Shown: one piece after another, positions 1-64,000 of the stretch | How positions within the stretch are numbered: position 1 is the stretch's first letter | Layout of the letters: each line of letters starts with the position of its first letter | Assembly: GCA_002529455.1 (NCBI GenBank) | Contig: NYMS01000048.1 | Location: forward strand, 496,001 to 560,000 | Source of the DNA: Glycomyces fuscus | GTDB taxonomy: Bacteria > Actinomycetota > Actinomycetes > Streptosporangiales > Streptosporangiaceae | DNA: 64,000 nucleotides | Direction: 5' to 3' | Notes under the pieces: generated by a model | What the model was told of the DNA's origin: nothing | What the model saw: the letters and a program-made list of their open reading frames with translations, nothing else | The model's database searches: none | Translations under genes and position numbers: made by a program

Positions 1-46
1 CATCCTGGTGACGGTGATCTCCGTCGCCCTCTGGCTGGTCCTGTAG
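1..46 (+). CDS. C-terminal end of a membrane protein (partial)
   Basis: An open frame enters from the left edge in frame 2 and ends at TAG 44-46. The 14 visible residues are almost all hydrophobic (ILVTVISVALWLVL), which looks like the end of a membrane helix. It lies just upstream of the rpsL transcription unit and is followed at once by a strong hairpin terminator, so it belongs to the preceding unit. The family cannot be told from this fragment. Confidence 0.5.
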   Translation, partial: ILVTVISVALWLVL

Positions 47-50
47 CGCG

Positions 51-92
51 ACGGCCGCCTCTCGGGGACAATCGTCCCGGGGAGGCGGCCGT
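51..92 (+). terminator. hairpin terminator before the str operon
   Basis: A 10-bp outer stem (ACGGCCGCCT at 51-60, its complement at 83-92) encloses an inner GGGAC/GTCCC stem. It starts 5 nt after the stop of the partial membrane gene and separates it from the rpsL promoter. There is no T tract, as is usual for actinobacterial terminators. Confidence 0.8.
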
Positions 93-507
93 CCGCCTTC
101 GGCCGCACTCTCGGAGAAAGCGGGCGCGAAGCAGCCGCGGGACCACGTAGACTGGTGGTGACCCACGGCTACGCGAGGATCCGGTTCCCACGGTTCTCGC
201 CATGTCGCACACCGTTTTGACCGCCCTGACGGCAAGCGGTAGCCTGTGTGATTGTGCCCGTGAGTCGACGGGTCGCACATGTGTGTGCGGCGCCCGGTTC
301 CGCAGACGAGGACCTACGGTGCGCGGCGCATGTGAACCCCCTCCCATAGTCCGGCCCTTCGGCCGGGTGTGAACGCCGTTTCGCCATGCGCGGGAACGAA
401 TGCGACACGCCCGACATCGGGGGTCGGGGAGGTTCGGGAAATCCAGCAGGTCAATAGCGATATCGGCTACGAGAACCGGCGTAGGTCACGAGGAAGACGG
501 AGACGCG
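93..507 (+). other. non-coding region with rpsL promoter and long leader
   Basis: No convincing gene is seen here. It contains the promoter at 217-245 and a leader of about 255 nt before the rpsL GTG start. Small frames through this stretch lack ribosome binding sites and family resemblance. Confidence 0.6.
217..245 (+). promoter_or_regulatory. sigma-70-type promoter of the str operon
   Basis: A -35 box TTGACC (217-222), a 17-nt spacer and a -10 box TAGCCT (240-245) match the housekeeping HrdB/SigA consensus. It is the best promoter between the upstream terminator and rpsL and would give a leader of about 255 nt. Confidence 0.7.
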
Positions 508-879
508 GTGCCCACCATCCAGCAGCTGGTCCGCAAGGGCCGACAGGACAAGGTCGCAAAGAACAAGACCCCGGCGCTGAAGGGGAGTCCGCAGCGTCGT
601 GGTGTGTGCACTCGTGTCTACACCACCACGCCCAAGAAGCCGAACTCCGCTCTGCGCAAGGTCGCCCGAGTCAAGCTGAGCAGCCAGATCGAGGTCACGG
701 CCTACATCCCCGGCATCGGCCACAACCTGCAGGAGCACAGCATCGTGCTCGTGCGCGGCGGCCGTGTGAAGGACCTGCCGGGTGTCCGTTACCGCATCGT
801 GCGCGGCTCGCTCGACACGCAGGGTGTCCGTAACCGCAAGCAGGCGCGTAGCCGTTACGGCGCCAAGAAGGAGAAGTAA
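508..879 (+). CDS. rpsL: 30S ribosomal protein S12
   Basis: S12 is a decoding-centre protein of the small subunit. The 123-residue product starts at GTG 508 ([10 protein letters not shown] follows), with GGAG 5 nt upstream; a longer in-frame extension from 400 was rejected because it precedes the universal N-terminus. The two lysines altered in streptomycin-resistant mutants are present as wild type (K43 in PKKPNS and K88 in GGRVKDLPG). It is the first gene of rpsL-rpsG-fusA-tuf, 2 nt before rpsG. Confidence 0.97.
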
Positions 880-881
880 GC

Positions 882-1352
882 ATGCCGCGCAAGGGCCCGG
901 CGCCGAAGCGCCAGCTCATCACCGACCCGGTCTACGGCTCGCCGCTCGTCACCGCACTGATCAACAAGGTGCTGCTCGACGGCAAGCGCTCCATCGCCCA
1001 GAGCGTCGTGTACGACGCCCTGGAGGGTGCTCGCGAGAAGAGTGGCCAGGACCCGCTCGTCGTCCTCAAGCGGGCGCTGGACAACGTCAAGCCCGCGCTC
1101 GAGGTCCGCAGCCGCCGCGTCGGCGGCGCGACCTACCAGGTGCCGGTCGAGGTTCGCGCCTCCCGGTCCACCACGCTGGCCCTGCGCTGGCTGGTCTCCT
1201 ACGCGCGCCAGCGCCGTGAGAAGACCATGACCGAGCGTCTGATGAACGAGCTGGTCGACGCCAGCAACGGTCTCGGCGCGGCCGTCAAGAAGCGTGAGGA
1301 CACGCACAAGATGGCCGAGTCGAACAAGGCCTTCGCGCACTACCGCTGGTAA
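882..1352 (+). CDS. rpsG: 30S ribosomal protein S7
   Basis: S7 nucleates assembly of the 30S head by binding the 3' domain of 16S rRNA. The product is 156 aa, the standard length, from [10 protein letters not shown] to FAHYRW. A GGAG ribosome binding site lies inside the end of rpsL, which is only 2 nt upstream, so the two genes are probably translationally coupled. In E. coli S7 is the autogenous repressor of this operon; nothing in this sequence proves that here. Confidence 0.97.
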
Positions 1353-1392
1353 TTCCGGCGGGTTCGAAACAGACCGAGGGACGACGAGCCTC

Positions 1393-3507
<2,115 letters not shown>

Positions 3508-3527
3508 TCGCGAACACGTAACCAGCC

Positions 3528-3551
3528 CGCTCCCCGTTCACGCGGGGAGCG
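3528..3551 (+). terminator. hairpin between fusA and tuf
   Basis: A 9-bp perfect stem, CGCTCCCCG (3528-3536) with CGGGGAGCG (3543-3551) and a 6-nt loop, lies in the 80-bp fusA-tuf gap. There is no T tract. It may attenuate or mark a processing site rather than fully terminate, since tuf continues in the same direction. Confidence 0.5.
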
Positions 3552-3587
3552 AGCACCAGACAGCTCTGTACGTCTAGGAGACATCCA

Positions 3588-4781
3588 GTGGCGAAAGCAA
3601 AGTTCGAGCGGACTAAGCCGCACGTCAACATCGGCACCATCGGTCACATTGACCACGGCAAGACCACGCTGACCGCGGCCATCACCAAGGTGCTGCACGA
3701 CGCGTACCCGGAGCTGAACCCGTTCACGCCGTTCGAGGACATCGACAACGCTCCTGAGGAGCGCGAGCGCGGTATCACCATCTCCGTCGCCCACGTCGAG
3801 TACCAGACCGAGGCGCGTCACTACGCGCACGTGGACTGCCCCGGTCACGCCGACTACGTGAAGAACATGATCACCGGTGCGGCGCAGATGGACGGCGCCA
3901 TCCTGGTCGTGGCCGCCACCGACGGCCCGATGCCGCAGACCAAGGAGCACGTGCTCCTGGCCCGCCAGGTCGGCGTGCCCTACATCGTGGTGGCCCTGAA
4001 CAAGGCCGACATGGTGGACGACGAGGAGATCTTCGAGCTCGTCGAGCTCGAGGTCCGCGAGCTCCTCAGCGAGTACGAGTTCCCCGGCGACGACGTCCCC
4101 GTCACCAAGGTCTCCGCGCTCAAGGCGCTGGAGGGCGACGAGGAGTGGGGCAAGTCCGTCCTGGAGCTCATGGGCACCGTGGACCAGTTCATCCCCGAGC
4201 CCGAGCGTGACACCGACAAGCCCTTCCTCATGCCGATCGAGGACGTCTTCTCGATCACCGGTCGCGGCACCGTCGTCACCGGCCGCATCGAGCGCGGCAT
4301 CGTCAATGTCAACGAGACCGTTGACATCGTCGGTATCAAGGAAGAGAAGCAGACCACCACGGTCACCGGTGTCGAGATGTTCCGCAAGCTGCTCGACCAG
4401 GGCCAGGCCGGCGACAACGTCGGTCTGCTCCTGCGCGGCATCAAGCGCGAGGACGTCGAGCGCGGCCAGGTCGTCATCAAGCCCGGCACGACCACCCCGC
4501 ACACCGAGTTCGAGGGCCAGGTCGTCATCCTGTCCAAGGACGAGGGTGGCCGCCACACGCCGTTCTTCAACAACTACCGCCCGCAGTTCTACTTCCGCAC
4601 GACCGACGTCACCGGCGTCGTCACGCTGCCGGAGGGCACCGAGATGGTCATGCCCGGTGACAACACCGAGATGACCGTCCAGCTCATCCAGCCGGTCGCG
4701 ATGGAAGAGGGCCTGAAGTTCGCCATCCGCGAGGGTGGCCGGACCGTGGGCGCCGGTCGCGTCACGAAGATCCTCAAGTAG
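3588..4781 (+). CDS. tuf: elongation factor Tu
   Basis: EF-Tu delivers aminoacyl-tRNA to the ribosome as a GTP complex. The 397-aa product begins at GTG 3588 with AGGAGA 6 nt upstream. It carries GHIDHGKT (19-26), DCPGH, NKADM and all three domains, ending GRVTKILK. It is the last gene of the str operon and is followed by two hairpins. Only one tuf copy is in this window; a second copy elsewhere, as in some streptomycetes, cannot be excluded. Confidence 0.97.
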
Positions 4782-4790
4782 TAACCGTGT

Positions 4791-4817
4791 GGGGGCGGTC
4801 CCTTCGGATCCGCCCCC
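4791..4817 (+). terminator. str operon terminator with TTCG loop
   Basis: GGGGGCGG (4791-4798) pairs with CCGCCCCC (4810-4817), the stem continues inward, and it is capped by a stable TTCG tetraloop. It starts 9 nt after the tuf stop. Confidence 0.8.
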
Positions 4818-4829
4818 GCCATGGTGGGT

Positions 4830-4849
4830 GGGCCGTGGGTCCACGGCCC
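4830..4849 (+). terminator. second hairpin after tuf
   Basis: GGGCCGTGG (4830-4838) and CCACGGCCC (4841-4849) form a nearly continuous 9-bp stem just behind the first terminator. Tandem hairpins of this sort probably back up termination. The rest of the tuf-rpsJ gap (to 5030) must hold the S10 operon promoter, but I could not place one with confidence. Confidence 0.6.
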
Positions 4850-5030
4850 GCCCGCCAGCACACAAGACGTCATCGGGCTCTGTGACGGTGACGCACCGCA
4901 GGGGCAAGCCCTGTTGCGGTTTCTCAAGGGAATAGGGGCTCACGGCTACACGGCGGATCCGCCGGGCCTGGGCGTCTGTGACCGGACAGCTCACCGTTAC
5001 GGACACTGAAGCGAAGGACGAACAGGCCAC

Positions 5031-5339
5031 ATGGCGGGACAAAAGATCCGCATTCGGCTAAAGGCCTATGACCACGAGGTCATCGACAGCTCGGCTCGCA
5101 AGATCGTCGAGACTGTGACGCGAACTGGCGCACAGGTCGCGGGCCCGGTGCCGCTGCCGACGGAGAAGAACGTTTACTGCGTCATCCGATCGCCGCACAA
5201 GTACAAGGACTCGCGCGAGCACTTCGAGATGCGCACGCACAAGCGGCTGATCGACATCATCGACCCCACGCCGAAGACGGTGGACTCGCTCATGCGACTC
5301 GACCTCCCGGCGGGCGTTGACATCGAGATCAAGCTTTAA
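5031..5339 (+). CDS. rpsJ: 30S ribosomal protein S10
   Basis: S10 is a head protein of the 30S subunit and is also NusE, a partner of NusB/NusG in transcription antitermination. The product is 102 aa, standard length, from [10 protein letters not shown] to VDIEIKL. It opens the S10 operon (rpsJ-rplC-rplD-rplW-rplB-rpsS-rplV-rpsC-rplP-rpmC-rpsQ), 12 nt before rplC. Confidence 0.97.
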
Positions 5340-5351
5340 GGACGCACAGAC

Positions 5352-6002
5352 ATGGCCACCAAGCAGATCAAGGGAGTTCTGGGCGAAAAGCTCGGCATGA
5401 CCCAGGTCTTCGACGACACGGGCAAGATGGTGCCCGTGACGGTTCTGAAGGCCGGTCCGTGCGTCGTGAGCCGCATCCGGACTCCGGACACCGATGGCTA
5501 CTCCGCCATCCAGCTCGGCTACGGGCAGATCAACCCGCGCAAGGTCAACAAGCCGCTCGGCGACTACCTGCGCAGTCACGACCTGACCCCGCGCCGCCAC
5601 TACGTCGAGGTCCGCACGACCGACGCCACCGAGTACACGCTCGGCCAGGAGGTCACCGCGGACAGCTTCGAGATCGGCCAGAAGGTCGACGTCACGGGTA
5701 AGAGCAAGGGCAAGGGCTTCGCCGGTGTGATGAAGCGCCACGGTTTCCGCGGCCTCTCCGCCTCGCACGGCACCCAGCGCAAGCACCGCTCGCCCGGTTC
5801 CATCGGCGGCTGCGCCACGCCCGGCCGCGTGTTCAAGGGCATGCGGATGGCCGGTCGCATGGGCAACGTGCGCAAGACCGTCCAGAACCTGACCGTTCAC
5901 TCCGTCGACGCGGAGAAGGGGCTCATCCTGGTCAAGGGTGCCGTCCCCGGTCCCAACGGCGGTCTGGTGCTCGTCCGCACCGCTGTGAAGGGGGACAAGT
6001 AA
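5352..6002 (+). CDS. rplC: 50S ribosomal protein L3
   Basis: L3 binds near the 3' end of 23S rRNA and reaches toward the peptidyl transferase centre. The 216-aa product shows the conserved [13 protein letters not shown] start and the central loop region with MKRHGFRG and [14 protein letters not shown]. It lies between rpsJ and rplD, with 3 nt to rplD. Confidence 0.97.
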
Positions 6003-6005
6003 GCC

Positions 6006-6677
6006 ATGGCCCAGATCGAGGTCAAGAACCCCGAGGGCGGCGCCAAGGGCAGCGTCGAGCTGCCGGACAGCGTCTTCGCCCAGCAGGTCAGCATCCCGCT
6101 GATCCACCAGGTCGTGAACGCCCAGCTCGCCGCTGGCCGTCAGGGCACCCACGCCACCAAGACCCGCGGCGACGTCCGCGGCGGTGGCAAGAAGCCCTAC
6201 CGCCAGAAGGGCACGGGCCGGGCCCGCCAGGGTTCCATCCGCGCACCGCAGTACACCGGCGGTGGCACGGTCCACGGACCCCAGCCGCGCGACTACAGCC
6301 AGCGCACCCCGAAGAAGATGAAGGCCGCCGCCCTGCGCGGAGCCCTCTCCGACCGGGCGCGCCACGGCCGCATCCACGTCGTCAGCCAGTTCGTGGCCGA
6401 GGACCTGGAGAACAAGTTCACGCAGACCGCTCTGAAGGCGCTGCGCCAGGTCACCGAGTCCGACAAGGTCCTGGTGGTGCTGGCCCGCGAGGACGAGCAC
6501 AACCGGCGCGCCCTGCGCAACGTCGAAGAGGTCCACATCCTCGACGCGGACCAGGTGAACACCTACGACGTCCTGTACGCGGACGACGTGGTCTTCACCG
6601 AGGCGGGCTACGCCGAGTTCCTGGCCCACGCGGCCGGTGCCTCCAAGGCCGCGCAGTCCGAGGAGGACGACCAGTGA
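6006..6677 (+). CDS. rplD: 50S ribosomal protein L4
   Basis: L4 lines the peptide exit tunnel with its extended loop, visible here as the basic stretch [15 protein letters not shown]. The product is 223 aa. Its stop codon overlaps the GTG start of rplW by 4 nt (GTGA). In E. coli L4 represses its own operon; whether that holds in actinobacteria is not shown here. The C-terminus has a short acidic tail (QSEEDDQ). Confidence 0.96.
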
Positions 6678-6964
6678 GGATCGCCGACCACCGGGACATC
6701 ATCGTCGAGCCGGTGATCTCCGAGAAGAGCTACGGGCTCATGGACGAGAACAAGTACACGTTCATCGTCCGCCCGGACGCCAACAAGACCCAGATCAAGA
6801 TCGCGATCGAGAAGATCTTCGAGGTGAAGGTCACGAGCGTGAACACGATCAACCGCAAGGGTAAGCGCAAGCGCACCCGCTTCGGTTACGGGAAGCGTCC
6901 CGACACCAAGCGCGCGATCGTCAGCGTCGCCGAGGGCGACCGGATCGACATCTTCGGTGTCTGA
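6674..6964 (+). CDS. rplW: 50S ribosomal protein L23
   Basis: L23 sits at the tunnel exit and docks trigger factor and SRP. The 96-aa product begins at GTG 6674, overlapping the rplD stop by 4 nt, and has the conserved motif [19 protein letters not shown] and the basic loop [11 protein letters not shown]. It is followed by a 58-nt gap before rplB. Confidence 0.96.
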
Positions 6965-7022
6965 CCTCTCCCGGGTCTGACCGCTACACACCAAGCAACA
7001 CGTAAAGGAATGCGCGAAGAAG

Positions 7023-7862
7023 ATGGGCATTCGTAAGTACAAGCCGACGACGCCGGGTCGTCGCGGCTCCAGCGTGAGCGACTTCGTCGAGATCACGCGC
7101 TCGGAGCCCGAGAAGTCCCTGGTGCGTCCGCTCCACTCCAAGGGCGGCCGTAACGGCCACGGCCGGATCACCGCCCGCCACCAGGGTGGTGGCCACAAGC
7201 GCGCCTACCGCGTGATCGACTTCCGTCGTCACGACAAGGACGGCGTGCCGGCCAAGGTCGCCCACATCGAGTACGACCCGAACCGCACCGCCCGCATCGC
7301 CCTGCTCCACTACGTGGACGGCGAGAAGCGCTACATCCTGGCGCCGGCCGGCCTCAAGCAGGGCGACCGGGTCGAGAACGGTCCGCAGTCCGACATCAAG
7401 CCCGGCAACTGCCTCCCGCTGCGCAACATCCCCACGGGTACGTTCGTGCACGCGGTCGAGCTGAAGCCGGGTGGCGGCGCCAAGCTGGGCCGCTCCGCGG
7501 GCTCGCAGATCCAGCTCCTGGCCAAGGAGGGCAAGTACGCCACGCTGCGTATGCCCTCCGGTGAGATGCGCATGGTGGAGATCACCTGCCGCGCCACCGT
7601 CGGCCAGGTGGGCAACGCCGAGCAGTCCAACATCAACTGGGGCAAGGCCGGTCGCTCCCGCTGGAAGGGCAAGCGCCCGACCGTCCGCGGTGTCGTGATG
7701 AACCCGGTCGACCACCCCCACGGTGGTGGTGAGGGCAAGACCTCGGGTGGCCGTCACCCGGTCAGCCCCTGGGGTAAGAAGGAAGGCCGGACCCGGGCCA
7801 AGAACAAGGCCAGCGACAAGCTCATCGTGCGGCGTCGGCGTAGCGGTAAGAAGAAGCGGTAA
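7023..7862 (+). CDS. rplB: 50S ribosomal protein L2
   Basis: L2 is needed for subunit association and peptidyl transferase activity. The product is 279 aa. The conserved histidine loop [10 protein letters not shown] near residue 230 and the basic C-terminus RRRSGKKKR are clear. Just before the start is AAGGAATGCGCGAAGA, giving a ribosome binding site at a long spacing. Confidence 0.97.
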
Positions 7863-7874
7863 GGAGCACGTCTG

Positions 7875-8153
7875 ATGCCACGTAGCCTTAAGAAGGGTCC
7901 CTTCGTCGACGGCCACCTCATCAAGAAGGTGGAGTCGCAGAACGAGAAGGGGACCAAGAACGTCATCAAGACGTGGTCCCGGCGGTCCATGATCGTTCCG
8001 GAGATGATCGGTCACACGATCGCCGTCCACGACGGCCGCAAGCACGTCCCGGTGTTCGTGTCCGAGTCGATGGTCGGCCACAAGCTCGGTGAGTTCGCTC
8101 CCACGCGTACTTTCCGCAGCCACGTCAAGGAAGACCGCCGTAGCCGCCGTTAG
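7875..8153 (+). CDS. rpsS: 30S ribosomal protein S19
   Basis: S19 is in the 30S head with S13 and contacts 16S rRNA near the A-site finger. The product is 92 aa, starting [10 protein letters not shown]. It is followed by an unusually long 73-nt gap, to the chosen rplV start, which holds a hairpin. Confidence 0.97.
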
Positions 8154-8176
8154 CGGTTGCAGCAGGAGAAAGAACC

Positions 8177-8204
8177 ATTTTCTCCACGGTGAGTGGAGAT
8201 GAAT
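8177..8204 (+). promoter_or_regulatory. leader hairpin before rplV
   Basis: TCTCCAC (8181-8187) pairs with GTGGAGA (8193-8199) around a 5-nt loop; flanking ATT/AAT bases extend the stem imperfectly. It is AT-richer than its surroundings and lies 23 nt before the rplV ATG. It has no T tract, so a translational or processing role is as likely as termination. Confidence 0.45.
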
Positions 8205-8226
8205 TTCCGTGAGCGAGGGAAAAGCG

Positions 8227-8595
8227 ATGGGAACGAGGGCACAGGCACGGTTCGTCCGTGTTACGCCCCGGAAGGCCCGCCGGGTGGTGGACCTTATTCG
8301 CGGGTTGCCCGCTGACGAGGCACAGGCGGTGCTGCGGTTCGCGCCCCAGTCGGCGAGCGAGCCCGTTGGCAAGGTACTGGCTAGTGCCATCGCCAACGCC
8401 GAGCACAATGACAAGCTGGACCGCGAGACGCTGGTGGTCGAACGCGCGTGGGTGGACGAGGGTCCGACCCTGAAGCGCATTCGTCCGCGAGGCTTCGGCC
8501 GCGCCTTCCGGGTGACCAAGCGTACGAGCCACATCACCGTGGTCGTCGCTGAGCGCTCGGGCGCCTCGTCCAAGACGAAGGAAAGGACCCGATAG
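8227..8595 (+). CDS. rplV: 50S ribosomal protein L22
   Basis: L22 contributes a beta-hairpin to the exit tunnel and is a site of macrolide resistance. The start is placed at ATG 8227 ([20 protein letters not shown]), which has GAGGGA 6 nt upstream and matches the usual N-terminus; an in-frame GTG at 8209 would add six residues. That gives 122 aa. The stop overlaps the GTG of rpsC by one base (TAGTG). Confidence 0.94.
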
Positions 8596-9413
8596 TGGGG
8601 CAGAAGGTAAACCCGCACGGGTTCCGCCTCGGAATCACCACCGACTTCAAGAGCCGTTGGTACGCCGACAAGTCCTACAAGGACTACGTCAAGGAAGACG
8701 TCGCGATCCGTCGGATGCTGACCCGTGGCATGGAGCGCGCGGGCATCTCCAAGGTGGAAATCGAGCGCACCCGTGACCGCGTCCGGGTCGACGTCTACAC
8801 CGCCCGGCCGGGCATCGTCATCGGCCGCCGCGGCGTCGAGGCCGACCGCATCCGGACCGACCTGGAGAAGCTGACCGGCAAGCAGGTCCAGCTGAACGTC
8901 TTCGAGGTCAAGAACCCCGAGGTCGACGCGCAGCTCGTCGCCCAGGGCGTCGCCGAGCAGCTGAGCAGCCGTGTGGCCTTCCGCCGCGCGATGCGCAAGG
9001 CCATGCAGAGCGCCATGAAGAGCGGTGCCAAGGGCATCCGCATCCAGTGCGGTGGCCGCCTGGGCGGGGCTGAGATGTCCCGCTCGGAGTTCTACCGCGA
9101 GGGCCGTGTGCCGCTGCACACCCTGCGCGCCGACATCGACTACGGCTTCTTCGAGGCCCGTACGACCTTCGGCCGCATCGGTGTGAAGGTCTGGATCTAC
9201 AAGGGTGACGCGCCCGCCACCCGCGCCGAGCGCGAGGCGGCCCAGGCCGCGCAGCGCTCCGCCGGCGGTGGCGGCGGCGGTGGCGGCGGTCAGCGCCGCG
9301 AGCGTCCCCAGCGTCGTCGCCGTGGCGGTGGCGCAGGTGGAGCCGGTGGCGGTCAGCAGCAGAACGCCGAGGCCAAGGCCCCGGCCGAGTCCGCGAAGTC
9401 CGAGGGGAGCTGA
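8595..9413 (+). CDS. rpsC: 30S ribosomal protein S3 with glycine-rich tail
   Basis: S3 forms the mRNA entry channel and has helicase activity with S4 and S5. The 272-aa product starts at GTG 8595 ([13 protein letters not shown]). It has the KH-type RNA-binding domain in the first half and the C-terminal S3 domain. About 50 residues beyond the family core form a low-complexity tail of glycine runs and basic RR/QRR segments, then an Ala/Glu/Lys end; such tails are common in actinobacterial S3. Confidence 0.96.
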
Positions 9414-9416
9414 CCA

Positions 9417-9830
9417 GTGCTTATTCCTCGTAAGGTCAAGTACCGCAAGCAGCACCACCCGGACCTGCGCGGCAAGGCCAAGGGCGGAACGACGGTCACC
9501 TTCGGCGAGTTCGGCATCCAGGCCCTGGAGTCGGCCTACGTGACGAACCGTCAGATCGAGTCCGCTCGTATCGCCATGACGCGTCACATCAAGCGTGGCG
9601 GCAAGGTGTGGATCAACATCTTCCCGGACCGCCCGCTGACGAAGAAGCCCGCCGAGGTCCGCATGGGCTCCGGTAAGGGCTCCCCGGAGTGGTGGGTCGC
9701 GCCGGTCAAGCCCGGTCGCGTGATGTTCGAGCTGTCGGGCGTGCCCGAGGCCATCGCCAAGGAGGCGATGCGCCGTGCGATGCACAAGCTCCCGATGAAG
9801 TGCAAGTTCGTTACGCGGGAGGGGGAGTGA
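9417..9830 (+). CDS. rplP: 50S ribosomal protein L16
   Basis: L16 helps to position A-site tRNA. The product is 137 aa from GTG 9417 ([14 protein letters not shown]), with the conserved [17 protein letters not shown] segment. The stop TGA shares its last base with the ATG of rpmC, a TGATG overlap that implies coupled translation. Confidence 0.97.
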
Positions 9831-10084
9831 TGGCCAAGTCCGTGACTGCCCATGAGCTCCGTGACCAGTCCGTCGAGGACCTGGTCGCCAAGCTCAAGGA
9901 AGCCAAGGAAGAGCTCTTCAACCTCCGCTTCCAGGCCGCCACCGGCCAGCTCGACAACCACAGCCGACTGCGTACCGTCAAGCGCGAGATCGCCCGGATC
10001 TACACGGTCCTGCGTGAGCACGAGCTGGGTATCGCCCCGCTGTCTGGTGAGTCGGCGCAGGAGTCGAAGGAAGCAGCCGAATGA
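9830..10084 (+). CDS. rpmC: 50S ribosomal protein L29
   Basis: L29 is a small helical protein at the tunnel exit, next to L23. The 84-aa product starts at ATG 9830 ([14 protein letters not shown]) and shows the family pattern [21 protein letters not shown] longer upstream reading overlaps rplP and was rejected. The tail AQESKEAAE overlaps the rpsQ start by 4 nt (ATGA). Confidence 0.95.
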
Positions 10085-10353
10085 GTGAGAACCAGACCGC
10101 GACCCGCAACTACCGCAAGGTGCGCGAGGGCTACGTCGTCAGCGACAAGATGGACAAGACCGTCGTCGTCGAGGTCGAGGACCGCATCACGCACGCCAGG
10201 TACGGCAAGGTCATCCGTCGTACGTCCAAGTACAAGGCGCACGACGAGGCGAACTCCTGTGGCGTCGGTGACCTGGTCCGACTGATGGAGACCAGGCCGC
10301 TCTCCGCGACGAAGCGCTGGCGCGTCGTGGAGATCCTGGAGAAGGCTAAGTAA
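10081..10353 (+). CDS. rpsQ: 30S ribosomal protein S17
   Basis: S17 is an early-binding OB-fold protein of the 30S body. The product is 90 aa, with the signature [21 protein letters not shown]. It is the last gene of the S10 operon; a 10-bp hairpin follows, then a 103-nt gap to rplN. Confidence 0.96.
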
Positions 10354-10363
10354 CCCCAGCCTG

Positions 10364-10393
10364 TCGGCGGCCGGCACCCGTGTCGGCCGCCGA
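10364..10393 (+). terminator. hairpin at the S10/spc operon boundary
   Basis: TCGGCGGCCG (10364-10373) pairs perfectly with CGGCCGCCGA (10384-10393) around a 10-nt loop. It falls exactly where the classical S10 operon ends and the spc operon begins. Confidence 0.65.
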
Positions 10394-10456
10394 TCCCAGG
10401 GGTGAGACCACCTAGCCGTGCGGCAGTGGACCGCACGCATCACATCAGGAGCAGAC

Positions 10457-10825
10457 GTGATTCAGCAGGAGTCGCGACTCAAGGTCGCCGACAACACGGG
10501 TGCCAAGGAGATCCTCACCATCCGTGTTCTCGGTGGCTCGGGTCGGCGCTACGCCGGGATCGGCGACACCATCGTCGCCACGGTGAAGGACGCCCTGCCT
10601 GGCGCTGGAGTCAAGAAGGGCGACGTCGTCAAGGCCGTTGTCGTGCGCACCGTCAAGGAGCGCCGCCGGCCCGACGGCTCCTACATCCGCTTCGATGAGA
10701 ACGCTGCCGTGCTCATCAAGGACGGTGGGGACCCGCGAGGCACCCGCATCTTCGGCCCCGTCGGCCGTGAGCTGCGTGACAAGAAGTACATGCGCATCAT
10801 TTCGCTGGCGCCGGAGGTGCTCTAA
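10457..10825 (+). CDS. rplN: 50S ribosomal protein L14
   Basis: L14 lies at the subunit interface and forms an intersubunit bridge. The product is 122 aa from GTG 10457 ([18 protein letters not shown]), with AGGA 6 nt upstream. It is the first gene of the spc operon and is 3 nt from rplX. An upstream extension from 10418 lacks a binding site and precedes the universal N-terminus. Confidence 0.96.
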
Positions 10826-10828
10826 GCG

Positions 10829-11134
10829 ATGAAGATCAAATCTGGCGACGAGGTCATCGTTCTCGCCGGCAAGAACCGGGGTGCCACCGGCAAGGTCGTC
10901 AAGGCCCTGCCGAAGGAAGACCGTGTCGTTGTCGAGGGCGTCAACCTGGTCAAGAAGCACAGGAAGGCCAACCCGGCGGGCGGCCAGCAGGGCGAGGTCG
11001 TCACCAAGGAGGCCCCGATCCACGTGAGCAACGTCGCGCTCGTGGAGGACGGCAAGGCCACCCGGGTCGGCTACCGCTTCGAGGAAGACGGAACCAAGGT
11101 TCGCGTCTCCCGCCGCACCGGTAAGGACATCTGA
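10829..11134 (+). CDS. rplX: 50S ribosomal protein L24
   Basis: L24 is an assembly initiator of the 50S subunit. The 101-aa product has the N-terminal KOW motif region ([20 protein letters not shown]). Its stop overlaps the ATG of rplE by one base. Confidence 0.96.
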
Positions 11135-11709
11135 TGACGGTTACCAACGACATCACCGCCCCTCCGATGCCGCGGCTCAAGGAGAAGTACCGCAACGAGA
11201 TCGTTGCCGCCCTCAAGGAGGAGCACGGCATCGCCAACATCATGCAGGTCCCCGGTCTGACGAAGATCGTGGTCAACATGGGTGTGGGTGAGGCGGCTCG
11301 TGACGCGAAGCTGATCCAGGGCGCGGTCGCCGACCTGTCGGCGATCACCGGCCAGAAGCCGCGGATCAACCGGGCCAAGAACTCCATCGCGCAGTTCAAG
11401 CTGCGCGAGGGCCAGCCGATCGGCGCCAGCGTCACGCTGCGCGGCGACCGGATGTGGGAGTTCCTCGACCGGCTGCTCTCCCTGGCCCTGCCCCGTATCC
11501 GGGACTTCCGTGGCCTTTCCCCGAAGCAGTTCGACGGGAACGGCAACTACACCTTCGGGCTGACCGAGCAGGTCATGTTCCACGAGGTGGACCCGGACAA
11601 GGTCGACCGGCAGCGTGGGATGGACATCACGGTCGTCACCACCGCCACGAGCGACGAACAGGGCCGCAGCCTGCTCAAGCGGCTCGGTTTCCCGTTCAAG
11701 GAAGCCTGA
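11134..11709 (+). CDS. rplE: 50S ribosomal protein L5
   Basis: L5 binds 5S rRNA and contacts P-site tRNA. The product is 191 aa. The motifs [16 protein letters not shown] and [17 protein letters not shown] identify the family. It is followed after 13 nt by the zinc-type S14 gene. Confidence 0.96.
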
Positions 11710-11722
11710 GGGGTAAGCACAC

Positions 11723-11908
11723 ATGGCTAAGAAGTCCCTGATCGCGAAGTCGCAGCGGAAGCCGAAGTTCGGCGTTCGCGCGTATACTCGATGCTCGCGG
11801 TGCGGCCGCCCGCGCGCCGTCTTCCGGAAGTTCGGCCTGTGCCGTATCTGCTTCCGCGAGATGGCCCACCGGGGCGAGCTGCCCGGTATCACCAAGTCGA
11901 GCTGGTAG
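11723..11908 (+). CDS. rpsZ: 30S ribosomal protein S14, zinc-binding short form
   Basis: S14 completes the 30S head. This is the 61-aa zinc form with four cysteines, C24, C27, C40 and C43, in two CxxC pairs. Actinomycetes often keep a second, cysteine-free S14 elsewhere under Zur control; none is in this window. An unusually strong terminator follows. Confidence 0.96.
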
Positions 11909-12179
11909 TTTCCGGCGGGGCCGACCGGGCGCTCACCCCTGAGCGCACGGAGTCGGCCCCCCGAAGCGCCACCGCTCGGCGCGCACAGCGTCCGTGACCG
12001 CACGATGCGGCACGGTCCGGCAACATCCAACCACCAGGGCACGGCAGTCCCGAAGGGGACAGCGGTGCCCACGACCACGCCGTAGGTCCGTTTGTGCATC
12101 TTCGCGGGAGTACCCGCGCAAGGGCAGGCTCTGGGAAAGCCCGCACTCGGAAACCGCGGTGAGGAAGGGCCAGTCGGCC
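11909..12179 (+). other. 271-bp gap between rpsZ and rpsH
   Basis: No gene is seen. The gap holds the nested terminator at 11917-11960 and a smaller hairpin, CGCGGG-agta-CCCGCG, at 12103-12118. If the first hairpin terminates, rpsH and the genes after it need a promoter within 11961-12160; none fits the consensus well. Confidence 0.5.
11917..11960 (+). terminator. nested two-arm terminator after rpsZ
   Basis: An outer stem GGGGCCGAC (11917-11925) with GTCGGCCCC (11952-11960) encloses an inner perfect stem GCGCTCA (11929-11935) with TGAGCGC (11940-11946). It starts 8 nt after the rpsZ stop, inside what is normally one spc operon. Confidence 0.8.
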
Positions 12180-12578
12180 ATGACGATGACCGACCCGATC
12201 GCAGACATGCTCACGCGTCTGCGCAACGCGAATTCGGCTTACCACGACACCGTGGGAATGCCGTATTCCAAGATCAAGGCGCACATCGCCGAGATCCTCC
12301 AGCAGGAGGGCTTCATTCAGGGCTGGCGGACCGAGGAGGCCCCCGTGGGCCAGAACCTCGTCCTGGACCTGAAGTACGGCCCCACCAGGGAGCGTTCCAT
12401 CGCGGGCATCCGCCGGGTCTCCAAGCCCGGTCTGCGGGTGTACGCCAAGAAGGAGAACCTGCCGCGGGTGCTGGGTGGCCTCGGTGTGGCGATCATTTCG
12501 ACGTCCGGCGGCCTGATGACTGACAAGCAGGCCAAGAAGCGTGGCGTGGGCGGCGAAGTCCTCGCCTACGTCTGGTAA
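12180..12578 (+). CDS. rpsH: 30S ribosomal protein S8
   Basis: S8 is a central-domain assembly protein and, in E. coli, the repressor of the spc operon. The 132-aa product starts at ATG 12180 ([18 protein letters not shown]), with AGGAAGG 11 nt upstream; a second ATG at 12186 is closer to the family consensus and could be used instead. It lies 17 nt before rplF. Confidence 0.95.
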
Positions 12579-12595
12579 CAGGGAGAGATTGAAGC

Positions 12596-13132
12596 ATGTC
12601 GCGAATCGGTCGACTGCCGCTCTCGGTCCCCAAGGGCGTCGAAGTCACGATTAACGGGCAGGACGTCACCGTCAAGGGTCCGAAGGGCGAGCTGAAGCAC
12701 ACCGTCGCCGAGCCGATCACCGTGGCCCTCGAAGACGGGGTTGTCACGGTGGCGCGTCCGGACGACAAGCCGGAGAACCGCTCGCTGCACGGTCTTACCC
12801 GTGCGCTCATCGCCAACCTCGTCGAGGGCGTGGCCAAGGGCTACACCAAGACGCTGGAGATCCACGGCGTGGGTTACCGCGTCCAGGCCCGCGGCTCCAA
12901 CCTGGAGTTCTCGCTGGGCTACAGCCACCCCGTCGTGGTCGAGCCCCCCGCGGGCATCAGCTTCCGCGTGGAGAAGCCGACCCTCCTCCACGTCGAGGGC
13001 ATCGACAAGCAGCTGGTGGGCCAGGTCGCCGCGAACATCCGCGGTCTGCGTAAGCCTGACCCGTACAAGGCCAAGGGCGTGCGGTACCAGGGTGAGCACA
13101 TCCGCCGCAAGGCCGGAAAGGCTGGTAAGTAG
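12596..13132 (+). CDS. rplF: 50S ribosomal protein L6
   Basis: L6 lies near the GTPase-associated centre and is built of two similar domains. The product is 178 aa from [15 protein letters not shown] to the basic [11 protein letters not shown] end, with GAGAG upstream. Only 2 nt separate it from rplR. Confidence 0.97.
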
Positions 13133-13134
13133 GC

Positions 13135-13515
13135 ATGGGTAGCACCGTGAGCCGCAAGCGGACCACCAAGCGCGCCACCTCCCGTGCGCGCCGCCAGTTC
13201 CGCGTCCGCAAGAAGGTCGTGGGTACCGCCGAGCGTCCGCGCCTGGCCGTCTTCCGCTCCTCGAAGCACATCGTCGCGCAGGTCATCGACGACACCAGGG
13301 GTCACACCCTGGCCGCCGCCTCCAGCGTCGAGGCCGACCTGCGTGGCACCGAGGGCACCAAGTCCGACAAGTCCGTCAAGGTCGGCCAGCTCATCGCTGA
13401 GCGCGCCAAGGCCGCCGGTGTCTCCGCGGTCGTCTTCGACCGCGGCGGCAACCAGTACGCCGGCCGTATCGCCAAGCTCGCCGACGCGGCGCGCGAGGGC
13501 GGTCTGGAGTTCTAG
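13135..13515 (+). CDS. rplR: 50S ribosomal protein L18
   Basis: L18 binds 5S rRNA together with L5. The product is 126 aa with a basic N-terminus and the conserved [20 protein letters not shown] segment and VVFDRGG near the end. It is followed by a 49-nt spacer before rpsE. Confidence 0.96.
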
Positions 13516-13564
13516 CGATGACCTCTGCAACGGCCAAGATCAACCACGAGAAGAGGAACCACTG

Positions 13565-14167
13565 ATGGCTGCAGCACCGCGGCGCGGCGCCGGTGGCGAG
13601 CGGCGTGATCGCCGTGACGATCGCCGCGGCGGCGCCGCAGACAAGGGTGTCTCCTACATCGAGAAGGTCGTGACCATCAACCGGGTCGCGAAGGTCGTCA
13701 AGGGCGGCCGTCGCTTCTCCTTCACCGCCCTGGTAGTCGTCGGCGACGGCAACGGCATGGTCGGTGTCGGTTACGGCAAGGCCAAGGAGGTCCCGGCCGC
13801 GATCGCCAAGGGTGTCGAGGAGGCGAAGAAGAACTTCTTCCGCGTCCCCCGCATCCAGGGCACGATCGTGCACCAGGTCCAGGGCGAGGACGCCGCCGGC
13901 GTCGTCCTGCTCCGTCCGGCCGCCCCGGGTACCGGTGTTATCGCCGGTGGCCCCGTGCGCGCCGTGCTGGAGTGCGCCGGCATCCACGACGTGCTGAGCA
14001 AGTCGCTCGGCTCGTCCAACCCGCTCAACATCGTGCACGCCACCGTGGCGGCTCTGAAGGGCCTCAACCAGCCCGAGGAGATCGCCGCCCGCCGTGGCCT
14101 GCCGATCGAGGACGTCGCCCCGGCTGCCATGCTGCGTGCTCGCGCTGAGGCGAAGGCAGGAGCCTGA
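13565..14167 (+). CDS. rpsE: 30S ribosomal protein S5
   Basis: S5 takes part in decoding fidelity and mRNA unwinding. The 200-aa product starts at ATG 13565 with AGAGGAA 6 nt upstream; a long in-frame extension back to 13184 overlaps rplR and was rejected. The N-terminal dsRNA-binding-like domain contains [17 protein letters not shown]. The first 30 residues are rich in Arg and Gly, as in other actinobacteria. Confidence 0.96.
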
Positions 14168-14169
14168 CC

Positions 14170-14355
14170 ATGGCCAAGCTCAAGATCACGCAGACCCGCT
14201 CCAAGATCGGCGGCAAGGTGAAGCAGCACGCTGCTCTCCAGTCGCTCGGCCTGGGCCGGATCGGCAAGTCCACCGTCCGTGAGGACCGCCCTGAGGTTCG
14301 CGGGCAGATCACGATCGTCGCGCACCTCGTCTCTGTCGAGGAGGTTGCCGAATGA
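14170..14355 (+). CDS. rpmD: 50S ribosomal protein L30
   Basis: L30 is a small, non-universal protein of the large subunit. The product is 61 aa, with [12 protein letters not shown] at the start. It begins 2 nt after rpsE and its stop overlaps the ATG of rplO by 4 nt. Confidence 0.96.
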
Positions 14356-14816
14356 GCGACTACAGCCCCGACGAGCTGCTCAAGCTGCACCACCTGCGTC
14401 CCGCCCCGGGCTCCAACAAGGCCAAGATCCGCAAGGGTCGTGGCGAGGCGTCCAAGGGCAAGACCGCCGGTCGCGGCACCAAGGGCACGAAGGCTCGTAA
14501 CACCGTTCGTCCCGGCTTCGAGGGCGGGCAGATGCCCCTCATCCGCCGGGTGCCCAAGCTCAAGGGCTTCAGCAACGCCCGGTTCAAGAAGACCTACCAG
14601 GTCGTCAACCTGGACCGGCTGAGCGAGCTCTACCCCGAGGGTGGCGAGGTCACCGTCGAGAGCCTGGTCGCCAAGGGCGCGGTTCGCAAGAACCAGCTCG
14701 TCAAGGTGCTGGGCACGGGTGAGATCTCCGTCGCCGTGCAGGTGAGCGCGCACGCGTTCTCCTCCTCGGCGAAGGAGAAGATCGCCGCGGCCGGTGGCTC
14801 CACCACCGAGCTGTAG
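14352..14816 (+). CDS. rplO: 50S ribosomal protein L15
   Basis: L15 is a late-assembly organiser of the 50S subunit. The 154-aa product shows the characteristic Gly/Lys-rich region [18 protein letters not shown] and GFEGGQMPL. It ends this transcription segment; a strong hairpin lies 24 nt downstream. Confidence 0.96.
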
Positions 14817-14840
14817 GGGTCTTCCCCGCGATGAGCGACT

Positions 14841-14886
14841 GGGGGCGTCCGCCCGGCAGGTCAAGGACCGGCCGGCGGACGCCCCC
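14841..14886 (+). terminator. terminator between rplO and secY
   Basis: GGGGGCGTCCGCC (14841-14853) pairs perfectly with GGCGGACGCCCCC (14874-14886), and an inner GGTC/GACC stem fills the arm. It implies that secY-adk-map have their own promoter. Confidence 0.85.
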
Positions 14887-14932
14887 GCGCGTTGTGAGCG
14901 GTGATCGTTATGTCTCACGAACTCAACTGCCG

Positions 14933-14990
14933 AGTGATCACTGTTACAGTGCCATCTGTTTGAGTTCACCGCTTGACGTACTGTGAATAC
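14933..14990 (+). promoter_or_regulatory. palindromes and candidate promoter upstream of secY
   Basis: Two overlapping inverted repeats, AGTGATCACT (14933-14942) and CACTGT-T-ACAGTG (14939-14951), precede a possible promoter: TTGAGT (14960-14965), 18 nt, TGAATA (14984-14989). The stretch is clearly AT-richer than its surroundings. The palindromes look like a repressor site; the regulator is unknown. Confidence 0.4.
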
Positions 14991-15094
14991 TTCCGAGCAA
15001 CGGGCGACCGCCCGGAGCTGACGTTCTACGAAGATTCAGGATCGGCCGCGATGTCTGGAACCCGTTCCGCCGCCGAAGCTGCGCAGGAGGAGAC

Positions 15095-16408
15095 GTGCTA
15101 GGTGCGTTCGTTCGTGCATTCCGCACGCCCGACCTGCGTAACAAGCTGCTGTTCACACTGTTCATCCTGACGATCTTCCGTCTGGGCTCTGTGATCCCGG
15201 CGCCGGGTATCAACTCCGCGGCGATCAGGGACCAGATGGAGGCGATCACCTCCTCCGACCAGTCCGGTGTGTACGCGCTCGTCAACCTGTTCAGCGGCGG
15301 TGCCCTGCTGCAACTGGCGGTGTTCGCGCTGGGGGTCATGCCGTACATCACCGCGAGCATCATCATCAACCTGCTGACGGTGGTGATCCCCCGGCTGGAG
15401 GCCCTCAAGAAGGAGGGCCAGTCCGGGCAGAGCAAGATCACCCAGTACACCCGTTACCTGACGCTCATGCTCGGTGTCCTCCAGGCCACCAGCATCGTCG
15501 CCATGGCCCGGACGGGCGCCCTGTTCCAGGGGGCCATCCCGGTCAGCACCTACATGCCCAACCAGGACATCATGACCCTGGTGACCATCGTGTTCACGAT
15601 GACCGCCGGTACGGCCATCATCATGTGGTTCGGCGAGCTCATCACCGAGCGCGGCGTGGGCAACGGCATGTCGCTGCTGATCTTCACCCAGGTCATCGCG
15701 ATGTTCCCCTCCTCGATCATGGCGCTGTTCCAGGAGCGCTCGGTCTGGGTCTTCACCCTCATCTGCATCGCCGGCCTGGTGCTCATCACCGCGGTGGTCT
15801 TCATGGAGCAGGCCCAGCGCCGCATCCCGGTGCAGTACGCCAAGCGCATGGTCGGACGCCGCATGTACGGCGGCAGCTCGACCTACATCCCGCTGAAGGT
15901 CAACCAGGCGGGCATCATCCCCGTGATCTTCGCCTCCTCGCTGCTGTACCTGCCGCAGCTGCTCGTGGGCCTGATGGGCCAGGACTCCACCCACCCGGTG
16001 GTGACCTTCGTCCAGGACTACTTCCTCACCGGCACCCACCCCGTGTACATGGCGACGTTCTTCGTCATGATCATCGGCTTCGCGTTCTTCTACGTGGCGA
16101 TTACCTTCAACCCCGCTGAGGTCGCCGACAACATGAAGAAGTACGGTGGGTTCATCCCGGGTATCCGACCAGGGCGTCCGACCGCCGAGTACCTCGACTA
16201 CGTGTTGACGAGGCTGACGACCCCCGGATCCCTGTACCTGGGTGTGATCGCTCTCCTGCCGATGGTCGCTCTCGGCGCCACCGGCGCAAGCGCGAACTTC
16301 CCCTTCGGAGGGACGAGCATCCTGATCATGGTCGGCGTCGGGCTGGACACGGTGAAGCAGATCGAGAGTCACCTCCAGCAGAGGAACTACGAAGGTTTTC
16401 TGCGATAA
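15095..16408 (+). CDS. secY: protein translocase subunit SecY
   Basis: SecY is the channel of the Sec translocon in the inner membrane. The 437-aa product begins at GTG 15095 with GGAGGAG upstream. It has about ten transmembrane segments, and the cytoplasmic loops show KKEGQSGQSKITQYTRYLT and the NPAEVADNMKKYGGFIPGIRPG region. It is followed directly (0 nt) by adk. Confidence 0.97.
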   Translation: MLGAFVRAFRTPDLRNKLLFTLFILTIFRLGSVIPAPGINSAAIRDQMEAITSSDQSGVYALVNLFSGGALLQLAVFALGVMPYITASIIINLLTVVIPRLEALKKEGQSGQSKITQYTRYLTLMLGVLQATSIVAMARTGALFQGAIPVSTYMPNQDIMTLVTIVFTMTAGTAIIMWFGELITERGVGNGMSLLIFTQVIAMFPSSIMALFQERSVWVFTLICIAGLVLITAVVFMEQAQRRIPVQYAKRMVGRRMYGGSSTYIPLKVNQAGIIPVIFASSLLYLPQLLVGLMGQDSTHPVVTFVQDYFLTGTHPVYMATFFVMIIGFAFFYVAITFNPAEVADNMKKYGGFIPGIRPGRPTAEYLDYVLTRLTTPGSLYLGVIALLPMVALGATGASANFPFGGTSILIMVGVGLDTVKQIESHLQQRNYEGFLR

Positions 16409-17068
16409 ATGCGAGCTGTATTGGTGGGGCCGCCTGGGGCCGGCAAAGGCACCCAGGCCCAGATCCTCGCGTCCGAACTGTCGATCCCCAAGGTGTCCAC
16501 GGGTGACATCTTCCGGGCCAACGTCAGCGGTGGGACCGACCTTGGCAAGAAGGCCAAGGAGTACATGGACCGCGGCGACCTCGTCCCCGACGAGGTCACG
16601 AACGCCATGGTCAAGGACCGGCTGGCGCAGGACGACGCCGCGGCGGGCTTCCTGCTCGACGGCTTCCCGCGCAACGTCCCCCAGGCCGAGACGCTCAAGG
16701 GCATGCTGGCCGACCTCGACACCCGCCTGGACGTCGTCCTGGAGCTGAGGGTGGACGAGGACGAGGTGGTCAAGCGCCTGTCGGGTCGCCGCTCGTGCCC
16801 CGAGTGCGGCCGGGTGTACCACGTGGAGTACGACGCCCCCCAGACGGCGGGCAGGTGCGACAACGAGGGCGCCGAGCTGTACCAGCGCGAGGACGACCGC
16901 GAGGAGACCATCAGGCACCGCCTCAAGGTCTACCGGGAGCAGACCGCTCCGCTGGTGGAGTTCTACGAGGCCCAGGGCCTGCTGGCCACCATCGCCGCCA
17001 CGGGGACCGTGGAGGAGGTGACGGCCCGCGCCAAGGCCGCCATCGAGAAGGCCGGGGCCGACTCCTGA
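16409..17068 (+). CDS. adk: adenylate kinase
   Basis: It interconverts ATP and AMP with two ADP. The 219-aa product has the P-loop GPPGAGKGT at 7-15, the DGFPRN AMP-binding segment and a long-form LID domain with CPECG and a later C-D-N-E in place of a full second CxxC, suggesting a zinc-type lid with a non-Cys fourth position. The ATG abuts the secY stop, and its own stop overlaps map (TGATG). Confidence 0.96.
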
Positions 17069-17892
17069 TGTTTCGCAACACCGATCCGGACGTGCAGATC
17101 AAGACGCCGGAGCAGATCGCCAGGATGAGGGCGGCGGGCCAGGTCGTGGCCCGCGCCCTGGACACCCTCCGGGCCGCGGTGCGGCCCGGGGTGTCGACCC
17201 TGGAGCTGGACTCCCTCGCGGAGAAGGTCATCCGCGACGCGGGCGCCGTCCCCTCGTTCAAGGGCTACCACGGCTTCCCGGGCTCCATCTGCGCCTCGGT
17301 GAACGAGGAGGTCGTCCACGGCATCCCCAGCGCGGAGCGGGTGCTCGCCGAGGGCGACATCATCTCCATCGACTGCGGGGCCATCCTGGAGGGCTGGCAC
17401 GGCGACTCGGCGATCACCGTCGCGGTCGGCGAGGGCCGCCCCGAGGACCTTCGCATGATGGAGGTCTGCGAGGAGTCCATGTGGCAGGGGATCGCCGAGC
17501 TGCGCCCGGGCAGGCGCCTGGGTGACATCGGCCACGCGATCGGCGGCTACATCTCCCGCAACGGCGGCTACGGCAACGTCCGCGAGTACGGCGGCCACGG
17601 CATCGGCACCGAGATGCACATGGACCCGCACGTGCTCAACTACGGCAAGCGCGGCAAGGGCATGAGGCTGGTCGAGGGCATGTGCCTGGCGATCGAGCCG
17701 ATGACCACCCTGGGCCGCCACGACGTGGTGCAGCTCGACGACGGCTGGACCGTGGTGACGCGCGACGGCGGGCGGGCCGCGCACTTCGAGCACACGGTCG
17801 CGGTGACCGCGGACGGGCCCGTGGTGCTGACCGCACGCGAGTCCAACCGAGATAAAATCGCTGACATGGGGTTCGTCCAGCCAACCTGGTAG
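17068..17892 (+). CDS. map: methionine aminopeptidase, type I
   Basis: It removes the N-terminal methionine from nascent proteins. The 274-aa product starts at ATG 17068 ([20 protein letters not shown]). The dinuclear metal ligands lie in SIDCG, HGDSAIT, GGHGIG, AIEP and the HFEHTVAV end. The order secY-adk-map is conserved across actinobacteria; the one-base overlaps suggest co-translation. Confidence 0.96.
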   Translation: MFRNTDPDVQIKTPEQIARMRAAGQVVARALDTLRAAVRPGVSTLELDSLAEKVIRDAGAVPSFKGYHGFPGSICASVNEEVVHGIPSAERVLAEGDIISIDCGAILEGWHGDSAITVAVGEGRPEDLRMMEVCEESMWQGIAELRPGRRLGDIGHAIGGYISRNGGYGNVREYGGHGIGTEMHMDPHVLNYGKRGKGMRLVEGMCLAIEPMTTLGRHDVVQLDDGWTVVTRDGGRAAHFEHTVAVTADGPVVLTARESNRDKIADMGFVQPTW

Positions 17893-17948
17893 GGGTCCGT
17901 CCCGCGGGGCGCGGGGCCGCTTCCGGGCGAAGATGCGAGGTGCGCGCA

Positions 17949-18407
17949 GTGTCCGACCCGGTGCCGTCGATGCGAACGTCCGACGTGGAGCGAGACCGCG
18001 TGGCCCAGCTCCTCCAGGAGCACTTCGCCCAGGGGCGGCTGGACCACGAGGAGTTCACCGACCGTCTCGGCCGGGTCTACAAGGCCAGGACCGCGGGTGA
18101 GCTGGCCACGGTCACCAACGACCTGCCCGAACGCGACCTCGCCGACTTCCGGGGGCCCGCCCCCCGGGCCGAGGAGTTCGCGGTGGCCCCTCCGCTCAGC
18201 ATGCGCGACCCGGCGCTGTTGGTGCCGTGGGCCCTCTACGCCGGCGTCAACGTCCTGTGCTTCGTCATCTGGCTGATCCTGTTCCTCACCACCGACTACG
18301 ACTACCCGTGGTTCCTGTGGGTCATGGGGCCCTGGGGCATCGTGATGGGTATGGTGACCGTGGGGGTCCTGGCCGGACAGAAGCACCACTCCGACGGGCC
18401 GCCGTAG
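17949..18407 (+). CDS. DUF1707-domain membrane protein
   Basis: The 152-aa product starts at GTG 17949 with GAGG 8 nt upstream. Its first 55 residues match the DUF1707 pattern (MRTSDVERDRVAQLLQEHF, then GRLDHEEFTDRLGRVYKA), a short helical domain often placed before membrane segments in actinobacteria. Two transmembrane helices follow, around residues 95-115 and 122-140. The function is unknown. It has a single-gene setting between map and the infA leader. Confidence 0.8.
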   Translation: MSDPVPSMRTSDVERDRVAQLLQEHFAQGRLDHEEFTDRLGRVYKARTAGELATVTNDLPERDLADFRGPAPRAEEFAVAPPLSMRDPALLVPWALYAGVNVLCFVIWLILFLTTDYDYPWFLWVMGPWGIVMGMVTVGVLAGQKHHSDGPP

Positions 18408-18748
18408 CCGAGGCTCCTGAGGGGGCCTCCAGCGCGCCCGGACCCCGCCCCCGGGGCCCCGTACCCGCCCGCCGCCCGGTGCGGTAGGGTGCCCCGTTCG
18501 GCGGTTAGGAGTACTTGTCCGAAGGGGATAGACTGTCCTTGCCCATACGCGGGCTGTTGGGTCAGTCTGCCTTCTTTGCGCCACGTCCTCCAACCGACGT
18601 TCGCCTTTGCAGTTGGCCTGAACTTCCAGTGTCCCTCGGCGTCGGTGACGGCCATCCGCCGTTGCCGGGGCCGTAGCGTCATGCGGGGCCACTGGGGTCG
18701 CGTCGGGTTGTCCTGATCAACCAAACGATGAGCGAGGCGTGGAAGGAC
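18408..18748 (+). other. infA upstream region
   Basis: No gene is supported. It contains a candidate promoter with a good -10 box TAGACT (18529-18534) and a weak -35 box TTAGGA 18 nt upstream, and hairpins ACGGCC/GGCCGT (18648-18653 and 18669-18674) and GGTTG/CAACC (18706-18710 and 18718-18722). A leader of about 210 nt would result. Confidence 0.4.
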
Positions 18749-18970
18749 ATGGCCAAGAAAGACGGCGCCATCGAGATCGAGGGTTCCGTTGTCGAGTCCC
18801 TACCCAACGCTATGTTCAAGGTAGAGCTCGACAACGGACACCAGGTCCTTGCCCACATCAGCGGCAAGATGCGGATGAACTACATCCGTATTCTCCCCGA
18901 CGACCGGGTCGTCGTGGAGCTGAGCCCGTACGACCTCACGCGCGGGCGCATCGTTTACCGCTACAAGTAG
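18749..18970 (+). CDS. infA: translation initiation factor IF-1
   Basis: IF-1 is an OB-fold protein that blocks the A site during initiation. The 73-aa product from ATG 18749 ([20 protein letters not shown]) has exactly the usual length; an in-frame ATG at 18728 would add seven residues. It heads infA-rpmJ-rpsM-rpsK-rpoA-rplQ. Confidence 0.96.
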
Positions 18971-19017
18971 CCCCTCACGGGCCTCACGGCCCGGGAGAGT
19001 ATGAGTTCGGAGTCACC

Positions 19018-19131
19018 ATGAAGGTCAAGCCGAGCGTGAAGAAGATCTGCGCGAAGTGCCGCGTGATCCGCCGTAACGGCCGGATCATGGTCATTTGCTC
19101 GGACCCGCGGCACAAGCAGCGCCAGGGCTGA
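19018..19131 (+). CDS. rpmJ: 50S ribosomal protein L36
   Basis: The smallest large-subunit protein, 37 aa, from ATG 19018. It keeps the zinc ligands C11, C14, C27 and H32. It lies 47 nt after infA. A 219-nt gap with several hairpins separates it from rpsM. Confidence 0.95.
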
Positions 19132-19177
19132 CACCCCGGTTCGCTCGCCGCGGCTTCACACACCGCGATCGGCCCGG

Positions 19178-19279
19178 CCGGTGCGTCAGCACCGCACCGG
19201 GCGCACGACACAACGAAAACCTGTTCCGACTCCCGCCGCCAGTGCGGCGCGGGAGGCACCCCCGGTCGGAGGCCGGGGC
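19178..19279 (+). promoter_or_regulatory. three hairpins upstream of rpsM
   Basis: CCGGTGCG/CGCACCGG (19178-19185 with 19193-19200), CTCCCGC/GCGGGAG with an inner GCC/GGC (19230-19236 with 19249-19255) and a CCCCGG/CCGGGG stem after it occupy the rpmJ-rpsM gap. None has a T tract. They could terminate the infA-rpmJ transcript or shape the rpsM leader. Confidence 0.45.
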
Positions 19280-19350
19280 CTCGTCGATTGGGCGACGAGA
19301 GGGTGGGACGGGCCAGACCTCCGCATAGGGCAATTAGGAGTCTCGCCCAC

Positions 19351-19731
19351 ATGGCACGTATCGAAGGCGTTGACCTTCCCCGCGACAAGCGGGTGGAGAT
19401 CGCTCTCACGTACATCTTCGGGATCGGGCGCACCCGCGCCCTGGAGACCCTGAAGAGCACCGGCGTCGACGGCAACACGCGCGTCTACGAGCTGACCGAG
19501 GAAGACCTCGTCAAGCTGCGCGAGTGGATCGGCGCGAACTACCAGGTCGAGGGTGACCTGCGCCGTGAGGTGCAGGGCGACATCCGCCGCAAGATGGAGA
19601 TCGGTAGCTACCAGGGCATCCGCCACCGCCGTGGGCTCCCGGTCCGCGGTCAGCGCACGCAGACCAACGCGCGCACCCGCAAGGGCAAGAAGAAGACCGT
19701 GGCCGGTAAGAAGAAGGCCGGTAAGAAGTAG
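19351..19731 (+). CDS. rpsM: 30S ribosomal protein S13
   Basis: S13 is in the 30S head and touches P-site tRNA and the 50S subunit. The 126-aa product starts at ATG 19351 ([16 protein letters not shown]). The helix-two-turn-helix core ([10 protein letters not shown]) and the basic tail [16 protein letters not shown] are present. It is followed by rpsK after 71 nt. Confidence 0.96.
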
Positions 19732-19802
19732 TCCGCTCGGACTGGACTGTACACACGCGTCCGGGAACGACAACGGACCGATGATCTCTGGGAGTTTCGC
19801 TC

Positions 19803-20207
<405 letters not shown>

Positions 20208-20216
20208 TCCCGCATC

Positions 20217-20246
20217 GGCGCCCGCGCCCCTACCCGCGCGGGCGCC
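20217..20246 (+). terminator. first hairpin in the rpsK-rpoA gap
   Basis: GGCGCCCGCGC (20217-20227) pairs perfectly over 11 bp with GCGCGGGCGCC (20236-20246) around an 8-nt loop, 9 nt after the rpsK stop. Confidence 0.75.
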
Positions 20247-20257
20247 GCGCCTGGTCC

Positions 20258-20284
20258 CGTGCGTCCCCCCGTGGGGGATGCGCG
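20258..20284 (+). terminator. second hairpin in the rpsK-rpoA gap
   Basis: A 12-pair stem (20258-20269 with 20273-20284, two G-T pairs) is capped by a 3-nt loop, 11 nt after the first hairpin. A tandem arrangement like this usually ends transcription. Confidence 0.65.
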
Positions 20285-20305
20285 GAAGGGGTAGGAATCC
20301 GAGTA

Positions 20306-20328
20306 GCGGACACCGAGGTGGTGTCCGC
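20306..20328 (+). promoter_or_regulatory. inverted repeat upstream of rpoA
   Basis: GCGGACACC (20306-20314) and GGTGTCCGC (20320-20328) form a perfect 9-bp inverted repeat with a 5-nt centre, about 50 nt before the rpoA start. It could be an RNA hairpin in the leader or a protein-binding site. A further TGGCCG/CGGCCA pair follows at 20333-20356. Confidence 0.4.
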
Positions 20329-20378
20329 CGGGTGGCCGTCAAATAGCGGGCGGCCATGTGGAAGGGAAGACACGGACC

Positions 20379-21401
20379 ATGTTGATCGCACAGCGTCCCA
20401 CGCTCACCGAGGAAGCCGTCTCGGACCTGCGCTCGAAGTTCGTCATCGAGCCGCTGGAGCCGGGCTTCGGCTACACCATCGGAAACTCGCTTCGGCGCAC
20501 CCTGCTGTCCTCCATCCCCGGCGCGGCTGTCACGAGCATCCGCATCGAGGGCGTCGAGCACGAGTTCACCACCGTGCCCGGTGTCAAGGAGGACGTCACC
20601 GAGATGATCCTCAACCTCAAGGGCCTGGTCGTCAGCTCCGAGCACGACGAGCCGGTGCTGATGTACCTGCGCAAGCAGGGCCCCGGTGTGGTGACCGCCG
20701 CGGACATCGCTCCGCCGGCCGGTGTCGAGGTGCACAACCCCGACCTGCACATCGCCACGCTCAACGGCAAGGGCAAGCTGGAGATGGAGCTGACGGTCGA
20801 GCGCGGCCGCGGCTACGTCTCGGCGACGCAGAACAAGCAGGCGGGACAGGAGATCGGCCGCATCCCGATCGACTCCATCTACTCCCCGGTCCTGCGTGTG
20901 ACCTACAAGGTCGAGGCCACCCGTGTCGAGCAGCGCACCGACTTCGACCGCCTGATCGTCGACATCGAGACCAAGCCGGCCATCCGTCCCCGGGACGCGG
21001 TCGCCAGCGCGGGCAAGACCCTGGTCGAGCTGTTCGGTCTGGCGCGTGAGCTCAACGTCGACGCCGAGGGCATCGACATGGGCCCGTCGCCCACGGACGC
21101 CGCCCTGGCGGCGGACCTGGCGCTGCCGATCGAGGACCTCAACCTCACGGTCCGGTCCTACAACTGCCTCAAGCGTGAGGGCATCCACAGCGTCGGTGAG
21201 CTGGTTGCCCGCTCCGAGCAGGACCTGTTGGACATCCGCAACTTCGGTGCCAAGTCCATCGACGAGGTCAAGCAGAAGCTCGTCGACATGGGCCTGTCGC
21301 TGAAGGACTCCCCGCCCGGATTCGACCCCAGCTCGGCGGCCGACTCCTACAGCTCCGAGGACGACGAGGGCGAGTCCTTCGTCGAGACGGAGCAGTACTA
21401 A
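20379..21401 (+). CDS. rpoA: RNA polymerase alpha subunit
   Basis: Alpha dimerises to start core enzyme assembly, and its C-terminal domain contacts UP elements and activators. The 340-aa product starts at ATG 20379 ([13 protein letters not shown]). The N-terminal domain shows [19 protein letters not shown]; the alpha-CTD shows [16 protein letters not shown] and [14 protein letters not shown]. The C-terminus is acidic ([16 protein letters not shown]). Confidence 0.97.
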
Positions 21402-21471
21402 CCGACCTTCGTCGCCCACATGGTCCCCGGCCGAGTGCGGCCGCGGACCGCATCACTAGGAGAACGACACC

Positions 21472-22002
21472 ATGCCCACGCCTACCAAGGGCGCCCGTCT
21501 GGGTTCCGGGCCCGCTCACGAGCGGCACATCCTGGCGAACCTCGCCACCTCGCTGTTCCAGCACGGCCGCATCCGCACCACCGAGGCCAAGGCCAAGCGC
21601 CTGCGCCCGTACGCGGAGAAGCTGATCACCCTCGGCAAGCGCGGTGACCTGCACGCCCGCCGCCAGGTCCTGACCAAGATCACGGACAAGGCCGTCGTGC
21701 ACGAGCTGTTCACCGAGATCGGCCCGCGCTACGAGAACCGCCCCGGTGGCTACACCCGGATCACCAAGATCGGTCCGCGCAAGGGTGACAACGCCCCGAT
21801 GGCCGTCATCGAGCTGGTCGAGGCGCTGAGCGCCCAGGCCGCCAAGCCCGCTGCCGAGGAGCCCAAGGCCGAGGAGCCCAAGGCCGACGCGACCGCCGCG
21901 GCGGACGAGGCCGGAGAGCAGCCGGCGGAGGGCACCACCTCCGACCAGACCGCCCAGGCCGACGACACGGCCCAGGCCGAGGGCCCGGCTGACGACAAGT
22001 AG
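21472..22002 (+). CDS. rplQ: 50S ribosomal protein L17 with acidic tail
   Basis: L17 lies near the tunnel exit. The 176-aa product has the usual core to about residue 120 ([20 protein letters not shown] start). It then has a tail of about 55 residues rich in Ala, Glu, Asp and Lys with a repeated [11 protein letters not shown] motif. Such tails vary between actinobacteria. It ends the alpha operon; a terminator with a T tract follows. Confidence 0.96.
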
Positions 22003-22050
22003 CGTGCGAGGCGCGGGTGCGGGGACGCGTCCCGCGCACGCACCGCTCGG

Positions 22051-22092
22051 CGAGTGCCCGATCCCCGCGGGGGTCGGGCACTCGTCTTTTTT
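22051..22092 (+). terminator. Rho-independent terminator after rplQ
   Basis: CGAGTGCCCGA (22051-22061) pairs with TCGGGCACTCG (22074-22084), an inner CCCC/GGGG extends the stem, and TCTTTTTT follows (22085-22092). This is the most classical terminator in the window and closes the ribosomal protein cluster. Confidence 0.93.
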
Positions 22093-22114
22093 CGCGGACG
22101 CGGAGAGGGGCGGT

Positions 22115-22954
22115 ATGGACGAGACGACGGTTCGGGTGCGGTTGGACGTGGCCTACGACGGCACGGACTTCTCCGGGTGGGCCGCGCAGCCGGGCCGGCG
22201 CACGGTGCAGGGCGAGCTGGAGGCGGCGCTGGCGCGGGTGCTGCGCCTGCCGGAGGTGTCGCTGACGTGCGCGGGGCGCACGGACGCCGGTGTGCACGCG
22301 CGGGGGCAGGTGGCGCAGGCCGACATCCCCGCACGGACGTGGGAGAGCGAGGGGGAGCGCGTGCTCCGGCGCCTGGCCGGGGTGCTGCCCAGGGACGTGC
22401 GGGTGCGCGCGGCGCGGCCGGCGCCGCCCGGGTTCGACGCCCGGTTCTCTCCGCTGTTCCGGAGGTACCTGTACCGGGTGAGCGACGCCCCCTACGGGGT
22501 GGACCCGCTGCTGCGGCGGGACGTGCTGTGGCACCGGAGCCCGCTGGACGCCGACCGGATGAACGCGGCGGCGGAGCTCCTGGTGGGCGAGCACGACTTC
22601 GCGGCCTTCTGCAAGAAGCGCGAGGGCGCGACGACCATCCGGGAGCTGCTGCGCCTGGAGTGGACCCGGGTGGACGAGCACCTGCTGCACGGGACGATCC
22701 AGGCGGACGCCTTCTGCCACAACATGGTGCGCGCGCTCGTGGGCGCGCTCCTGGCGGTGGGCGACGGCCGCCGGGACGTGGACTGGCCGGGGAAGGTGCT
22801 CGGCGCCGGTACACGGGACTCGTCGGTGCACGTGGTGGGGCCGCAGGGGCTCAGCCTGGAGGAGGTGCGCTACCCGGCCGACGAGGAGCTGGCCGTGCGC
22901 GCCTCGGCGACCCGCCGCGTGCGGGAGCTGCCCTGCCGGGGCCACTCGGCCTGA
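22115..22954 (+). CDS. truA: tRNA pseudouridine(38-40) synthase
   Basis: TruA makes pseudouridine at positions 38-40 of the tRNA anticodon arm. The 279-aa product starts at ATG 22115 ([23 protein letters not shown]) with GAGAGGGG upstream. The catalytic aspartate is in the [16 protein letters not shown] motif. It follows the rplQ terminator closely; a promoter must be inside or just after that hairpin, or there is read-through. Confidence 0.94.
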
Positions 22955-22997
22955 GGAGGGCCGGGGCGGAGCGGAGCCCGTCGCGCGGACGAAAGGA

Positions 22998-23026
22998 GAG
23001 GGGCACCCGGCCGCCGGGTGCCCCTC
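22998..23026. terminator. bidirectional terminator between truA and the facing gene
   Basis: GAGGGGCACCCGG (22998-23010) and CCGGGTGCCCCTC (23014-23026) form a perfect 13-bp stem with a 3-nt loop, between converging genes. Confidence 0.85.
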
Positions 23027-23044
23027 GGAGTCGTTCGCGGCGGT

Positions 23045-24985
23045 TCAGCCGCGGTTCTCACTGAGGCTGGCGTGGGCCTCCTGGAGGAAGCCCTCGCTGA
23101 TGGCGCGCAGCTCGGTGGCGGACTCGCTGTCCCCGCCCTCCTCGGTGCCGTCGCTGTTGGCCGCCAGGGAGAAGAGCAGGTAGCGGCCCCACTGGCCGCC
23201 GCTGCCGTGGCCGCCGGAGTGGCCCAGGCGCTCGGCGGGGCTGCCCTCCTCGCCGGGCAGGCCGGCGAACCACTGCGTGGCCACGAGGTCCTGGGCCTCC
23301 ATCGCGGCGGCCGCCTCCTCGTCGGTGGGCATGGCGGCGACGCCGACGGTCACCGCGTGGCCCTCGTCCTCGCTGAGGTAGGAGGCGCGCACCATCTGGC
23401 GGCACTCGTTGTCGGCGAGCACCTGGCCGTAGTCGCCGTGGGCGCCGGCGGCGCAGTCCTCGGTGTCCTCGACGGCCACGCGGGTGAACGTGCCCTCCTC
23501 CCCGATGTCCATGCTCTCGGGGAAGAGGGACTCCGCGTCGAGCGCGCCCGGGTCGTCGGCCTCGTCGGCGACGGTCGCGGCGCCGGCGCCTCCCGAGCCC
23601 GTGTTGGTGGCGAGGAGGAACGTCCCGCCGCCCGCGAGGACCAGCAGCACGGCGAAACCGGCGATCATCATGACCCGGCGCTTGCGGGCGCCCGTGTCCG
23701 CGCGGTCGTCGCCGTACTGGTAGTCGTCGTAACCGTCGTAGTCGTCGTAGTCGTTCAGCCCCTGGGCGTCGAACTGCGCGGTGTCCACACCGGCGTCGTC
23801 GGGGACCTCGTCCCGGAACAGGGGGCGGTCGGCGGGTGAGGAGGGGACGGCGCTGATGTGCTGCGTGGCGCCCATCGCCTCGGGGGGGAACACGGGTTCC
23901 TCCCGGACGGGCGCCGGGGGCGCGGCGGCGGGGGGCGCGGGCGGCGCCTGGTAGGCCTGCTGGGCGGGCGGGGGAGCCGAACCCGGGTTCATGCCCGGGG
24001 GCGGGCCGACGGGCGCTCCTGGGGCACCGGGGGCGCCGGGACGGGCCTGCGGCATGCCCGGCGCGCCGGGAGGAAAGCCGGGACCGGGGACCTGGGGGCC
24101 GGACTGCGGGCCGGCCTGCCCGGGGGCGTGCGGCGGCAGGGGGGCGCCGTGCGGGGGCGGCTGGCCGGGAGGGAGCGCGCCCGGAGGGACCTGCCCCGGC
24201 TGGCCCGGGGCGGGGTTCTGCCCGGGGGGCGCGTGCGGACCCGGGGCCTGCCCCGCGCCCGGGTGGCCGCCGCCGGGCGCCTGGTACGCGGGGTGCCCTC
24301 CCGTGGGCGCCTGGTACGGCGGGTGGCCGCCGGTGGGTGCCCGCATCGGCGCCTGACCGCCGGTGGGGAGCTGGTGCGGAGGGAACTGGCCGCCGGTGCC
24401 CTGCGGGGGCTGGGGCTGGCCGGGGCGCACCGGGGCCTGGCCGCCGCCGGGCGCGCCCACCGGGCCGCCGGGGAAGCCCGGCCCGCCCTGGGGCTGCCCG
24501 CCCTGGGCGTACCTCGGGTTCTGCGGGCCGCTCGGGGGCTGCGGCGGGTTCTGCGGGCCGCTCGGCCCGCCCTGGCCGCCGGCGTAGCCCTGCTGGGGGC
24601 CGCCCTGGCTGTGCGGCGGGGCCTGGGGGCCGCTGGGCTGTGCGGGGGAGGGAAGGTGCTGCGGGGGCAGGGGATGCTGGCCGGGCAGAGGCGCGCCATG
24701 TGTCTGCTGTGGTCCCGATGTGGGATGCTGGCCCTCGGGGTGGGAGGGCGCTGACCCGAGCAGGTCCTGGCCGTCACCGGCCTCCGGTCCGACGGGTCGC
24801 CCGTCGGGACCGTACTGTGGCTGGTTCGGATGGGTACTGATGGGAGTCTCCGAGGGCTCTGGGGGTGGGGCTGGGCCGCGGTCCACCGGCACGTGTGCCT
24901 GGGCCGCGCGGTGGAGTCCGTTCCGGGTTCCCGTGGTGTCGGCGACCGTGACGGGCGTCTCCAAGGTCGCGTCGGTGCCCGTCAT
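23045..24985 (-). CDS. proline/glycine-rich single-pass membrane protein
   Basis: The function is not recognised. From ATG 24985 it is 646 aa; a TTG at 25060 would add 25. The first 420 residues or so are low-complexity Pro/Gly/Gln/His sequence, including repeats such as APTGGHPPYQ and APTGGHPAYQ. An acidic segment with YDDYDGYDDYQY precedes one transmembrane helix (RRVMMIAGFAVLLVLAGGG), followed by about 170 extracytoplasmic residues with two cysteines (EDCAAG, NECRQ). Layout: disordered cytoplasmic tail, one helix, small outer domain. No ribosome binding site decides the start. It diverges from rplM. Confidence 0.65.
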   Translation of the reverse strand: MTGTDATLETPVTVADTTGTRNGLHRAAQAHVPVDRGPAPPPEPSETPISTHPNQPQYGPDGRPVGPEAGDGQDLLGSAPSHPEGQHPTSGPQQTHGAPLPGQHPLPPQHLPSPAQPSGPQAPPHSQGGPQQGYAGGQGGPSGPQNPPQPPSGPQNPRYAQGGQPQGGPGFPGGPVGAPGGGQAPVRPGQPQPPQGTGGQFPPHQLPTGGQAPMRAPTGGHPPYQAPTGGHPAYQAPGGGHPGAGQAPGPHAPPGQNPAPGQPGQVPPGALPPGQPPPHGAPLPPHAPGQAGPQSGPQVPGPGFPPGAPGMPQARPGAPGAPGAPVGPPPGMNPGSAPPPAQQAYQAPPAPPAAAPPAPVREEPVFPPEAMGATQHISAVPSSPADRPLFRDEVPDDAGVDTAQFDAQGLNDYDDYDGYDDYQYGDDRADTGARKRRVMMIAGFAVLLVLAGGGTFLLATNTGSGGAGAATVADEADDPGALDAESLFPESMDIGEEGTFTRVAVEDTEDCAAGAHGDYGQVLADNECRQMVRASYLSEDEGHAVTVGVAAMPTDEEAAAAMEAQDLVATQWFAGLPGEEGSPAERLGHSGGHGSGGQWGRYLLFSLAANSDGTEEGGDSESATELRAISEGFLQEAHASLSENRG

Positions 24986-25155
24986 CGGGGGAGCAGACCG
25001 GCCTTTCGGTGCAAGCGTAACCAACGCGGGGGCGGGAACAGGACGAAGCACTCTCGGCAACGGGCATAATAAAAGACGGAGAGGTCACGGATGTGACCCC
25101 GTGCCGGTGCTTTCCCCACCGAGCGCGGTCCGGCCGGTCCGCCCCGCCGCTGGCT

Positions 25156-25185
25156 TTGACCTGCGCGGCGGTGGCCAGGTAGGAT
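25156..25185 (+). promoter_or_regulatory. promoter of rplM-rpsI
   Basis: TTGACC (25156-25161), an 18-nt spacer and TAGGAT (25180-25185) give a near-consensus housekeeping promoter. The leader to the rplM start is about 200 nt. Confidence 0.8.
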
Positions 25186-25336
25186 ATTCCGTCGTTGTGC
25201 GTTGAGTTGCCGTGGGCCCCGACCGCCGGGCGCCGATCCACGCACCATCGTCTGCGCACTCACCACTCGGAGAGTCCTGTGACATGGCACGGGATATCCG
25301 GCCAGACACCCCGCAACCGCGGGTGTGTATACGAGT

Positions 25337-25360
25337 CCCCCATTCCCGCACGGGATGGGG
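25337..25360 (+). promoter_or_regulatory. leader hairpin upstream of rplM
   Basis: CCCCATTCCCG (25338-25348) pairs with CGGGATGGGG (25351-25360) with one bulged T. It lies about 30 nt before the GTG start. L13 is autoregulated at the translational level in E. coli, so a similar role is possible but not shown. Confidence 0.5.
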
Positions 25361-25390
25361 CAGCCGACTGAAGAGCGAAGGCAAACGATC

Positions 25391-25840
25391 GTGCGCACAT
25401 ACAGCCCCAAACCAAACGATGTCCAGCGTCAGTGGCACGTTGTCGACGCTACCGATCTCGTGCTCGGGCGTATGGCGAGCCAGGTTGCCACGCTGCTTCG
25501 GGGCAAGCACAAGCCGTACTACGCGCCCCACATCGACACCGGCGACTTCGTGATCGTCGTGAACGCCGACAAGGTCGCCCTGACCGGCAAGAAGCTGGAG
25601 CAGAAGCGCGCCTACCGGCACTCCGGCTACCCGGGCGGCCTGCGCTCCGTCTCCTACGCCGACCTGCTGGAGAAGAACCCCGAGCGGGCCATCGAGAAGG
25701 CCGTCAAGGGCATGCTCCCCAAGGGCTCCCTGGGCCGCCAGATGGCCAAGAAGCTCAAGGTGTACGCCGGTCCGGAGCACCCGCACCAGGCCCAGCAGCC
25801 GGTTGCGTTCGAAATCACCAAGATCGAGCAGCCCGCCTAG
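25391..25840 (+). CDS. rplM: 50S ribosomal protein L13
   Basis: L13 is an early assembly protein of the 50S subunit. The 149-aa product starts at GTG 25391 ([20 protein letters not shown]). [17 protein letters not shown] and the late [11 protein letters not shown] segment identify it. It forms a two-gene operon with rpsI, 37 nt downstream. Confidence 0.96.
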
Positions 25841-25877
25841 GCGTTCGCAGACTTTTACAGAGAGCACGAGGAGAACC

Positions 25878-26387
25878 GTGGTCGAGCCCACCGGCATCGA
25901 AGACGTCGAGCAGGAGTACGTGGAGAACCCGGAGGAGTTCCCCTCCGAGTACACCAGCGAGTCCGACGAGAACGTCGCCGCCTACGTCCCCACCGCGTCC
26001 GGCCCCAGCGCCGGCACCGGCCGCCGCAAGCAGGCCGTCGCCCGCGTCCGCATCGCCCCCGGTTCGGGCGAGTGGAAGGTCAACGGCAAGCCGCTTGAGA
26101 CCTACTTCCCGGACAAGGTCCACCAGCAGACCATCAAGGAGCCGTTCGTCTCCCTCGGGTTCGACGGCGCCTACGACGTCTTCGCCCGTCTGGACGGCGG
26201 CGGCACCAGCGGCCAGGCCGGCGCCCTGCGCCACGGCATCGCCCGCGCACTGGCGTCCCTGGACCCGGAGAACAACCGCCCGACCCTCAAGAAGGCCGGT
26301 TTCCTGACCCGCGACTCCCGTGAGGTGGAGCGCAAGAAGGCCGGTCTCAAGAAGGCGCGCAAGGCTCCCCAGTTCTCCAAGCGCTAG
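25878..26387 (+). CDS. rpsI: 30S ribosomal protein S9
   Basis: S9 reaches the P-site tRNA with its C-terminal tail, ending here in [12 protein letters not shown]. The 169-aa product starts at GTG 25878 with GAGGAGA 5 nt upstream. The first 45 residues are an acidic extension before the core begins at [13 protein letters not shown]; this is usual in actinobacteria. A terminator follows. Confidence 0.96.
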
Positions 26388-26422
26388 TGCTCATGCGCCG
26401 GCAACCGCTCGGCTGAGCTTCG

Positions 26423-26472
26423 GCCCGTACGTCGTTCCCACCACCGGGGGCGGCGTACGGGCCTTTGGTTTT
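26423..26472 (+). terminator. terminator after rpsI
   Basis: GCCCGTACG (26423-26431) pairs with CGTACGGGC (26454-26462) around a long loop, followed by CTTTGGTTTT. It separates rpsI from glmM. Confidence 0.8.
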
Positions 26473-26551
26473 CCCGGTGGCTTCTCTGGGCCACGCTGCT
26501 ACTTCACCGGCGCCGTGATCAGGCGCCGCCTTCGAAAGGGGCTGTCCTCCT

Positions 26552-27889
26552 GTGGCTCGGCTGTTCGGAACAGATGGTGTACGCGGTGTCGCCGGTCGGG
26601 ACCTGACCGCCGCCCTCGCGCTGGAGCTCTCCGTCGCGGCGGCGCGGGTGCTGACCCGCGGCGGCGACGGGTCGCGGCCCAGGGCCGTGGTGGGGCGGGA
26701 CCCGCGCGCCTCCGGCGAGTTCCTGGAGGCCGCCGTCGTCGCGGGCCTGGCCAGCACCGGCGTGGACGTGGTGCGCGTGGGCGTGCTGCCCACCCCGGCC
26801 GTGGCCCACCTGACCGGCGAGCTCGGCGCCGACTTCGGCGTGATGCTCTCCGCCAGCCACAACCCGGCCCCCGACAACGGCATCAAGTTCTTCGCGCGGG
26901 GCGGCCAGAAGCTGGAGGACGCCCTGGAGGAGGAGATCGAGGGCATGCTCGGCGTGCCCTCCACCCCCGCCGTGGGCGACCTCGTCGGCCGGGTCACCGA
27001 CGCCCGCGACGGCGCCGAGCGCTACATCGAGCACGTGCTGGCCTCGGTCCCCCACAGCCTCAAGGGCCTCAAGGTCGTGGTGGACTGCGCCAACGGCGCC
27101 TCCGCCCTGGTCGCGCCCGAGGCGCTGCGCCGCGCGGGCGCGGAGGTCGTGGCGATCGGCGACCGGCCCGACGGCCACAACATCAACGAGGGCTGCGGGT
27201 CCACCCACCTGGAGGTGCTCCAGGAGGCGGTCCGGCTGCACGGCGCCGACGCCGGTATCGCCAACGACGGCGACGCCGACCGCTGCCTGGCCGTGGACGC
27301 CGAGGGCCGCGTGGTGGACGGGGACCAGATCCTGGCGATCCTGGCCTCCGAGGCCAAGGACGCGGGGAAGCTCGCCCAGGACACGCTCGTGGTCACGGTC
27401 ATGTCCAACCTGGGCCTGAAGCTGGCGATGGAGCGGGAGGGCATCACCGTGGTGGAGACCGCGGTGGGCGACCGCTACGTGCTGGAGGAGATGAAGCGCG
27501 GCGGGTTCGGCCTGGGCGGCGAGCAGTCCGGGCACGTGATCCTGCTGGAGCACGCCACCACCGGCGACGGCGTCCTGACCGGCCTGCACCTGCTGGCCGC
27601 CATGGCCCACCGCGAGCAGGGCCTGGCGGAGCTGGCCAAGGTGATGACCCGGCTGCCGCAGGTGCTCATCAACGTGCCCGACGTGGACAAGGCCCGCGCC
27701 AAGGACTCCGAGGAGCTCTCGGCGGCCGTGCGCGCGGCCGAGGAGGAGCTGGGCGAGACCGGCCGGGTGCTGATCCGGCCCAGCGGAACCGAGCCCAAGG
27801 TCAGGGTCATGGTCGAGGCGCCGGAGCAGCAGCAGGCCACCGCGGTGGCCGAGCGGCTGGCCGCCGTGGTGCGGTCCGCGCTGGGGTAG
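26552..27889 (+). CDS. glmM: phosphoglucosamine mutase
   Basis: GlmM converts glucosamine-6-phosphate to glucosamine-1-phosphate for UDP-GlcNAc and peptidoglycan synthesis. The 445-aa product begins at GTG 26552 ([15 protein letters not shown]). The phosphoserine loop SASHNP is at 100-105 (S102), the metal loop is NDGDADRC, and the sugar-ring loop GGEQSGH is present, as is the phosphate-binding RPSGTEP near the end. The position after rplM-rpsI is conserved in actinobacteria. Confidence 0.96.
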
Positions 27890-28146
27890 GGGTCCGGGCC
27901 CTCTCGGGGCTCCGCCTCGGCTACCCGCCGCCCGCCGACGCCCCGACGGACGCCGTGCGCGGGGTCCGTTCCTGCCCGGGCGTCTCCACGGCGGGAGCCG
28001 GACCGCGGCGGGCGCGGTGCCGTCCTCCGTGCGGTGACCCGTCCCCTCGACCGCGCGTCCGGCGCCCGGAACCCCGCCGGCGCGCGGGTCCCCTCCACGC
28101 GCGCCCGGGCGGCGGGGTGGGCGGGTGCGCGTTCTCATGTGTGGCT

Positions 28147-28165
28147 GACCCGCGGAGCGCGGGTC
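28147..28165 (+). promoter_or_regulatory. hairpin just before the glucokinase start
   Basis: GACCCGCG (28147-28154) and CGCGGGTC (28158-28165) form an 8-bp stem ending about 10 nt before the GGAG ribosome binding site. It could terminate glmM transcription or restrict access to the start. The rest of the glmM-glk gap (27890-28146) shows no gene. Confidence 0.4.
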
Positions 28166-28184
28166 CGGGACGGTGGAGCTGGTC

Positions 28185-29216
28185 ATGGTGGCGGACACGC
28201 GGTACGGGCACGCCCTGACGATCGGGGTGGACATCGGCGGGACGAAGGTGGCCGCCGGTGTGGTGACGCCCGGCGGGCGCATCCTGGCGCGGCTGCGCAC
28301 GGAGACCCCCGAGCGCAGCAAGAGCCCGGCGGTCGTGGAGGACACGATCGTCTCGGTGGTGCGGGAGCTGCGGCGGGAGTTCCGGGTGCGCGCCGTGGGC
28401 GTGGGCGCCGCCGGTTTCGTCGACGAGCGGCGGGCGAACGTGCTGTTCGCCCCGCACCTGTCCTGGCGCCGTGAGCCGCTGCGCGACGCCCTGGCGCTGC
28501 GGCTGGGGCTGCCCGTGGTGGTGGAGAACGACGCGAACGCCTCCGCCTGGGCCGAGGTGCGGGCGGGGGCGGGCCGGGGCGTGGACAACGTCGTGGTGGT
28601 GAACCTGGGCACGGGCATCGGCGGCGCGGTCGTGCTCGACGGGAGCCTGCGCCGGGGACGGTACGGGCTGGCGGGGGAGTTCGGGCACATGACGGTGGTA
28701 CCGGGCGGCCACCGCTGCGAGTGCGGGAACCGGGGCTGCTGGGAGCAGTACGCCAGCGGCAACGCGCTGACCCGGGAGGCGCGGGAGCTGGTGGTCTCGG
28801 AGTCGCCGGTGGCTGGAGCCCTGCACCAGGCGGTGGGCGGCGACGCCGCCCAGATCACCGGGCCCCTGGTCAGCGAACTGGCCCGCAAGGGCGACCGCGC
28901 CTGCGTGGAGCTGATGCGGGAGGCGGGGGAGTGGCTGGGCTCGGGCCTGGCCAACCTGGCCGCCGCGTTCGATCCGGAGCTGTTCGTCGTGGGCGGCGGC
29001 GTGTCCGAGGCGGGCGAGCTGCTGCTGGCGCCCGCGAGGGAGGCGTTCGGGCGCAACCTCACCGGCCGGGGCTACCGCCCGGAGGCCCGGGTGGCGGCGG
29101 CCGAGCTGGGCAACGAGGCGGGCCTCATCGGCGCCGCCGACCTGGCCCGGGAGGCCCTGCCCCGGTGGCACCAGCGGCGCCGCCAGCGCCGCCTGGGGCG
29201 TTTCGGCAGAAACTAG
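28185..29216 (+). CDS. ROK-family glucokinase
   Basis: ROK kinases phosphorylate glucose with ATP, and in streptomycetes the family member GlkA also mediates carbon catabolite repression. The start is ATG 28185, with GGAG 6 nt upstream (343 aa). It has the ATP loop IGVDIGGTKVAAG, catalytic ENDANASAWAE, LGTGIGGAVV and the ROK zinc motif CECGNRGCWE. The tail is basic (RRRQRRLGRFGRN). A sugar other than glucose is possible; the ROK assignment itself is firm. Confidence 0.88.
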   Translation: MVADTRYGHALTIGVDIGGTKVAAGVVTPGGRILARLRTETPERSKSPAVVEDTIVSVVRELRREFRVRAVGVGAAGFVDERRANVLFAPHLSWRREPLRDALALRLGLPVVVENDANASAWAEVRAGAGRGVDNVVVVNLGTGIGGAVVLDGSLRRGRYGLAGEFGHMTVVPGGHRCECGNRGCWEQYASGNALTREARELVVSESPVAGALHQAVGGDAAQITGPLVSELARKGDRACVELMREAGEWLGSGLANLAAAFDPELFVVGGGVSEAGELLLAPAREAFGRNLTGRGYRPEARVAAAELGNEAGLIGAADLAREALPRWHQRRRQRRLGRFGRN

Positions 29217-29260
29217 CCCGAGCACCCCACCCGGCCGTACCGGAGACGCGCTCTCCGTCC

Positions 29261-29287
29261 CGAGGTGCCCGAGGTGCCCGAGGTCCC
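29261..29287 (+). repeat. three tandem 9-bp repeats
   Basis: CGAGGTGCC at 29261-29269 and 29270-29278, then CGAGGTCCC at 29279-29287, in the gap between the glucokinase and the SDR gene. Function unknown. Confidence 0.7.
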
Positions 29288-29327
29288 GGGCGGAGCCCTG
29301 TCCGGGCCGGGCTACCCGCGATTAACC

Positions 29328-29367
29328 GAACCCGGTTCTAGTGTGCGGGTCACATCCTCTGTAGAGT
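29328..29367 (+). promoter_or_regulatory. leaderless promoter with palindromic operator for the SDR gene
   Basis: The -10 box TAGAGT (29362-29367) ends 6 nt before the ATG at 29374, so transcription should begin at or next to the start codon. GAACC-c-GGTTC (29328-29338), a perfect 5+1+5 palindrome, covers the expected -35 zone and looks like a TetR-type operator. There is no good -35 match. Confidence 0.5.
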
Positions 29368-29373
29368 GCGGCC

Positions 29374-30147
29374 ATGGATCTCAACGGAATCTCCGCCCTC
29401 GTCTCGGGCGGCGCGAGTGGCCTGGGCGAGGCCACCGCCAGGGAGCTCGCCTCCGCGGGCGCGACCGTCGTCATCGCCGACCTCAACGCCGAGCGCGGCG
29501 AGGCCGTGGCCAAGGAGATCGGCGGTGTCTTCGCGGCCACCGACGTCTCCCAGGAGGACCAGGTCAAGGCCGCGGTCCAGGCCGCCGCCGACACCGGCAA
29601 GCCCTTCCGGGTGGCCGTGTCCTGCGCGGGCATCGGCTGGGCGACCCGCACCGTCGACCGGCACGGCAACCCCCACGACCTGGACAGCTACCAGAAGGTC
29701 ATCCAGGTCAACCTCATCGGTACCTTCAACGTGCTGCGCCTGGCCGCGGCCGAGATCGCCAGGACCGAGCCGGTCAACGAGGACGGCGAGCGCGGCTCCA
29801 TCGTCAACACCGCCTCCCTCGCGGGCATCGAGGGCCAGATCGGCCAGATCGCCTACTCCTCCTCCAAGGGCGGCGTCATCGGCATGACCCTCCCGGCCGC
29901 CCGCGACCTCGCGGCCGTCGGCATCACGGTCAACACCATCGCCCCCGGCATCCTGGAGACGCCCATCTACGGCGAGGGCGAGGGCGCCGAGGAGTTCAAG
30001 CAGCGCCTGGCCGCGCCGGTGCCCTTCCCCAAGCGACTGGGCACCGCCGAGGAGTTCGGCAGGCTCGCCCGGGCCCTGCTGGAGATCAGCTACGTCAACG
30101 GCGAGGTCGTCCGTATCGACGGCGCGCTGCGCATGCCGCCGAAGTAG
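29374..30147 (+). CDS. SDR oxidoreductase, 3-hydroxyacyl-CoA dehydrogenase type
   Basis: The 257-aa product resembles the HSD17B10-like 3-hydroxyacyl-CoA dehydrogenases that oxidise the 3-hydroxyacyl-CoA made by enoyl-CoA hydratases. The Rossmann loop GGASGLG is at 12-18, D58 follows in ATDVSQ, and the catalytic S148, Y161 and K165 (YSSSK) are present. It is 9 nt from an enoyl-CoA hydratase gene, which supports a beta-oxidation role for both. No ribosome binding site is visible; it is probably leaderless. The exact acyl substrate is unknown. Confidence 0.85.
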
Positions 30148-30156
30148 GGGGACGCC

Positions 30157-30921
30157 ATGTCCGACGAGGTTCTGTACACCGCTGAGGACGGCGTCGCCGT
30201 CATCACCATCAACCGGCCCCAGGCCAAGAACGCGGTCAACGCCGCGGTCGCCGCCCGCGTCGCCGAGGCACTCGACGACCTGGACGCGCGCAAGGACCTG
30301 AGCGTCGGCATCATCACCGGCGCGGGCGGCACCTTCTGCGCCGGGATGGACCTCAAGGCCTTCATGCGGGGCGAGGTCCCGCTGGTGGAGGGGCGCGGGT
30401 TCGGCGGCTTCGCCGAGCGCCCGCCGCGCAAGCCGCTGATCGCCGCCGTGGAGGGGTACGCCCTCGCGGGCGGGTTCGAGGCCGTGCTGGCCTGCGACCT
30501 GGTCGTGGCCGCCGAGGACGCCAGGTTCGGCATCCCCGAGGTCAAGCGCGGCCTGGTCGCCGGCGCGGGCGGTCTGCTGCGCCTCCACCACCGCATCCCG
30601 CGCAACATCGCGATGGAGTTCGCCCTGACCGGTGACTTCGTCGACGCCCCGCGGCTGGCCGAGCTCGGGCTGGTCAACCGGGTCACCGCCAGCGGCGGGG
30701 CCCTGGAGGGCGCCCGCGAGCTGGCGGGCCGCATCAGCGCCAACGGCCCGCTGGCGGTGCGGGTGTCCAAGGAGGTCATCACCTCCTCGGACGACTGGTC
30801 CACCGCGCAGATGTGGGAGAGGCAGAACGAGCTGACGGGCCCGGTGTTCGTCAGCCAGGACGCCATGGAGGGCGCGGCGGCCTTCGCCGAGAAGCGCGCC
30901 CCCGTGTGGAAGGGCGAGTAG
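30157..30921 (+). CDS. enoyl-CoA hydratase/isomerase (crotonase family)
   Basis: Crotonases hydrate trans-2-enoyl-CoA to 3-hydroxyacyl-CoA. The 254-aa product has the oxyanion-hole segments FCAGMDLKAF and EGYALAGGFEAVLACD, and both glutamates expected of a hydratase, E108 (in GGFEA) and E128 (in IPEVKRGL). It is the second gene after the SDR dehydrogenase, so the two would perform consecutive beta-oxidation steps. Chain-length preference is not evident. Confidence 0.86.
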   Translation: MSDEVLYTAEDGVAVITINRPQAKNAVNAAVAARVAEALDDLDARKDLSVGIITGAGGTFCAGMDLKAFMRGEVPLVEGRGFGGFAERPPRKPLIAAVEGYALAGGFEAVLACDLVVAAEDARFGIPEVKRGLVAGAGGLLRLHHRIPRNIAMEFALTGDFVDAPRLAELGLVNRVTASGGALEGARELAGRISANGPLAVRVSKEVITSSDDWSTAQMWERQNELTGPVFVSQDAMEGAAAFAEKRAPVWKGE

Positions 30922-30936
30922 CCCCCGGACGCCGTG

Positions 30937-30967
30937 CGGCGGCCGTCTCCGTGCGGGGCGGCCGCCG
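30937..30967 (+). terminator. terminator after enoyl-CoA hydratase
   Basis: CGGCGGCCG (30937-30945) pairs with CGGCCGCCG (30959-30967), a 9-bp perfect stem 16 nt after the stop. Confidence 0.7.
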
Positions 30968-31004
30968 TCCGTGTCTTCGGACCCGTTCGTCCCCGTACAC
31001 GCGG

Positions 31005-31034
31005 GCGCCCGCCGTGCGGTCGCACGGCGGGCGC
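31005..31034. terminator. bidirectional terminator between converging genes
   Basis: GCGCCCGCCGTGCG (31005-31018) and CGCACGGCGGGCGC (31021-31034) form a 14-bp perfect stem with a 2-nt centre. It serves the wall-polymer operon arriving on the minus strand. Confidence 0.8.
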
Positions 31035-31071
31035 GGCGGGGAGCCCCGTCAGCGGCGGGACGGCACCGCGG

Positions 31072-33786
31072 TCACGTGCCGGAACCGAGCATCCGGTCGA
31101 CCACGCGGCGGGTGGCCAGCCCGTCGGAGGGGTGGCAGAAGTCCCGGACGAACTCCGCGTACTGCTCCCGGTACCGCTCGGCCACGCCGTCGATGTCGCG
31201 GATCGACTTGACCAGTTCCTCGGAGGTGCCGATCAGCGGGCCGGGGGCGCGCGAGGACAGGTCGAAGTAGAACCCGCGCAGGGTGTCCCGGTAGTGCTCC
31301 AGGTCGTAGGTGAAGAACAGCATCGGCCTGCCCGAGTGGGCGAAGTCGAAGAACACCGACGAGTAGTCCGTGATCAGCACGTCCGTGATCAGGTACAGGT
31401 CGGCGATGTCGGGGTACTTCGACACGTCCCAGACGAACCCCTGGCCCGCCCCGGGGATGCTGTCCAGCACCTTCGGGTGCTTGCGGAAGAGCAGCACGTG
31501 GTCCTCGCCCAACTCGTGCTGGGCGGCCTCCAGGTCGATCCGCAGGTCGAGCTTGAAGCGGGTCCCCCCGTAGCGCTGGTCGTCCCGCCAGGTGGGGGCG
31601 TACAGCACCACCTTCCTGCCCTCCGGGATGCCCAGGAGTTCGCGGGTCCGCCTGGCGCGCTCCTCCCTGTCGGGCGCGTGGAACACGTCGTTGCGCGGAT
31701 AGCCCGACTCGAGGATCTCCGTCTCGCACCGGAACGCGTCGCGCATGATCGGTGTGGTGAAGGAGTTCGGCGAGACGAGGAAGTCCCACTGGCGGGACCG
31801 GTACGGCAGGCTCGCGATGTAGGCCCGGTTGGCCTTGGGCGTGCCCAGCAGGTCCGCGCCGATCTTCTTGAGCGGCGTGCCGTGCCAGGTCTGCACGACG
31901 GTCTGCCCCTCGCGGCGCGTGAACCAGTCGCCGATGCCGACGTTGGTCACCACGTAGCGGCTGCGGGCCAGGGCCTCGTACCACTCGCGGCTGTGCCACT
32001 CCACGGGGGTCACGCCCTCGGGCAGGCCGACCTGCTGGTCGTCCACCGACCACAGGTGCTCCACCTCCACACCCCGGCGTACCAGTTCCTCGTACACCGC
32101 GCGCGGGGAGTCGGAGAACTGCTTGCCGCCGAAGCTGTTGTAGAACACCGCCTCGCGCAGCGGCATCCGCTTGCACTCCTCGGTGAACGCCTCACGCAGG
32201 ACGCGCTGCTGGTAGGCGCCCCGCTCGTCCTCGGACAGCGGATTGCCCGAACGCAGGAAGGGGCGGTCGTGGAAGCGCCGGTCCAGGGCGAAGGAGCGCC
32301 CGCTCCCCCGGTGCTTGAGCGGCAGGACGCCGACCAGGTCGGGGCGGATCTTGACCGGCACGTCCGCGGTGTGGTCCCAGCCGCCGCGCTCACGGAAGGT
32401 GAAGTACCAGCGCCCCTTGCGCAGCGGCAGGGGGTCGCCGTAGAAGTCGACCGCCTCGGGGTCCACGGCCGCCCGGAACCGGCCCCCGGAGATCTCCACC
32501 GGGACGGTGACCTCCTCGAACCGCTCCCCGTGCCGCAGCACCATCACCCGGTCCCGCTCGGGGCCGGTGTAGGAGCCCGACAGCACCAGGGAGCCGTCCA
32601 CCCACTCCGCGGAGTCCACCACGGGCTGGCGCAGGCGGTCGTGCAGGACGAGGGTGTCCACGGAGCTGAGGCCGACCGAGACCTCCCGGTCCTCGCCGAA
32701 GGGGTGGGCCCCGGCGATCACGCCGGGGGCGACGGCCACCTGCACGCGGCCCTGCGGGGTGACCGCCTGGACGCGCAGCTCCCGGGTGCCGGCGGAGTCC
32801 GCCACGGCCAGGTCGGCGAGGGGGACGGCGACCCGGTGTCCCCCCTCGTCGGCGGCCGGGGCCGGGTACTCGCGCTCCACGGCCGCGTCGGCGGATCCGT
32901 GCGCCACCACCAGGCGCTCCACCGGTCCGCGCAGGTCCAGCCGCAGGGTGTCGTCGTCGACGGAGTACCCGGTCAGCTCGGCCGTGACCGGCTCGATCCG
33001 AAACTCCAGCCGCTTCTTGCGCAGAGCGCTGACCCACCGGGTGTCGCGGTCCAGCAGGTGCGCGTGGGAGTGCCCGGAGGATCCGACCTCGCCCGGCACG
33101 ACGCCCGCCCTGCGCAGCTTGCCGTAGGCCCACACGCCCAGGGTCAGCGACCACGTCCCGGGCTGCCAGGCCCCGCCGGTGCGCAGCCTTGCCGGGTCGA
33201 TCAGGATCTCGAACCCGGACCAGTCGTAGGAGTGCAGCGCCTGCTTGGAGTCACGGGTGGCGCGGGGCTCGCGCCGGGGGGTCACCCTCAGCGCGACGCG
33301 GCGGCGCGACCCGGGCGCGGTGAGCCAGGCGAGCACGGGCACGCGCGGCGCGGACTCCACGGGCACGTTGTGCACGTGGGCGTAGCCGCGCAGGCGCAGG
33401 CCGCCCTCGACCCACACCATCTCGGTCAGCTGCGTCACGAGGGGCAGTTCCTTGTCGCGCAGCCTCGTGACCTCCCTGGGCAGGGAGGACGGGGCCACGC
33501 CGGGCACCTCCACGGACGGCGACAGGCGCCCCTTCACCAGGTGGGCCCTGGGGTTGTCGCGCTCGTACCGCACCACCTTCTCCAGGTCGCCGAGCCGGTG
33601 CTCCTTGGCGAGCCACAGCTTCACGCGGGTCAGCGGCGCGAACCCGGACAGGTCCCCTGCGGACATGCCGCCCAGGAAGCCGTCCGCCTCGGCGAGGAAG
33701 CGCGAGCGCTCCTCGTCGTCGGACTCGGGCAGGTAGCGCATGAGGCGCTGGAGGTCGTCGGGGAGCTGCGGTTGTGCTCCGGCCAT
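31072..33786 (-). CDS. TagF/TarL-type polyol-phosphate transferase with long N-terminal region
   Basis: The C-terminal third of this 904-aa protein matches CDP-glycerol/CDP-ribitol phosphotransferases, which polymerise teichoic acid at the inner membrane face. Motifs are WHGTPLKKIG (H635), RKHPK (H770) and LITDYSSV (D807). Residues 1-575 match no family I recognise: a short helical start, then several beta-rich stretches that look like repeated immunoglobulin-like units. The start is ATG 33786 (MAGAQPQLPDDL), with AGGAA 11 nt upstream. It is the last gene of the operon, 35 nt after the second transferase. The presence of a CDP-ribitol synthase in the operon suggests ribitol-phosphate as substrate. 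Confidence 0.85.
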   Translation of the reverse strand: MAGAQPQLPDDLQRLMRYLPESDDEERSRFLAEADGFLGGMSAGDLSGFAPLTRVKLWLAKEHRLGDLEKVVRYERDNPRAHLVKGRLSPSVEVPGVAPSSLPREVTRLRDKELPLVTQLTEMVWVEGGLRLRGYAHVHNVPVESAPRVPVLAWLTAPGSRRRVALRVTPRREPRATRDSKQALHSYDWSGFEILIDPARLRTGGAWQPGTWSLTLGVWAYGKLRRAGVVPGEVGSSGHSHAHLLDRDTRWVSALRKKRLEFRIEPVTAELTGYSVDDDTLRLDLRGPVERLVVAHGSADAAVEREYPAPAADEGGHRVAVPLADLAVADSAGTRELRVQAVTPQGRVQVAVAPGVIAGAHPFGEDREVSVGLSSVDTLVLHDRLRQPVVDSAEWVDGSLVLSGSYTGPERDRVMVLRHGERFEEVTVPVEISGGRFRAAVDPEAVDFYGDPLPLRKGRWYFTFRERGGWDHTADVPVKIRPDLVGVLPLKHRGSGRSFALDRRFHDRPFLRSGNPLSEDERGAYQQRVLREAFTEECKRMPLREAVFYNSFGGKQFSDSPRAVYEELVRRGVEVEHLWSVDDQQVGLPEGVTPVEWHSREWYEALARSRYVVTNVGIGDWFTRREGQTVVQTWHGTPLKKIGADLLGTPKANRAYIASLPYRSRQWDFLVSPNSFTTPIMRDAFRCETEILESGYPRNDVFHAPDREERARRTRELLGIPEGRKVVLYAPTWRDDQRYGGTRFKLDLRIDLEAAQHELGEDHVLLFRKHPKVLDSIPGAGQGFVWDVSKYPDIADLYLITDVLITDYSSVFFDFAHSGRPMLFFTYDLEHYRDTLRGFYFDLSSRAPGPLIGTSEELVKSIRDIDGVAERYREQYAEFVRDFCHPSDGLATRRVVDRMLGSGT

Positions 33787-33821
33787 GGGTTCTCGGGTTC
33801 CTTTCACGTGTGCGGCGGTTC

Positions 33822-35819
33822 TCACACGCGCGCGGGAGCGGCTTCCGCGGTGTCCGGTGTGCCGGGCACGGCGGAGACCGGGTGCTGGGCGCTGGCGCGG
33901 TCGTAGAGGTCGTCCACGGCGGCGGCGAAGCGCGCCTGGGAACTGGGCTCTCCGGGGCCGAGCAGGTAGGTCTTGAGCTCGGTGCGCGCGTCGGACAGCT
34001 CGTCCTCGGCGAGGTGGACGGCGGCCAGGGCCGCGTCCAGTCCGCCGCCGTCCGGGGAGAGCATGTACGCGGCGCTGGAGGTGGGGTGCTTGGCCTGGAA
34101 CTCCTCGTGCGTGATGCCCTCGCAGTTGGTGATCGCGTAGGGCTTCTCGGTGGCGATGAAGTCGGCCACGACGCTGGAGATGTCGCTGATGAGCAGGTCG
34201 GCCTGGTTGAAGCAGGAGTACAGCGAGGGCCTGGGGCCCTGGATGACCAGGTGCTCGGTGTCGGCGTGGCTGTCCCAGTACATCCGGTGCCACTCCTCCG
34301 ACAGCTCCTGTACCCGGGCGGCGGCCTCGGGGTCGGCCCGGCCCTCCTCACGGGAGTTGTGCGCCTCGTCCGTGGCCCCGTTGTCGGTGTCGAAGTCGGC
34401 CAGGCGCCGCTCCAGGTCGGCCAGGCGCGCGGAGGAGCCGCCCTGGGCGGACCCGGGGCGGTTGGCGGCCTCGATCAGCTCGACGATGCGCCGGTGCGCC
34501 GTGCGGGCGGCGGCGGAGCGCATGCCCGTGAACGGGTGCGGCTTGTAGAGGACGCGCACGCCCGGTTCGGCGGACAGCAGGGCGCGGACGAGGGCGGGCC
34601 CGGCGTCGACCAGGGAGGTGTTGCCCGGCTCGTCGGTCCATCCCTCCCAGGTCGGGGCGTACAGGACGGTGCGTACGGCGTTGGGCGCGGTGTCGGTGCG
34701 GATGGCGTCGAGCTGGGGGCGCCCCACCTCGACGATCTCGTCGGTGCGCACGCCCACCTGGGCGCGGTCGTAGCGGTCCCGGCCCGCCCGGCCCGCGGTC
34801 CACACCTCGTCGTAGACCTTGCTGAACGGGTTGATGCTGGCGACCTTGTCGCTGTCCCCGTGCCCGATGAACACGTGCTTGATCAGCGGGTTGCGCAGCA
34901 TGTGGATGTTCTTGCCGGTGTTGGCCGGGTACAGGGCCACGCGGGCCGGACCGAAGTCCAGCGCCATCAGGTCGGTGGCGGCGGGCACGCACAGCACCGG
35001 GACGGGGGTCGGCGCGAGCTGCGCCGCGATGGCGCGCTCGCGCAGCACCACCAGCGTCCGGCGCGGCAGGCGGGCCATGGTCTCCAGCCACATGTTCACC
35101 TGGTAGGCGGAGTCGGCCGACCCGGAGAAGTACAGGACCACCTCGGGACGGTAGGAGTCCAGCCAGGACTGGGCGAACTCCATGATCCGCTCCGGCTCGG
35201 GGATGGACCGGGCCAGCAGCAGGTACCAGCAGAACAGGGCCAGGGCCAGCGCGTTCAGGAACACCGAGACGACCGCGCCGGCGGCCACCGCCCAGACGGT
35301 GCCCACGGCGACGTACGCGATCGCCCCGGCGACGAGGAAGGCGTCCAGGGGCAGCAGACGGCTCATGGGCTCGCGGACGAGGGCCATGGGCGGGCTGTCG
35401 GGGATGCGCAGGGCGTCCAGGTTGATGTTGCGCGTGACGATGGGCAGGCGGCGCCGGACGCGCAGCAGGCGGGCGGCCACACCGCACACCAGCTGGAGGC
35501 CGAAGAGCACCAGGAAGGCCAGCAGGACCATGCCGATACCGGTGGAGGTGGCCGTGGGCGTGGTGATCAGCAGCCCCAGGGCCAGGAGCTGGCGCAGCAG
35601 GGCGCGGGGGGTGATGCCGAGGCGGATCTGCTGGATGAGCTTGGCCAGCTCGGGAAGGCGGTGCAGCAGGAGGGCGTCCATGGCGTAGCTGCCCGCCGCC
35701 CCGACCAGGAAGACCCACCACAGGCCGGTGATGACCCCGGCGAGCATCACCAGGTAGGTCAGGCCGAGCAGGGCGGACCAGGTGAGGGTCTCCCGGTCCA
35801 GGGTCCTCAGCTTGTTCAC
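33822..35819 (-). CDS. membrane-anchored TagF/TarL-type polyol-phosphate transferase
   Basis: The 665-aa product starts at GTG 35819, overlapping the upstream stop by 4 nt (GTGA). The first 205 residues contain about six hydrophobic helices (near 13-30, 33-50, 76-95, 97-115, 157-180, 183-204). The rest is a CDP-polyol phosphotransferase domain with FIGHGDSDK (H320), YAPTWEGW, LYKPHPF (H428) and ADLLISDISSVVADF. Canonical TagF enzymes bind the membrane peripherally, so integral helices are unusual. It probably acts as primase or polymerase together with the other transferase. Confidence 0.84.
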   Translation of the reverse strand: MNKLRTLDRETLTWSALLGLTYLVMLAGVITGLWWVFLVGAAGSYAMDALLLHRLPELAKLIQQIRLGITPRALLRQLLALGLLITTPTATSTGIGMVLLAFLVLFGLQLVCGVAARLLRVRRRLPIVTRNINLDALRIPDSPPMALVREPMSRLLPLDAFLVAGAIAYVAVGTVWAVAAGAVVSVFLNALALALFCWYLLLARSIPEPERIMEFAQSWLDSYRPEVVLYFSGSADSAYQVNMWLETMARLPRRTLVVLRERAIAAQLAPTPVPVLCVPAATDLMALDFGPARVALYPANTGKNIHMLRNPLIKHVFIGHGDSDKVASINPFSKVYDEVWTAGRAGRDRYDRAQVGVRTDEIVEVGRPQLDAIRTDTAPNAVRTVLYAPTWEGWTDEPGNTSLVDAGPALVRALLSAEPGVRVLYKPHPFTGMRSAAARTAHRRIVELIEAANRPGSAQGGSSARLADLERRLADFDTDNGATDEAHNSREEGRADPEAAARVQELSEEWHRMYWDSHADTEHLVIQGPRPSLYSCFNQADLLISDISSVVADFIATEKPYAITNCEGITHEEFQAKHPTSSAAYMLSPDGGGLDAALAAVHLAEDELSDARTELKTYLLGPGEPSSQARFAAAVDDLYDRASAQHPVSAVPGTPDTAEAAPARV

Positions 35820-37282
35820 TTGACGCTCTCCGTCTCCGTGCGGGAGGTGTCGTTTCCGGCGGCGGGCAGGTCCTCGCGGCGTACGTCCACGACGTGGCCG
35901 GTCAGGTCCGACAGCAGGACGTCCAGGGATGTGCGGGCGACCTTCTCGGCGCTGAGCAGGCTTCCGGAGGGCTCCTCGCCGAAGGCCTTGGTGCGCATCG
36001 GGGTCTGGGTGCGCTCGGGGTTGATGCAGTTGATCCGTACGCCGTCCTCGGACCACTCGTCGGCCAGGGCCTGCGTCAGGTTGACGGTCGCGGCCTTGGT
36101 GGAGGAGTAGAGGCTGTACTCGGCCCGGCCCCGCGTGTAGGAGCTGGAGGTGTACAGCAGCAGCTGGCCCTTGGAACGGGCCAGGTAGGGGAAGGACGCC
36201 CGCGCGATGTGCACCGGGGCCAGGTAGTTGACCCGCAGGGCCTCCTCGATGCCCTCGGGGTCGGTCTGGTCCAGGCGGCCGATGCGCAGGACCCCCGCGG
36301 TGTTGACCACGTGGTCGATGCGCCCCGTCGCGGCGTAGGCCTGGTCCAGGGCCGCGGCCACGTCGGCCGGGTTGGCGACGTTGGTGCGGGTGGCGCTGCG
36401 CGAGTAGCGGAAGACCCGGGCGCCGTACTTCTCGGCCAGGTCGGCCACCCCGGCGCCGATGCCGTAGCTGCCGCCGAAGACCACCATCGTCCTGCCGCCC
36501 AGCAGGCGGGTGTAGTCCGCGTCGGTGAACTCGGGGGTGGAGGCCGAGGCCAGCTGGAAGAGCTTGTCGGCGATGAAGATGTCCACCGGCTGGGTGACCT
36601 TCATGTTCTGCTCCTCGCCCGCGACCACGTGGATGGGCACGTCCGGGGAGTAGCGCAGGACGACCGAGCAGTCGTCGGTGGCCTCGAAGCCGGGGTCGTT
36701 CCAGGCCTTGGCGTAGGCGCCGCGGATGGCGCCGAGCCGGAAGCCCTGGGGGGTCTGGCCCCGGCGCAGCCGCGAGCGGGTGGGGACGTCGGTGATGACG
36801 TCCTCGTCCACCTCGATGATCGTGTCCGAGGACGGGATGGCCACGTCCACGGCCTCGAAGCGGTCCAGCGCCGCGACGCAGTCCTCGATCACCCGCTGGG
36901 AGAGCATGGGTCGCACCGCGTCGTGGAAGAGCACGTTGGTGGTCTCGTCGGGCAGGTGGGACAGGGCGTCCAGCGCGAGCTGGGTGGTGGCGTTGCGCGA
37001 GGTGCCCCCGGGCAGGACGCGCGACACCTTGGCCAGGCCCGCCTTCCGGACGATCGCCTCGGCGTCGGAGACGAATCCGGGGTTCATCATCACGAGGACC
37101 TCGTCCACACCGGCGGCACGCTCGAACAGGGTGAGAGTGTGCTCCAGGATGGTCTTGCCGGCGATCTTCAGCAGTTGCTTGGGCGTCGCCAGGCCGATGC
37201 GCTGGCCGCTGCCCCCTGCCAGGACGACGGCGACCGTCCGGGTCGCCGGGGTGAGGGGCGGGCGTGAAAAGGTTTCAGGCAA
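35816..37282 (-). CDS. bifunctional CDP-ribitol synthase (cytidylyltransferase + SDR reductase)
   Basis: The 488-aa product fuses two enzymes. Residues 15-245 are an IspD/TarI-like cytidylyltransferase (LAGGSGQR at 21-28, TPKQLLKI, FHDAVRP). Residues 262-470 are an SDR with GGSYGIG (270-276), NTAG (327-330), S380 and the catalytic pair Y392/K396. The same fusion in Haemophilus influenzae (Acs1/Bcs1) reduces ribulose-5-phosphate and makes CDP-ribitol. The start is TTG 37282, supported by AGGGAG 7 nt upstream. It is the first gene of the operon, overlapping the next, and should supply activated ribitol to both transferases. Confidence 0.85.
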   Translation of the reverse strand: MPETFSRPPLTPATRTVAVVLAGGSGQRIGLATPKQLLKIAGKTILEHTLTLFERAAGVDEVLVMMNPGFVSDAEAIVRKAGLAKVSRVLPGGTSRNATTQLALDALSHLPDETTNVLFHDAVRPMLSQRVIEDCVAALDRFEAVDVAIPSSDTIIEVDEDVITDVPTRSRLRRGQTPQGFRLGAIRGAYAKAWNDPGFEATDDCSVVLRYSPDVPIHVVAGEEQNMKVTQPVDIFIADKLFQLASASTPEFTDADYTRLLGGRTMVVFGGSYGIGAGVADLAEKYGARVFRYSRSATRTNVANPADVAAALDQAYAATGRIDHVVNTAGVLRIGRLDQTDPEGIEEALRVNYLAPVHIARASFPYLARSKGQLLLYTSSSYTRGRAEYSLYSSTKAATVNLTQALADEWSEDGVRINCINPERTQTPMRTKAFGEEPSGSLLSAEKVARTSLDVLLSDLTGHVVDVRREDLPAAGNDTSRTETESVK

Positions 37283-37727
37283 GGTCGTCTCCCTGTTCGC
37301 ACAGTGGAACTCGTGCCCGACCGTGGGGGTACAGCGTGCCTGTGCTGCACGGTGAGGTCGAGAGGGCGGTAGGCGCGTCCCGGTCCGGGACGGTGAGGGG
37401 CCTCCGCGGTTGTTCTCCTGGTGTTCTTATCGCTTTCGCGGGACGTTCTGGTTCCGACGGTACACAGGACGACAGCGGCCACCGTCAGGTTGTCCCGTTT
37501 TGGGCGGTATTTTCCACCGGTTTCGACACCACAGAGGCCGATTTCTCGGTGGATGTTCTCTGAACAGGTCAGATGCGTACGTACGGGACTTTGTTCCGAA
37601 GGTACCTCCACCGGGGGACCGGTCACGACCGAGTCACACACGCGTCATACGCACACGCCAGGATGACGCGGGGGCCGCGCCAGGGGGGCGGCGCGGCCCC
37701 CGAACAGCGGAGGAGCCGGGGTTGCGC
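37283..37727. other. intergenic region upstream of the wall-polymer operon
   Basis: No gene is supported in these 445 bp. The stretch 37,440-37,640 is distinctly less GC-rich than its surroundings and probably holds the promoter of the minus-strand CDP-ribitol operon. A 10-bp palindrome CGTACGTACG lies at 37576-37585. I could not place -35/-10 boxes with confidence. Confidence 0.5.
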
Positions 37728-39302
37728 TCAGCGGGCGGCGGCCCCCTCCGCGTTCTCCGGAGCCCGCTCCGCGGCGCCCCGGTCGGGGAAGATCACACCC
37801 AGGCCCCAGTGCAGCAGCAGGCCGCTGGCGAGCCCCACGAGCCACCCGTAGTCCGCCAGCGGCGCCAGGAGCGGGACGAGGCCCTCCGCCGGGAAGGGGC
37901 CCGAGCCCTCGGGGGAGTGCGAGCCGCCCACGGCCAGCAGCGAGCCGACGCCGAAGGCCACCAGGGCGCGCCAGTTCCACCCGTGCCGGTACCAGTACTC
38001 CGAGCCGCGCTCGTACAGCGCGGGCAGGTTCATCCGCGTGCGGCGCAGCAGCCAGTAGTCGGCGAGCAGGATGCCCGCCACGGTGCCCAGGAGCCCGCCC
38101 ACCGTGCCCAGCCAGGTGAAGATGTAGACGCTCTCGTTCTCCAGCAGCCGCCACGGGAGGATCAGGACGCTGAGCACGCAGGTGGTGACCGCCCCGGCGC
38201 GGAAGCTGATCAGCCGCGGCCTGAGGTTGGACAGGTCGTAGGCCGGGCCGACCAGGTTGGCCGCGATGTTGGTGGAGACGGTGGCCAGCAGCACGACGAA
38301 GACCGCGAAGAGCAGGCCGATCCCGCTGTCCATCCGCGCGACGACGTCGATCGGGTTCCACAGGGGCTCGCCGTAGACGGACGCGGTGCCCGCCGTGACC
38401 ATGACGGCCAGCAGGGAGAACAGCGTCATCGTGGTGGGCAGGCCCAGGGACTGGCCCGCCACCTGGGCGCGCTGGGAGGACGAGAAGCGGGTGAAGTCGC
38501 TGATGTTCAGGGTCAGCGTCGCCCAGTAGCCGATCACGCCCATCAGCGACGGGAAGAACAGCGCCCAGAAGGACGGCCCCCAGTCCAGGGGCTCACCGGA
38601 GTCCAGGGACAGCATCGGGCCGAGGCCGCCGGCCTCCGCCGCCATCCAGGCCAGCAGCGCGACGCCGCCGAGGATCATCAGCGGCGCGGCCCACACCTGG
38701 ATCCGGCGCACGCCCTCCATGCCCCACAGGATGATCACGAGCTGGGCGGCCCAGAACAGGCCGAAGGACAGCCACAGCGTCCACGGGTGGCCGCCCACCG
38801 CCGCCGCCTGCGCCCACCCGTCGCCGAGCAGGCGTCCGGCCAGGACGTACACCCCCTGGCCGCCGACCCAGGTCTGGATGCCGTACCAGCCGCAGGCGAC
38901 CGCGCCGCGCAGCAGCGCGGGCAGGTTGGCGCCGCGCAGGCCGAAGGAGGCGCGCGCGAACACGGGGAAGGGGATGCCGTACCTGGCGCCCGCGTGTCCG
39001 GTCAGCACCATGGGCAGCAGGACGACGAGGTTGCCCAGGACGACGGCGAGCATGGCCTGGCGCCAGTCCAGGCCCGCGGCGATCAGCCCGCTGGCCAGGG
39101 TCCAGGCCGGGATGCTGACCGACATGCTCACCCACAGGGCGCCGAAGCTGCCGGTGCCCCAGGTGCGCCGGGACATCGGGACGGGCTGGAGGTCGGCGTT
39201 GACGTAGGGGCCCTCGGGCAGGGAGGCCCCCTCGGCCAGGGAGACCCGGCCGTCGGGGTGGGTGACGACGGCGGGTGCCGGCGGAGGCGGGGCGTGGGTC
39301 AC
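37728..39302 (-). CDS. NCS1-family nucleobase/hydantoin permease
   Basis: The 524-aa product has about twelve transmembrane helices. It carries the NCS1 signatures: an N-terminal acidic/proline region, GIPFPVFARASFG in helix 3 and LNISDFTRFSSSQ in the middle. NCS1 proteins import uracil, allantoin or hydantoins with a cation. It starts at GTG 39302 with AGGTG 5 nt upstream. It follows the dihydropyrimidinase cluster on the same strand but behind a hairpin with a T run, so it may be expressed at a lower level or separately. The substrate is probably a pyrimidine or 5-substituted hydantoin. Confidence 0.88.
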   Translation of the reverse strand: MTHAPPPPAPAVVTHPDGRVSLAEGASLPEGPYVNADLQPVPMSRRTWGTGSFGALWVSMSVSIPAWTLASGLIAAGLDWRQAMLAVVLGNLVVLLPMVLTGHAGARYGIPFPVFARASFGLRGANLPALLRGAVACGWYGIQTWVGGQGVYVLAGRLLGDGWAQAAAVGGHPWTLWLSFGLFWAAQLVIILWGMEGVRRIQVWAAPLMILGGVALLAWMAAEAGGLGPMLSLDSGEPLDWGPSFWALFFPSLMGVIGYWATLTLNISDFTRFSSSQRAQVAGQSLGLPTTMTLFSLLAVMVTAGTASVYGEPLWNPIDVVARMDSGIGLLFAVFVVLLATVSTNIAANLVGPAYDLSNLRPRLISFRAGAVTTCVLSVLILPWRLLENESVYIFTWLGTVGGLLGTVAGILLADYWLLRRTRMNLPALYERGSEYWYRHGWNWRALVAFGVGSLLAVGGSHSPEGSGPFPAEGLVPLLAPLADYGWLVGLASGLLLHWGLGVIFPDRGAAERAPENAEGAAAR

Positions 39303-39380
39303 GGGTCACCTGGTCTCGGTGGGCGGGCAGGGGTGCGGCGGTGCCGGGCCCACCGGCGGGTGGAACCCGGGGAGGGCAGG

Positions 39381-39403
39381 AAAAGTCCGGATTCGTTCCG
39401 GAC
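39381..39403 (-). terminator. Rho-independent terminator or attenuator before the permease
   Basis: On the minus strand GTCCGGA pairs with TCCGGAC around a 5-nt loop (39403-39385) and is followed by TTTTCC. It lies between the oxidoreductase and permease genes, so it can reduce read-through into the permease. Confidence 0.7.
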
Positions 39404-39452
39404 CGCCGAACATCTTCGCACGTCACACGGAGACCGGTCACCGGGGCCGGTG

Positions 39453-39482
39453 GCGGGGCCGCCGTCCCCCCGGCGGCCCCGC
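39453..39482 (-). terminator. hairpin after the luciferase-like gene
   Basis: GCGGGGCCGCC (39453-39463) and GGCGGCCCCGC (39472-39482) form an 11-bp perfect stem, 8 nt past the stop of the luciferase-like gene. Confidence 0.7.
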
Positions 39483-39490
39483 GGCGCGGA

Positions 39491-40501
39491 TCAGGACACG
39501 GCCGGGACGACGTGGCGCCCGTAGGCGTCGATGACCCCGTCCACGTCGTCGTGCATCGCGTACACCGCGAACTGGTCCACGCCCGCCTCCCGGAGCCGCT
39601 CCAGCCTCTCCAGGTGCGCCTCCACCGGTCCGAGCAGGCAGAACCGGTCGACGATGCCGTCCGGGACGAACGCGGTGTCGGGGTTGTCCGCACGGCCGTG
39701 GTGGCCGTAGTCGTAGCCGTTCCGGGCCCTGACGTAGTCGGTCAGCTCGCGCGGGACCGCGTCGGAGGAGTCGCCGTAGCGGGCGACCAGGTCGGCGACG
39801 TGGTTGCCCACCATCCCGCCGAACCAGCGGCACTGCTCCCGCGCGTGGGCCAGACCCCGCGCGGAGCCGTCGGTGACGTAGGCGGGCGCCGCGACGCACA
39901 CCGTCACCCCGTCGGGGTCGCGCCCGGCGTCGGCCGCGGCCGTCCGCACCGCCCCGACCATCCACTCGGTCAGGTAGGGGTCGGCCAGTTGGAGGATGAA
40001 GCCGTCCGCCTGGCGGCCCGCCAGCTCCAGGGCCCTGGGTCCGTAGGCGCCCATCCACACGGGCAGGGCGCCGTCGCGCACCCACGGCAGGCGCACGGCC
40101 GCGCCGTCCACGTCGGCCTCCCGGCCCTCGGCGAGATCCTTGATCGCGCGCATCGCCCGGGACAGGCGGTCCAGGGTGGCCGGACGGCGTCCCGCCACCC
40201 GCATGGCCGAGTCGCCCCGGCCGATCCCGCACACCGTCCGGTTGCCGAACATGTCGTTCAGGGTGGCGAACAGGGAGGCGGTCACCTCCCAGGCGCGCGT
40301 GCCCGGGTTGGTCACCATGGGCCCCACGACCAGGTCGCGGGTGCGTTCCAGGACGCGGCTGTAGACGACGAAGGGCTCCTGCCAGAGCACGACCGAGTCG
40401 AAGGTCCACCCGTGGGTGAAGCCGTACCCCTCCGCGCGGACCATCCGCTCGACCAGCAGGTCGGCGGGCGGGTCGGTCTGGAGGACGAGTCCGATGTCCA
40501 T
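39491..40501 (-). CDS. luciferase-like (LLM class) flavin/F420-dependent oxidoreductase
   Basis: The 336-aa product has the TIM-barrel pattern of LLM enzymes (MDIGLVLQTDPPADLLVERM, VVGPMVTNPGTRAWEVTAS, GIGRGDSAMR, PVWMGAYGPRALELAGRQAD). Family members use F420 or FMN; the cofactor here is inferred to be F420 because actinomycetes make it. It sits 15 nt after the dihydropyrimidinase gene. No dihydropyrimidine dehydrogenase gene is seen nearby, so it is a candidate for a pyrimidine reduction or oxygenation step. Substrate unproven. Confidence 0.8.
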   Translation of the reverse strand: MDIGLVLQTDPPADLLVERMVRAEGYGFTHGWTFDSVVLWQEPFVVYSRVLERTRDLVVGPMVTNPGTRAWEVTASLFATLNDMFGNRTVCGIGRGDSAMRVAGRRPATLDRLSRAMRAIKDLAEGREADVDGAAVRLPWVRDGALPVWMGAYGPRALELAGRQADGFILQLADPYLTEWMVGAVRTAAADAGRDPDGVTVCVAAPAYVTDGSARGLAHAREQCRWFGGMVGNHVADLVARYGDSSDAVPRELTDYVRARNGYDYGHHGRADNPDTAFVPDGIVDRFCLLGPVEAHLERLERLREAGVDQFAVYAMHDDVDGVIDAYGRHVVPAVS

Positions 40502-40516
40502 GTGCTGTCCTCCCGT

Positions 40517-41926
40517 TCAGACCAGGTACTGGCAGGTGGACCGGGGCACGTACCGGCCGTGCCCGGCCTCGCCCAGGTAGGCGCCGCGGTCCACCACGAC
40601 CCGGCCGCGCGAGAGCACGGTGCGGGCCCGGCCGGTGACCCGCCTGCCCTCGTAGGCCGAGTAGTCCACGTTCATGTGGTGCGTCTCGGCCGACAGGACC
40701 TGCTCGGCGCCGGGGTCGTAGACCACGATGTCGGCGTCCGAGCCCGGACAGATCGTGCCCTTGGCCGGGTACAGGCCGAACATGCGGGCCGGGGTGGCGC
40801 AGGCGATCTCGATCCACCGGCGCCTGCCGATGCGGCCGTCCACCACGGCCTGGTGCAGCAGGTCCATGCGGTGTTCGACCCCGGGCATGCCGTTGGGGAT
40901 CTTCGAGAAGTCGCCCCGGCCCAGGTCCTTCTGCCCGGCGAAGCAGAACGGGCAGTGGTCGGTGGAGACCACGGACAGGTCGTTGGTGCGCAGCGCCCGC
41001 CACAGGTGCTCCTGGTGCTCCCGGGGCCGCAGCGGTGTGGAGCACACGTACTTGGCGCCCTCGAAGCCGGGCTCGGCGAGGTTGTCGGCGGACAGGAACA
41101 GGTACTGGGGGCAGGTCTCGCCGAACACGTTGAGACCCATCCCGCGCGCCCGGGCCAGCTCCTCCACCGCCTCCCGGGCCGAGACGTGCACCACGTACAG
41201 CGGCGCGCCCGCCACGCGGGCGAGCTGGACGGCGCGGTGGGTGGCCTCCGACTCCAGCAGGGCCCTGCGCACCTCGCCGTGGTACCTCGGTTCGGTCCTG
41301 CCCTCGGCCAGGGCCTGCTCGACCAGCACGTCGATGGCGATGCCGTTCTCGGCGTGCACCATGGTCAGCGCGCCGTTGGCGGCGCCGCGCTGCATGGCGC
41401 GCAGGATCTGGCCGTCGTCGCTGTAGAACACGCCCGGGTAGGCCATGAACAGCTTGAACGAGGTCACGCCCTCGTCGACGAGGGCGTCCGTCTCCTTCAG
41501 GGAGGACTCGTCGACGTCGGAGAGGATGGCGTGGAAGGCGTAGTCCACGGCGCAGTTGCCCTCGGCCTTGGCCATCCACGCGTCCACGCCCGCGCGCACC
41601 GGCTCCCCGGGGCGCTGGACGGCGAAGTCGACGATGGTGGTGGTGCCGCCCCAGGCCGCGGCCCGGGTGCCGGTCTCGAAGGTGTCGGAGGAGGAGGTGC
41701 CGCCGAACGGCATCTCCATGTGGGTGTGGCCGTCCACCCCGCCGGGGACGACGTAGTGGCCGGAGGCGTCGATGACCTCGGCGCCGCTGTCGGCCCAGGA
41801 GCGGGCGGCGTCGGTGCCGCGCAGCGCGAGCGCGGCCACCCTCTCCCCCTCCACGAGGACGTCGGCCTCGGCCTCCTCGGACGCGGTGACGACCAGGCCG
41901 CCGCGGATGACGGTGCGTCGTTCCAT
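40517..41926 (-). CDS. dihydropyrimidinase / D-hydantoinase
   Basis: It hydrolyses the ring of dihydrouracil, dihydrothymine or 5-substituted hydantoins. The 469-aa amidohydrolase has every metal-site residue: H67 and H69 (DGHTH), the carbamylated K158 (SFKLFMAYPG), H191 (VHAENG), H247 (VVHVSA) and D323 (STDHCPF). It lies 15 nt after the ureidopropionase gene, whose product would act on the ring-opened substrate. Whether the natural substrate is pyrimidine or hydantoin cannot be decided from sequence. Confidence 0.93.
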   Translation of the reverse strand: MERRTVIRGGLVVTASEEAEADVLVEGERVAALALRGTDAARSWADSGAEVIDASGHYVVPGGVDGHTHMEMPFGGTSSSDTFETGTRAAAWGGTTTIVDFAVQRPGEPVRAGVDAWMAKAEGNCAVDYAFHAILSDVDESSLKETDALVDEGVTSFKLFMAYPGVFYSDDGQILRAMQRGAANGALTMVHAENGIAIDVLVEQALAEGRTEPRYHGEVRRALLESEATHRAVQLARVAGAPLYVVHVSAREAVEELARARGMGLNVFGETCPQYLFLSADNLAEPGFEGAKYVCSTPLRPREHQEHLWRALRTNDLSVVSTDHCPFCFAGQKDLGRGDFSKIPNGMPGVEHRMDLLHQAVVDGRIGRRRWIEIACATPARMFGLYPAKGTICPGSDADIVVYDPGAEQVLSAETHHMNVDYSAYEGRRVTGRARTVLSRGRVVVDRGAYLGEAGHGRYVPRSTCQYLV

Positions 41927-41941
41927 GTCCGGCCCCGCCCC

Positions 41942-42784
41942 TCAGCCCTGGACCAGCGGGCCGTAGGCGTCGGGCCTGCGGTCGCGGTAGAAGGCCCACT
42001 GCCGGCGGACCTCGTCGACCATGTCCAGGTCCAGGTCGCGCACGACCAGCTCGGGGGAGATGTCGGAGGCGACGTCGCCGACGAACTGCCCGCGCGGGTC
42101 CGCGAAGTAGCTGGTGCCGTAGAAGTCGTTGTCGCCGTACTCCTCCACGCCCACGCGGTTGATCGCGGCGACGAAGTAGGCGTTGGCCACGGCCGCGGCG
42201 GTCTGCTCCAGCTTCCACAGGTGGGCGGACAGGCCGCGGCTGGTCGCGGACGGGTTGTACACCAGCTGGGCCCTGGCCAGTCCCAGGGCCCGCCAGCCCT
42301 CGGGGAAGTGGCGGTCGTAGCAGATGTAGACGCCGATGCGCCCGGCGGCGGTGTCGAAGACCGGCCAGCCGAGGTTGCCGGGGCGGAAGTAGTACTTCTC
42401 CCAGAAGCCGTGGACCTGCGGGATGTGGTGCTTGCGGTACTTGCCGAGGTAGCTGCCGTCGGCGTCGACGACCGCGGCGGTGTTGTAGTAGAAGCCCGGG
42501 GACTCCACCTCGAAGACCGGCAGGACCATCACCATGCCCAGCTCCCTGGCCAGGGCGCTGAACCGGGTGACGGTGGGGCCGTCGGGCACGGCCTCGGCCC
42601 AGCGGTGGTGCGCGGGGTCCTGCACCTGGCAGAAGTAGGGGGCGTTGAACACCTCCTGGAAACCGATCACCCGGGCACCCCGCGCGGCGGCGTCGCGCGC
42701 GTGTTTCTCGTGGACGGCGAGCATGGATTCGGTGTCGCCCGTCCATTCGGCCTGGACGAGTGCGGCACGGACGTTGTGCGGCAT
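41942..42784 (-). CDS. beta-ureidopropionase (nitrilase superfamily)
   Basis: It hydrolyses N-carbamoyl-beta-alanine (or N-carbamoyl amino acids) to the amino acid, CO2 and ammonia. The 280-aa product starts at ATG 42784 (MPHNVRAALVQAEW); a long upstream extension was rejected. The catalytic triad is E44 (GFQEVFNAPYF), K118 (KYRKHHIP) and C155 (YICYDRHFPE). It is the first gene of the pyrimidine cluster and has a strong promoter about 100 nt upstream. Confidence 0.92.
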   Translation of the reverse strand: MPHNVRAALVQAEWTGDTESMLAVHEKHARDAAARGARVIGFQEVFNAPYFCQVQDPAHHRWAEAVPDGPTVTRFSALARELGMVMVLPVFEVESPGFYYNTAAVVDADGSYLGKYRKHHIPQVHGFWEKYYFRPGNLGWPVFDTAAGRIGVYICYDRHFPEGWRALGLARAQLVYNPSATSRGLSAHLWKLEQTAAAVANAYFVAAINRVGVEEYGDNDFYGTSYFADPRGQFVGDVASDISPELVVRDLDLDMVDEVRRQWAFYRDRRPDAYGPLVQG

Positions 42785-43098
42785 GTGTTCCTCGTTCCTG
42801 AGTGTGCGCCGCCTGAGCGGGCGAGAACGGTTGGTACGTCCGCGTATGTCCTGCTGGCACGGTGGTGCGAGCGGGTGGTGCGCGTGCCGTCGCACCTTAG
42901 GTAACGTTGAATGGCCGGTCAATGTCCGACATCCGCGCTCTCCGAATGCGTCGGTGTGAAGGAATTGATCGACCATGCCCTTTCGGGGTGCGATGTCCTT
43001 TCTGGGGCGCGGAGAACTTCGGAGGAAGAGGCATGTTTTCCGGTCTTTTCCCGACGAATTTCGGATGGGGGCACACACCCCTCCCGGCCGCCGTGCGG
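42785..43098. other. promoter region of the pyrimidine cluster
   Basis: No gene is seen in these 314 bp. They hold the minus-strand promoter at 42894-42922 and its leader of about 100 nt, and the 3' side of the small proline-rich gene. Confidence 0.6.
42894..42922 (-). promoter_or_regulatory. promoter of the ureidopropionase-hydantoinase operon
   Basis: Read on the minus strand: TTGACC (42922-42917), a 17-nt spacer and TAAGGT (42899-42894). This is a near-consensus housekeeping promoter, 110 nt before the ATG. Confidence 0.75.
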
Positions 43099-43443
43099 TC
43101 AGGCGGCGGGGCGGGCCCCGCTGACGGACGCGCCGCCGTGCCCGAGGGGCCCGTCCGCGCCCTCGCTCCGCTCCCCGCGGTCGTCGAAGACGAAGACGAC
43201 GAGCAGGACCAGGACCACCCCCAGGAGGAACAGGCCGCCGCAGCCCAGGCCCAGGAACAGCCAGGGGGAGCGCCCCCCGGGGCCTCCGGGCTCCCCCGGG
43301 CGGCCGGAGCCGTGCGGGGGCGGCGGACCCGCGGGGGGCTGCCAGCCGGTGGGCGGCATGCCCCCGGGAGGGGGGCCCACGGGCGGCTGGGGCTGGTCGC
43401 GGTCCGGGTGTCCGTCGCTGGGACCGTGCGGGGGCTGGCTCAT
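43099..43443 (-). CDS. small proline-rich single-pass membrane protein
   Basis: The product is 114 aa and not recognised. Residues 1-58 are Pro/Gly-rich (repeated PPGG and PPPP motifs), followed by one strong transmembrane helix (WLFLGLGCGGLFLLGVVLVL) and a short charged tail after FDDRGERSEG. It resembles in layout the larger proline-rich protein at 23045-24985. It diverges from the flavodoxin-like gene across a long palindrome. Confidence 0.55.
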   Translation of the reverse strand: MSQPPHGPSDGHPDRDQPQPPVGPPPGGMPPTGWQPPAGPPPPHGSGRPGEPGGPGGRSPWLFLGLGCGGLFLLGVVLVLLVVFVFDDRGERSEGADGPLGHGGASVSGARPAA

Positions 43444-43505
43444 GGCGGGGCCTGGCTTTCTGCTGCGGTCGGCGGTTGCGCGCCGGTGCCGGGTGGCGCC
43501 GTGCG

Positions 43506-43537
43506 GGAGGCGGCGGCGCGCCGCCGCCTCCTAGTGT
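43506..43537 (+). promoter_or_regulatory. 26-bp perfect palindrome and leaderless -10 box
   Basis: Positions 43506-43531 are a perfect 13+13 palindrome with no spacer. It is followed immediately by TAGTGT (43532-43537), which ends 7 nt before the ATG of the flavodoxin-like gene, a leaderless arrangement. The palindrome occupies the -35 zone between two divergent genes and could be an operator or an RNA hairpin for the other strand. Confidence 0.5.
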
Positions 43538-43544
43538 GGGGGAC

Positions 43545-44003
43545 ATGGCACGACTGCTCATCGTTCACCACACGGTCTCGCCCGCCACCCAGGAGCTGTT
43601 GGGCGCGGTCCTGGACGGCGCCCGCGACGACGACGTCGAGGGGGTCGAGGTGCGGGCCGAGACGGCGCTGTCGGCCACGGCCAGCGACCTGCTCGGCGCC
43701 GACGCCGTCATCCTGGGGACCCCGGCCAACATCGGGTACATGTCGGGCGCCCTCAAGGTCTTCTTCGACACGGTCTTCTACCCCGCCCAGAGCGCGACCG
43801 AGGGGCTGCCCTACGCGCTGTACGTGCACGGGGACAACGACACCTCCGGCGCGGTCCGCGCGGTCGAGTCGATCGCCAAGGGCATGGGGTGGGAGCGGCA
43901 CCGCCCGCCGGTCACCGTGACGGGCCGCCCGGCGGCGCGGGACCGCGAGGCCTGCTGGGAACTGGGCGCGGTCACCGCCCTCGCCGCCCTGGAGCGCGCC
44001 TGA
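43545..44003 (+). CDS. flavodoxin-like NAD(P)H/FMN protein
   Basis: The 152-aa product has the flavodoxin fold order: ARLLIVHHTVSPATQELL (phosphate loop), then ADAVILGTPANIGYMSGALKVF, where the GTP-x-NIGYMSG segment would contact the isoalloxazine ring, and YALYVHGDNDTSG. Such proteins reduce quinones or act as FMN reductases. It begins at ATG 43545 and is probably leaderless; extension to 43476 was discarded. Partner unknown. Confidence 0.75.
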   Translation: MARLLIVHHTVSPATQELLGAVLDGARDDDVEGVEVRAETALSATASDLLGADAVILGTPANIGYMSGALKVFFDTVFYPAQSATEGLPYALYVHGDNDTSGAVRAVESIAKGMGWERHRPPVTVTGRPAARDREACWELGAVTALAALERA

Positions 44004-44113
44004 CCGGGCTCCGGCGCCGGGGCCGCATGTGTCGTGTCCGCTTCGGATAGCTTCGTGTCGTTCATCCCGCCGCCCCAGGGTGCGGCGCTCACGGTACGGA
44101 ACGGACATCCCCC

Positions 44114-44692
44114 ATGTACGAGGCGTCCACTGCCCAACCCCTTCCGGAGAGCGGCACGACCGTCCGCAACCGGGCCTTCGCCGCCCTGGGCGGGCTCCTC
44201 GCGGCCTCTGCTCTGGCTGTGAACTCCGTCCTGGCCACCATCGCCGTCGGGGACATCTGGATGGGCTGGCTGTTCGCCGGACTCGGCTGCGTCCTGGCCT
44301 ACCTCCCCGGCTTCCGCCCCAGGGTGCGCCTGACGGAGGAGGGCCTCGACATCCGGGACGTCTTCCTGCGCCACTTCGTCCCCTGGAGGGACGTGGTGAC
44401 GCTGGACGCCGAGGGCAGGGGCCGCTTCGTCGTCGGCCTCGGTGACGGGAGGGTGATCTCCCAGGTCCACTACGGGACCTCGCTCCACGGCGACCTGGTC
44501 CGCTACCGGCACCACCGGCGGGCGGTCCGCGAGGTCGAGCGCTGGCGTGCCCGGTACTCCGGCGCGGAGGCGACCGGGGGCGCCGGGGCCGGGTCGCGAA
44601 GGAGCTCTCCCGCGGGCGCCTGCCTCGCCGTGTTCCTCCTGGGGCAGATTCCGGTCCTCGTGGGCCTGGTGGTCCACCACCTCGGCGGCTGA
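44114..44692 (+). CDS. PH-domain-like membrane protein
   Basis: The 192-aa product has two N-terminal helices (about 24-42 and 46-66) and a beta-rich stretch resembling bacterial PH domains (RVRLTEEGLDIRDVFL, then VPWRDVVTLDAEG). One C-terminal helix follows (CLAVFLLGQIPVLVGLVVHH). Family members are small actinobacterial envelope proteins without known activity. The bases before the ATG (GGACATCCCCC) recur before a second PH-like gene at 56618, suggesting related origin. Confidence 0.6.
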   Translation: MYEASTAQPLPESGTTVRNRAFAALGGLLAASALAVNSVLATIAVGDIWMGWLFAGLGCVLAYLPGFRPRVRLTEEGLDIRDVFLRHFVPWRDVVTLDAEGRGRFVVGLGDGRVISQVHYGTSLHGDLVRYRHHRRAVREVERWRARYSGAEATGGAGAGSRRSSPAGACLAVFLLGQIPVLVGLVVHHLGG

Positions 44693-44722
44693 CCCCTGCG
44701 GCGCCCGCCGCGGCTGCGGGGG
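44693..44722 (+). terminator. hairpin after the PH-like gene
   Basis: CCCCTGC (44693-44699) pairs with GCGGGGG (44716-44722, one G-T pair) and an inner GGCG/GCC arm can form. It starts right after the stop codon. Confidence 0.45.
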
Positions 44723-45010
44723 CGTGCGAGCGGCCGGGAAGCCGGAAAAGGGCGGGAAAGTCTGGGTAAGGGGTTGGCTGGGACGGTGTCGGACGCGGCG
44801 TGGCGTTTTCGCCGACTTCGACCACCAGGTCAGGATGGACACCGGTCGTCGGGAAAGCGGGGAGGCGCACCCGCCCCGTCCGGCGCCGCAGACCTTCCGT
44901 CCGCCCGCGAGCACCCTCCCCTGACAGGACCGAGCCCCCGACCCAGGCCCACCGCGTGGCCGCCCACTGGCCCAAGTCCTCAGGCCGCGCGGTGCTTCTT
45001 TCCGAGGTGG
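44723..45010. other. non-coding stretch between converging genes
   Basis: No supported gene or clear signal is seen between the PH-like gene hairpin and the palindrome that ends the aminopropyltransferase operon. Confidence 0.5.
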
Positions 45011-45030
45011 CGCCGGTCCGCGGACCGGCG
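45011..45030 (-). terminator. 20-bp palindrome ending the aminopropyltransferase operon
   Basis: CGCCGGTCCG joined directly to CGGACCGGCG, a perfect palindrome lying against the stop codon of the minus-strand gene at 45031. Confidence 0.65.
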
Positions 45031-46596
45031 TCAGTAGCCCCGCCAGGCCCCCTGGTGGTAACCGATGACCCTCGGGTACATGAGGGTCGACTCCTCCACG
45101 TCTTCCTCGCGGCGGTCCTTGGGGAAGACCTGGGCGGCCTCCAGCAGGGCCGTGTCCAGGAAGCGCAGGGGCGGCGCGTCCTCGGGGACGCGCAGTTCGG
45201 GCGCGGTCGCGGCGGCGGTGAGGTAGAAGCCCCAGTTGCCGAAGGAGGGTACGTCCACGTTGTAGGGGGTGGCCGCCAGGTCCGCCTCCTCCAAGGAGTC
45301 GCCCACGCTCCAGTAGGCCTCCGGGGCGAAGAAGGGCGAACCGGCCTGCACGACCATGCGCCCCTCCTCGGACAGGGCGTGGCGCAGGAGCGAGTAGAAC
45401 TCGACCGAGTAGAGCTTGGCGGTGCCCACGTCGTCCCCGTCCGGGAGGTCGGCGATGACCACGTCGAACTCCTCCCGGTTGTCGCGCAGCCACTGGAAGG
45501 CGTCGGCGTTGACCACCTCCAGCCGCGGGTCCTCGAAGGAGTGCTCGTTGAGGCTGCTGAGCACCGGGTCGGTCGAGGCCAGCTCGACCACGGCCGGGTC
45601 CAGGTCCACGAGGGTCGCCGAGGACACGTCGTCGTAGGCGAGGATCTCGCGCAGGGCCAGGCCGTCGCCGCCGCCCAGGACCAGCACGTCCTCGTGCGGC
45701 CCCGCCATCGCCGGGTGCACCAGCGACTCGTGGTAGCGGTACTCGTCCAGGGTGGAGAACTGGAGGCTCCCGTTGAGGAACAGGCGCACGTCCTCGCCGT
45801 CGAGGGACCGGGTGAGCACGATCTCCTGGTACTCGGAGCGCTCGGCGTGCACGATCGGGTCCCGGTACAGCGCCTGCCGGGCGTCCACCTCGAACTGGTC
45901 GGCGTAGAGGTAGGCCAGGCCGAGCACCGCGATGATCAGCGCCAGGCCCACGCTCAGGCCCGCGTAGGCGCGCCGGGTCAGCTCCGAGCGGAACAGCCAC
46001 AGCACCACCGCGACGCCGACGACCGCGTTGAGCGCGCCCACCATCAGCGTGCCCTTGGGCAGCCCCAGCAGCGGCAGCAGCAGGAACGGGAAGGCCAGGC
46101 CGCCGATCAGGCCGCCCACGTAGTCGGCGGCGAACAGGTCGGCCACCGCGTCGGAGGCGTCCTGCCTGCGGATGCGCTGGATCAGCGTCATCAGCAACGG
46201 GATCTCCATGCCGATGAGGGCGCCGATGGCGAACGCCAGCACCACCAGGGCGGGCTGGTAGGCGGAGAACCAGGCGAACGCCCCGTACAGCAGCAGCACG
46301 GACAGGCCGCCCACGAGCGAGAGCAGACCCTCGATCACCGCGAACGCCAGGGCCGGGTGCGCCTGGAAGCGCTTGGACAGCAGGGACCCCACGCCCATCG
46401 CGAACACCATCACCGACAGCACCACGGAGGCCTGGGTGACGCTGTTTCCCAGCAGGTAGCTGCCGATGGCGACCAGCGCGAGCTCGTACACCAGCCCGCA
46501 GGCGGCGCAGACGAACACCGCCAGCAGCACGAGGAACCGGGCCGCCCTGGCGGGTACCGGTAGTCGGGTCCGTGTGCGGACGGTGCTCTCAGTCAA
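45031..46596 (-). CDS. membrane-embedded polyamine aminopropyltransferase
   Basis: The 521-aa product joins about seven transmembrane helices (residues 20-230) to a spermidine-synthase-type domain. The SAM-site signature is LVLGGGDGLALREIL (G308-G312) followed by the acidic LVDLDP; Y-H-E (288-290) and IADLPDGDD (D383) match the substrate-side positions. Soluble SpeE enzymes transfer aminopropyl from decarboxylated SAM to putrescine; here the reaction would be at the membrane. The start is TTG 46596, with GAAGG 9 nt upstream. It is the last gene of the DUF4178 operon, 70 nt after DUF350. Whether the acceptor is a free polyamine or a protein is open. Confidence 0.85.
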   Translation of the reverse strand: MTESTVRTRTRLPVPARAARFLVLLAVFVCAACGLVYELALVAIGSYLLGNSVTQASVVLSVMVFAMGVGSLLSKRFQAHPALAFAVIEGLLSLVGGLSVLLLYGAFAWFSAYQPALVVLAFAIGALIGMEIPLLMTLIQRIRRQDASDAVADLFAADYVGGLIGGLAFPFLLLPLLGLPKGTLMVGALNAVVGVAVVLWLFRSELTRRAYAGLSVGLALIIAVLGLAYLYADQFEVDARQALYRDPIVHAERSEYQEIVLTRSLDGEDVRLFLNGSLQFSTLDEYRYHESLVHPAMAGPHEDVLVLGGGDGLALREILAYDDVSSATLVDLDPAVVELASTDPVLSSLNEHSFEDPRLEVVNADAFQWLRDNREEFDVVIADLPDGDDVGTAKLYSVEFYSLLRHALSEEGRMVVQAGSPFFAPEAYWSVGDSLEEADLAATPYNVDVPSFGNWGFYLTAAATAPELRVPEDAPPLRFLDTALLEAAQVFPKDRREEDVEESTLMYPRVIGYHQGAWRGY

Positions 46597-46666
46597 CGCG
46601 GGTGCCTTCGTCTGGTGGTGCGGTGGTGCGGGTGCCCGGGGCAGGGGGCCTGTGAGGGGAGGGGCG

Positions 46667-47095
46667 TCAGGTCAGGGCCGCGGCGATGACGACCGCGATC
46701 GCCACGTGCGCGGAGGCGCTGACCCAGGTGGCCGGGTGCGGCTCGTCGTCGCTGATCATCTGGGCGACCTTCGCGGGGACGAGGATGTCGATCAGCACGA
46801 ACGACAGCGCCATCACGCCCAGGCCGATCAGGCCGTAGACGGCGGTCGAGAGCAGGCCGGCGCCCAGGCCGATCTCGGACTCGCTGGAGAGGATCGCCGA
46901 GGTGACCACGATGGCCGATCCCAGCGTGTTCGCGGACACGAGCAGAACCGCGTTGCGGTTGCGGTTCACCCAGATCAGCTCGTGCAGCTTGCCGGGGGTG
47001 AGGAGGTCGGTGAGCAGGTAGCCCAACACGAGGATGACGATGCCCACTCCGCCGTAGGCGAGGGCTCCGAGAGCGTTGAAGAGGATCTCGTTCAT
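46667..47095 (-). CDS. DUF350 membrane protein
   Basis: The 142-aa product has four transmembrane helices (about 8-31, 45-68, 78-105, 120-141) and the DUF350 pattern YGGVGIVILVLGYLLTDLLTP and LSFVLIDILVP in its two halves. YjfL of E. coli, next to a glutathionylspermidine synthase-like gene, belongs to the same family. It lies between a small Gly-rich protein and the aminopropyltransferase, which suggests the family works with polyamine enzymes at the membrane. Confidence 0.85.
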   Translation of the reverse strand: MNEILFNALGALAYGGVGIVILVLGYLLTDLLTPGKLHELIWVNRNRNAVLLVSANTLGSAIVVTSAILSSESEIGLGAGLLSTAVYGLIGLGVMALSFVLIDILVPAKVAQMISDDEPHPATWVSASAHVAIAVVIAAALT

Positions 47096-47154
47096 GGTCC
47101 TGTTCGCAGGTAGGGGATTGAGGTCGACGTGTTCGGAACGTGTGGGGAGGGAGG

Positions 47155-47472
47155 CTACTTGCCGAAGCCGCCGCCTCCGCCGCGGTAGCTGCTGCCGCTA
47201 CCGTCGCTGTTGCTGTTGCTACTGCCGCTACCGCCCCCGGTGCCCCCGCCGAAGAAGAAGAACCCTCCGCCGGAGGATCCCGAGGATCCGTCGCAGTCGT
47301 CGTCGTCATAGCCCTCGATCTGGACCACGTCGTCGTCGGGGCAGTAGTTGTTGCTGTTGTTGGAACAGGCGCTGAGCAGGATCAGGATCAGCAGGATGAC
47401 GCCGACCACGACGAACACCGTGATGATGACGTTCCTGTTGCTGTTGTCCGAGGGCTCCTCGTATGCCTTCAT
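47155..47472 (-). CDS. small acidic and glycine-rich membrane protein
   Basis: The 105-aa product is not recognised. It has one N-terminal helix (IITVFVVVGVILLILILLSAC), a possible lipobox-like end (LLSAC), then NNYCPDDDVV and an Asp run (YDDDDCDG). The C-terminal half is Gly/Ser with FFFFGGG and ends RGGGGGFGK. It starts at ATG 47472, overlapping the DUF2617 stop by 4 nt, so it is surely translated with the operon. The acidic Gly-rich tail makes it a candidate polyamine-binding or polyamine-modified partner; that is inference. Confidence 0.65.
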   Translation of the reverse strand: MKAYEEPSDNSNRNVIITVFVVVGVILLILILLSACSNNSNNYCPDDDVVQIEGYDDDDCDGSSGSSGGGFFFFGGGTGGGSGSSNSNSDGSGSSYRGGGGGFGK

Positions 47473-48014
47473 GGTGCGGTTCTCCCGGAAGTGGGGGGAA
47501 GGGTCACGGACGAGGTGGTGGTCACCAGCTCGCCGCTCTGGGGGTAGGCGTGCCAGGTGCGCCAGACGAGCGGTCCGCCGGGGACCAGGTGCAGCGCGGT
47601 GACCGCCAGCGGATCGCCGGGGAAGGCGACGAGCAGGCCGCCGGGGGAGTCGGCCACCTCCCGGTGGATCCCCTCCACCCGGCGGGCCAGTTCGGTGCGC
47701 GACAGGGACTCCACGAGCGAGCCGAAGCGGTAGCCGCCCAGGTCGGGGCGGTCGGCGCTGCCGGGCAGTCCGCCGGGGAGGCCGGGCAGGCAGGCCACCG
47801 TCTCCACCAGCGGTTCGTCGGCCACCAGCGCCCCGGCCGACGGCTCCGGCGTGACGACCACCTGGTGGGAGGCGCCGAGCACCCGCAGCTCGACCCGCGC
47901 GCCCGGCACCCGTACGGTGCGGGCGGCCAGGGGGTCGACCAGGGGGTGGTGCAGGGCCCAGACCAGGTCGCCGGCGCTGGTGTCGACGAAGGGGGCGCTG
48001 ATGCTCGCGCGCAC
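47469..48014 (-). CDS. DUF2617 protein
   Basis: The 181-aa soluble product matches DUF2617 by its start (TSAGDLVWALHHPL), LRVLGASHQVVV in the middle and the signature RTWHAYPQSGELV near the end. The family is actinobacterial and uncharacterised, and usually lies beside DUF4178 and aminopropyltransferase genes as here. It starts at GTG 48014, 7 nt after the DUF4178 stop. Confidence 0.82.
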   Translation of the reverse strand: MRASISAPFVDTSAGDLVWALHHPLVDPLAARTVRVPGARVELRVLGASHQVVVTPEPSAGALVADEPLVETVACLPGLPGGLPGSADRPDLGGYRFGSLVESLSRTELARRVEGIHREVADSPGGLLVAFPGDPLAVTALHLVPGGPLVWRTWHAYPQSGELVTTTSSVTLPPTSGRTAP

Positions 48015-48021
48015 GTTCCGG

Positions 48022-48627
48022 TCAGCTCCCCGGGTAGATGGTGAAGGTGCCCGGGGCGACCTTGGTCCCCGTGCTGGCCTCCCAGCGCCCGTGGTCGAAG
48101 CGCTCGAAGGACAGCATCCTGCCGTCGTCGGACTCGTAGTCGGCGTAGTCCAGGCCCCCGGAGGCCTTGAGCCCGGTGGTGCCCTCGGAGCGGTAGGAGC
48201 CGGTGCCCTTCTCCTGGAGCCGGTAGACGGTGCCCTCCAGCTCGATGCTCTTGCCCTGGGGGATGATGTCCAGGTCGGGACGGCCGGTCCACAGGGCCAG
48301 CTCCACGTCGGGGTCCTCCTCCACCGAGAGCCAGCGCTTGCCGCCCTCGACCTCCAGGAAGTGCTCCGACCAGGTGTAGCCGCCCTCGGACAGGCGCAGG
48401 GTGCCGCGGATCCAGGTCCGCTCGGTGCCCCAGTCGATCATGTCGCCCGCCTTGATGGCGCGCGGGTCGCCCGCGGTGCTGTCGCCCGTGTCGGCGAAGG
48501 GGTCCCGCGGCGGGGCGGGGGGAGCGGAGGCCGGTTTCGGCTTCTTGGCGCGCTGCGCGTAGATCAGGATGCCGACCACGACGGCGACGCCGACCAGGAT
48601 GAGCAGCAGCAGGAGTTCGATGGCCAA
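48022..48627 (-). CDS. DUF4178 single-pass membrane protein
   Basis: The 201-aa product starts at TTG 48627 with GAGGA 4 nt upstream. One N-terminal helix (AIELLLLLILVGVAVVVGILIY) anchors a soluble DUF4178 domain from about residue 50 (AIKAGDMIDWGTERTWIRGTL, then SEHFLEVEGGKRWLSVEED). It is the first gene of the operon DUF4178-DUF2617-small protein-DUF350-aminopropyltransferase. Function unknown. Confidence 0.8.
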   Translation of the reverse strand: MAIELLLLLILVGVAVVVGILIYAQRAKKPKPASAPPAPPRDPFADTGDSTAGDPRAIKAGDMIDWGTERTWIRGTLRLSEGGYTWSEHFLEVEGGKRWLSVEEDPDVELALWTGRPDLDIIPQGKSIELEGTVYRLQEKGTGSYRSEGTTGLKASGGLDYADYESDDGRMLSFERFDHGRWEASTGTKVAPGTFTIYPGS

Positions 48628-48706
48628 TGTTCCTCGTTTCGCGGTGGGGCATGGGGGAGCGAGGCCGTGTACGTCCCCTGCCTGCGTTGTTCCCCGGAGC
48701 CGGGTA

Positions 48707-48727
48707 ATCCTACTGACGCTCTGACGC
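48707..48727 (-). promoter_or_regulatory. candidate promoter with direct repeats for the DUF4178 operon
   Basis: On the minus strand a -10 box TAGGAT (48712-48707) is preceded directly by two copies of GCGTCAG (48727-48721 and 48719-48713), 8 bp apart. There is no -35 consensus, so the repeats may be activator or alternative-sigma recognition sites. Confidence 0.4.
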
Positions 48728-48860
48728 CTCGGGCGAGGGGCCGGTTCCATATGTGACCAGATCAGGACATGAAGGACACGCCGTTCGGGAACTTCTCACG
48801 GACGGTGATCGTTGGTGGCATCCCCGTGTGCGGGACGCGCCGCGGGCGCGCTCACGGACG

Positions 48861-48890
48861 CGGCCCCCGGGCGCCGGCGGCCCGGGGCCG
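48861..48890 (-). terminator. terminator of the sulfurtransferase gene
   Basis: CGGCCCCCGGGC (48861-48872) pairs with GCCCGGGGCCG (48880-48890) with one bulge, 42 nt past the stop. Confidence 0.6.
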
Positions 48891-48932
48891 GGAGTGCGGG
48901 CCGACGCGTCCGGGCCCCGGTGCGTACGGGTT

Positions 48933-49784
48933 TCAGGCCCCGGGGTCGCCGGTCTCCACCGGGAGGGTGTCGTCGCCTCCCCAGCGGCTCCACGACCCCG
49001 GGTACAGGCGGGCGCCGGAGTACCCGGCGTGCTCCAGGGCGAGCAGGTCGTGGCAGGCGGTGACCCCGGACCCGCAGTAGGCGGTGATGGTGTCGGCGGA
49101 GTCGGCACCGAGGGCGGCGAAGCGTTCACGCAGGATTTCCGGGGCGGCCAGGAGGCCGTCATCGCCCAGGTTCCCCGTCCACTCGGCGCTGCGGGCGCCC
49201 GGCACGTGTCCCGGCCGGGCGTCGACGGGCGCGGGCCGCTCGCCGGTGTAGCGGCCGTGGGCGCGCGCGTCGACCAGCAGGTGCGCCGGGTCGCCCGTCT
49301 CGGCGAGGACGGTGTCGGTGTGCACGACGCGGTCGGCGGGCCAGGGCAGCGGGGTGCGGTGCACGGGCCGGGGCGCGACGTCGCCCCGCTCCAGCTCCCC
49401 GGTCCACGCCTGGACGCCTCCGTCGAGGAAGGCCGCCGGGGTCCCCAGCACGCGCAGCATCCACACGAGGCGGGCGGCCACGGAACCGCCGGCGTCGTCG
49501 TAGACCACCACGGAGGAGTCGTCGCCGATGCCGAGGCGGCCGAGCGCGTCGGCGAAGCCGGCCGCGGAGGGCAGCGGATGGCGGCCGTCCCCGGGGCCGG
49601 CCGGCGCGGCCAGGTCGGTGTCCAGGTCGGTGAAGACGGCGCCGGGCAGGTGCCCCGCGCGGTGGGCGTCGCGGCCGGAACGGCCGTCGAGGTACCACCG
49701 GGAGTCGACGAGGACGACCTGGTCACGGTGTTCGCGGAGCCAGTCGGCCGACACGGCCACCGGCAGGGTCAGGTGTTCGGACAT
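48933..49784 (-). CDS. sseA: 3-mercaptopyruvate sulfurtransferase (two-rhodanese)
   Basis: The 283-aa product has two rhodanese domains, about residues 8-130 and 150-275. The active-site loop is CGSGVTAC with C237; the CG[ST]GVT pattern marks 3-mercaptopyruvate rather than thiosulfate specificity. The first domain keeps the VLVDSRWYLDG start but is catalytically inactive, as in the family. It starts at ATG 49784; a long in-frame extension was rejected. It is probably leaderless. Confidence 0.9.
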   Translation of the reverse strand: MSEHLTLPVAVSADWLREHRDQVVLVDSRWYLDGRSGRDAHRAGHLPGAVFTDLDTDLAAPAGPGDGRHPLPSAAGFADALGRLGIGDDSSVVVYDDAGGSVAARLVWMLRVLGTPAAFLDGGVQAWTGELERGDVAPRPVHRTPLPWPADRVVHTDTVLAETGDPAHLLVDARAHGRYTGERPAPVDARPGHVPGARSAEWTGNLGDDGLLAAPEILRERFAALGADSADTITAYCGSGVTACHDLLALEHAGYSGARLYPGSWSRWGGDDTLPVETGDPGA

Positions 49785-50109
49785 GGGCACCACCCTAGGC
49801 GTTCGGTCCCTGCGGGGGACGTGCTCCCGGGGGCCGGGTCGGGCCTCGGCTCTTGGGGGGCGGCCCGGGCGCCCGCGGGGTCGCCGGAGGCGGGTTCGCG
49901 CGGGAGGACCGCGCCGTAGGCGTCGGTCGAGGGTGGTGGCGGGCGACGGGCGGGTACGGGCGACCCGCCGTGGGCGCCGAGGGCTCCCGGGTCGGAGGGC
50001 GCCCGGACAAGGAAGGTGCGGTGCGTGGCGTCCGTCGGGGTGGTAGCCCGCCTCGCCGTGAAGCGCCCCGGCGGGCGGTGGGCGGGCCGAAGCGGAGGTC
50101 CCGGGAAAC
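49785..50109. other. intergenic region upstream of sseA
   Basis: No gene is supported in these 325 bp. They contain the sseA promoter element at 49792-49797 and the 3' side of the coupled membrane-protein pair. Several GC-rich half-repeats occur without a clean hairpin. Confidence 0.5.
49792..49797 (-). promoter_or_regulatory. leaderless -10 box of sseA
   Basis: TAGGGT on the minus strand (49797-49792) ends 7 nt before the ATG, so the transcript should begin at the start codon. No Shine-Dalgarno sequence is present in agreement with this. Confidence 0.5.
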
Positions 50110-50550
50110 CTAGGCGCCGGGGCCTTCGCGGTCCCGGTCCATGCGGTGGACGCGCAGGATCCACCACAGGCCCAGCACCGGCAGCACCAGCGGGATGAAC
50201 AGGTATCCGGCCCCGAAGTCGGACCACACAGTGTCGTCGGGGAACACCCCCGGAAGGAGCACGCTGACCGCGCCCACCGCCAGCACCCCGACCAGTTCGA
50301 CACTGCACGAGACCAGCGCGACCCTGCGCGAGGTCCGACCGGCCCGGGCCAGACCGACCGCCGCCACCAGGTAGACCACCCCGGCGAGCAGCGAGAGTCC
50401 GTAGGCCAGCGGCGCCTCGTCGAACCTGGTGGCCAGCTGGTAGCCCCCGCGCGCGGTCGCGGCGAGCGCGAACACCCCGTACACGGCGACGAGCAGCCGC
50501 CCGGGGCCGGTGCGCAGGGTCCTGTCCCGGGCCGGGGCGGTCTCAGACAA
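50110..50550 (-). CDS. four-helix membrane protein, coupled to its upstream neighbour
   Basis: The 146-aa product starts at TTG 50550 with GGAG 5 nt upstream and overlaps the stop of the previous gene by 8 nt. Four hydrophobic helices are visible (about 18-38, 50-68, 76-98, 112-130). No family is recognised. Overlap with another four-helix protein suggests the two form a complex. Confidence 0.6.
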   Translation of the reverse strand: MSETAPARDRTLRTGPGRLLVAVYGVFALAATARGGYQLATRFDEAPLAYGLSLLAGVVYLVAAVGLARAGRTSRRVALVSCSVELVGVLAVGAVSVLLPGVFPDDTVWSDFGAGYLFIPLVLPVLGLWWILRVHRMDRDREGPGA

Positions 50551-50905
50551 CGGGGCTCCAGAGCTGTTCGAGGCGGACGAACAGGACGGGCAGGATCAGG
50601 CACGCGAAGGCGATCACCGCCGGGCCCCACCTGCTCCGCTCCATGAAGCCCCACACGGCGCACGCGGGCGGCAGCAGTGCGACCGTGGCCAGGTAGGACA
50701 CGAACATGGCCGTCTCGGCGGGACGTTCGCCGCCGACCAGGGTGACGACGACGGCGGCCACCTGTCCGAGCACGAGCAGCCACAGGACCGCCATGCCGAC
50801 GAGGTGGGGGACCACCATGGGCTGGTCGCGGAAGGTCGAGACGAGGCACCACCCGGCTATCGCCAGTGACACCATCTGAATCGTCATGGTCAGCCAGTCG
50901 ACCAC
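50543..50905 (-). CDS. four-helix membrane protein
   Basis: The 120-aa product has four predicted helices (about 6-24, 31-58, 63-85, 93-112). It starts at GTG 50905 (MVDWLTMTIQMVSL) with GGAGG close upstream. Not recognised. It is translationally coupled with the gene at 50110-50550. Confidence 0.6.
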   Translation of the reverse strand: MVDWLTMTIQMVSLAIAGWCLVSTFRDQPMVVPHLVGMAVLWLLVLGQVAAVVVTLVGGERPAETAMFVSYLATVALLPPACAVWGFMERSRWGPAVIAFACLILPVLFVRLEQLWSPVV

Positions 50906-51198
50906 GCCGCCTCCGCTCGTCGTCCCCCGCGCGCCATGTCAGCGGGCTTCTACGACACAGCGTAGTACGTCAGTGCCACCGCATCGCACCGTCCCCCGTC
51001 GTCCCCCGTCGGAGGCCGGACGCCAGGGCCTCCGCCGGAGGCCGCGTCCGGTTCCGGACATCCCTGACATGGGGCTTACGAGACGGCGTTGCGCCCGGGT
51101 CGGATAGGGTCCTCGGAGCCGCACGTGTTCCAGCCGGTACACGGCTCAGGCCCGCGGCACATCCCCTCAGGCATCGTGTACGAGACCGGAGCACCCCG

Positions 51199-52038
51199 TT
51201 GTCCTATCCCCAGTACCCTTCCGGCCCCCAGCAGCCGCCCGGCGGTCAGCCCCCCTACGGCGACCCGACCGGCGGTCAGCCCGGCTACGGTGACCCGACC
51301 GGCGGCCAGCCCGGCTATGGCGCTCCCGGCTACGGTGACCCGACCGGCGGCCAGCCCGGCTACGGCGCTCCCGGCTACGGTGACCCGACCGGCGGCCAGC
51401 CGCCCTACGGAGGCCCGGGCGGACCGCCTCCCGGCCAGCCGCCCTACGGCGGTATGCCCCCCGGCCCTCCCGGAGACCCCTACGGCCAGCCCCCGAAGAA
51501 GGGCATGTCCACCGGCGCCAAGGTCGGCCTCGGCATCGGCGGCGGCTGCCTCGGCCTGGTGCTCCTCGTGGTCGTCGTCATCGTGATCATCGCCTCGATG
51601 GCCGGCGGCGACAGCACGTCGTCCTCCACGTCCTCGGCCCCCACCCAGCAGGAGGGCACGCAGGAGTCGGAGGGCGGCGCGGCGGAGGAGCCCGCCGCCG
51701 AGCAGGGTGTCAGCATGACCGCCACCACGGCGGGCACCGCCGGTGACACCATCGACGACACCGTCTACACGGTGCTCGACGTCGAGATCACCAACAACGG
51801 CGACGAGACGCTCGACGTCAACCCGCTGTACTTCACGACGGTGCTCTCCGACGGAACCGAGCGCTCCGACTGGGCCGACTCCATCTTCGCCGACATCCAG
51901 CACATCGAGGTCGGCACCCTCGCGCCCGGCTCCTCCGTCTCGGGGCAGATCGCCGTGGTCGGCGAGGTCGTGGTGACCGAGGTCCGCTACGACCCGAGCT
52001 TCGGCATGGAGGACCCGATCGTCACGACGGTCCAGTAG
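51199..52038 (+). CDS. membrane-anchored DUF4352-like protein with GDPTGGQPGY repeats
   Basis: The 279-aa product starts at TTG 51199 with GGAG 7 nt upstream (MSYPQYPSGPQQPPGGQ). Residues 1-100 are a Pro/Gly/Tyr-rich cytoplasmic tail containing four GDPTGGQPxY units and two GAPGY inserts. One transmembrane helix follows (GGGCLGLVLLVVVVIVIIAS), then an outer domain of about 130 residues with the DUF4352 pattern (TVYTVLDVEITNNGDETLDV). Such outer domains resemble immunoglobulin-like folds. Function unknown. Confidence 0.7.
   Translation: MSYPQYPSGPQQPPGGQPPYGDPTGGQPGYGDPTGGQPGYGAPGYGDPTGGQPGYGAPGYGDPTGGQPPYGGPGGPPPGQPPYGGMPPGPPGDPYGQPPKKGMSTGAKVGLGIGGGCLGLVLLVVVVIVIIASMAGGDSTSSSTSSAPTQQEGTQESEGGAAEEPAAEQGVSMTATTAGTAGDTIDDTVYTVLDVEITNNGDETLDVNPLYFTTVLSDGTERSDWADSIFADIQHIEVGTLAPGSSVSGQIAVVGEVVVTEVRYDPSFGMEDPIVTTVQ
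51259..51408 (+). repeat. 30-bp coding repeats with 15-bp inserts
   Basis: Four 30-bp units (51259, 51289, 51334 and 51379) encode GDPTGGQPGY or a near variant; two 15-bp units (51319 and 51364) encode GAPGY. The DNA copies differ by only a few bases, which points to recent slippage or unequal exchange. Confidence 0.85.
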
Positions 52039-52053
52039 TCCACGCACGCACCA

Positions 52054-52090
52054 CGAAGCCCCGGCCGCGGACCCCGCGGCCGGGGCTTCG
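52054..52090 (+). terminator. 17-bp perfect terminator stem
   Basis: CGAAGCCCCGGCCGCGG (52054-52070) and its exact complement (52074-52090) are separated by 3 nt, 15 nt after the stop of the DUF4352-like gene. Confidence 0.88.
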
Positions 52091-52296
52091 CGCTGTGTTC
52101 CGGTGGTGCCCGGCGGAGGCAGCGGGTGTGGCGCCGGGCACGGGACCGGGACGGCGGAAACAGCTTCTTGTCGGAAAAGGGGTCTTTTCCACGGTCGGTT
52201 CGGATATCGTCGGCGCACGCCTGCGCCCCGCACGCACGCGCCCGTCCAGCGCGGTTCCCGCTCCACCGCTCCCTGCGCATCCCCCGGAGCCCTGTC

Positions 52297-52770
52297 ATGT
52301 CCCTGCCCCCGCGACCCCCCGCCGCCGGCATGTCCACCGGCGGCAAGATCGGCCTCGGATGCCTGGGGTGCTTCGGCGCCCTGGTGTTCACCGCCATCAT
52401 CGGCTCCTGCGCCAGCGCACTGGCCGGGGGCGGCTCCGACCAGGCGGCGCCTCCGCCCCCGGCCGCGACGGTGACCGCGACCGTGTCCGAGACGGTGGAA
52501 CCGACCGCCACCGCCACCGCCACCGAGACCGAGGAGGTCGAGGTGGAGGTCACGGTCACCGCCACGGAGACCGTCACGGAGACGGTGACCGAGCGCCCGG
52601 ACAGCGGCGGCAGCGGTGGAGGCGGTACCGGCGGTGGTGGGGGCGGCGCCCCGGCCTACTACGAGAACTGCGACGCGGCGCGCGCCGCGGGTGCGGCGCC
52701 CGTGCGCCGTGGCGACCCGGGTTACGGCTCCCACCTGGACCGCGACGGCGACGGCGTCGGCTGCGAGTGA
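52297..52770 (+). CDS. exported Excalibur-domain protein
   Basis: The 157-aa product starts at ATG 52297 with CCGGAG 8 nt upstream. One N-terminal helix near residues 20-45 contains cysteines (LGCLGCFGA, GSCASA). A linker of Thr/Glu/Val repeats (TVTATVSETVEPTATATATE) leads to the C-terminal Excalibur domain: YYENCDAARAAG, then DRDGDGVGCE, the calcium-binding loop. Excalibur domains are extracellular and small. It may be an anchored wall protein. Confidence 0.8.
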   Translation: MSLPPRPPAAGMSTGGKIGLGCLGCFGALVFTAIIGSCASALAGGGSDQAAPPPPAATVTATVSETVEPTATATATETEEVEVEVTVTATETVTETVTERPDSGGSGGGGTGGGGGGAPAYYENCDAARAAGAAPVRRGDPGYGSHLDRDGDGVGCE

Positions 52771-52780
52771 CGCGGGTCGC

Positions 52781-54736
52781 CTACCGCGGCTCGGGCGCCT
52801 CCTCGCGCCCGGGGCCGTCCGCGCGTTGGAGGGCCTTCTCCAGGGCCCGCCTGGTGACGGCGGCCTCCACCTGGTCGACGGCGTGGGCGGTCATCTCGTC
52901 GCCGTACCCGGGCAGCGCCCGGCTGCCCGCGTACTCGCGGCACAGGCGCACGCCCTCGGCGGTGGAGGGGCCGTAGGAGGCGTCGACGCCCGACTTGCCC
53001 AGGGCGTCGCCGAAGCCCGCCCGTGTGATCCTGAGCTGGAGCAGCTTGACCGCTTCTCCCTCACTGCCGATGCGCAGCCCGAGCATGTCGTGTACCTCCG
53101 TGATCTCCCCGGGGGGCTGTTCGAACGTGCCGTCGCGGACGAGGGCGTAGGCCTTGTCGCCCGGGCACGAGGTGGAGACGAAGTCGCGGTGTCCGAGCAC
53201 CGTTCCGGCGATCGAGGTGTCGGGCTCCATCAGCCACTGGCGGAGCGCGCGCACCGCGTTGACCTGCTCCGGGGTGATGACATCCGTGGGACCGGTGGCC
53301 AGGGTCGCCGAGTAGTGGGAGGTGTTGCCGCCCGGCTGCGCGGCCTGGGTCCTGTACAGCCCCCGGCCCTCGATGACGTAGCCGTGCGCACAGCACATGA
53401 ACGAGTTGCCGGTGAAGTACACCGTGCCACCGCGCCTGGCCAGCCACGTGGAGTTGGGCGTGCGCACGCACCAGATCCGCCCCTCGTGGGGCTCGCGCGT
53501 GACGGTGAGCTCCGCCTTCCCGGCCGCCGCCGTCCGGGGAGCGACGTGGGCCCTGCGGCGCAGTTCCACCTCCCACGTGGGGCAGGGGGTCGAGGAGGTG
53601 GGGGGCCGACGGCGCAGGGAGGTCGCGTACCCGGCCAGGATCGCGGCGAACTGGAACGCCTCGGCGGCTGCCCGGTCCTTCTGGCCCAGGGCCTGGGAGT
53701 CGTTCGTGCGGCTGCCGTGGCCGCCCCCCGACAGCGACGCCTCGATGAACAGGGCGAGTTGCGCCCGGGTCAGCGAGCGCAGGAAGGCGTGTGTGGGCAC
53801 CCGCCCGGGAGCGTGTTCGAGCAGGACCCGGCCGGCGTCGGAGGACAGGTGGAACCAGGCCGTCCCGCGGTCACGGGCCTCGCGCCAGCGCGGGACGCCG
53901 TCCGTGCTCCTCCCCGCCCGGGGGAGGTGCTCGCAGGGCGGCCCGAAGACGCCGTGCAGCGCGTCGCGGATCCTGGCGGTGCGGTCGGGGTCGCCCACCG
54001 CCGACTGGTGGATGGCCGCACCCGTGCCGGGCGCACGGCTCCCGCCCCGTCGTTCGACGCGGCCCCCGGTCCCGGTCCAGAACCAGGCCACCAGTTCCAC
54101 GAGGTGGTCGGGCCACTTGGGCTCCGCGGGCAGGTGCGCGCAGGGAGCGGCCAGGGGGATGCGGTCCCCGTGGGCGAGCGTGTCCGTGGTGGCCCACAGG
54201 CGTTCGCGGCCGCTGACGCCGCGCGCGGAGCGCCCGGTCCGCGCCCGGGTCCCGTCGGCGTCCTTCCCGCGCTCGGTACCCGTGCGCCGGTGATGGCGCT
54301 CCACGGGCCAGCGGTGGCCGGGGGTGGTCAGCGACGAGTGCTCGCGTCCCTCCATCCGGACGAGTTCGCGTCGCATGGCGGGGAAGACGAGGACGTCCTG
54401 GAGGGGTTGCCACTCCGACAGCCCCGTGCCGTGGTCGAGGGTGAGGACGACGTCCCCCGGCGCGACCTGCTGGAAGGTGCGCCACCCGTCCTCGGTGAGG
54501 ATCTCCGTGGCTTCGTCCACGCAGTATCCGATGTCGGCCCAGCCCCTGGAGGGGCCGGTATGGAAGGAGCGGGTGTCACGCCAGTACCGGAGGCAGGCCG
54601 AGTGGTTCTTCGCGGCCAGCCCCTGGTCGGCGCTGTCGTAGTGGATGACCAGTCCGGATCGGGGATTGGCCCGGGTCGCGGGCGAGGAACCCCATCCCAG
54701 ATCGGACCGAGAGACGTACTTGCTCGGTCGAGGCAT
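52781..54736 (-). CDS. peptidoglycan amidase (amidase_2/PGRP type) interrupted by an intein
   Basis: The open frame of 651 codons encodes an N-acetylmuramoyl-L-alanine amidase split by an intein. Before it, residues 1-71 contain LVIHYDS (zinc ligand H32) and SRGWADIGY. After it, 445-651 continue with SFMCCAHGYVIEGRGLY, GHRDFVSTSCPGD (zinc ligands H516 and C524) and a peptidoglycan-binding domain (LRIGSEGEAVKLLQ, YGPSTAEGV). Joining Y71 to S445 restores the family motif DIGYxF...EGRG and gives 278 aa. The start is ATG 54736. There is no evident signal peptide, so a secretion route is unclear. An IR GTGTC-aaggc-GACAC lies at 54746-54760. Confidence 0.9.
   Translation of the reverse strand: MPRPSKYVSRSDLGWGSSPATRANPRSGLVIHYDSADQGLAAKNHSACLRYWRDTRSFHTGPSRGWADIGYCVDEATEILTEDGWRTFQQVAPGDVVLTLDHGTGLSEWQPLQDVLVFPAMRRELVRMEGREHSSLTTPGHRWPVERHHRRTGTERGKDADGTRARTGRSARGVSGRERLWATTDTLAHGDRIPLAAPCAHLPAEPKWPDHLVELVAWFWTGTGGRVERRGGSRAPGTGAAIHQSAVGDPDRTARIRDALHGVFGPPCEHLPRAGRSTDGVPRWREARDRGTAWFHLSSDAGRVLLEHAPGRVPTHAFLRSLTRAQLALFIEASLSGGGHGSRTNDSQALGQKDRAAAEAFQFAAILAGYATSLRRRPPTSSTPCPTWEVELRRRAHVAPRTAAAGKAELTVTREPHEGRIWCVRTPNSTWLARRGGTVYFTGNSFMCCAHGYVIEGRGLYRTQAAQPGGNTSHYSATLATGPTDVITPEQVNAVRALRQWLMEPDTSIAGTVLGHRDFVSTSCPGDKAYALVRDGTFEQPPGEITEVHDMLGLRIGSEGEAVKLLQLRITRAGFGDALGKSGVDASYGPSTAEGVRLCREYAGSRALPGYGDEMTAHAVDQVEAAVTRRALEKALQRADGPGREEAPEPR
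53405..54523 (-). mobile_element. in-frame intein, 373 residues
   Basis: It runs from C72 to N444 of the host protein. Block A is CVDEATEILTEDGW, block B is LTTPGHRWPV (T138, H141), block F is GRIWCVRTPNSTWLARRGG and block G is VYFTGN followed by S(+1). The penultimate residue is Gly instead of His, as in some phage and actinobacterial inteins. The central part (about 205-375) looks like a LAGLIDADG endonuclease: HLVELVAWFW and LTRAQLALFIEASL. The acidic catalytic positions appear replaced (WTGTGG, SLSGGG), so homing activity is probably lost while splicing is likely kept. Confidence 0.88.
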
Positions 54737-54890
54737 GGACCCATTGTGTCAAGGCGACACTCCGAAGGGTAGGGGGTTGGTTACTTTGGGTAGAAAAGTC
54801 CTTGTTGTCGGCCACCAGGTGTGGCGGAGCCCCCGTGCCCGGTGCCCTCTGCGGCACGATGGTGGCCGATCCGAACCCGGGAGGTCACCA

Positions 54891-56384
54891 GTGCGCTCCG
54901 CACACACCGCGAACGCCGTCCGCGAGGCCGAGCACGCGCTCATGGCGCGCCTGCCCGACGGGGTCCTCATGCGCAGGGCCGCGACCGGGCTCGCCGTCGA
55001 GTGCGCGCGGCTCCTGCCCCGCGTGTACGGGGCGCGGATCGTCCTCATGGTCGGCGGCGGCGACAACGGCGGCGACGCGCTGTACGCGGGCGCCGCGCTG
55101 GCCGCCCGCGGCGCGGCCGTACGTGCCCTGATCGCCGGGCGGCACGCCCACGAGGGCGGGATCGCCGCGCTGAGGGCGGCGGGCGGGCGGGTCCGGTGGT
55201 TCACCGACTCCCCGGCCGACGAGGGCGACCTGTTCGGGGCCGACCTCGTCGTGGACGGGCTCGTGGGCATCGGCGGAAGCGGCGGCCTGCGCAGGCCGCA
55301 CTCCACCCTGGCCCTGCTCGCGGCCGACGCGCCCGCCCCCGTGGTCGCCGTCGACCTGCCCAGCGGGGTGGACGCCGACACCGGCGAGGTGGCCGGGCAC
55401 GCCGTCCGCGCCGACGTCACCGTCACCTTCGGCACCCACAAACCGGGCCTGTTCGTCGATCCGGGGGCCGAGCGCGCGGGCCGGGTCCACCTCGTGGACA
55501 TCGGGCTGTACCCCGAGCTGCCCGGACCCGACCTGGTCCGCCCTCAGGCCGTGGACATCGCCTCGCTCCTGCCGGCCGCCGGGGCGGAGGCGGACAAGTA
55601 CCGGCGGGGCGTCCTCGCCGTCCGGGCGGGCTCCGACCGCTACCGGGGCGCCGCCGTCCTGTGCGTGGGCGGAGCGCTGCGCACCGGGGTCGGCATGGTG
55701 CGCTACGGGGGCGGGCCGACCGTGGTCGACCAGGTGCTCGCCCACTGGCCGGAGACCGTCGCCAGCCTCCTCGACCCGCAGAACAGCACCGACCTGTCGC
55801 CCGGGCGGGTGTCCGCCGTCGTCGTCGGCTCCGGCCGGGGCACGCATCCGGCCAACGCCGACGAGCTCCGCGCGGTCCTGGACAGCGACGTCCCGGTGCT
55901 GGTGGACGCCGACGGGCTCACCCTGCTCACCGGGGACTGGGGCGAACCGCTGTGCGAGCTGCTCCGGGAGCGGGAGGCGCACACGCTGCTGACGCCGCAC
56001 GCCGGGGAGCTGGCCCGGATGCTGGGGGCCGACCGGGAGGACGTCGAGGCCCGGCGTCTGGAGCACGTGGCCCGCGCCCGCGACCGCTTCGGGTGCACGG
56101 TCCTGCTCAAGGGCTCGACCACGGTGATCGCGCACCCGGGCGCGCCGGTGGTCGCCAACCCGACCGGAACGCCGCTGCTGGCCACGGCGGGGACCGGGGA
56201 CGTGCTCTCGGGGGTGGCCGGTGCGCTCCTGGCCGCCGGGCTGCCCGCCCGGGAGGCGGCGACGTGCGGTGCCTACCTGCACGGACGCGCCGCCTCGCTG
56301 GCCCGGGGCGGCGCCCCGATCAGCGCGTCCGACCTGCTGGAGGGACTGCCGCTCGCGATCGCGGAGGTCCGCGGGGCGGCCTGA
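54891..56384 (+). CDS. nnrD: bifunctional NAD(P)H-hydrate epimerase / dehydratase
   Basis: It repairs damaged NAD(P)H hydrates. The 497-aa product starts at GTG 54891 with GGGAGG about 7 nt upstream. Residues 1-210 are the epimerase (VGGGDNGGDALYAG, DLPSGVDADTGEVAG). Residues 220-497 are the ADP-dependent dehydratase of the ribokinase-like fold (TPHAGELARML, LLKGSTTVI, ATAGTGDVLSGVAGAL). Usually found near alr or tsaE in actinomycetes; here it stands alone, divergent from the intein-bearing amidase. Confidence 0.93.
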   Translation: MRSAHTANAVREAEHALMARLPDGVLMRRAATGLAVECARLLPRVYGARIVLMVGGGDNGGDALYAGAALAARGAAVRALIAGRHAHEGGIAALRAAGGRVRWFTDSPADEGDLFGADLVVDGLVGIGGSGGLRRPHSTLALLAADAPAPVVAVDLPSGVDADTGEVAGHAVRADVTVTFGTHKPGLFVDPGAERAGRVHLVDIGLYPELPGPDLVRPQAVDIASLLPAAGAEADKYRRGVLAVRAGSDRYRGAAVLCVGGALRTGVGMVRYGGGPTVVDQVLAHWPETVASLLDPQNSTDLSPGRVSAVVVGSGRGTHPANADELRAVLDSDVPVLVDADGLTLLTGDWGEPLCELLREREAHTLLTPHAGELARMLGADREDVEARRLEHVARARDRFGCTVLLKGSTTVIAHPGAPVVANPTGTPLLATAGTGDVLSGVAGALLAAGLPAREAATCGAYLHGRAASLARGGAPISASDLLEGLPLAIAEVRGAA

Positions 56385-56617
56385 GGAGGAGCCGGGCCGC
56401 GCCGGTCCGTGGCGCGGGCGTCGTGGATGCAGCGGCCTGCTCCGTCGCACCGCACGGGCCCGCTTCGCGGCAGCCCCCGTGCCGGGCGGACGGCGCCGTT
56501 CGCGGCGGGCTGTCCGGCCGCGGGGGTGCGGGACCGCCGTGGGATGCTGGGACCCCCTCACCCGAACGGACGGGCATCCCCCATGTCTCCCGCCCCCGCG
56601 CCCCCGGCCGGTGCCGC

Positions 56618-57463
56618 GTGATCACCGCGGCGGTCCTCCTCACGCTGTTCCTCGTCGGAACCCCGATCGCGCTGTACGCGGAGACGCGCCGCGTCGCCGC
56701 CCGCCGTGACGGCGGGGCGGATGTCCGCGCGGGGCTGTGGCGCGCCGCCGTCCGGGTCACCCGGTTCCCCCGCTCGTACGCGCGGTTGTGGTGGGGGCTT
56801 CTCGCCGGTGCGTGCGTCGTCCTCTGCGCGCGCGAGGGCACTCCCGCTTCCGGGGCGGCGGGGCTCGTCCTCCTGGGCGTGTGGGGGCCGCCCTCGGGGC
56901 CGTCCGACGGTTTCCTGTTCCGCCACCGGACCGGCCGGGGGACCGGCGACCGGTCCGCATCCTTCGCACCGGTCGCCCTGTACCGCCGCCGCGTCCGGGT
57001 CTGGGGCGTCGCCGCGGTGCTGGCGATGGCGGTGCTGTCCGCCGTGCTGGTGACCAGCACGGGGGAGAGCGGTTGGTACGCGTGGGCGGCGGTCCCCCTA
57101 CCGGTCCTCGGACTGGTGCTCTGGCAGCGGACGGTCTATCCGGAGGTCCGCCTGTCCGGGACGCGCCTGCTGCTGAAGCGGTACGCCGCCTGGGTCTCCG
57201 TACCCGTGGAGCGGGTCGCGCGGGTGGACGCCGGGAACGGGGTCGCCGTCCACTTCACCGACGGAGGGGCGTTCTGTTCGAGGGCCTGGGGGAGCACTCC
57301 GGCCCGCGACGAGGAAGCGGCCCGGCGGATCACCCGGTTCGTCCGGGAGGCGCGTGGGAGGGTGTCCCCGTCCGCCGACCGTTCCCTGGAGTGGGGCAGG
57401 GACCTCGTGGCGGGCCCGTTCTGGGTGTGGCTCGGGCTCGTGCTCGCCTGGTTCCCCGTCTGA
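56618..57463 (+). CDS. PH-domain-like membrane protein with leader mini-frame
   Basis: The 281-aa product from GTG 56618 has about four helices (residues 3-20, 52-75, 126-146, 150-168) and a beta-rich PH-like segment (VRLSGTRLLLKRYAAWVSVPVERVARV, here split over residues 182-210). A 12-codon frame, ATG 56583 to TGA 56621 (MSPAPAPPAGAA), overlaps the GTG by 4 nt and has the same bases upstream as the PH-like gene at 44114. Either it is a leader peptide that couples translation, or the true start is upstream with a frame change. No Shine-Dalgarno sequence precedes the GTG. Confidence 0.6.
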   Translation: MITAAVLLTLFLVGTPIALYAETRRVAARRDGGADVRAGLWRAAVRVTRFPRSYARLWWGLLAGACVVLCAREGTPASGAAGLVLLGVWGPPSGPSDGFLFRHRTGRGTGDRSASFAPVALYRRRVRVWGVAAVLAMAVLSAVLVTSTGESGWYAWAAVPLPVLGLVLWQRTVYPEVRLSGTRLLLKRYAAWVSVPVERVARVDAGNGVAVHFTDGGAFCSRAWGSTPARDEEAARRITRFVREARGRVSPSADRSLEWGRDLVAGPFWVWLGLVLAWFPV

Positions 57464-57475
57464 TCCGCGCGCCGC

Positions 57476-57964
57476 TCAGAGCGCGCGGGCGGCGTCGAGG
57501 CCGCGCTGCACGATGTCGGTGATGAAGTAGTCGCCCGGGTCGCGGTCGTCGCGCAGCCGGTGCACCAGGGAGTCGTCCACCCACAGGAACTCGGTGTGCT
57601 TGCCCGGCTCCAGGCGGGGCGCGTCCAGGTCCCCCTCCACCCGCACCAGGTAGTCCACCTCGTGCCGGGTCACGCCGTCCCCGGGGTCCCAGTCCAGCCG
57701 GAACAGCTCGGCCAGCACTCCGGTCAGCCGCCAGCCGGTCTCCTCCCCGACCTCGCGCGCCAGCCCCTCCAGCATGGTCTCGCCCTGTTCGACGTGCCCG
57801 CCCACGATGTCCCAGCAGTGCGGGAACACCTTGCGGGTGGGGGACCGGCGCTGGGCGAAGACCCTTCCCCGGCCGTCGGCGATCACCGCGCCCGCCACGT
57901 GGGTCCGACCGTCGGCGGTGTCGGGGAACCCGATCCCCGGGGCCACCGTGATGCCTGTGCTCAT
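57476..57964 (-). CDS. NUDIX hydrolase
   Basis: The 162-aa product has the NUDIX box GGHVEQGETMLEGLAREVGE-ETGW, split here to show the G-x5-E-x7-REVGEE-x-G pattern, around residues 60-83. NUDIX enzymes cleave nucleoside diphosphates linked to other groups; the substrate is unknown. It starts at ATG 57964, overlapping the TetR stop by 4 nt, so it is co-translated with the regulator. It converges on the PH-like gene with only 12 nt between stops. Confidence 0.88.
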   Translation of the reverse strand: MSTGITVAPGIGFPDTADGRTHVAGAVIADGRGRVFAQRRSPTRKVFPHCWDIVGGHVEQGETMLEGLAREVGEETGWRLTGVLAELFRLDWDPGDGVTRHEVDYLVRVEGDLDAPRLEPGKHTEFLWVDDSLVHRLRDDRDPGDYFITDIVQRGLDAARAL

Positions 57965-58623
57965 GCGTCCTCCTCGTCCGCGGGCAAGCCTACGTCCCGG
58001 CCCCGGCGGGGCAGGCGCAGCGTCAGCAGCTTCGCCCGCGGGGCCAGCCCCCGGGCCAGGTCGAACACCGCCTCGGTGCGCGAGTGGTCCTCGTCCAGCA
58101 CCGAGAACAGGTTCACCCCCAGGTAGAACGTGATCGCCCCGTAGGCCACCTCGCGTGCGGGCAGCAGCCTGCCCAGGGCGGATCCGCCCAGGACGCGGTT
58201 CCACTCCTGCTCGATGAAGGCGATCCACGGCTCGGAGCGGTCCCGGATCTGCGTGCGCAGCTCCGGCTTGGTGACGGCGGCCGCCACCAGCTCGGAGAAC
58301 TCGGTGATGTAGCCGCGCTCCAGGTCGGTCCGGTAGATGCGCATCGCCGCCTCCACCAGCTCCTCCAGGGTGTTCGCCCGCGCCGCGACCTCCCGGTACA
58401 TGGCCATGCGCTCGGCGCTGGAGCGGTCCAGCGCCGCCAGCAGCAGCTGGTCGACCCCGCCGAAGTGGTAGAAGACCAGCGCCGAGTTGGCCTCCGCGCG
58501 CGCGGCGATGGCGCGCGCCGACGCCCCGGTGTACCCCTCCTCGCGCACGATCTCGCTGGCGGCGGCCAGGAGCCGCTCCCTGGTCTCCTCGCTCGTGCGC
58601 CGTCCTCCGCCGCCCTTGGCCAT
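57961..58623 (-). CDS. TetR-family regulator
   Basis: The 220-aa product starts at ATG 58623 (MAKGGGGRRTSEETRERLL) with AAGGAGG just upstream. The helix-turn-helix lies at about 25-60 (YTGASARAIAARAEANSA, ending FYHFGG). The ligand domain is divergent. It lies back to back with the SRPBCC-like gene, with two AT-rich palindromes between them, and is followed by a NUDIX gene. The likely role is self-regulated repression of both directions; the ligand is unknown. Confidence 0.88.
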   Translation of the reverse strand: MAKGGGGRRTSEETRERLLAAASEIVREEGYTGASARAIAARAEANSALVFYHFGGVDQLLLAALDRSSAERMAMYREVAARANTLEELVEAAMRIYRTDLERGYITEFSELVAAAVTKPELRTQIRDRSEPWIAFIEQEWNRVLGGSALGRLLPAREVAYGAITFYLGVNLFSVLDEDHSRTEAVFDLARGLAPRAKLLTLRLPRRGRDVGLPADEEDA

Positions 58624-58658
58624 GGCCCTCCTTGCTCCCGGGAAGGTTTTCAGCATAC

Positions 58659-58695
58659 GGTTTAATCAGGTGATTAAACCAAGCGATTTAATCGC
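58659..58695. promoter_or_regulatory. two palindromic operators in the TetR divergent region
   Basis: GGTTTAATCA-gg-TGATTAAACC (58659-58680) is a perfect 10+2+10 palindrome, and GCGATT-t-AATCGC (58683-58695) a perfect 6+1+6 one, 2 nt apart. They share the TTTAATC core and are far more AT-rich than the surrounding DNA. They lie between the TetR start (58623) and the SRPBCC-like start (58715), the classical place for TetR binding. Confidence 0.8.
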
Positions 58696-58714
58696 ATGCC
58701 GAAGGAGTTCCCCC

Positions 58715-59680
58715 GTGCCCCGAAGCGACTCCCCGCCGCCCTCCCGGGCGCGTTTACTGCTCGCCGCCCTGGTCCTGGCCGCCTTCGCCGCCCTGCTGGC
58801 GCTGCGCGTCCACCACTGGGGCGGCCTGGACCAGACCGCCCTGTTCTACGTCGGACTGCCCGCGACGATCGCCCTGCTCGTGGTGCTCACCGTGCGGGCC
58901 CGCAGCGCCATGGGCGTCACCATGGCCGCCACCACCGTCTGCCTGGCACTGGCCGGGCCCCTCCTCGGTGAGGGCATGGTCTGCCTGCTCATCGCCGCGC
59001 CGCTGGTCTACGGGGTCGTCGCCGTGGTCGCCTGGACGGCCGGGGCGCTCGTCACGTGGCGGAACCGCTCCCGGCACGCCCTGCTCGCGGTGCCGCTGCT
59101 GTTCGCGCTGGCCCTGGAGGGCGTCGCCGGAACCTCCCTGCTGCCGCGGGAGGACCGCGGGGAGGGCCACGTCCTGGTCGCCGCCACCGCGCAGAGCGTC
59201 GCCGCCGCCCTGGCCGCCCCGCCCGAGTACGCCGCCCCCGACGCGCTCCTCCTCCGGGCCGTGCCCTTCCCCGAGCCCGTCTCGGCCTCCGGCGAGGGCC
59301 TGGCGGTCGGCGACACCCGGCTCGTCCGCTTCACCCCGCGCCGCACGCTGGAGTTCGGCGCCGAGCCCACGCCGCGCCACATGGCGCTCCGGATCACCGA
59401 GAGCGAGGTCCGCGAGGACGGCGGGCGCGTGGTGTTCGAGGTGGTCGAGGACACCGCCTTCGCGAACTGGATGGACATGCGCGGGGCCGAGGCCGTGTGG
59501 CACGCCGACGGCGAGGGAACCCGCCTGGCCTGGTCGATCGACTACGAGCGCACCTACGAGCCCTCCTGGTACTTCGGGCCGGTCCAGTCCTACGCGACCG
59601 ACCTGGCCGCCGAGTACCTCGCCGCCACCTTCGGCACCGCGGCCGCCCTCGGCACCTCCGCTCCGGAGGGCTCCCGATGA
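58715..59680 (+). CDS. four-helix membrane protein with SRPBCC-like domain
   Basis: The 321-aa product starts at GTG 58715 with AAGGAG 7 nt upstream. Four helices fill residues 12-145. The rest (about 160-310) resembles the SRPBCC/START-like fold (RHMALRITESEVREDGGR, FANWMDMRGAEAVW, GTRLAWSIDYERTY), which binds hydrophobic ligands. Its stop overlaps the next gene by 4 nt. It is probably repressed by the divergent TetR protein. Specific role unknown. Confidence 0.7.
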   Translation: MPRSDSPPPSRARLLLAALVLAAFAALLALRVHHWGGLDQTALFYVGLPATIALLVVLTVRARSAMGVTMAATTVCLALAGPLLGEGMVCLLIAAPLVYGVVAVVAWTAGALVTWRNRSRHALLAVPLLFALALEGVAGTSLLPREDRGEGHVLVAATAQSVAAALAAPPEYAAPDALLLRAVPFPEPVSASGEGLAVGDTRLVRFTPRRTLEFGAEPTPRHMALRITESEVREDGGRVVFEVVEDTAFANWMDMRGAEAVWHADGEGTRLAWSIDYERTYEPSWYFGPVQSYATDLAAEYLAATFGTAAALGTSAPEGSR

Positions 59681-60972
59681 CCCCGGAGCTCCCCGCGGCG
59701 CTGGTCCGCGGCGTCGGCCTGTTCGCCCCGCTGCTCCTGCTGGCCGGGCTGTGCCTGTGGCGCGCGCCCCGTCCGCGCGAGGTCGCGGCGATGCTGGTGG
59801 CCGGGACGTGGGCCCTGCTCACGCTCGTCCCGCTCAACCTGTACGCGCTGCGCGCGGGCTGGTGGTCCTTCCACGCCGAGGGAGCGGTGTGGCTCGGCAT
59901 GCCGGTGGACCTGCTGCTGGCCTGGGCGGTGCTGTGGGGGGCCCTGCCCGCGCTGCTGCTGCGCCTGCTGCCGGTCCCGCTGCTCAGCGGCCTGCTCGTG
60001 TGGGTGGACGTCATCGTCATGCCGCTCGCCGAACCCGTCGTGGTGCTCAGCCCCCTCTGGCTGCTCGGCGAGTTCGTCGGTTCGGCGCTGTGCCTGATCC
60101 CCGCGCTGCTGCTGGCCTACTGGACGCGCACGGGCCAGCTGGTGCACGCCCGGATGTGGGCGCAGGCGCTCCTGGCCTTCGGGGTCATGGTGGTCCTGCC
60201 GCTGGCCGCGCTGGACGCCCTGCCGGGCCCGGCCGCGGCCTTCACCGCCGCCCAGCTCCTGGCCCCGGCGTGCCTGCCGGGCCTGGCGGCGGCCCGCGAG
60301 TTCGCGAGGGTGGGCGGCGGCACCCCGCTGCCCTTCGACCCGCCGTCGCGGCTGGTCACCAGCGGCCCCTACGCCTACATGCGCAACCCGATGCAGGCCA
60401 CCGTCGTCGCGGTGTACCTGGTCCTGGCCCCGGTGACCGGGAACCCCTGGCTGCTGTTCGGCGCGCTCGCCGCGCTCGCCTACGGCGCCGGGTTCGCCTC
60501 GTGGCACGAGGGAGGCCAGTTGCGCGCGGCGTTCGGGAGGGAGTGGGAGGACTACCGGGCGGGCGTGCGCTCCTGGCTGCCCCGGTGGCGTCCGTGGCCC
60601 GGCCGCGCGCCGGGCACGCTGTACGTGGCCGCGGACTGCGCCATGTGCCGGGGCCTGGGCGGCTGGCTGGCCGCCCGCGCGCCGGTGGCGCTGGAGCTGC
60701 GGCCGGCGGCGGAGCACCCCGAGGTGCTGTACCGCCTCGCCTACGAGGCTCCCGGGGGCCTGCGCTGGAGCGGGGTGTCGGCGCTGGCCCGGGCGCTGGA
60801 GCACCTGCACCTGGGATGGGCGTTCGCGGGGTGGGCGCTCGACCTGCCCGGGGCGCGGCACTTCGCGCAGCTGTGCGCGGACGCCTTCGGCGCCGGGCCG
60901 CGGCCCTCGCGCGGACCCCTCGGCGAACGGGGCGCCGGGGAGGAGGCGCCCGCGCGCCGCGCGCGGGTGTGA
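59677..60972 (+). CDS. ICMT-like membrane methyltransferase fused to a DUF393 thiol domain
   Basis: The 431-aa product starts at ATG 59677 (overlap ATGA). Residues 1-205 contain about six helices. Residues 222-300 match isoprenylcysteine/phospholipid methyltransferases (SGPYAYMRNPMQ at 229-240, WHEGGQLRAAFG, WEDYRAGV). Residues 313-415 match DUF393/DCC-type thiol-disulfide proteins (LYVAADCAMCRG, C321 and C324). The family reactions are SAM-dependent methyl transfer at the membrane and dithiol chemistry; both in one chain is unusual. It is co-expressed with the SRPBCC-like gene under the TetR site. Confidence 0.78.
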   Translation: MTPELPAALVRGVGLFAPLLLLAGLCLWRAPRPREVAAMLVAGTWALLTLVPLNLYALRAGWWSFHAEGAVWLGMPVDLLLAWAVLWGALPALLLRLLPVPLLSGLLVWVDVIVMPLAEPVVVLSPLWLLGEFVGSALCLIPALLLAYWTRTGQLVHARMWAQALLAFGVMVVLPLAALDALPGPAAAFTAAQLLAPACLPGLAAAREFARVGGGTPLPFDPPSRLVTSGPYAYMRNPMQATVVAVYLVLAPVTGNPWLLFGALAALAYGAGFASWHEGGQLRAAFGREWEDYRAGVRSWLPRWRPWPGRAPGTLYVAADCAMCRGLGGWLAARAPVALELRPAAEHPEVLYRLAYEAPGGLRWSGVSALARALEHLHLGWAFAGWALDLPGARHFAQLCADAFGAGPRPSRGPLGERGAGEEAPARRARV

Positions 60973-61168
60973 GGACGGACGGCGCCCGTACGCGCCCCCC
61001 GGCCGGTGGACCCGCCGCCGGCCTCCGCCGCGGTCCGCGGGCCCCACGGCGGCCTCCCCGGCCGGGCGGCCCACCGTTATGCTCGGTCGGGCCGATCCGT
61101 CCGGAAGGCGGCGGAAGCGGCCCCGCCGCCCCCGCCCCCCGAGTCCGCCCCCAGGCACGAGGTGACCC
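60973..61168 (+). other. intergenic region before the PrsW-like gene
   Basis: No gene is seen. A -10-like TATGCT (61079-61084) is the best promoter element; no -35 match accompanies it. The leader would be about 80 nt. Confidence 0.35.
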
Positions 61169-63355
61169 ATGGAAGAACAGGCCATGCTCGCGCGGGACCT
61201 CGTGCTGCGCGTCTGTGCCGGAGCGACCGAGTTCGACCCCCACTGGATCCGGGCCGACGGCAAGGTCACCACCCCCTTCCTGGTCCCCCGGGACCGCAAC
61301 CTCATCCGCGCGGTCGTCGCCGCGGGCCGCGCCATGGGCGTGGACCGGCTCCTGGTCTGCCGGACCCGCCCCGAGTTCTCCTACGACCCCGTCACCGAGG
61401 TCCCCCTCGACACCGACACCCTCATCGACCTCATCCGCGGCTGGGGACCCGCGCCCACCGACTTCCTGGTCTGCGTCGAGGACTTCTCCGCCGCCGTCCT
61501 GGTCACCGCGGACGAACTCACCGTCGCGGCCGGTCCCGCCGACTTCGTCCGCGAGCTCGTCGGCGCCGACATCCCCCAGGCCCGCAGCCACTTCGCCTCG
61601 CGCGCCCGCAAGGAGGGCGGCCCGGTCCTCACCCGCGCCGCCCAGCTCTACCACTGCGCCGAGACCGGCGCGCGCCACTCCCGCGCCCCGCGCGGACCCG
61701 GCCCGGACCCGGCCGAGCTCCTGGACCGCAGCGCCGAACGCGCGCGTCGGCGCTCCCCGCGGGCGGTCCGCTCCCTGCGGGCCCTGCGCGGGGCCTGGGG
61801 GTGGCTCATGGTGGCGGCGCTGCTCGTGGCTCCCCTGGCCCTCCCCGCCCTGGGCGCCGTGTTCCCGGCGCTGGTCGCCGCCTTCGTGCTGCTGTTCCAG
61901 CTGGCCCTGGTGGCGCGCTCCCGCACCGTCTCCTTCGCCTCGCTGCTGCGGGTGGCCGCGTTCGGCGCGCTGCTGCTGTGGCCCCTGGGGCTTGCCGAAT
62001 CCGCCGTCGCCGGGCTGCTGGGCGGCGACCCCTACGGCGTCCTCGGCTACACCTACGTCGCCGTGACGGTGGAGGAGTCCGGCAAGCTCCTCCCGCTGCT
62101 GTTCCTGGCCCTGCTGGCCCGCCGACGGCTGCGCCGCCTGGCCGCCGTGGACTTCACGCTGCTGGCGGCGGCCTCCGGAGCCGGGTTCCAGCTGGCCGAG
62201 CGCCTGCTCACGGAGGTGTCCCTCGGAGGGCCGGACCTCTCCGCCGGCACCGGCCTGCTCCTGCCCGGCGGCAGTACCGTCACCGACCCCGCGGGCGAGG
62301 TCCTCGCGGTCTTCTCCGGGCACGCCGTCACCACCGGCCTGGTCGGCGCCGCGCTCGGCCTGGCGGTCGTCGGCCGCCGCTACGGGGCCTGGCTGTGGCT
62401 GCTGCCGCCGGTCGCGCTGACCCTGGCGTTCCTGGAGCACCTGAACCTGAACGCACGGCTGGCCAACGCCCAGCTCCACCCGGCCTCCGACCTCGTGCAC
62501 GGCCTCCTCGGCGGCGGGGTGCTCACCCCGTGGCTGCTGGTGCTGCTGTTGCTGTGCGCGGTGGCCATGGACTACCGGATGATCGCGACGGCCGCCGAGT
62601 CCACGCCGCCGCTGCCCGGGCAGCCGCCGCTGGCCCGCCTGCGCCGCAGGGCACGGGGGCGTTCGGTGGCCATGCGGGTCCGGGTGCCCGCCGACATCGC
62701 GCCGCTGTTCCGCCGGACGGCGCTGTCCTGGGTGGACCTGCCGATCACCCTGGCCACCACGGTGTCCACGATCGCCCACGAACTGGCCGTCGCGGCCGTC
62801 GCCGCGCGGCGCGGGCCCTCGGTGCTCTGCGACACCTGGCGGTTCCTGCGCCGGCGGCGGGCCAACGCCATGGGCGAGGCCCGGTCGATGGGGCGGCCCT
62901 GGCGCCACCACCCCCCGCAGGAGGAGCTGCCCCGGCAGGCGCGCGAGCTGGCGGCGCGGCTGGGACTGGCCGCGACCGGAGGGGTCACCGGGGCGATGGC
63001 GGCGATGGGCGCCGCGGCGGCGGTGTTCGCCGCCGTCCCCGCTCCCGGCACGGCCGAGACCGGTACGCCCGCCTACGCGTTCGTGGCCCTGGACCGGATC
63101 CAGGGGTGGCTGGGCGGCCTGACCGGCGCCGAGGCGGTCTGGGCGGCCGTGGTGCTGGTCGCGGTGCTCACGCTGCTGCTGTCGGGGAACGGCGTGCCGC
63201 ACGCGCACCCGCGGATGCGCGAGTTCCTGCGCGCGCCGACCGCGAACACCGGGGCGATCCTCGGCATGCTCGCGCCCGGCCAGGTGGGGTACGCGCTCCT
63301 GGGCTGGGCGGGCCTGCTGCTGCCCGGGCGTGTGGACCGCTTCCTCGTGCGGTGA
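61169..63355 (+). CDS. PrsW-like intramembrane protease with N-terminal extension
   Basis: The 728-aa product has a soluble N-terminal domain of about 195 residues that I do not recognise (RDLVLRVCAGATEFDPHW). A PrsW-type membrane domain follows (about 205-470), with VEESGKLLPLLF (E302, E303), GAGFQLAER (E344), FSGHAVTTG (H385) and DLVHGLLGG (H444). PrsW cleaves anti-sigma factors in Bacillus. The C-terminal 250 residues contain two or three more helices (QVGYALLGWAGLLLPG near the end) and may be a separate module. The start is ATG 61169 in cccATGgaa, with GAGGTGA upstream. Confidence 0.8.
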   Translation: MEEQAMLARDLVLRVCAGATEFDPHWIRADGKVTTPFLVPRDRNLIRAVVAAGRAMGVDRLLVCRTRPEFSYDPVTEVPLDTDTLIDLIRGWGPAPTDFLVCVEDFSAAVLVTADELTVAAGPADFVRELVGADIPQARSHFASRARKEGGPVLTRAAQLYHCAETGARHSRAPRGPGPDPAELLDRSAERARRRSPRAVRSLRALRGAWGWLMVAALLVAPLALPALGAVFPALVAAFVLLFQLALVARSRTVSFASLLRVAAFGALLLWPLGLAESAVAGLLGGDPYGVLGYTYVAVTVEESGKLLPLLFLALLARRRLRRLAAVDFTLLAAASGAGFQLAERLLTEVSLGGPDLSAGTGLLLPGGSTVTDPAGEVLAVFSGHAVTTGLVGAALGLAVVGRRYGAWLWLLPPVALTLAFLEHLNLNARLANAQLHPASDLVHGLLGGGVLTPWLLVLLLLCAVAMDYRMIATAAESTPPLPGQPPLARLRRRARGRSVAMRVRVPADIAPLFRRTALSWVDLPITLATTVSTIAHELAVAAVAARRGPSVLCDTWRFLRRRRANAMGEARSMGRPWRHHPPQEELPRQARELAARLGLAATGGVTGAMAAMGAAAAVFAAVPAPGTAETGTPAYAFVALDRIQGWLGGLTGAEAVWAAVVLVAVLTLLLSGNGVPHAHPRMREFLRAPTANTGAILGMLAPGQVGYALLGWAGLLLPGRVDRFLVR

Positions 63356-63601
63356 CGGACGCGGCCCCGGGGCGCCTTCCCACCGGGGGCCGTTCCCCGG
63401 GCAGGGAGGGGGCGTGTGACCGCCCCGCCAGGGCCGGGGGGCCGCCCCGGCGGATCCGGGCGCGCGGGGCCCCGGAGGCCCCGCCGACCCCGCGCGGGGC
63501 CGGAGCCGGACCGGCCCGGGGCCGCGGGAACGGCCGGCCGACCGGACCCCCGTGAGGCCGGACGGGCGCCGCGGACCGCTCCGGCGGGGGCTCCGGCGTT
63601 C
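63356..63601. other. GC-rich non-coding stretch between converging genes
   Basis: No gene is seen. Short hairpins such as CGGCCCC/GGGGCCG (63362-63368 with 63386-63392) and GGGGCC/GGCCCC (63466-63471 with 63477-63482) could terminate either strand. Confidence 0.5.
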
Positions 63602-64000
63602 TCAGACCGCGGTGACGCCCCTCGGCGGCTCGAAGGCGCGCACCGGCGGCACCTCACCGTCGAAGCGCTCGACGCGCACCCGCACCAGCTGGCCCGTGCA
63701 CCCCTGGCTCAACGCCGACGCCCCCACGTCCTCCGTCAGCGCGTTCGGGTTCCCGTGCGCGCACGTCACACCCTCCAGGGAAGGGTCGTACCAGGCCCCC
63801 GTGGACAACTGCACGACCCCCGGCCGCAGCGCGTCGCTCACCACCACGCCCGCCAGGCACGAACCCGTGGCACTGGACACCCGCACCACGTCCCCGTCGG
63901 CCACACCGCACGCCCGCGCCTCCTCGGGGCGCATCCGCAGCGGCGCCCGCCCACGCACCTTCTGCGACATGCTGTGCGCGCCCATGTCCTGCTGGCTGTG
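63602..64000 (-). CDS. C-terminal part of a molybdopterin oxidoreductase (partial)
   Basis: The frame enters from the right edge (HSQQDMGAHSMSQKVRG) and ends at 63602, giving 132 residues. It matches the C-terminal molybdopterin-dinucleotide-binding domain of the DMSO/biotin-sulfoxide reductase family: MRPEEARACGVADGD, then VQLSTGAWYDP, CAHGNPNALTEDVGAS and LSQGCTGQLV. These features are closest to BisC/TorA-type reductases. The catalytic part lies outside the window, so the substrate cannot be named. Confidence 0.85.
   Translation of the reverse strand, partial: HSQQDMGAHSMSQKVRGRAPLRMRPEEARACGVADGDVVRVSSATGSCLAGVVVSDALRPGVVQLSTGAWYDPSLEGVTCAHGNPNALTEDVGASALSQGCTGQLVRVRVERFDGEVPPVRAFEPPRGVTAV

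Follow-up and report, generated by a model that had tools for sequence, protein, structure and literature searches.

The Tfu2914 intein of Thermobifida fusca was reportedly studied by Tori and Perler (J Bacteriol 2011) for its mixture of class 1 and class 3 motifs. According to the available part of one report, the class 3 signature consists of a Trp at B:12, a Cys at F:4 and a Thr at G:5, usually accompanied by a Ser or Thr at +1 (PMC5222942), and excerpts of two further papers define the class by the absence of an N-terminal nucleophile (PMC3196547; PMC7891396), the second of which drew up a set of 1701 inteins lacking a Cys there. With regard to host proteins, the accessible portion of one paper states that they bind nucleic acid for all mycobacteriophage inteins and for 84.9% of bacterial inteins (PMC5050341), and that of another gives the number of mycobacteriophage endolysins with an intein as 0 of 224 (PMC3314691). 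Among the literature matches listed, no title or abstract opening presents an endolysin or amidase as the host of an intein.

The window, by which we mean the whole 64,000-nucleotide stretch of DNA analysed here, contains a minus-strand open reading frame of 651 residues (52781–54736) encoding a peptidoglycan amidase. The 373-residue insert that interrupts it, at 53405–54523, is very probably a real intein (Table 1). The first-pass annotation had proposed an intein in a zinc amidase; its boundaries were exact, and H32, Y71, S445 and H516 are where it had placed them. From knowledge of the family, we take H32, H516 and C524 to be the likely zinc ligands and Y71 to be the conserved active-site tyrosine; the insert splits H32 from the other two candidate ligands. 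Removal of the insert was said to rebuild the amidase, and this was borne out. For the full reading frame, the match to PGRP-LB consists of two weak pieces (E 0.0051), whereas without the insert it becomes one continuous alignment over residues 7–160 that runs across the junction ..RGWADIGY/SF.. (E 6.7e-10). The Amidase_2 score likewise rises from 19.5 to 28.3 bits, passing the cut-off of 26. The spliced product would be 278 residues long. With a score above the cut-off and the putative zinc ligands His, His and Cys all present, it has the sequence of an Amidase_2/PGRP zinc amidase, from which we infer amidase activity. The extein is of the phage-endolysin type (PHROG 1493, E 6.6e-40), and the tail of the C-extein is PG_binding_1-like at a score under the Pfam cut-off. 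In many orthologues (amidase genes of loci L019–L053), the match to the window protein ends near residue 540–551, and the tail beyond the amidase domain varies.

Table 1. Positions in the window of the amidase gene parts, the intein landmarks and two neighbouring genes
Feature	Position	Strand	Remarks
N-extein, 71 aa, ends ..GWADIGY	54524..54736	-	Candidate zinc ligand H32; active-site Tyr71 adjoins splice junction
Intein, 373 aa, residues 72-444, CVDE..VYFTGN	53405..54523	-	Predicted structure and conserved splicing residues
C-extein, 207 aa plus stop, residues 445-651, starts SFMCC	52781..53404	-	Ser+1; candidate zinc ligands H516 and C524
Intein Cys1 codon (block A:1)	54521..54523	-	Cys in 59/59 copies; demanded by search pattern
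Block B: Thr67 (B:7), His70 (B:10), Trp72 (B:12, class 3 signature)	54308..54325	-	Same in 59/59 copies
LAGLIDADG homing endonuclease region, roughly residues 107-335 of the intein	53519..54205	-	Limits approximate
Cys352 codon (block F:4, class 3 signature)	53468..53470	-	Cys in 59/59 copies
Block G: Thr371 (G:5), Gly372 (G:6), Asn373 (G:7)	53405..53413	-	59/59 copies; TGN demanded by search pattern
Neighbour, NAD(P)H-hydrate epimerase/dehydratase	54645..56384	+	YjeF_N, Carb_kinase; kept beside amidase; true start probably later than 54645
Neighbour, Excalibur-domain protein	52126..52770	+	Pfam scan

The insert has the general features of an intein: a nucleophile at position 1, the TxxH of block B, a C-terminal Asn and a Cys, Ser or Thr at +1. 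Searching the larger loci for the motif turned up 78 distinct amidase copies, of which 59 are occupied and 19 lack the insert. Blocks A, B, F and G, already recognized at first pass, are invariant at their splicing residues: Cys1, Thr B:7, His B:10, Trp B:12, Cys F:4, Thr G:5, Gly G:6 and Asn G:7 are identical in 59/59 occupied copies, although Cys1, and TGN with S, T or C after it, were built into the search pattern, so that these positions were selected for and only the B and F positions were free. The residue preceding the intein is Tyr in all 59 copies, and the +1 residue is Ser in 47 and Thr in 12. The pattern failed at 11 loci, comprising nine amidase loci without intein and two exceptions (L141 and L164; see below). 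At least five more occupied genomes lie outside the 59-copy set (G263, G247, G146, G197 and G168), and the intein ends of the first four match those of the set. The predicted structure of the insert, built from 21 relatives (pLDDT 83.8), aligns over its full length with structures of inteins with homing endonucleases (for the TliVMA intein, Z 23.3, rmsd 4.0, 301 residues aligned), and in this model the insert is predicted to have a Hint fold plus a LAGLIDADG region.

Some observations are less favourable. In the proposed check against Pfam Hint models, the window insert scored 14.5 bits with Hint_2 against a cut-off of 28.4; with the endonuclease omitted, Hint_2 matched 7 of 12 relatives at E up to 0.1. 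Because Pfam scores this insert family below its cut-off, such inteins are probably under-annotated by standard annotation. In addition, the residue before the last Asn is Gly instead of His, which counts against the intein reading. In the available part of PMC5050341, a mycobacteriophage RDF intein with a native Gly at this position splices completely and does worse with His; by analogy, the Gly may be regarded as unusual but workable. Alternatively, the insert could be a structural domain of the ordinary kind, or an intein that has died, so that no splicing takes place and the amidase stays inactive. Splicing of the window intein is inferred, and one homologue that has lost the terminal splice residues (L141) shows that dead copies exist. 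However, the splicing residues stay the same even as the endonuclease region is lost to deletions that leave an intein of as few as 258 residues; syntenic orthologues without the insert exist; and the insert separates the zinc ligands. This makes either alternative extremely unlikely. The first-pass annotation had asked whether relatives carry the insert as an ordinary domain: orthologues at the same chromosomal place are cleanly without it, and the 19 distinct empty copies show the exact junction, as in ..DIGY/SF... The empty sites, together with splicing residues that stay constant, led us to reject the ordinary-domain reading.

In the window intein, the Trp-Cys-Thr signature of class 3 (Trp B:12, Cys F:4 and Thr G:5) occurs together with the Cys1 of class 1. 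All three signature residues are found in 59/59 copies. They had escaped the first-pass annotation, as had the dead endonuclease, the phage relatives and the phage-endolysin type of the host. The absence of an N-terminal nucleophile that characterizes class 3 is not seen, Cys1 being present throughout this set (whose pattern required it), and the residue at position 1 agrees with the Cys, Ser or Thr expected of class 1. Since Cys1 is present, we withhold filing the intein as class 3. Among eight phage inteins from named records, Cys1, Cys F:4 and TGN each occur in 8/8 and Trp B:12 in 7/8. In 39 of 42 viral-contig loci that were checked (35 of the 39 distinct), HxW, Cys F:4 and TGN are found in all 39 and an aligned Cys1 in 38, with Ser (26), Thr (11) or Cys (2) at +1. 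The search patterns for the viral loci did not ask for Cys1, and in the one locus lacking an aligned Cys1 (L209) a Cys lies just ahead of the match start. The mixture of classes recurs in phage inteins and is thus the property of a family of phage inteins rather than a peculiarity of the window.

As the first nucleophile, we lean towards Cys352 (F:4, the class 3 route) over Cys1 (the class 1 route). The solved mini-intein nearest in structure is that of the class 3 AceL NrdHF (Z 18.9, rmsd 1.8, 144 residues aligned), which is also the best sequence match, a weak one (E 0.022), of the endonuclease-free profile. Class 1 chemistry, in which Cys1 would form the first thioester and the Trp-Cys-Thr residues would be incidental or structural, is the less probable route but a serious contender. 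Its appeal lies in a Cys1 kept in every amidase copy (59/59, pattern-required) and aligned in 38/39 viral loci where no pattern asked for it, and in the definition of class 3 by the lack of Cys1 in the available text of PMC3196547 and PMC7891396. It sits poorly with the complete Trp-Cys-Thr set and the Ser or Thr at +1 (47 and 12 of 59), which are class 3 traits in the accessible part of PMC5222942, and with a structurally nearest mini-intein that is itself class 3. It is also conceivable, if rather unlikely, that selection maintains both Cys1 and Cys F:4 in a large phage-borne intein family (found here in amidases, terminases, portal genes and genes of the tail region), for two successive thioesters before Ser+1 or for a redox latch. 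If true, this two-nucleophile family would form a hybrid class and would be a surviving relative of the phage ancestor, equipped with a nucleophile, that has been postulated for class 3. As natural inteins that keep Cys1 and Cys F:4, the members of the intein family make class 1 versus class 3 chemistry directly testable. Whether through Cys352, which we favour, or through Cys1, the 651-residue precursor would fold its Hint domain, the N-extein would be transferred to Ser+1, and Asn373 would cyclize to release the zinc amidase.

The window gene is surrounded by genes for NAD(P)H-hydrate epimerase, NUDIX, TetR, Excalibur and DUF proteins. These neighbours are found on both sides in 24 of 93 loci, 17 occupied and 7 empty, on one side in 4 and on neither side in 65, many of the last being from other genera, paralogues or phages. 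Two duplicates reduce the 17 occupied loci to 15 distinct ones, or 16 counting the window. As occupied and empty copies share one chromosomal place, the amidase is a resident chromosomal gene with an intein presence/absence polymorphism in part of the genus. No phage-like gene was found among the eight neighbours scanned with Pfam, two of which had no match at all, and a prophage location of the window gene was rejected on this basis. The host had been described at first pass as a chromosomal cell-wall hydrolase; synteny upholds its chromosomal location, but the enzyme is of the type encoded by phages as endolysin (PHROG 1493).

Both nearest extein relatives of the window gene, L064 (at 93% identity) and L065, lack the intein, and the extein tree (77 rows, with L049 left out as too short) calls for at least 12 gains or losses, six of which are forced by well-supported branches. 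No spike of divergence from L064 and L065 is seen at the window insertion site. Recent homing into the window copy was therefore rejected: either this copy is older or L064 and L065 lost the intein. The presence of intein-free orthologues also bears on the suggestion, made in the first-pass annotation, that splicing serves as a switch for the hydrolase, a suggestion that gained no support and that could be made of any active-site intein. A mycobacterial DnaB intein is described as an oxidative stress sensor in the available part of PMC6195587, and conditional splicing, for example redox-gated through Cys1 and Cys352, might similarly control wall hydrolysis. We consider this very unlikely, because no finding in the present analysis favours conditionality and because related genomes have intein-free orthologues at the same chromosomal place, so that such a switch would be dispensable.

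The endonuclease of the window copy has lost both catalytic acids of an active LAGLIDADG homing endonuclease, neither motif column being acidic (FWTGTGG and SGGGH). Among the 59 copies, both acids are present in 18 (one of these, L147, doubtful), one in 13 and none in 28 including the window, and intein length ranges from 373 down to 258 residues. In 14 occupied pairs, dN/dS is 0.11–0.54 in the splicing region and 0.12–0.84 in the endonuclease region, the latter being higher in 11 of the 14, although the pairs are not independent. Exceptions run both ways: the endonuclease value is 0.12 for L146–L167, with acids intact, and 0.62 for L089–L090, with acids also intact. There is no clean link between dN/dS and endonuclease state over the 14 pairs, and dN/dS, being weak, was set aside as support for selection on the splicing part. 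With its endonuclease dead, the window copy may persist because a working amidase would require splicing.

In the genus, the intein is present in the amidase gene of 28 of 40 genomes and absent from 12. Across the order, intein matches occur in 61 of 249 genomes, 26 of them from the genus and 35 from elsewhere, and 59 of the 249 carry the intein at the amidase site (the 61 less two in other contexts). All 26 genus matches lie in the amidase, judged by match extents. Of the 35 others, 33 have it within an amidase, at the GWxDIGY/(S or T) site, the exceptions being L164 and L141; flanks were read for 31 of the 35, three correspond to contigs already represented by L035, L037 and L045, and G168 was assigned from the match alone. 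The host had been called uncommon, which is fair against the literature in the parts available (PMC5050341; PMC3314691), but the intein is frequent at this site. In one group, the C-extein is 27–41% identical to that of the window and the intein 54–60% identical where aligned in one piece. In quick trees, both of which carry long-branch warnings, the branches between the two extein groups measure 2.9 and 2.0 changes per column, whereas the corresponding branches of the intein tree measure about 0.1. Short intein and long extein branches fit an intein that moved horizontally between amidase families that are themselves old. In a quick tree, the amidase inteins group as one clade against those of phage TerL and portal genes (SH-aLRT 100).

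Some relatives occur in other arrangements. Locus L141 (5044–6297, plus strand, genome G156) encodes a stand-alone 418-residue intein relative with no exteins, with Ser for Cys1, Ala for the last Asn and both endonuclease motifs intact (TEGHI and GDGHG); it is a splice-dead copy, and perhaps an endonuclease that has become free. Another intein-like protein without Cys1 is encoded by L062 (1501–3468, plus strand) on the Streptomyces plasmid NZ_CP108246.1, where the annotated gene begins at intein residue 2 and the terminal Asn is absent. Locus L164 (4200–7367, plus strand), in the bacterial genome G202, holds an intein relative that is 41% identical in its best piece, in a host gene that looks terminase-like by eye (..DWF/C..TGN/CGAGGSSQG). 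The occupied amidase of Nocardiopsis alkaliphila (L049, 5809–7735, plus strand) is in two overlapping frames near codon 53, either a broken gene or a sequencing error. A single insertion site shows all stages of intein life (empty, with both endonuclease acids, with a dead endonuclease and shrunk to 258 residues) over one genus and a bacterial order, and is well suited to research on intein spread and decay.

A possible trace of homing is found in a phage copy. The viral contig L052 has a holin-like gene beside its endolysin gene, an intein with both catalytic acids and two neighbouring proteins 97–98% identical to those of phage P1312, whose endolysin gene is empty. Between about −132 and +69, L052 is 81% identical to P1312 (163/201 bases), compared with 94.5% elsewhere in the gene (536/567; Fisher p 8.5e-8, which is optimistic because the stretch was picked after seeing the profile). 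The contrast is clean on the C side (0 to +100), where L052 is 80–82% identical to each of four empty sister phages that are 98–99% identical to one another, and weaker on the N side (−100 to 0), with 83–90% against 91–98% among the empty phages. A second dip near −900 occurs among empty phages too and is unrelated. Inside the tract, the T. fusca copy L037 is 94% and 87% identical to L052 and 86% and 75% identical to P1312, whereas outside it is 59–70% identical to both. Since P1312 is also closer to L037 inside the tract, the region is better conserved in general, but L052 exceeds that. The two other Thermobifida-like copies compared, L036 and L150, resemble L052 more than P1312 only on the C side. 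Over the first 80 intein codons, L052 and L037 share 96% DNA identity.

The tract is as homing would leave it by co-conversion. An assembly chimera would remove this evidence of homing, and the metagenomic origin of L052, with the empty sister L212 assembled from the same sample, gives that idea some substance. However, the flanks of L052 differ from L212 by a few per cent along nearly their whole length, and the divergent tract is a short one with the insertion site at its centre; a chimera is thus improbable. Read as co-conversion, a phage copy with such a tract suggests that exchange has taken place, in either direction, between the endolysins of phages and the amidases of chromosomes.

Taken as a whole, it is highly probable that the window holds a cis-splicing intein in a resident phage-type amidase, spread by homing and with a dead endonuclease in this copy. 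We propose that an intein akin to those of actinophage terminases and portal proteins would have homed among amidases, phage endolysins included, coming to lie next to the conserved active-site Tyr, on its C-terminal side, in an endolysin homologue of the phage-type Amidase_2/PGRP kind that is now a resident chromosomal gene.

Of the known systems, the class 3 inteins AceL NrdHF, M. smegmatis DnaB-1 and M. chimaera DnaB-1 share with the window intein the Trp-Cys-Thr set, the usual Ser or Thr at +1 and the Hint fold in the available parts of PMC7891396, PMC7664689 and PMC5222942, where AceL NrdHF has Met-Cys-Thr in place of Trp-Cys-Thr. They differ in having no Cys1 and in residing in helicases or reductases, and the best profile match among them reaches only E 0.022. 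The Gordonia phage TerL and portal inteins and the gp135 intein of mycobacteriophage Pinkcreek are closer: they are 34–37% identical to the window intein over its whole length and share its Cys1, HxW, Cys F:4 and TGN, but occupy other host genes and have endonuclease motifs that look intact. On the extein side, the endolysin of Thermobifida phage P1312 is a homologue at 63% identity, but it is phage-borne and its site is empty. Among the literature matches listed, as far as their titles and abstract openings go, the endolysin identity of the host, the breadth of the distribution, the synteny and the L052 tract are undescribed. The nearest system is the T. fusca intein of L037, whose amidase gene is probably Tfu_2914 by gene order, being followed by a homologue of phage gene P1312_042, the record of which notes similarity to Tfu_2915. 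The two inteins share the insertion site, Cys1 together with Trp-Cys-Thr and 59% identity; that of T. fusca belongs to another genus, is 341 residues long compared with 373 in the window and shows a different endonuclease decay. The window intein is thus an orthologue of an intein that has probably been described already, and not new in kind.
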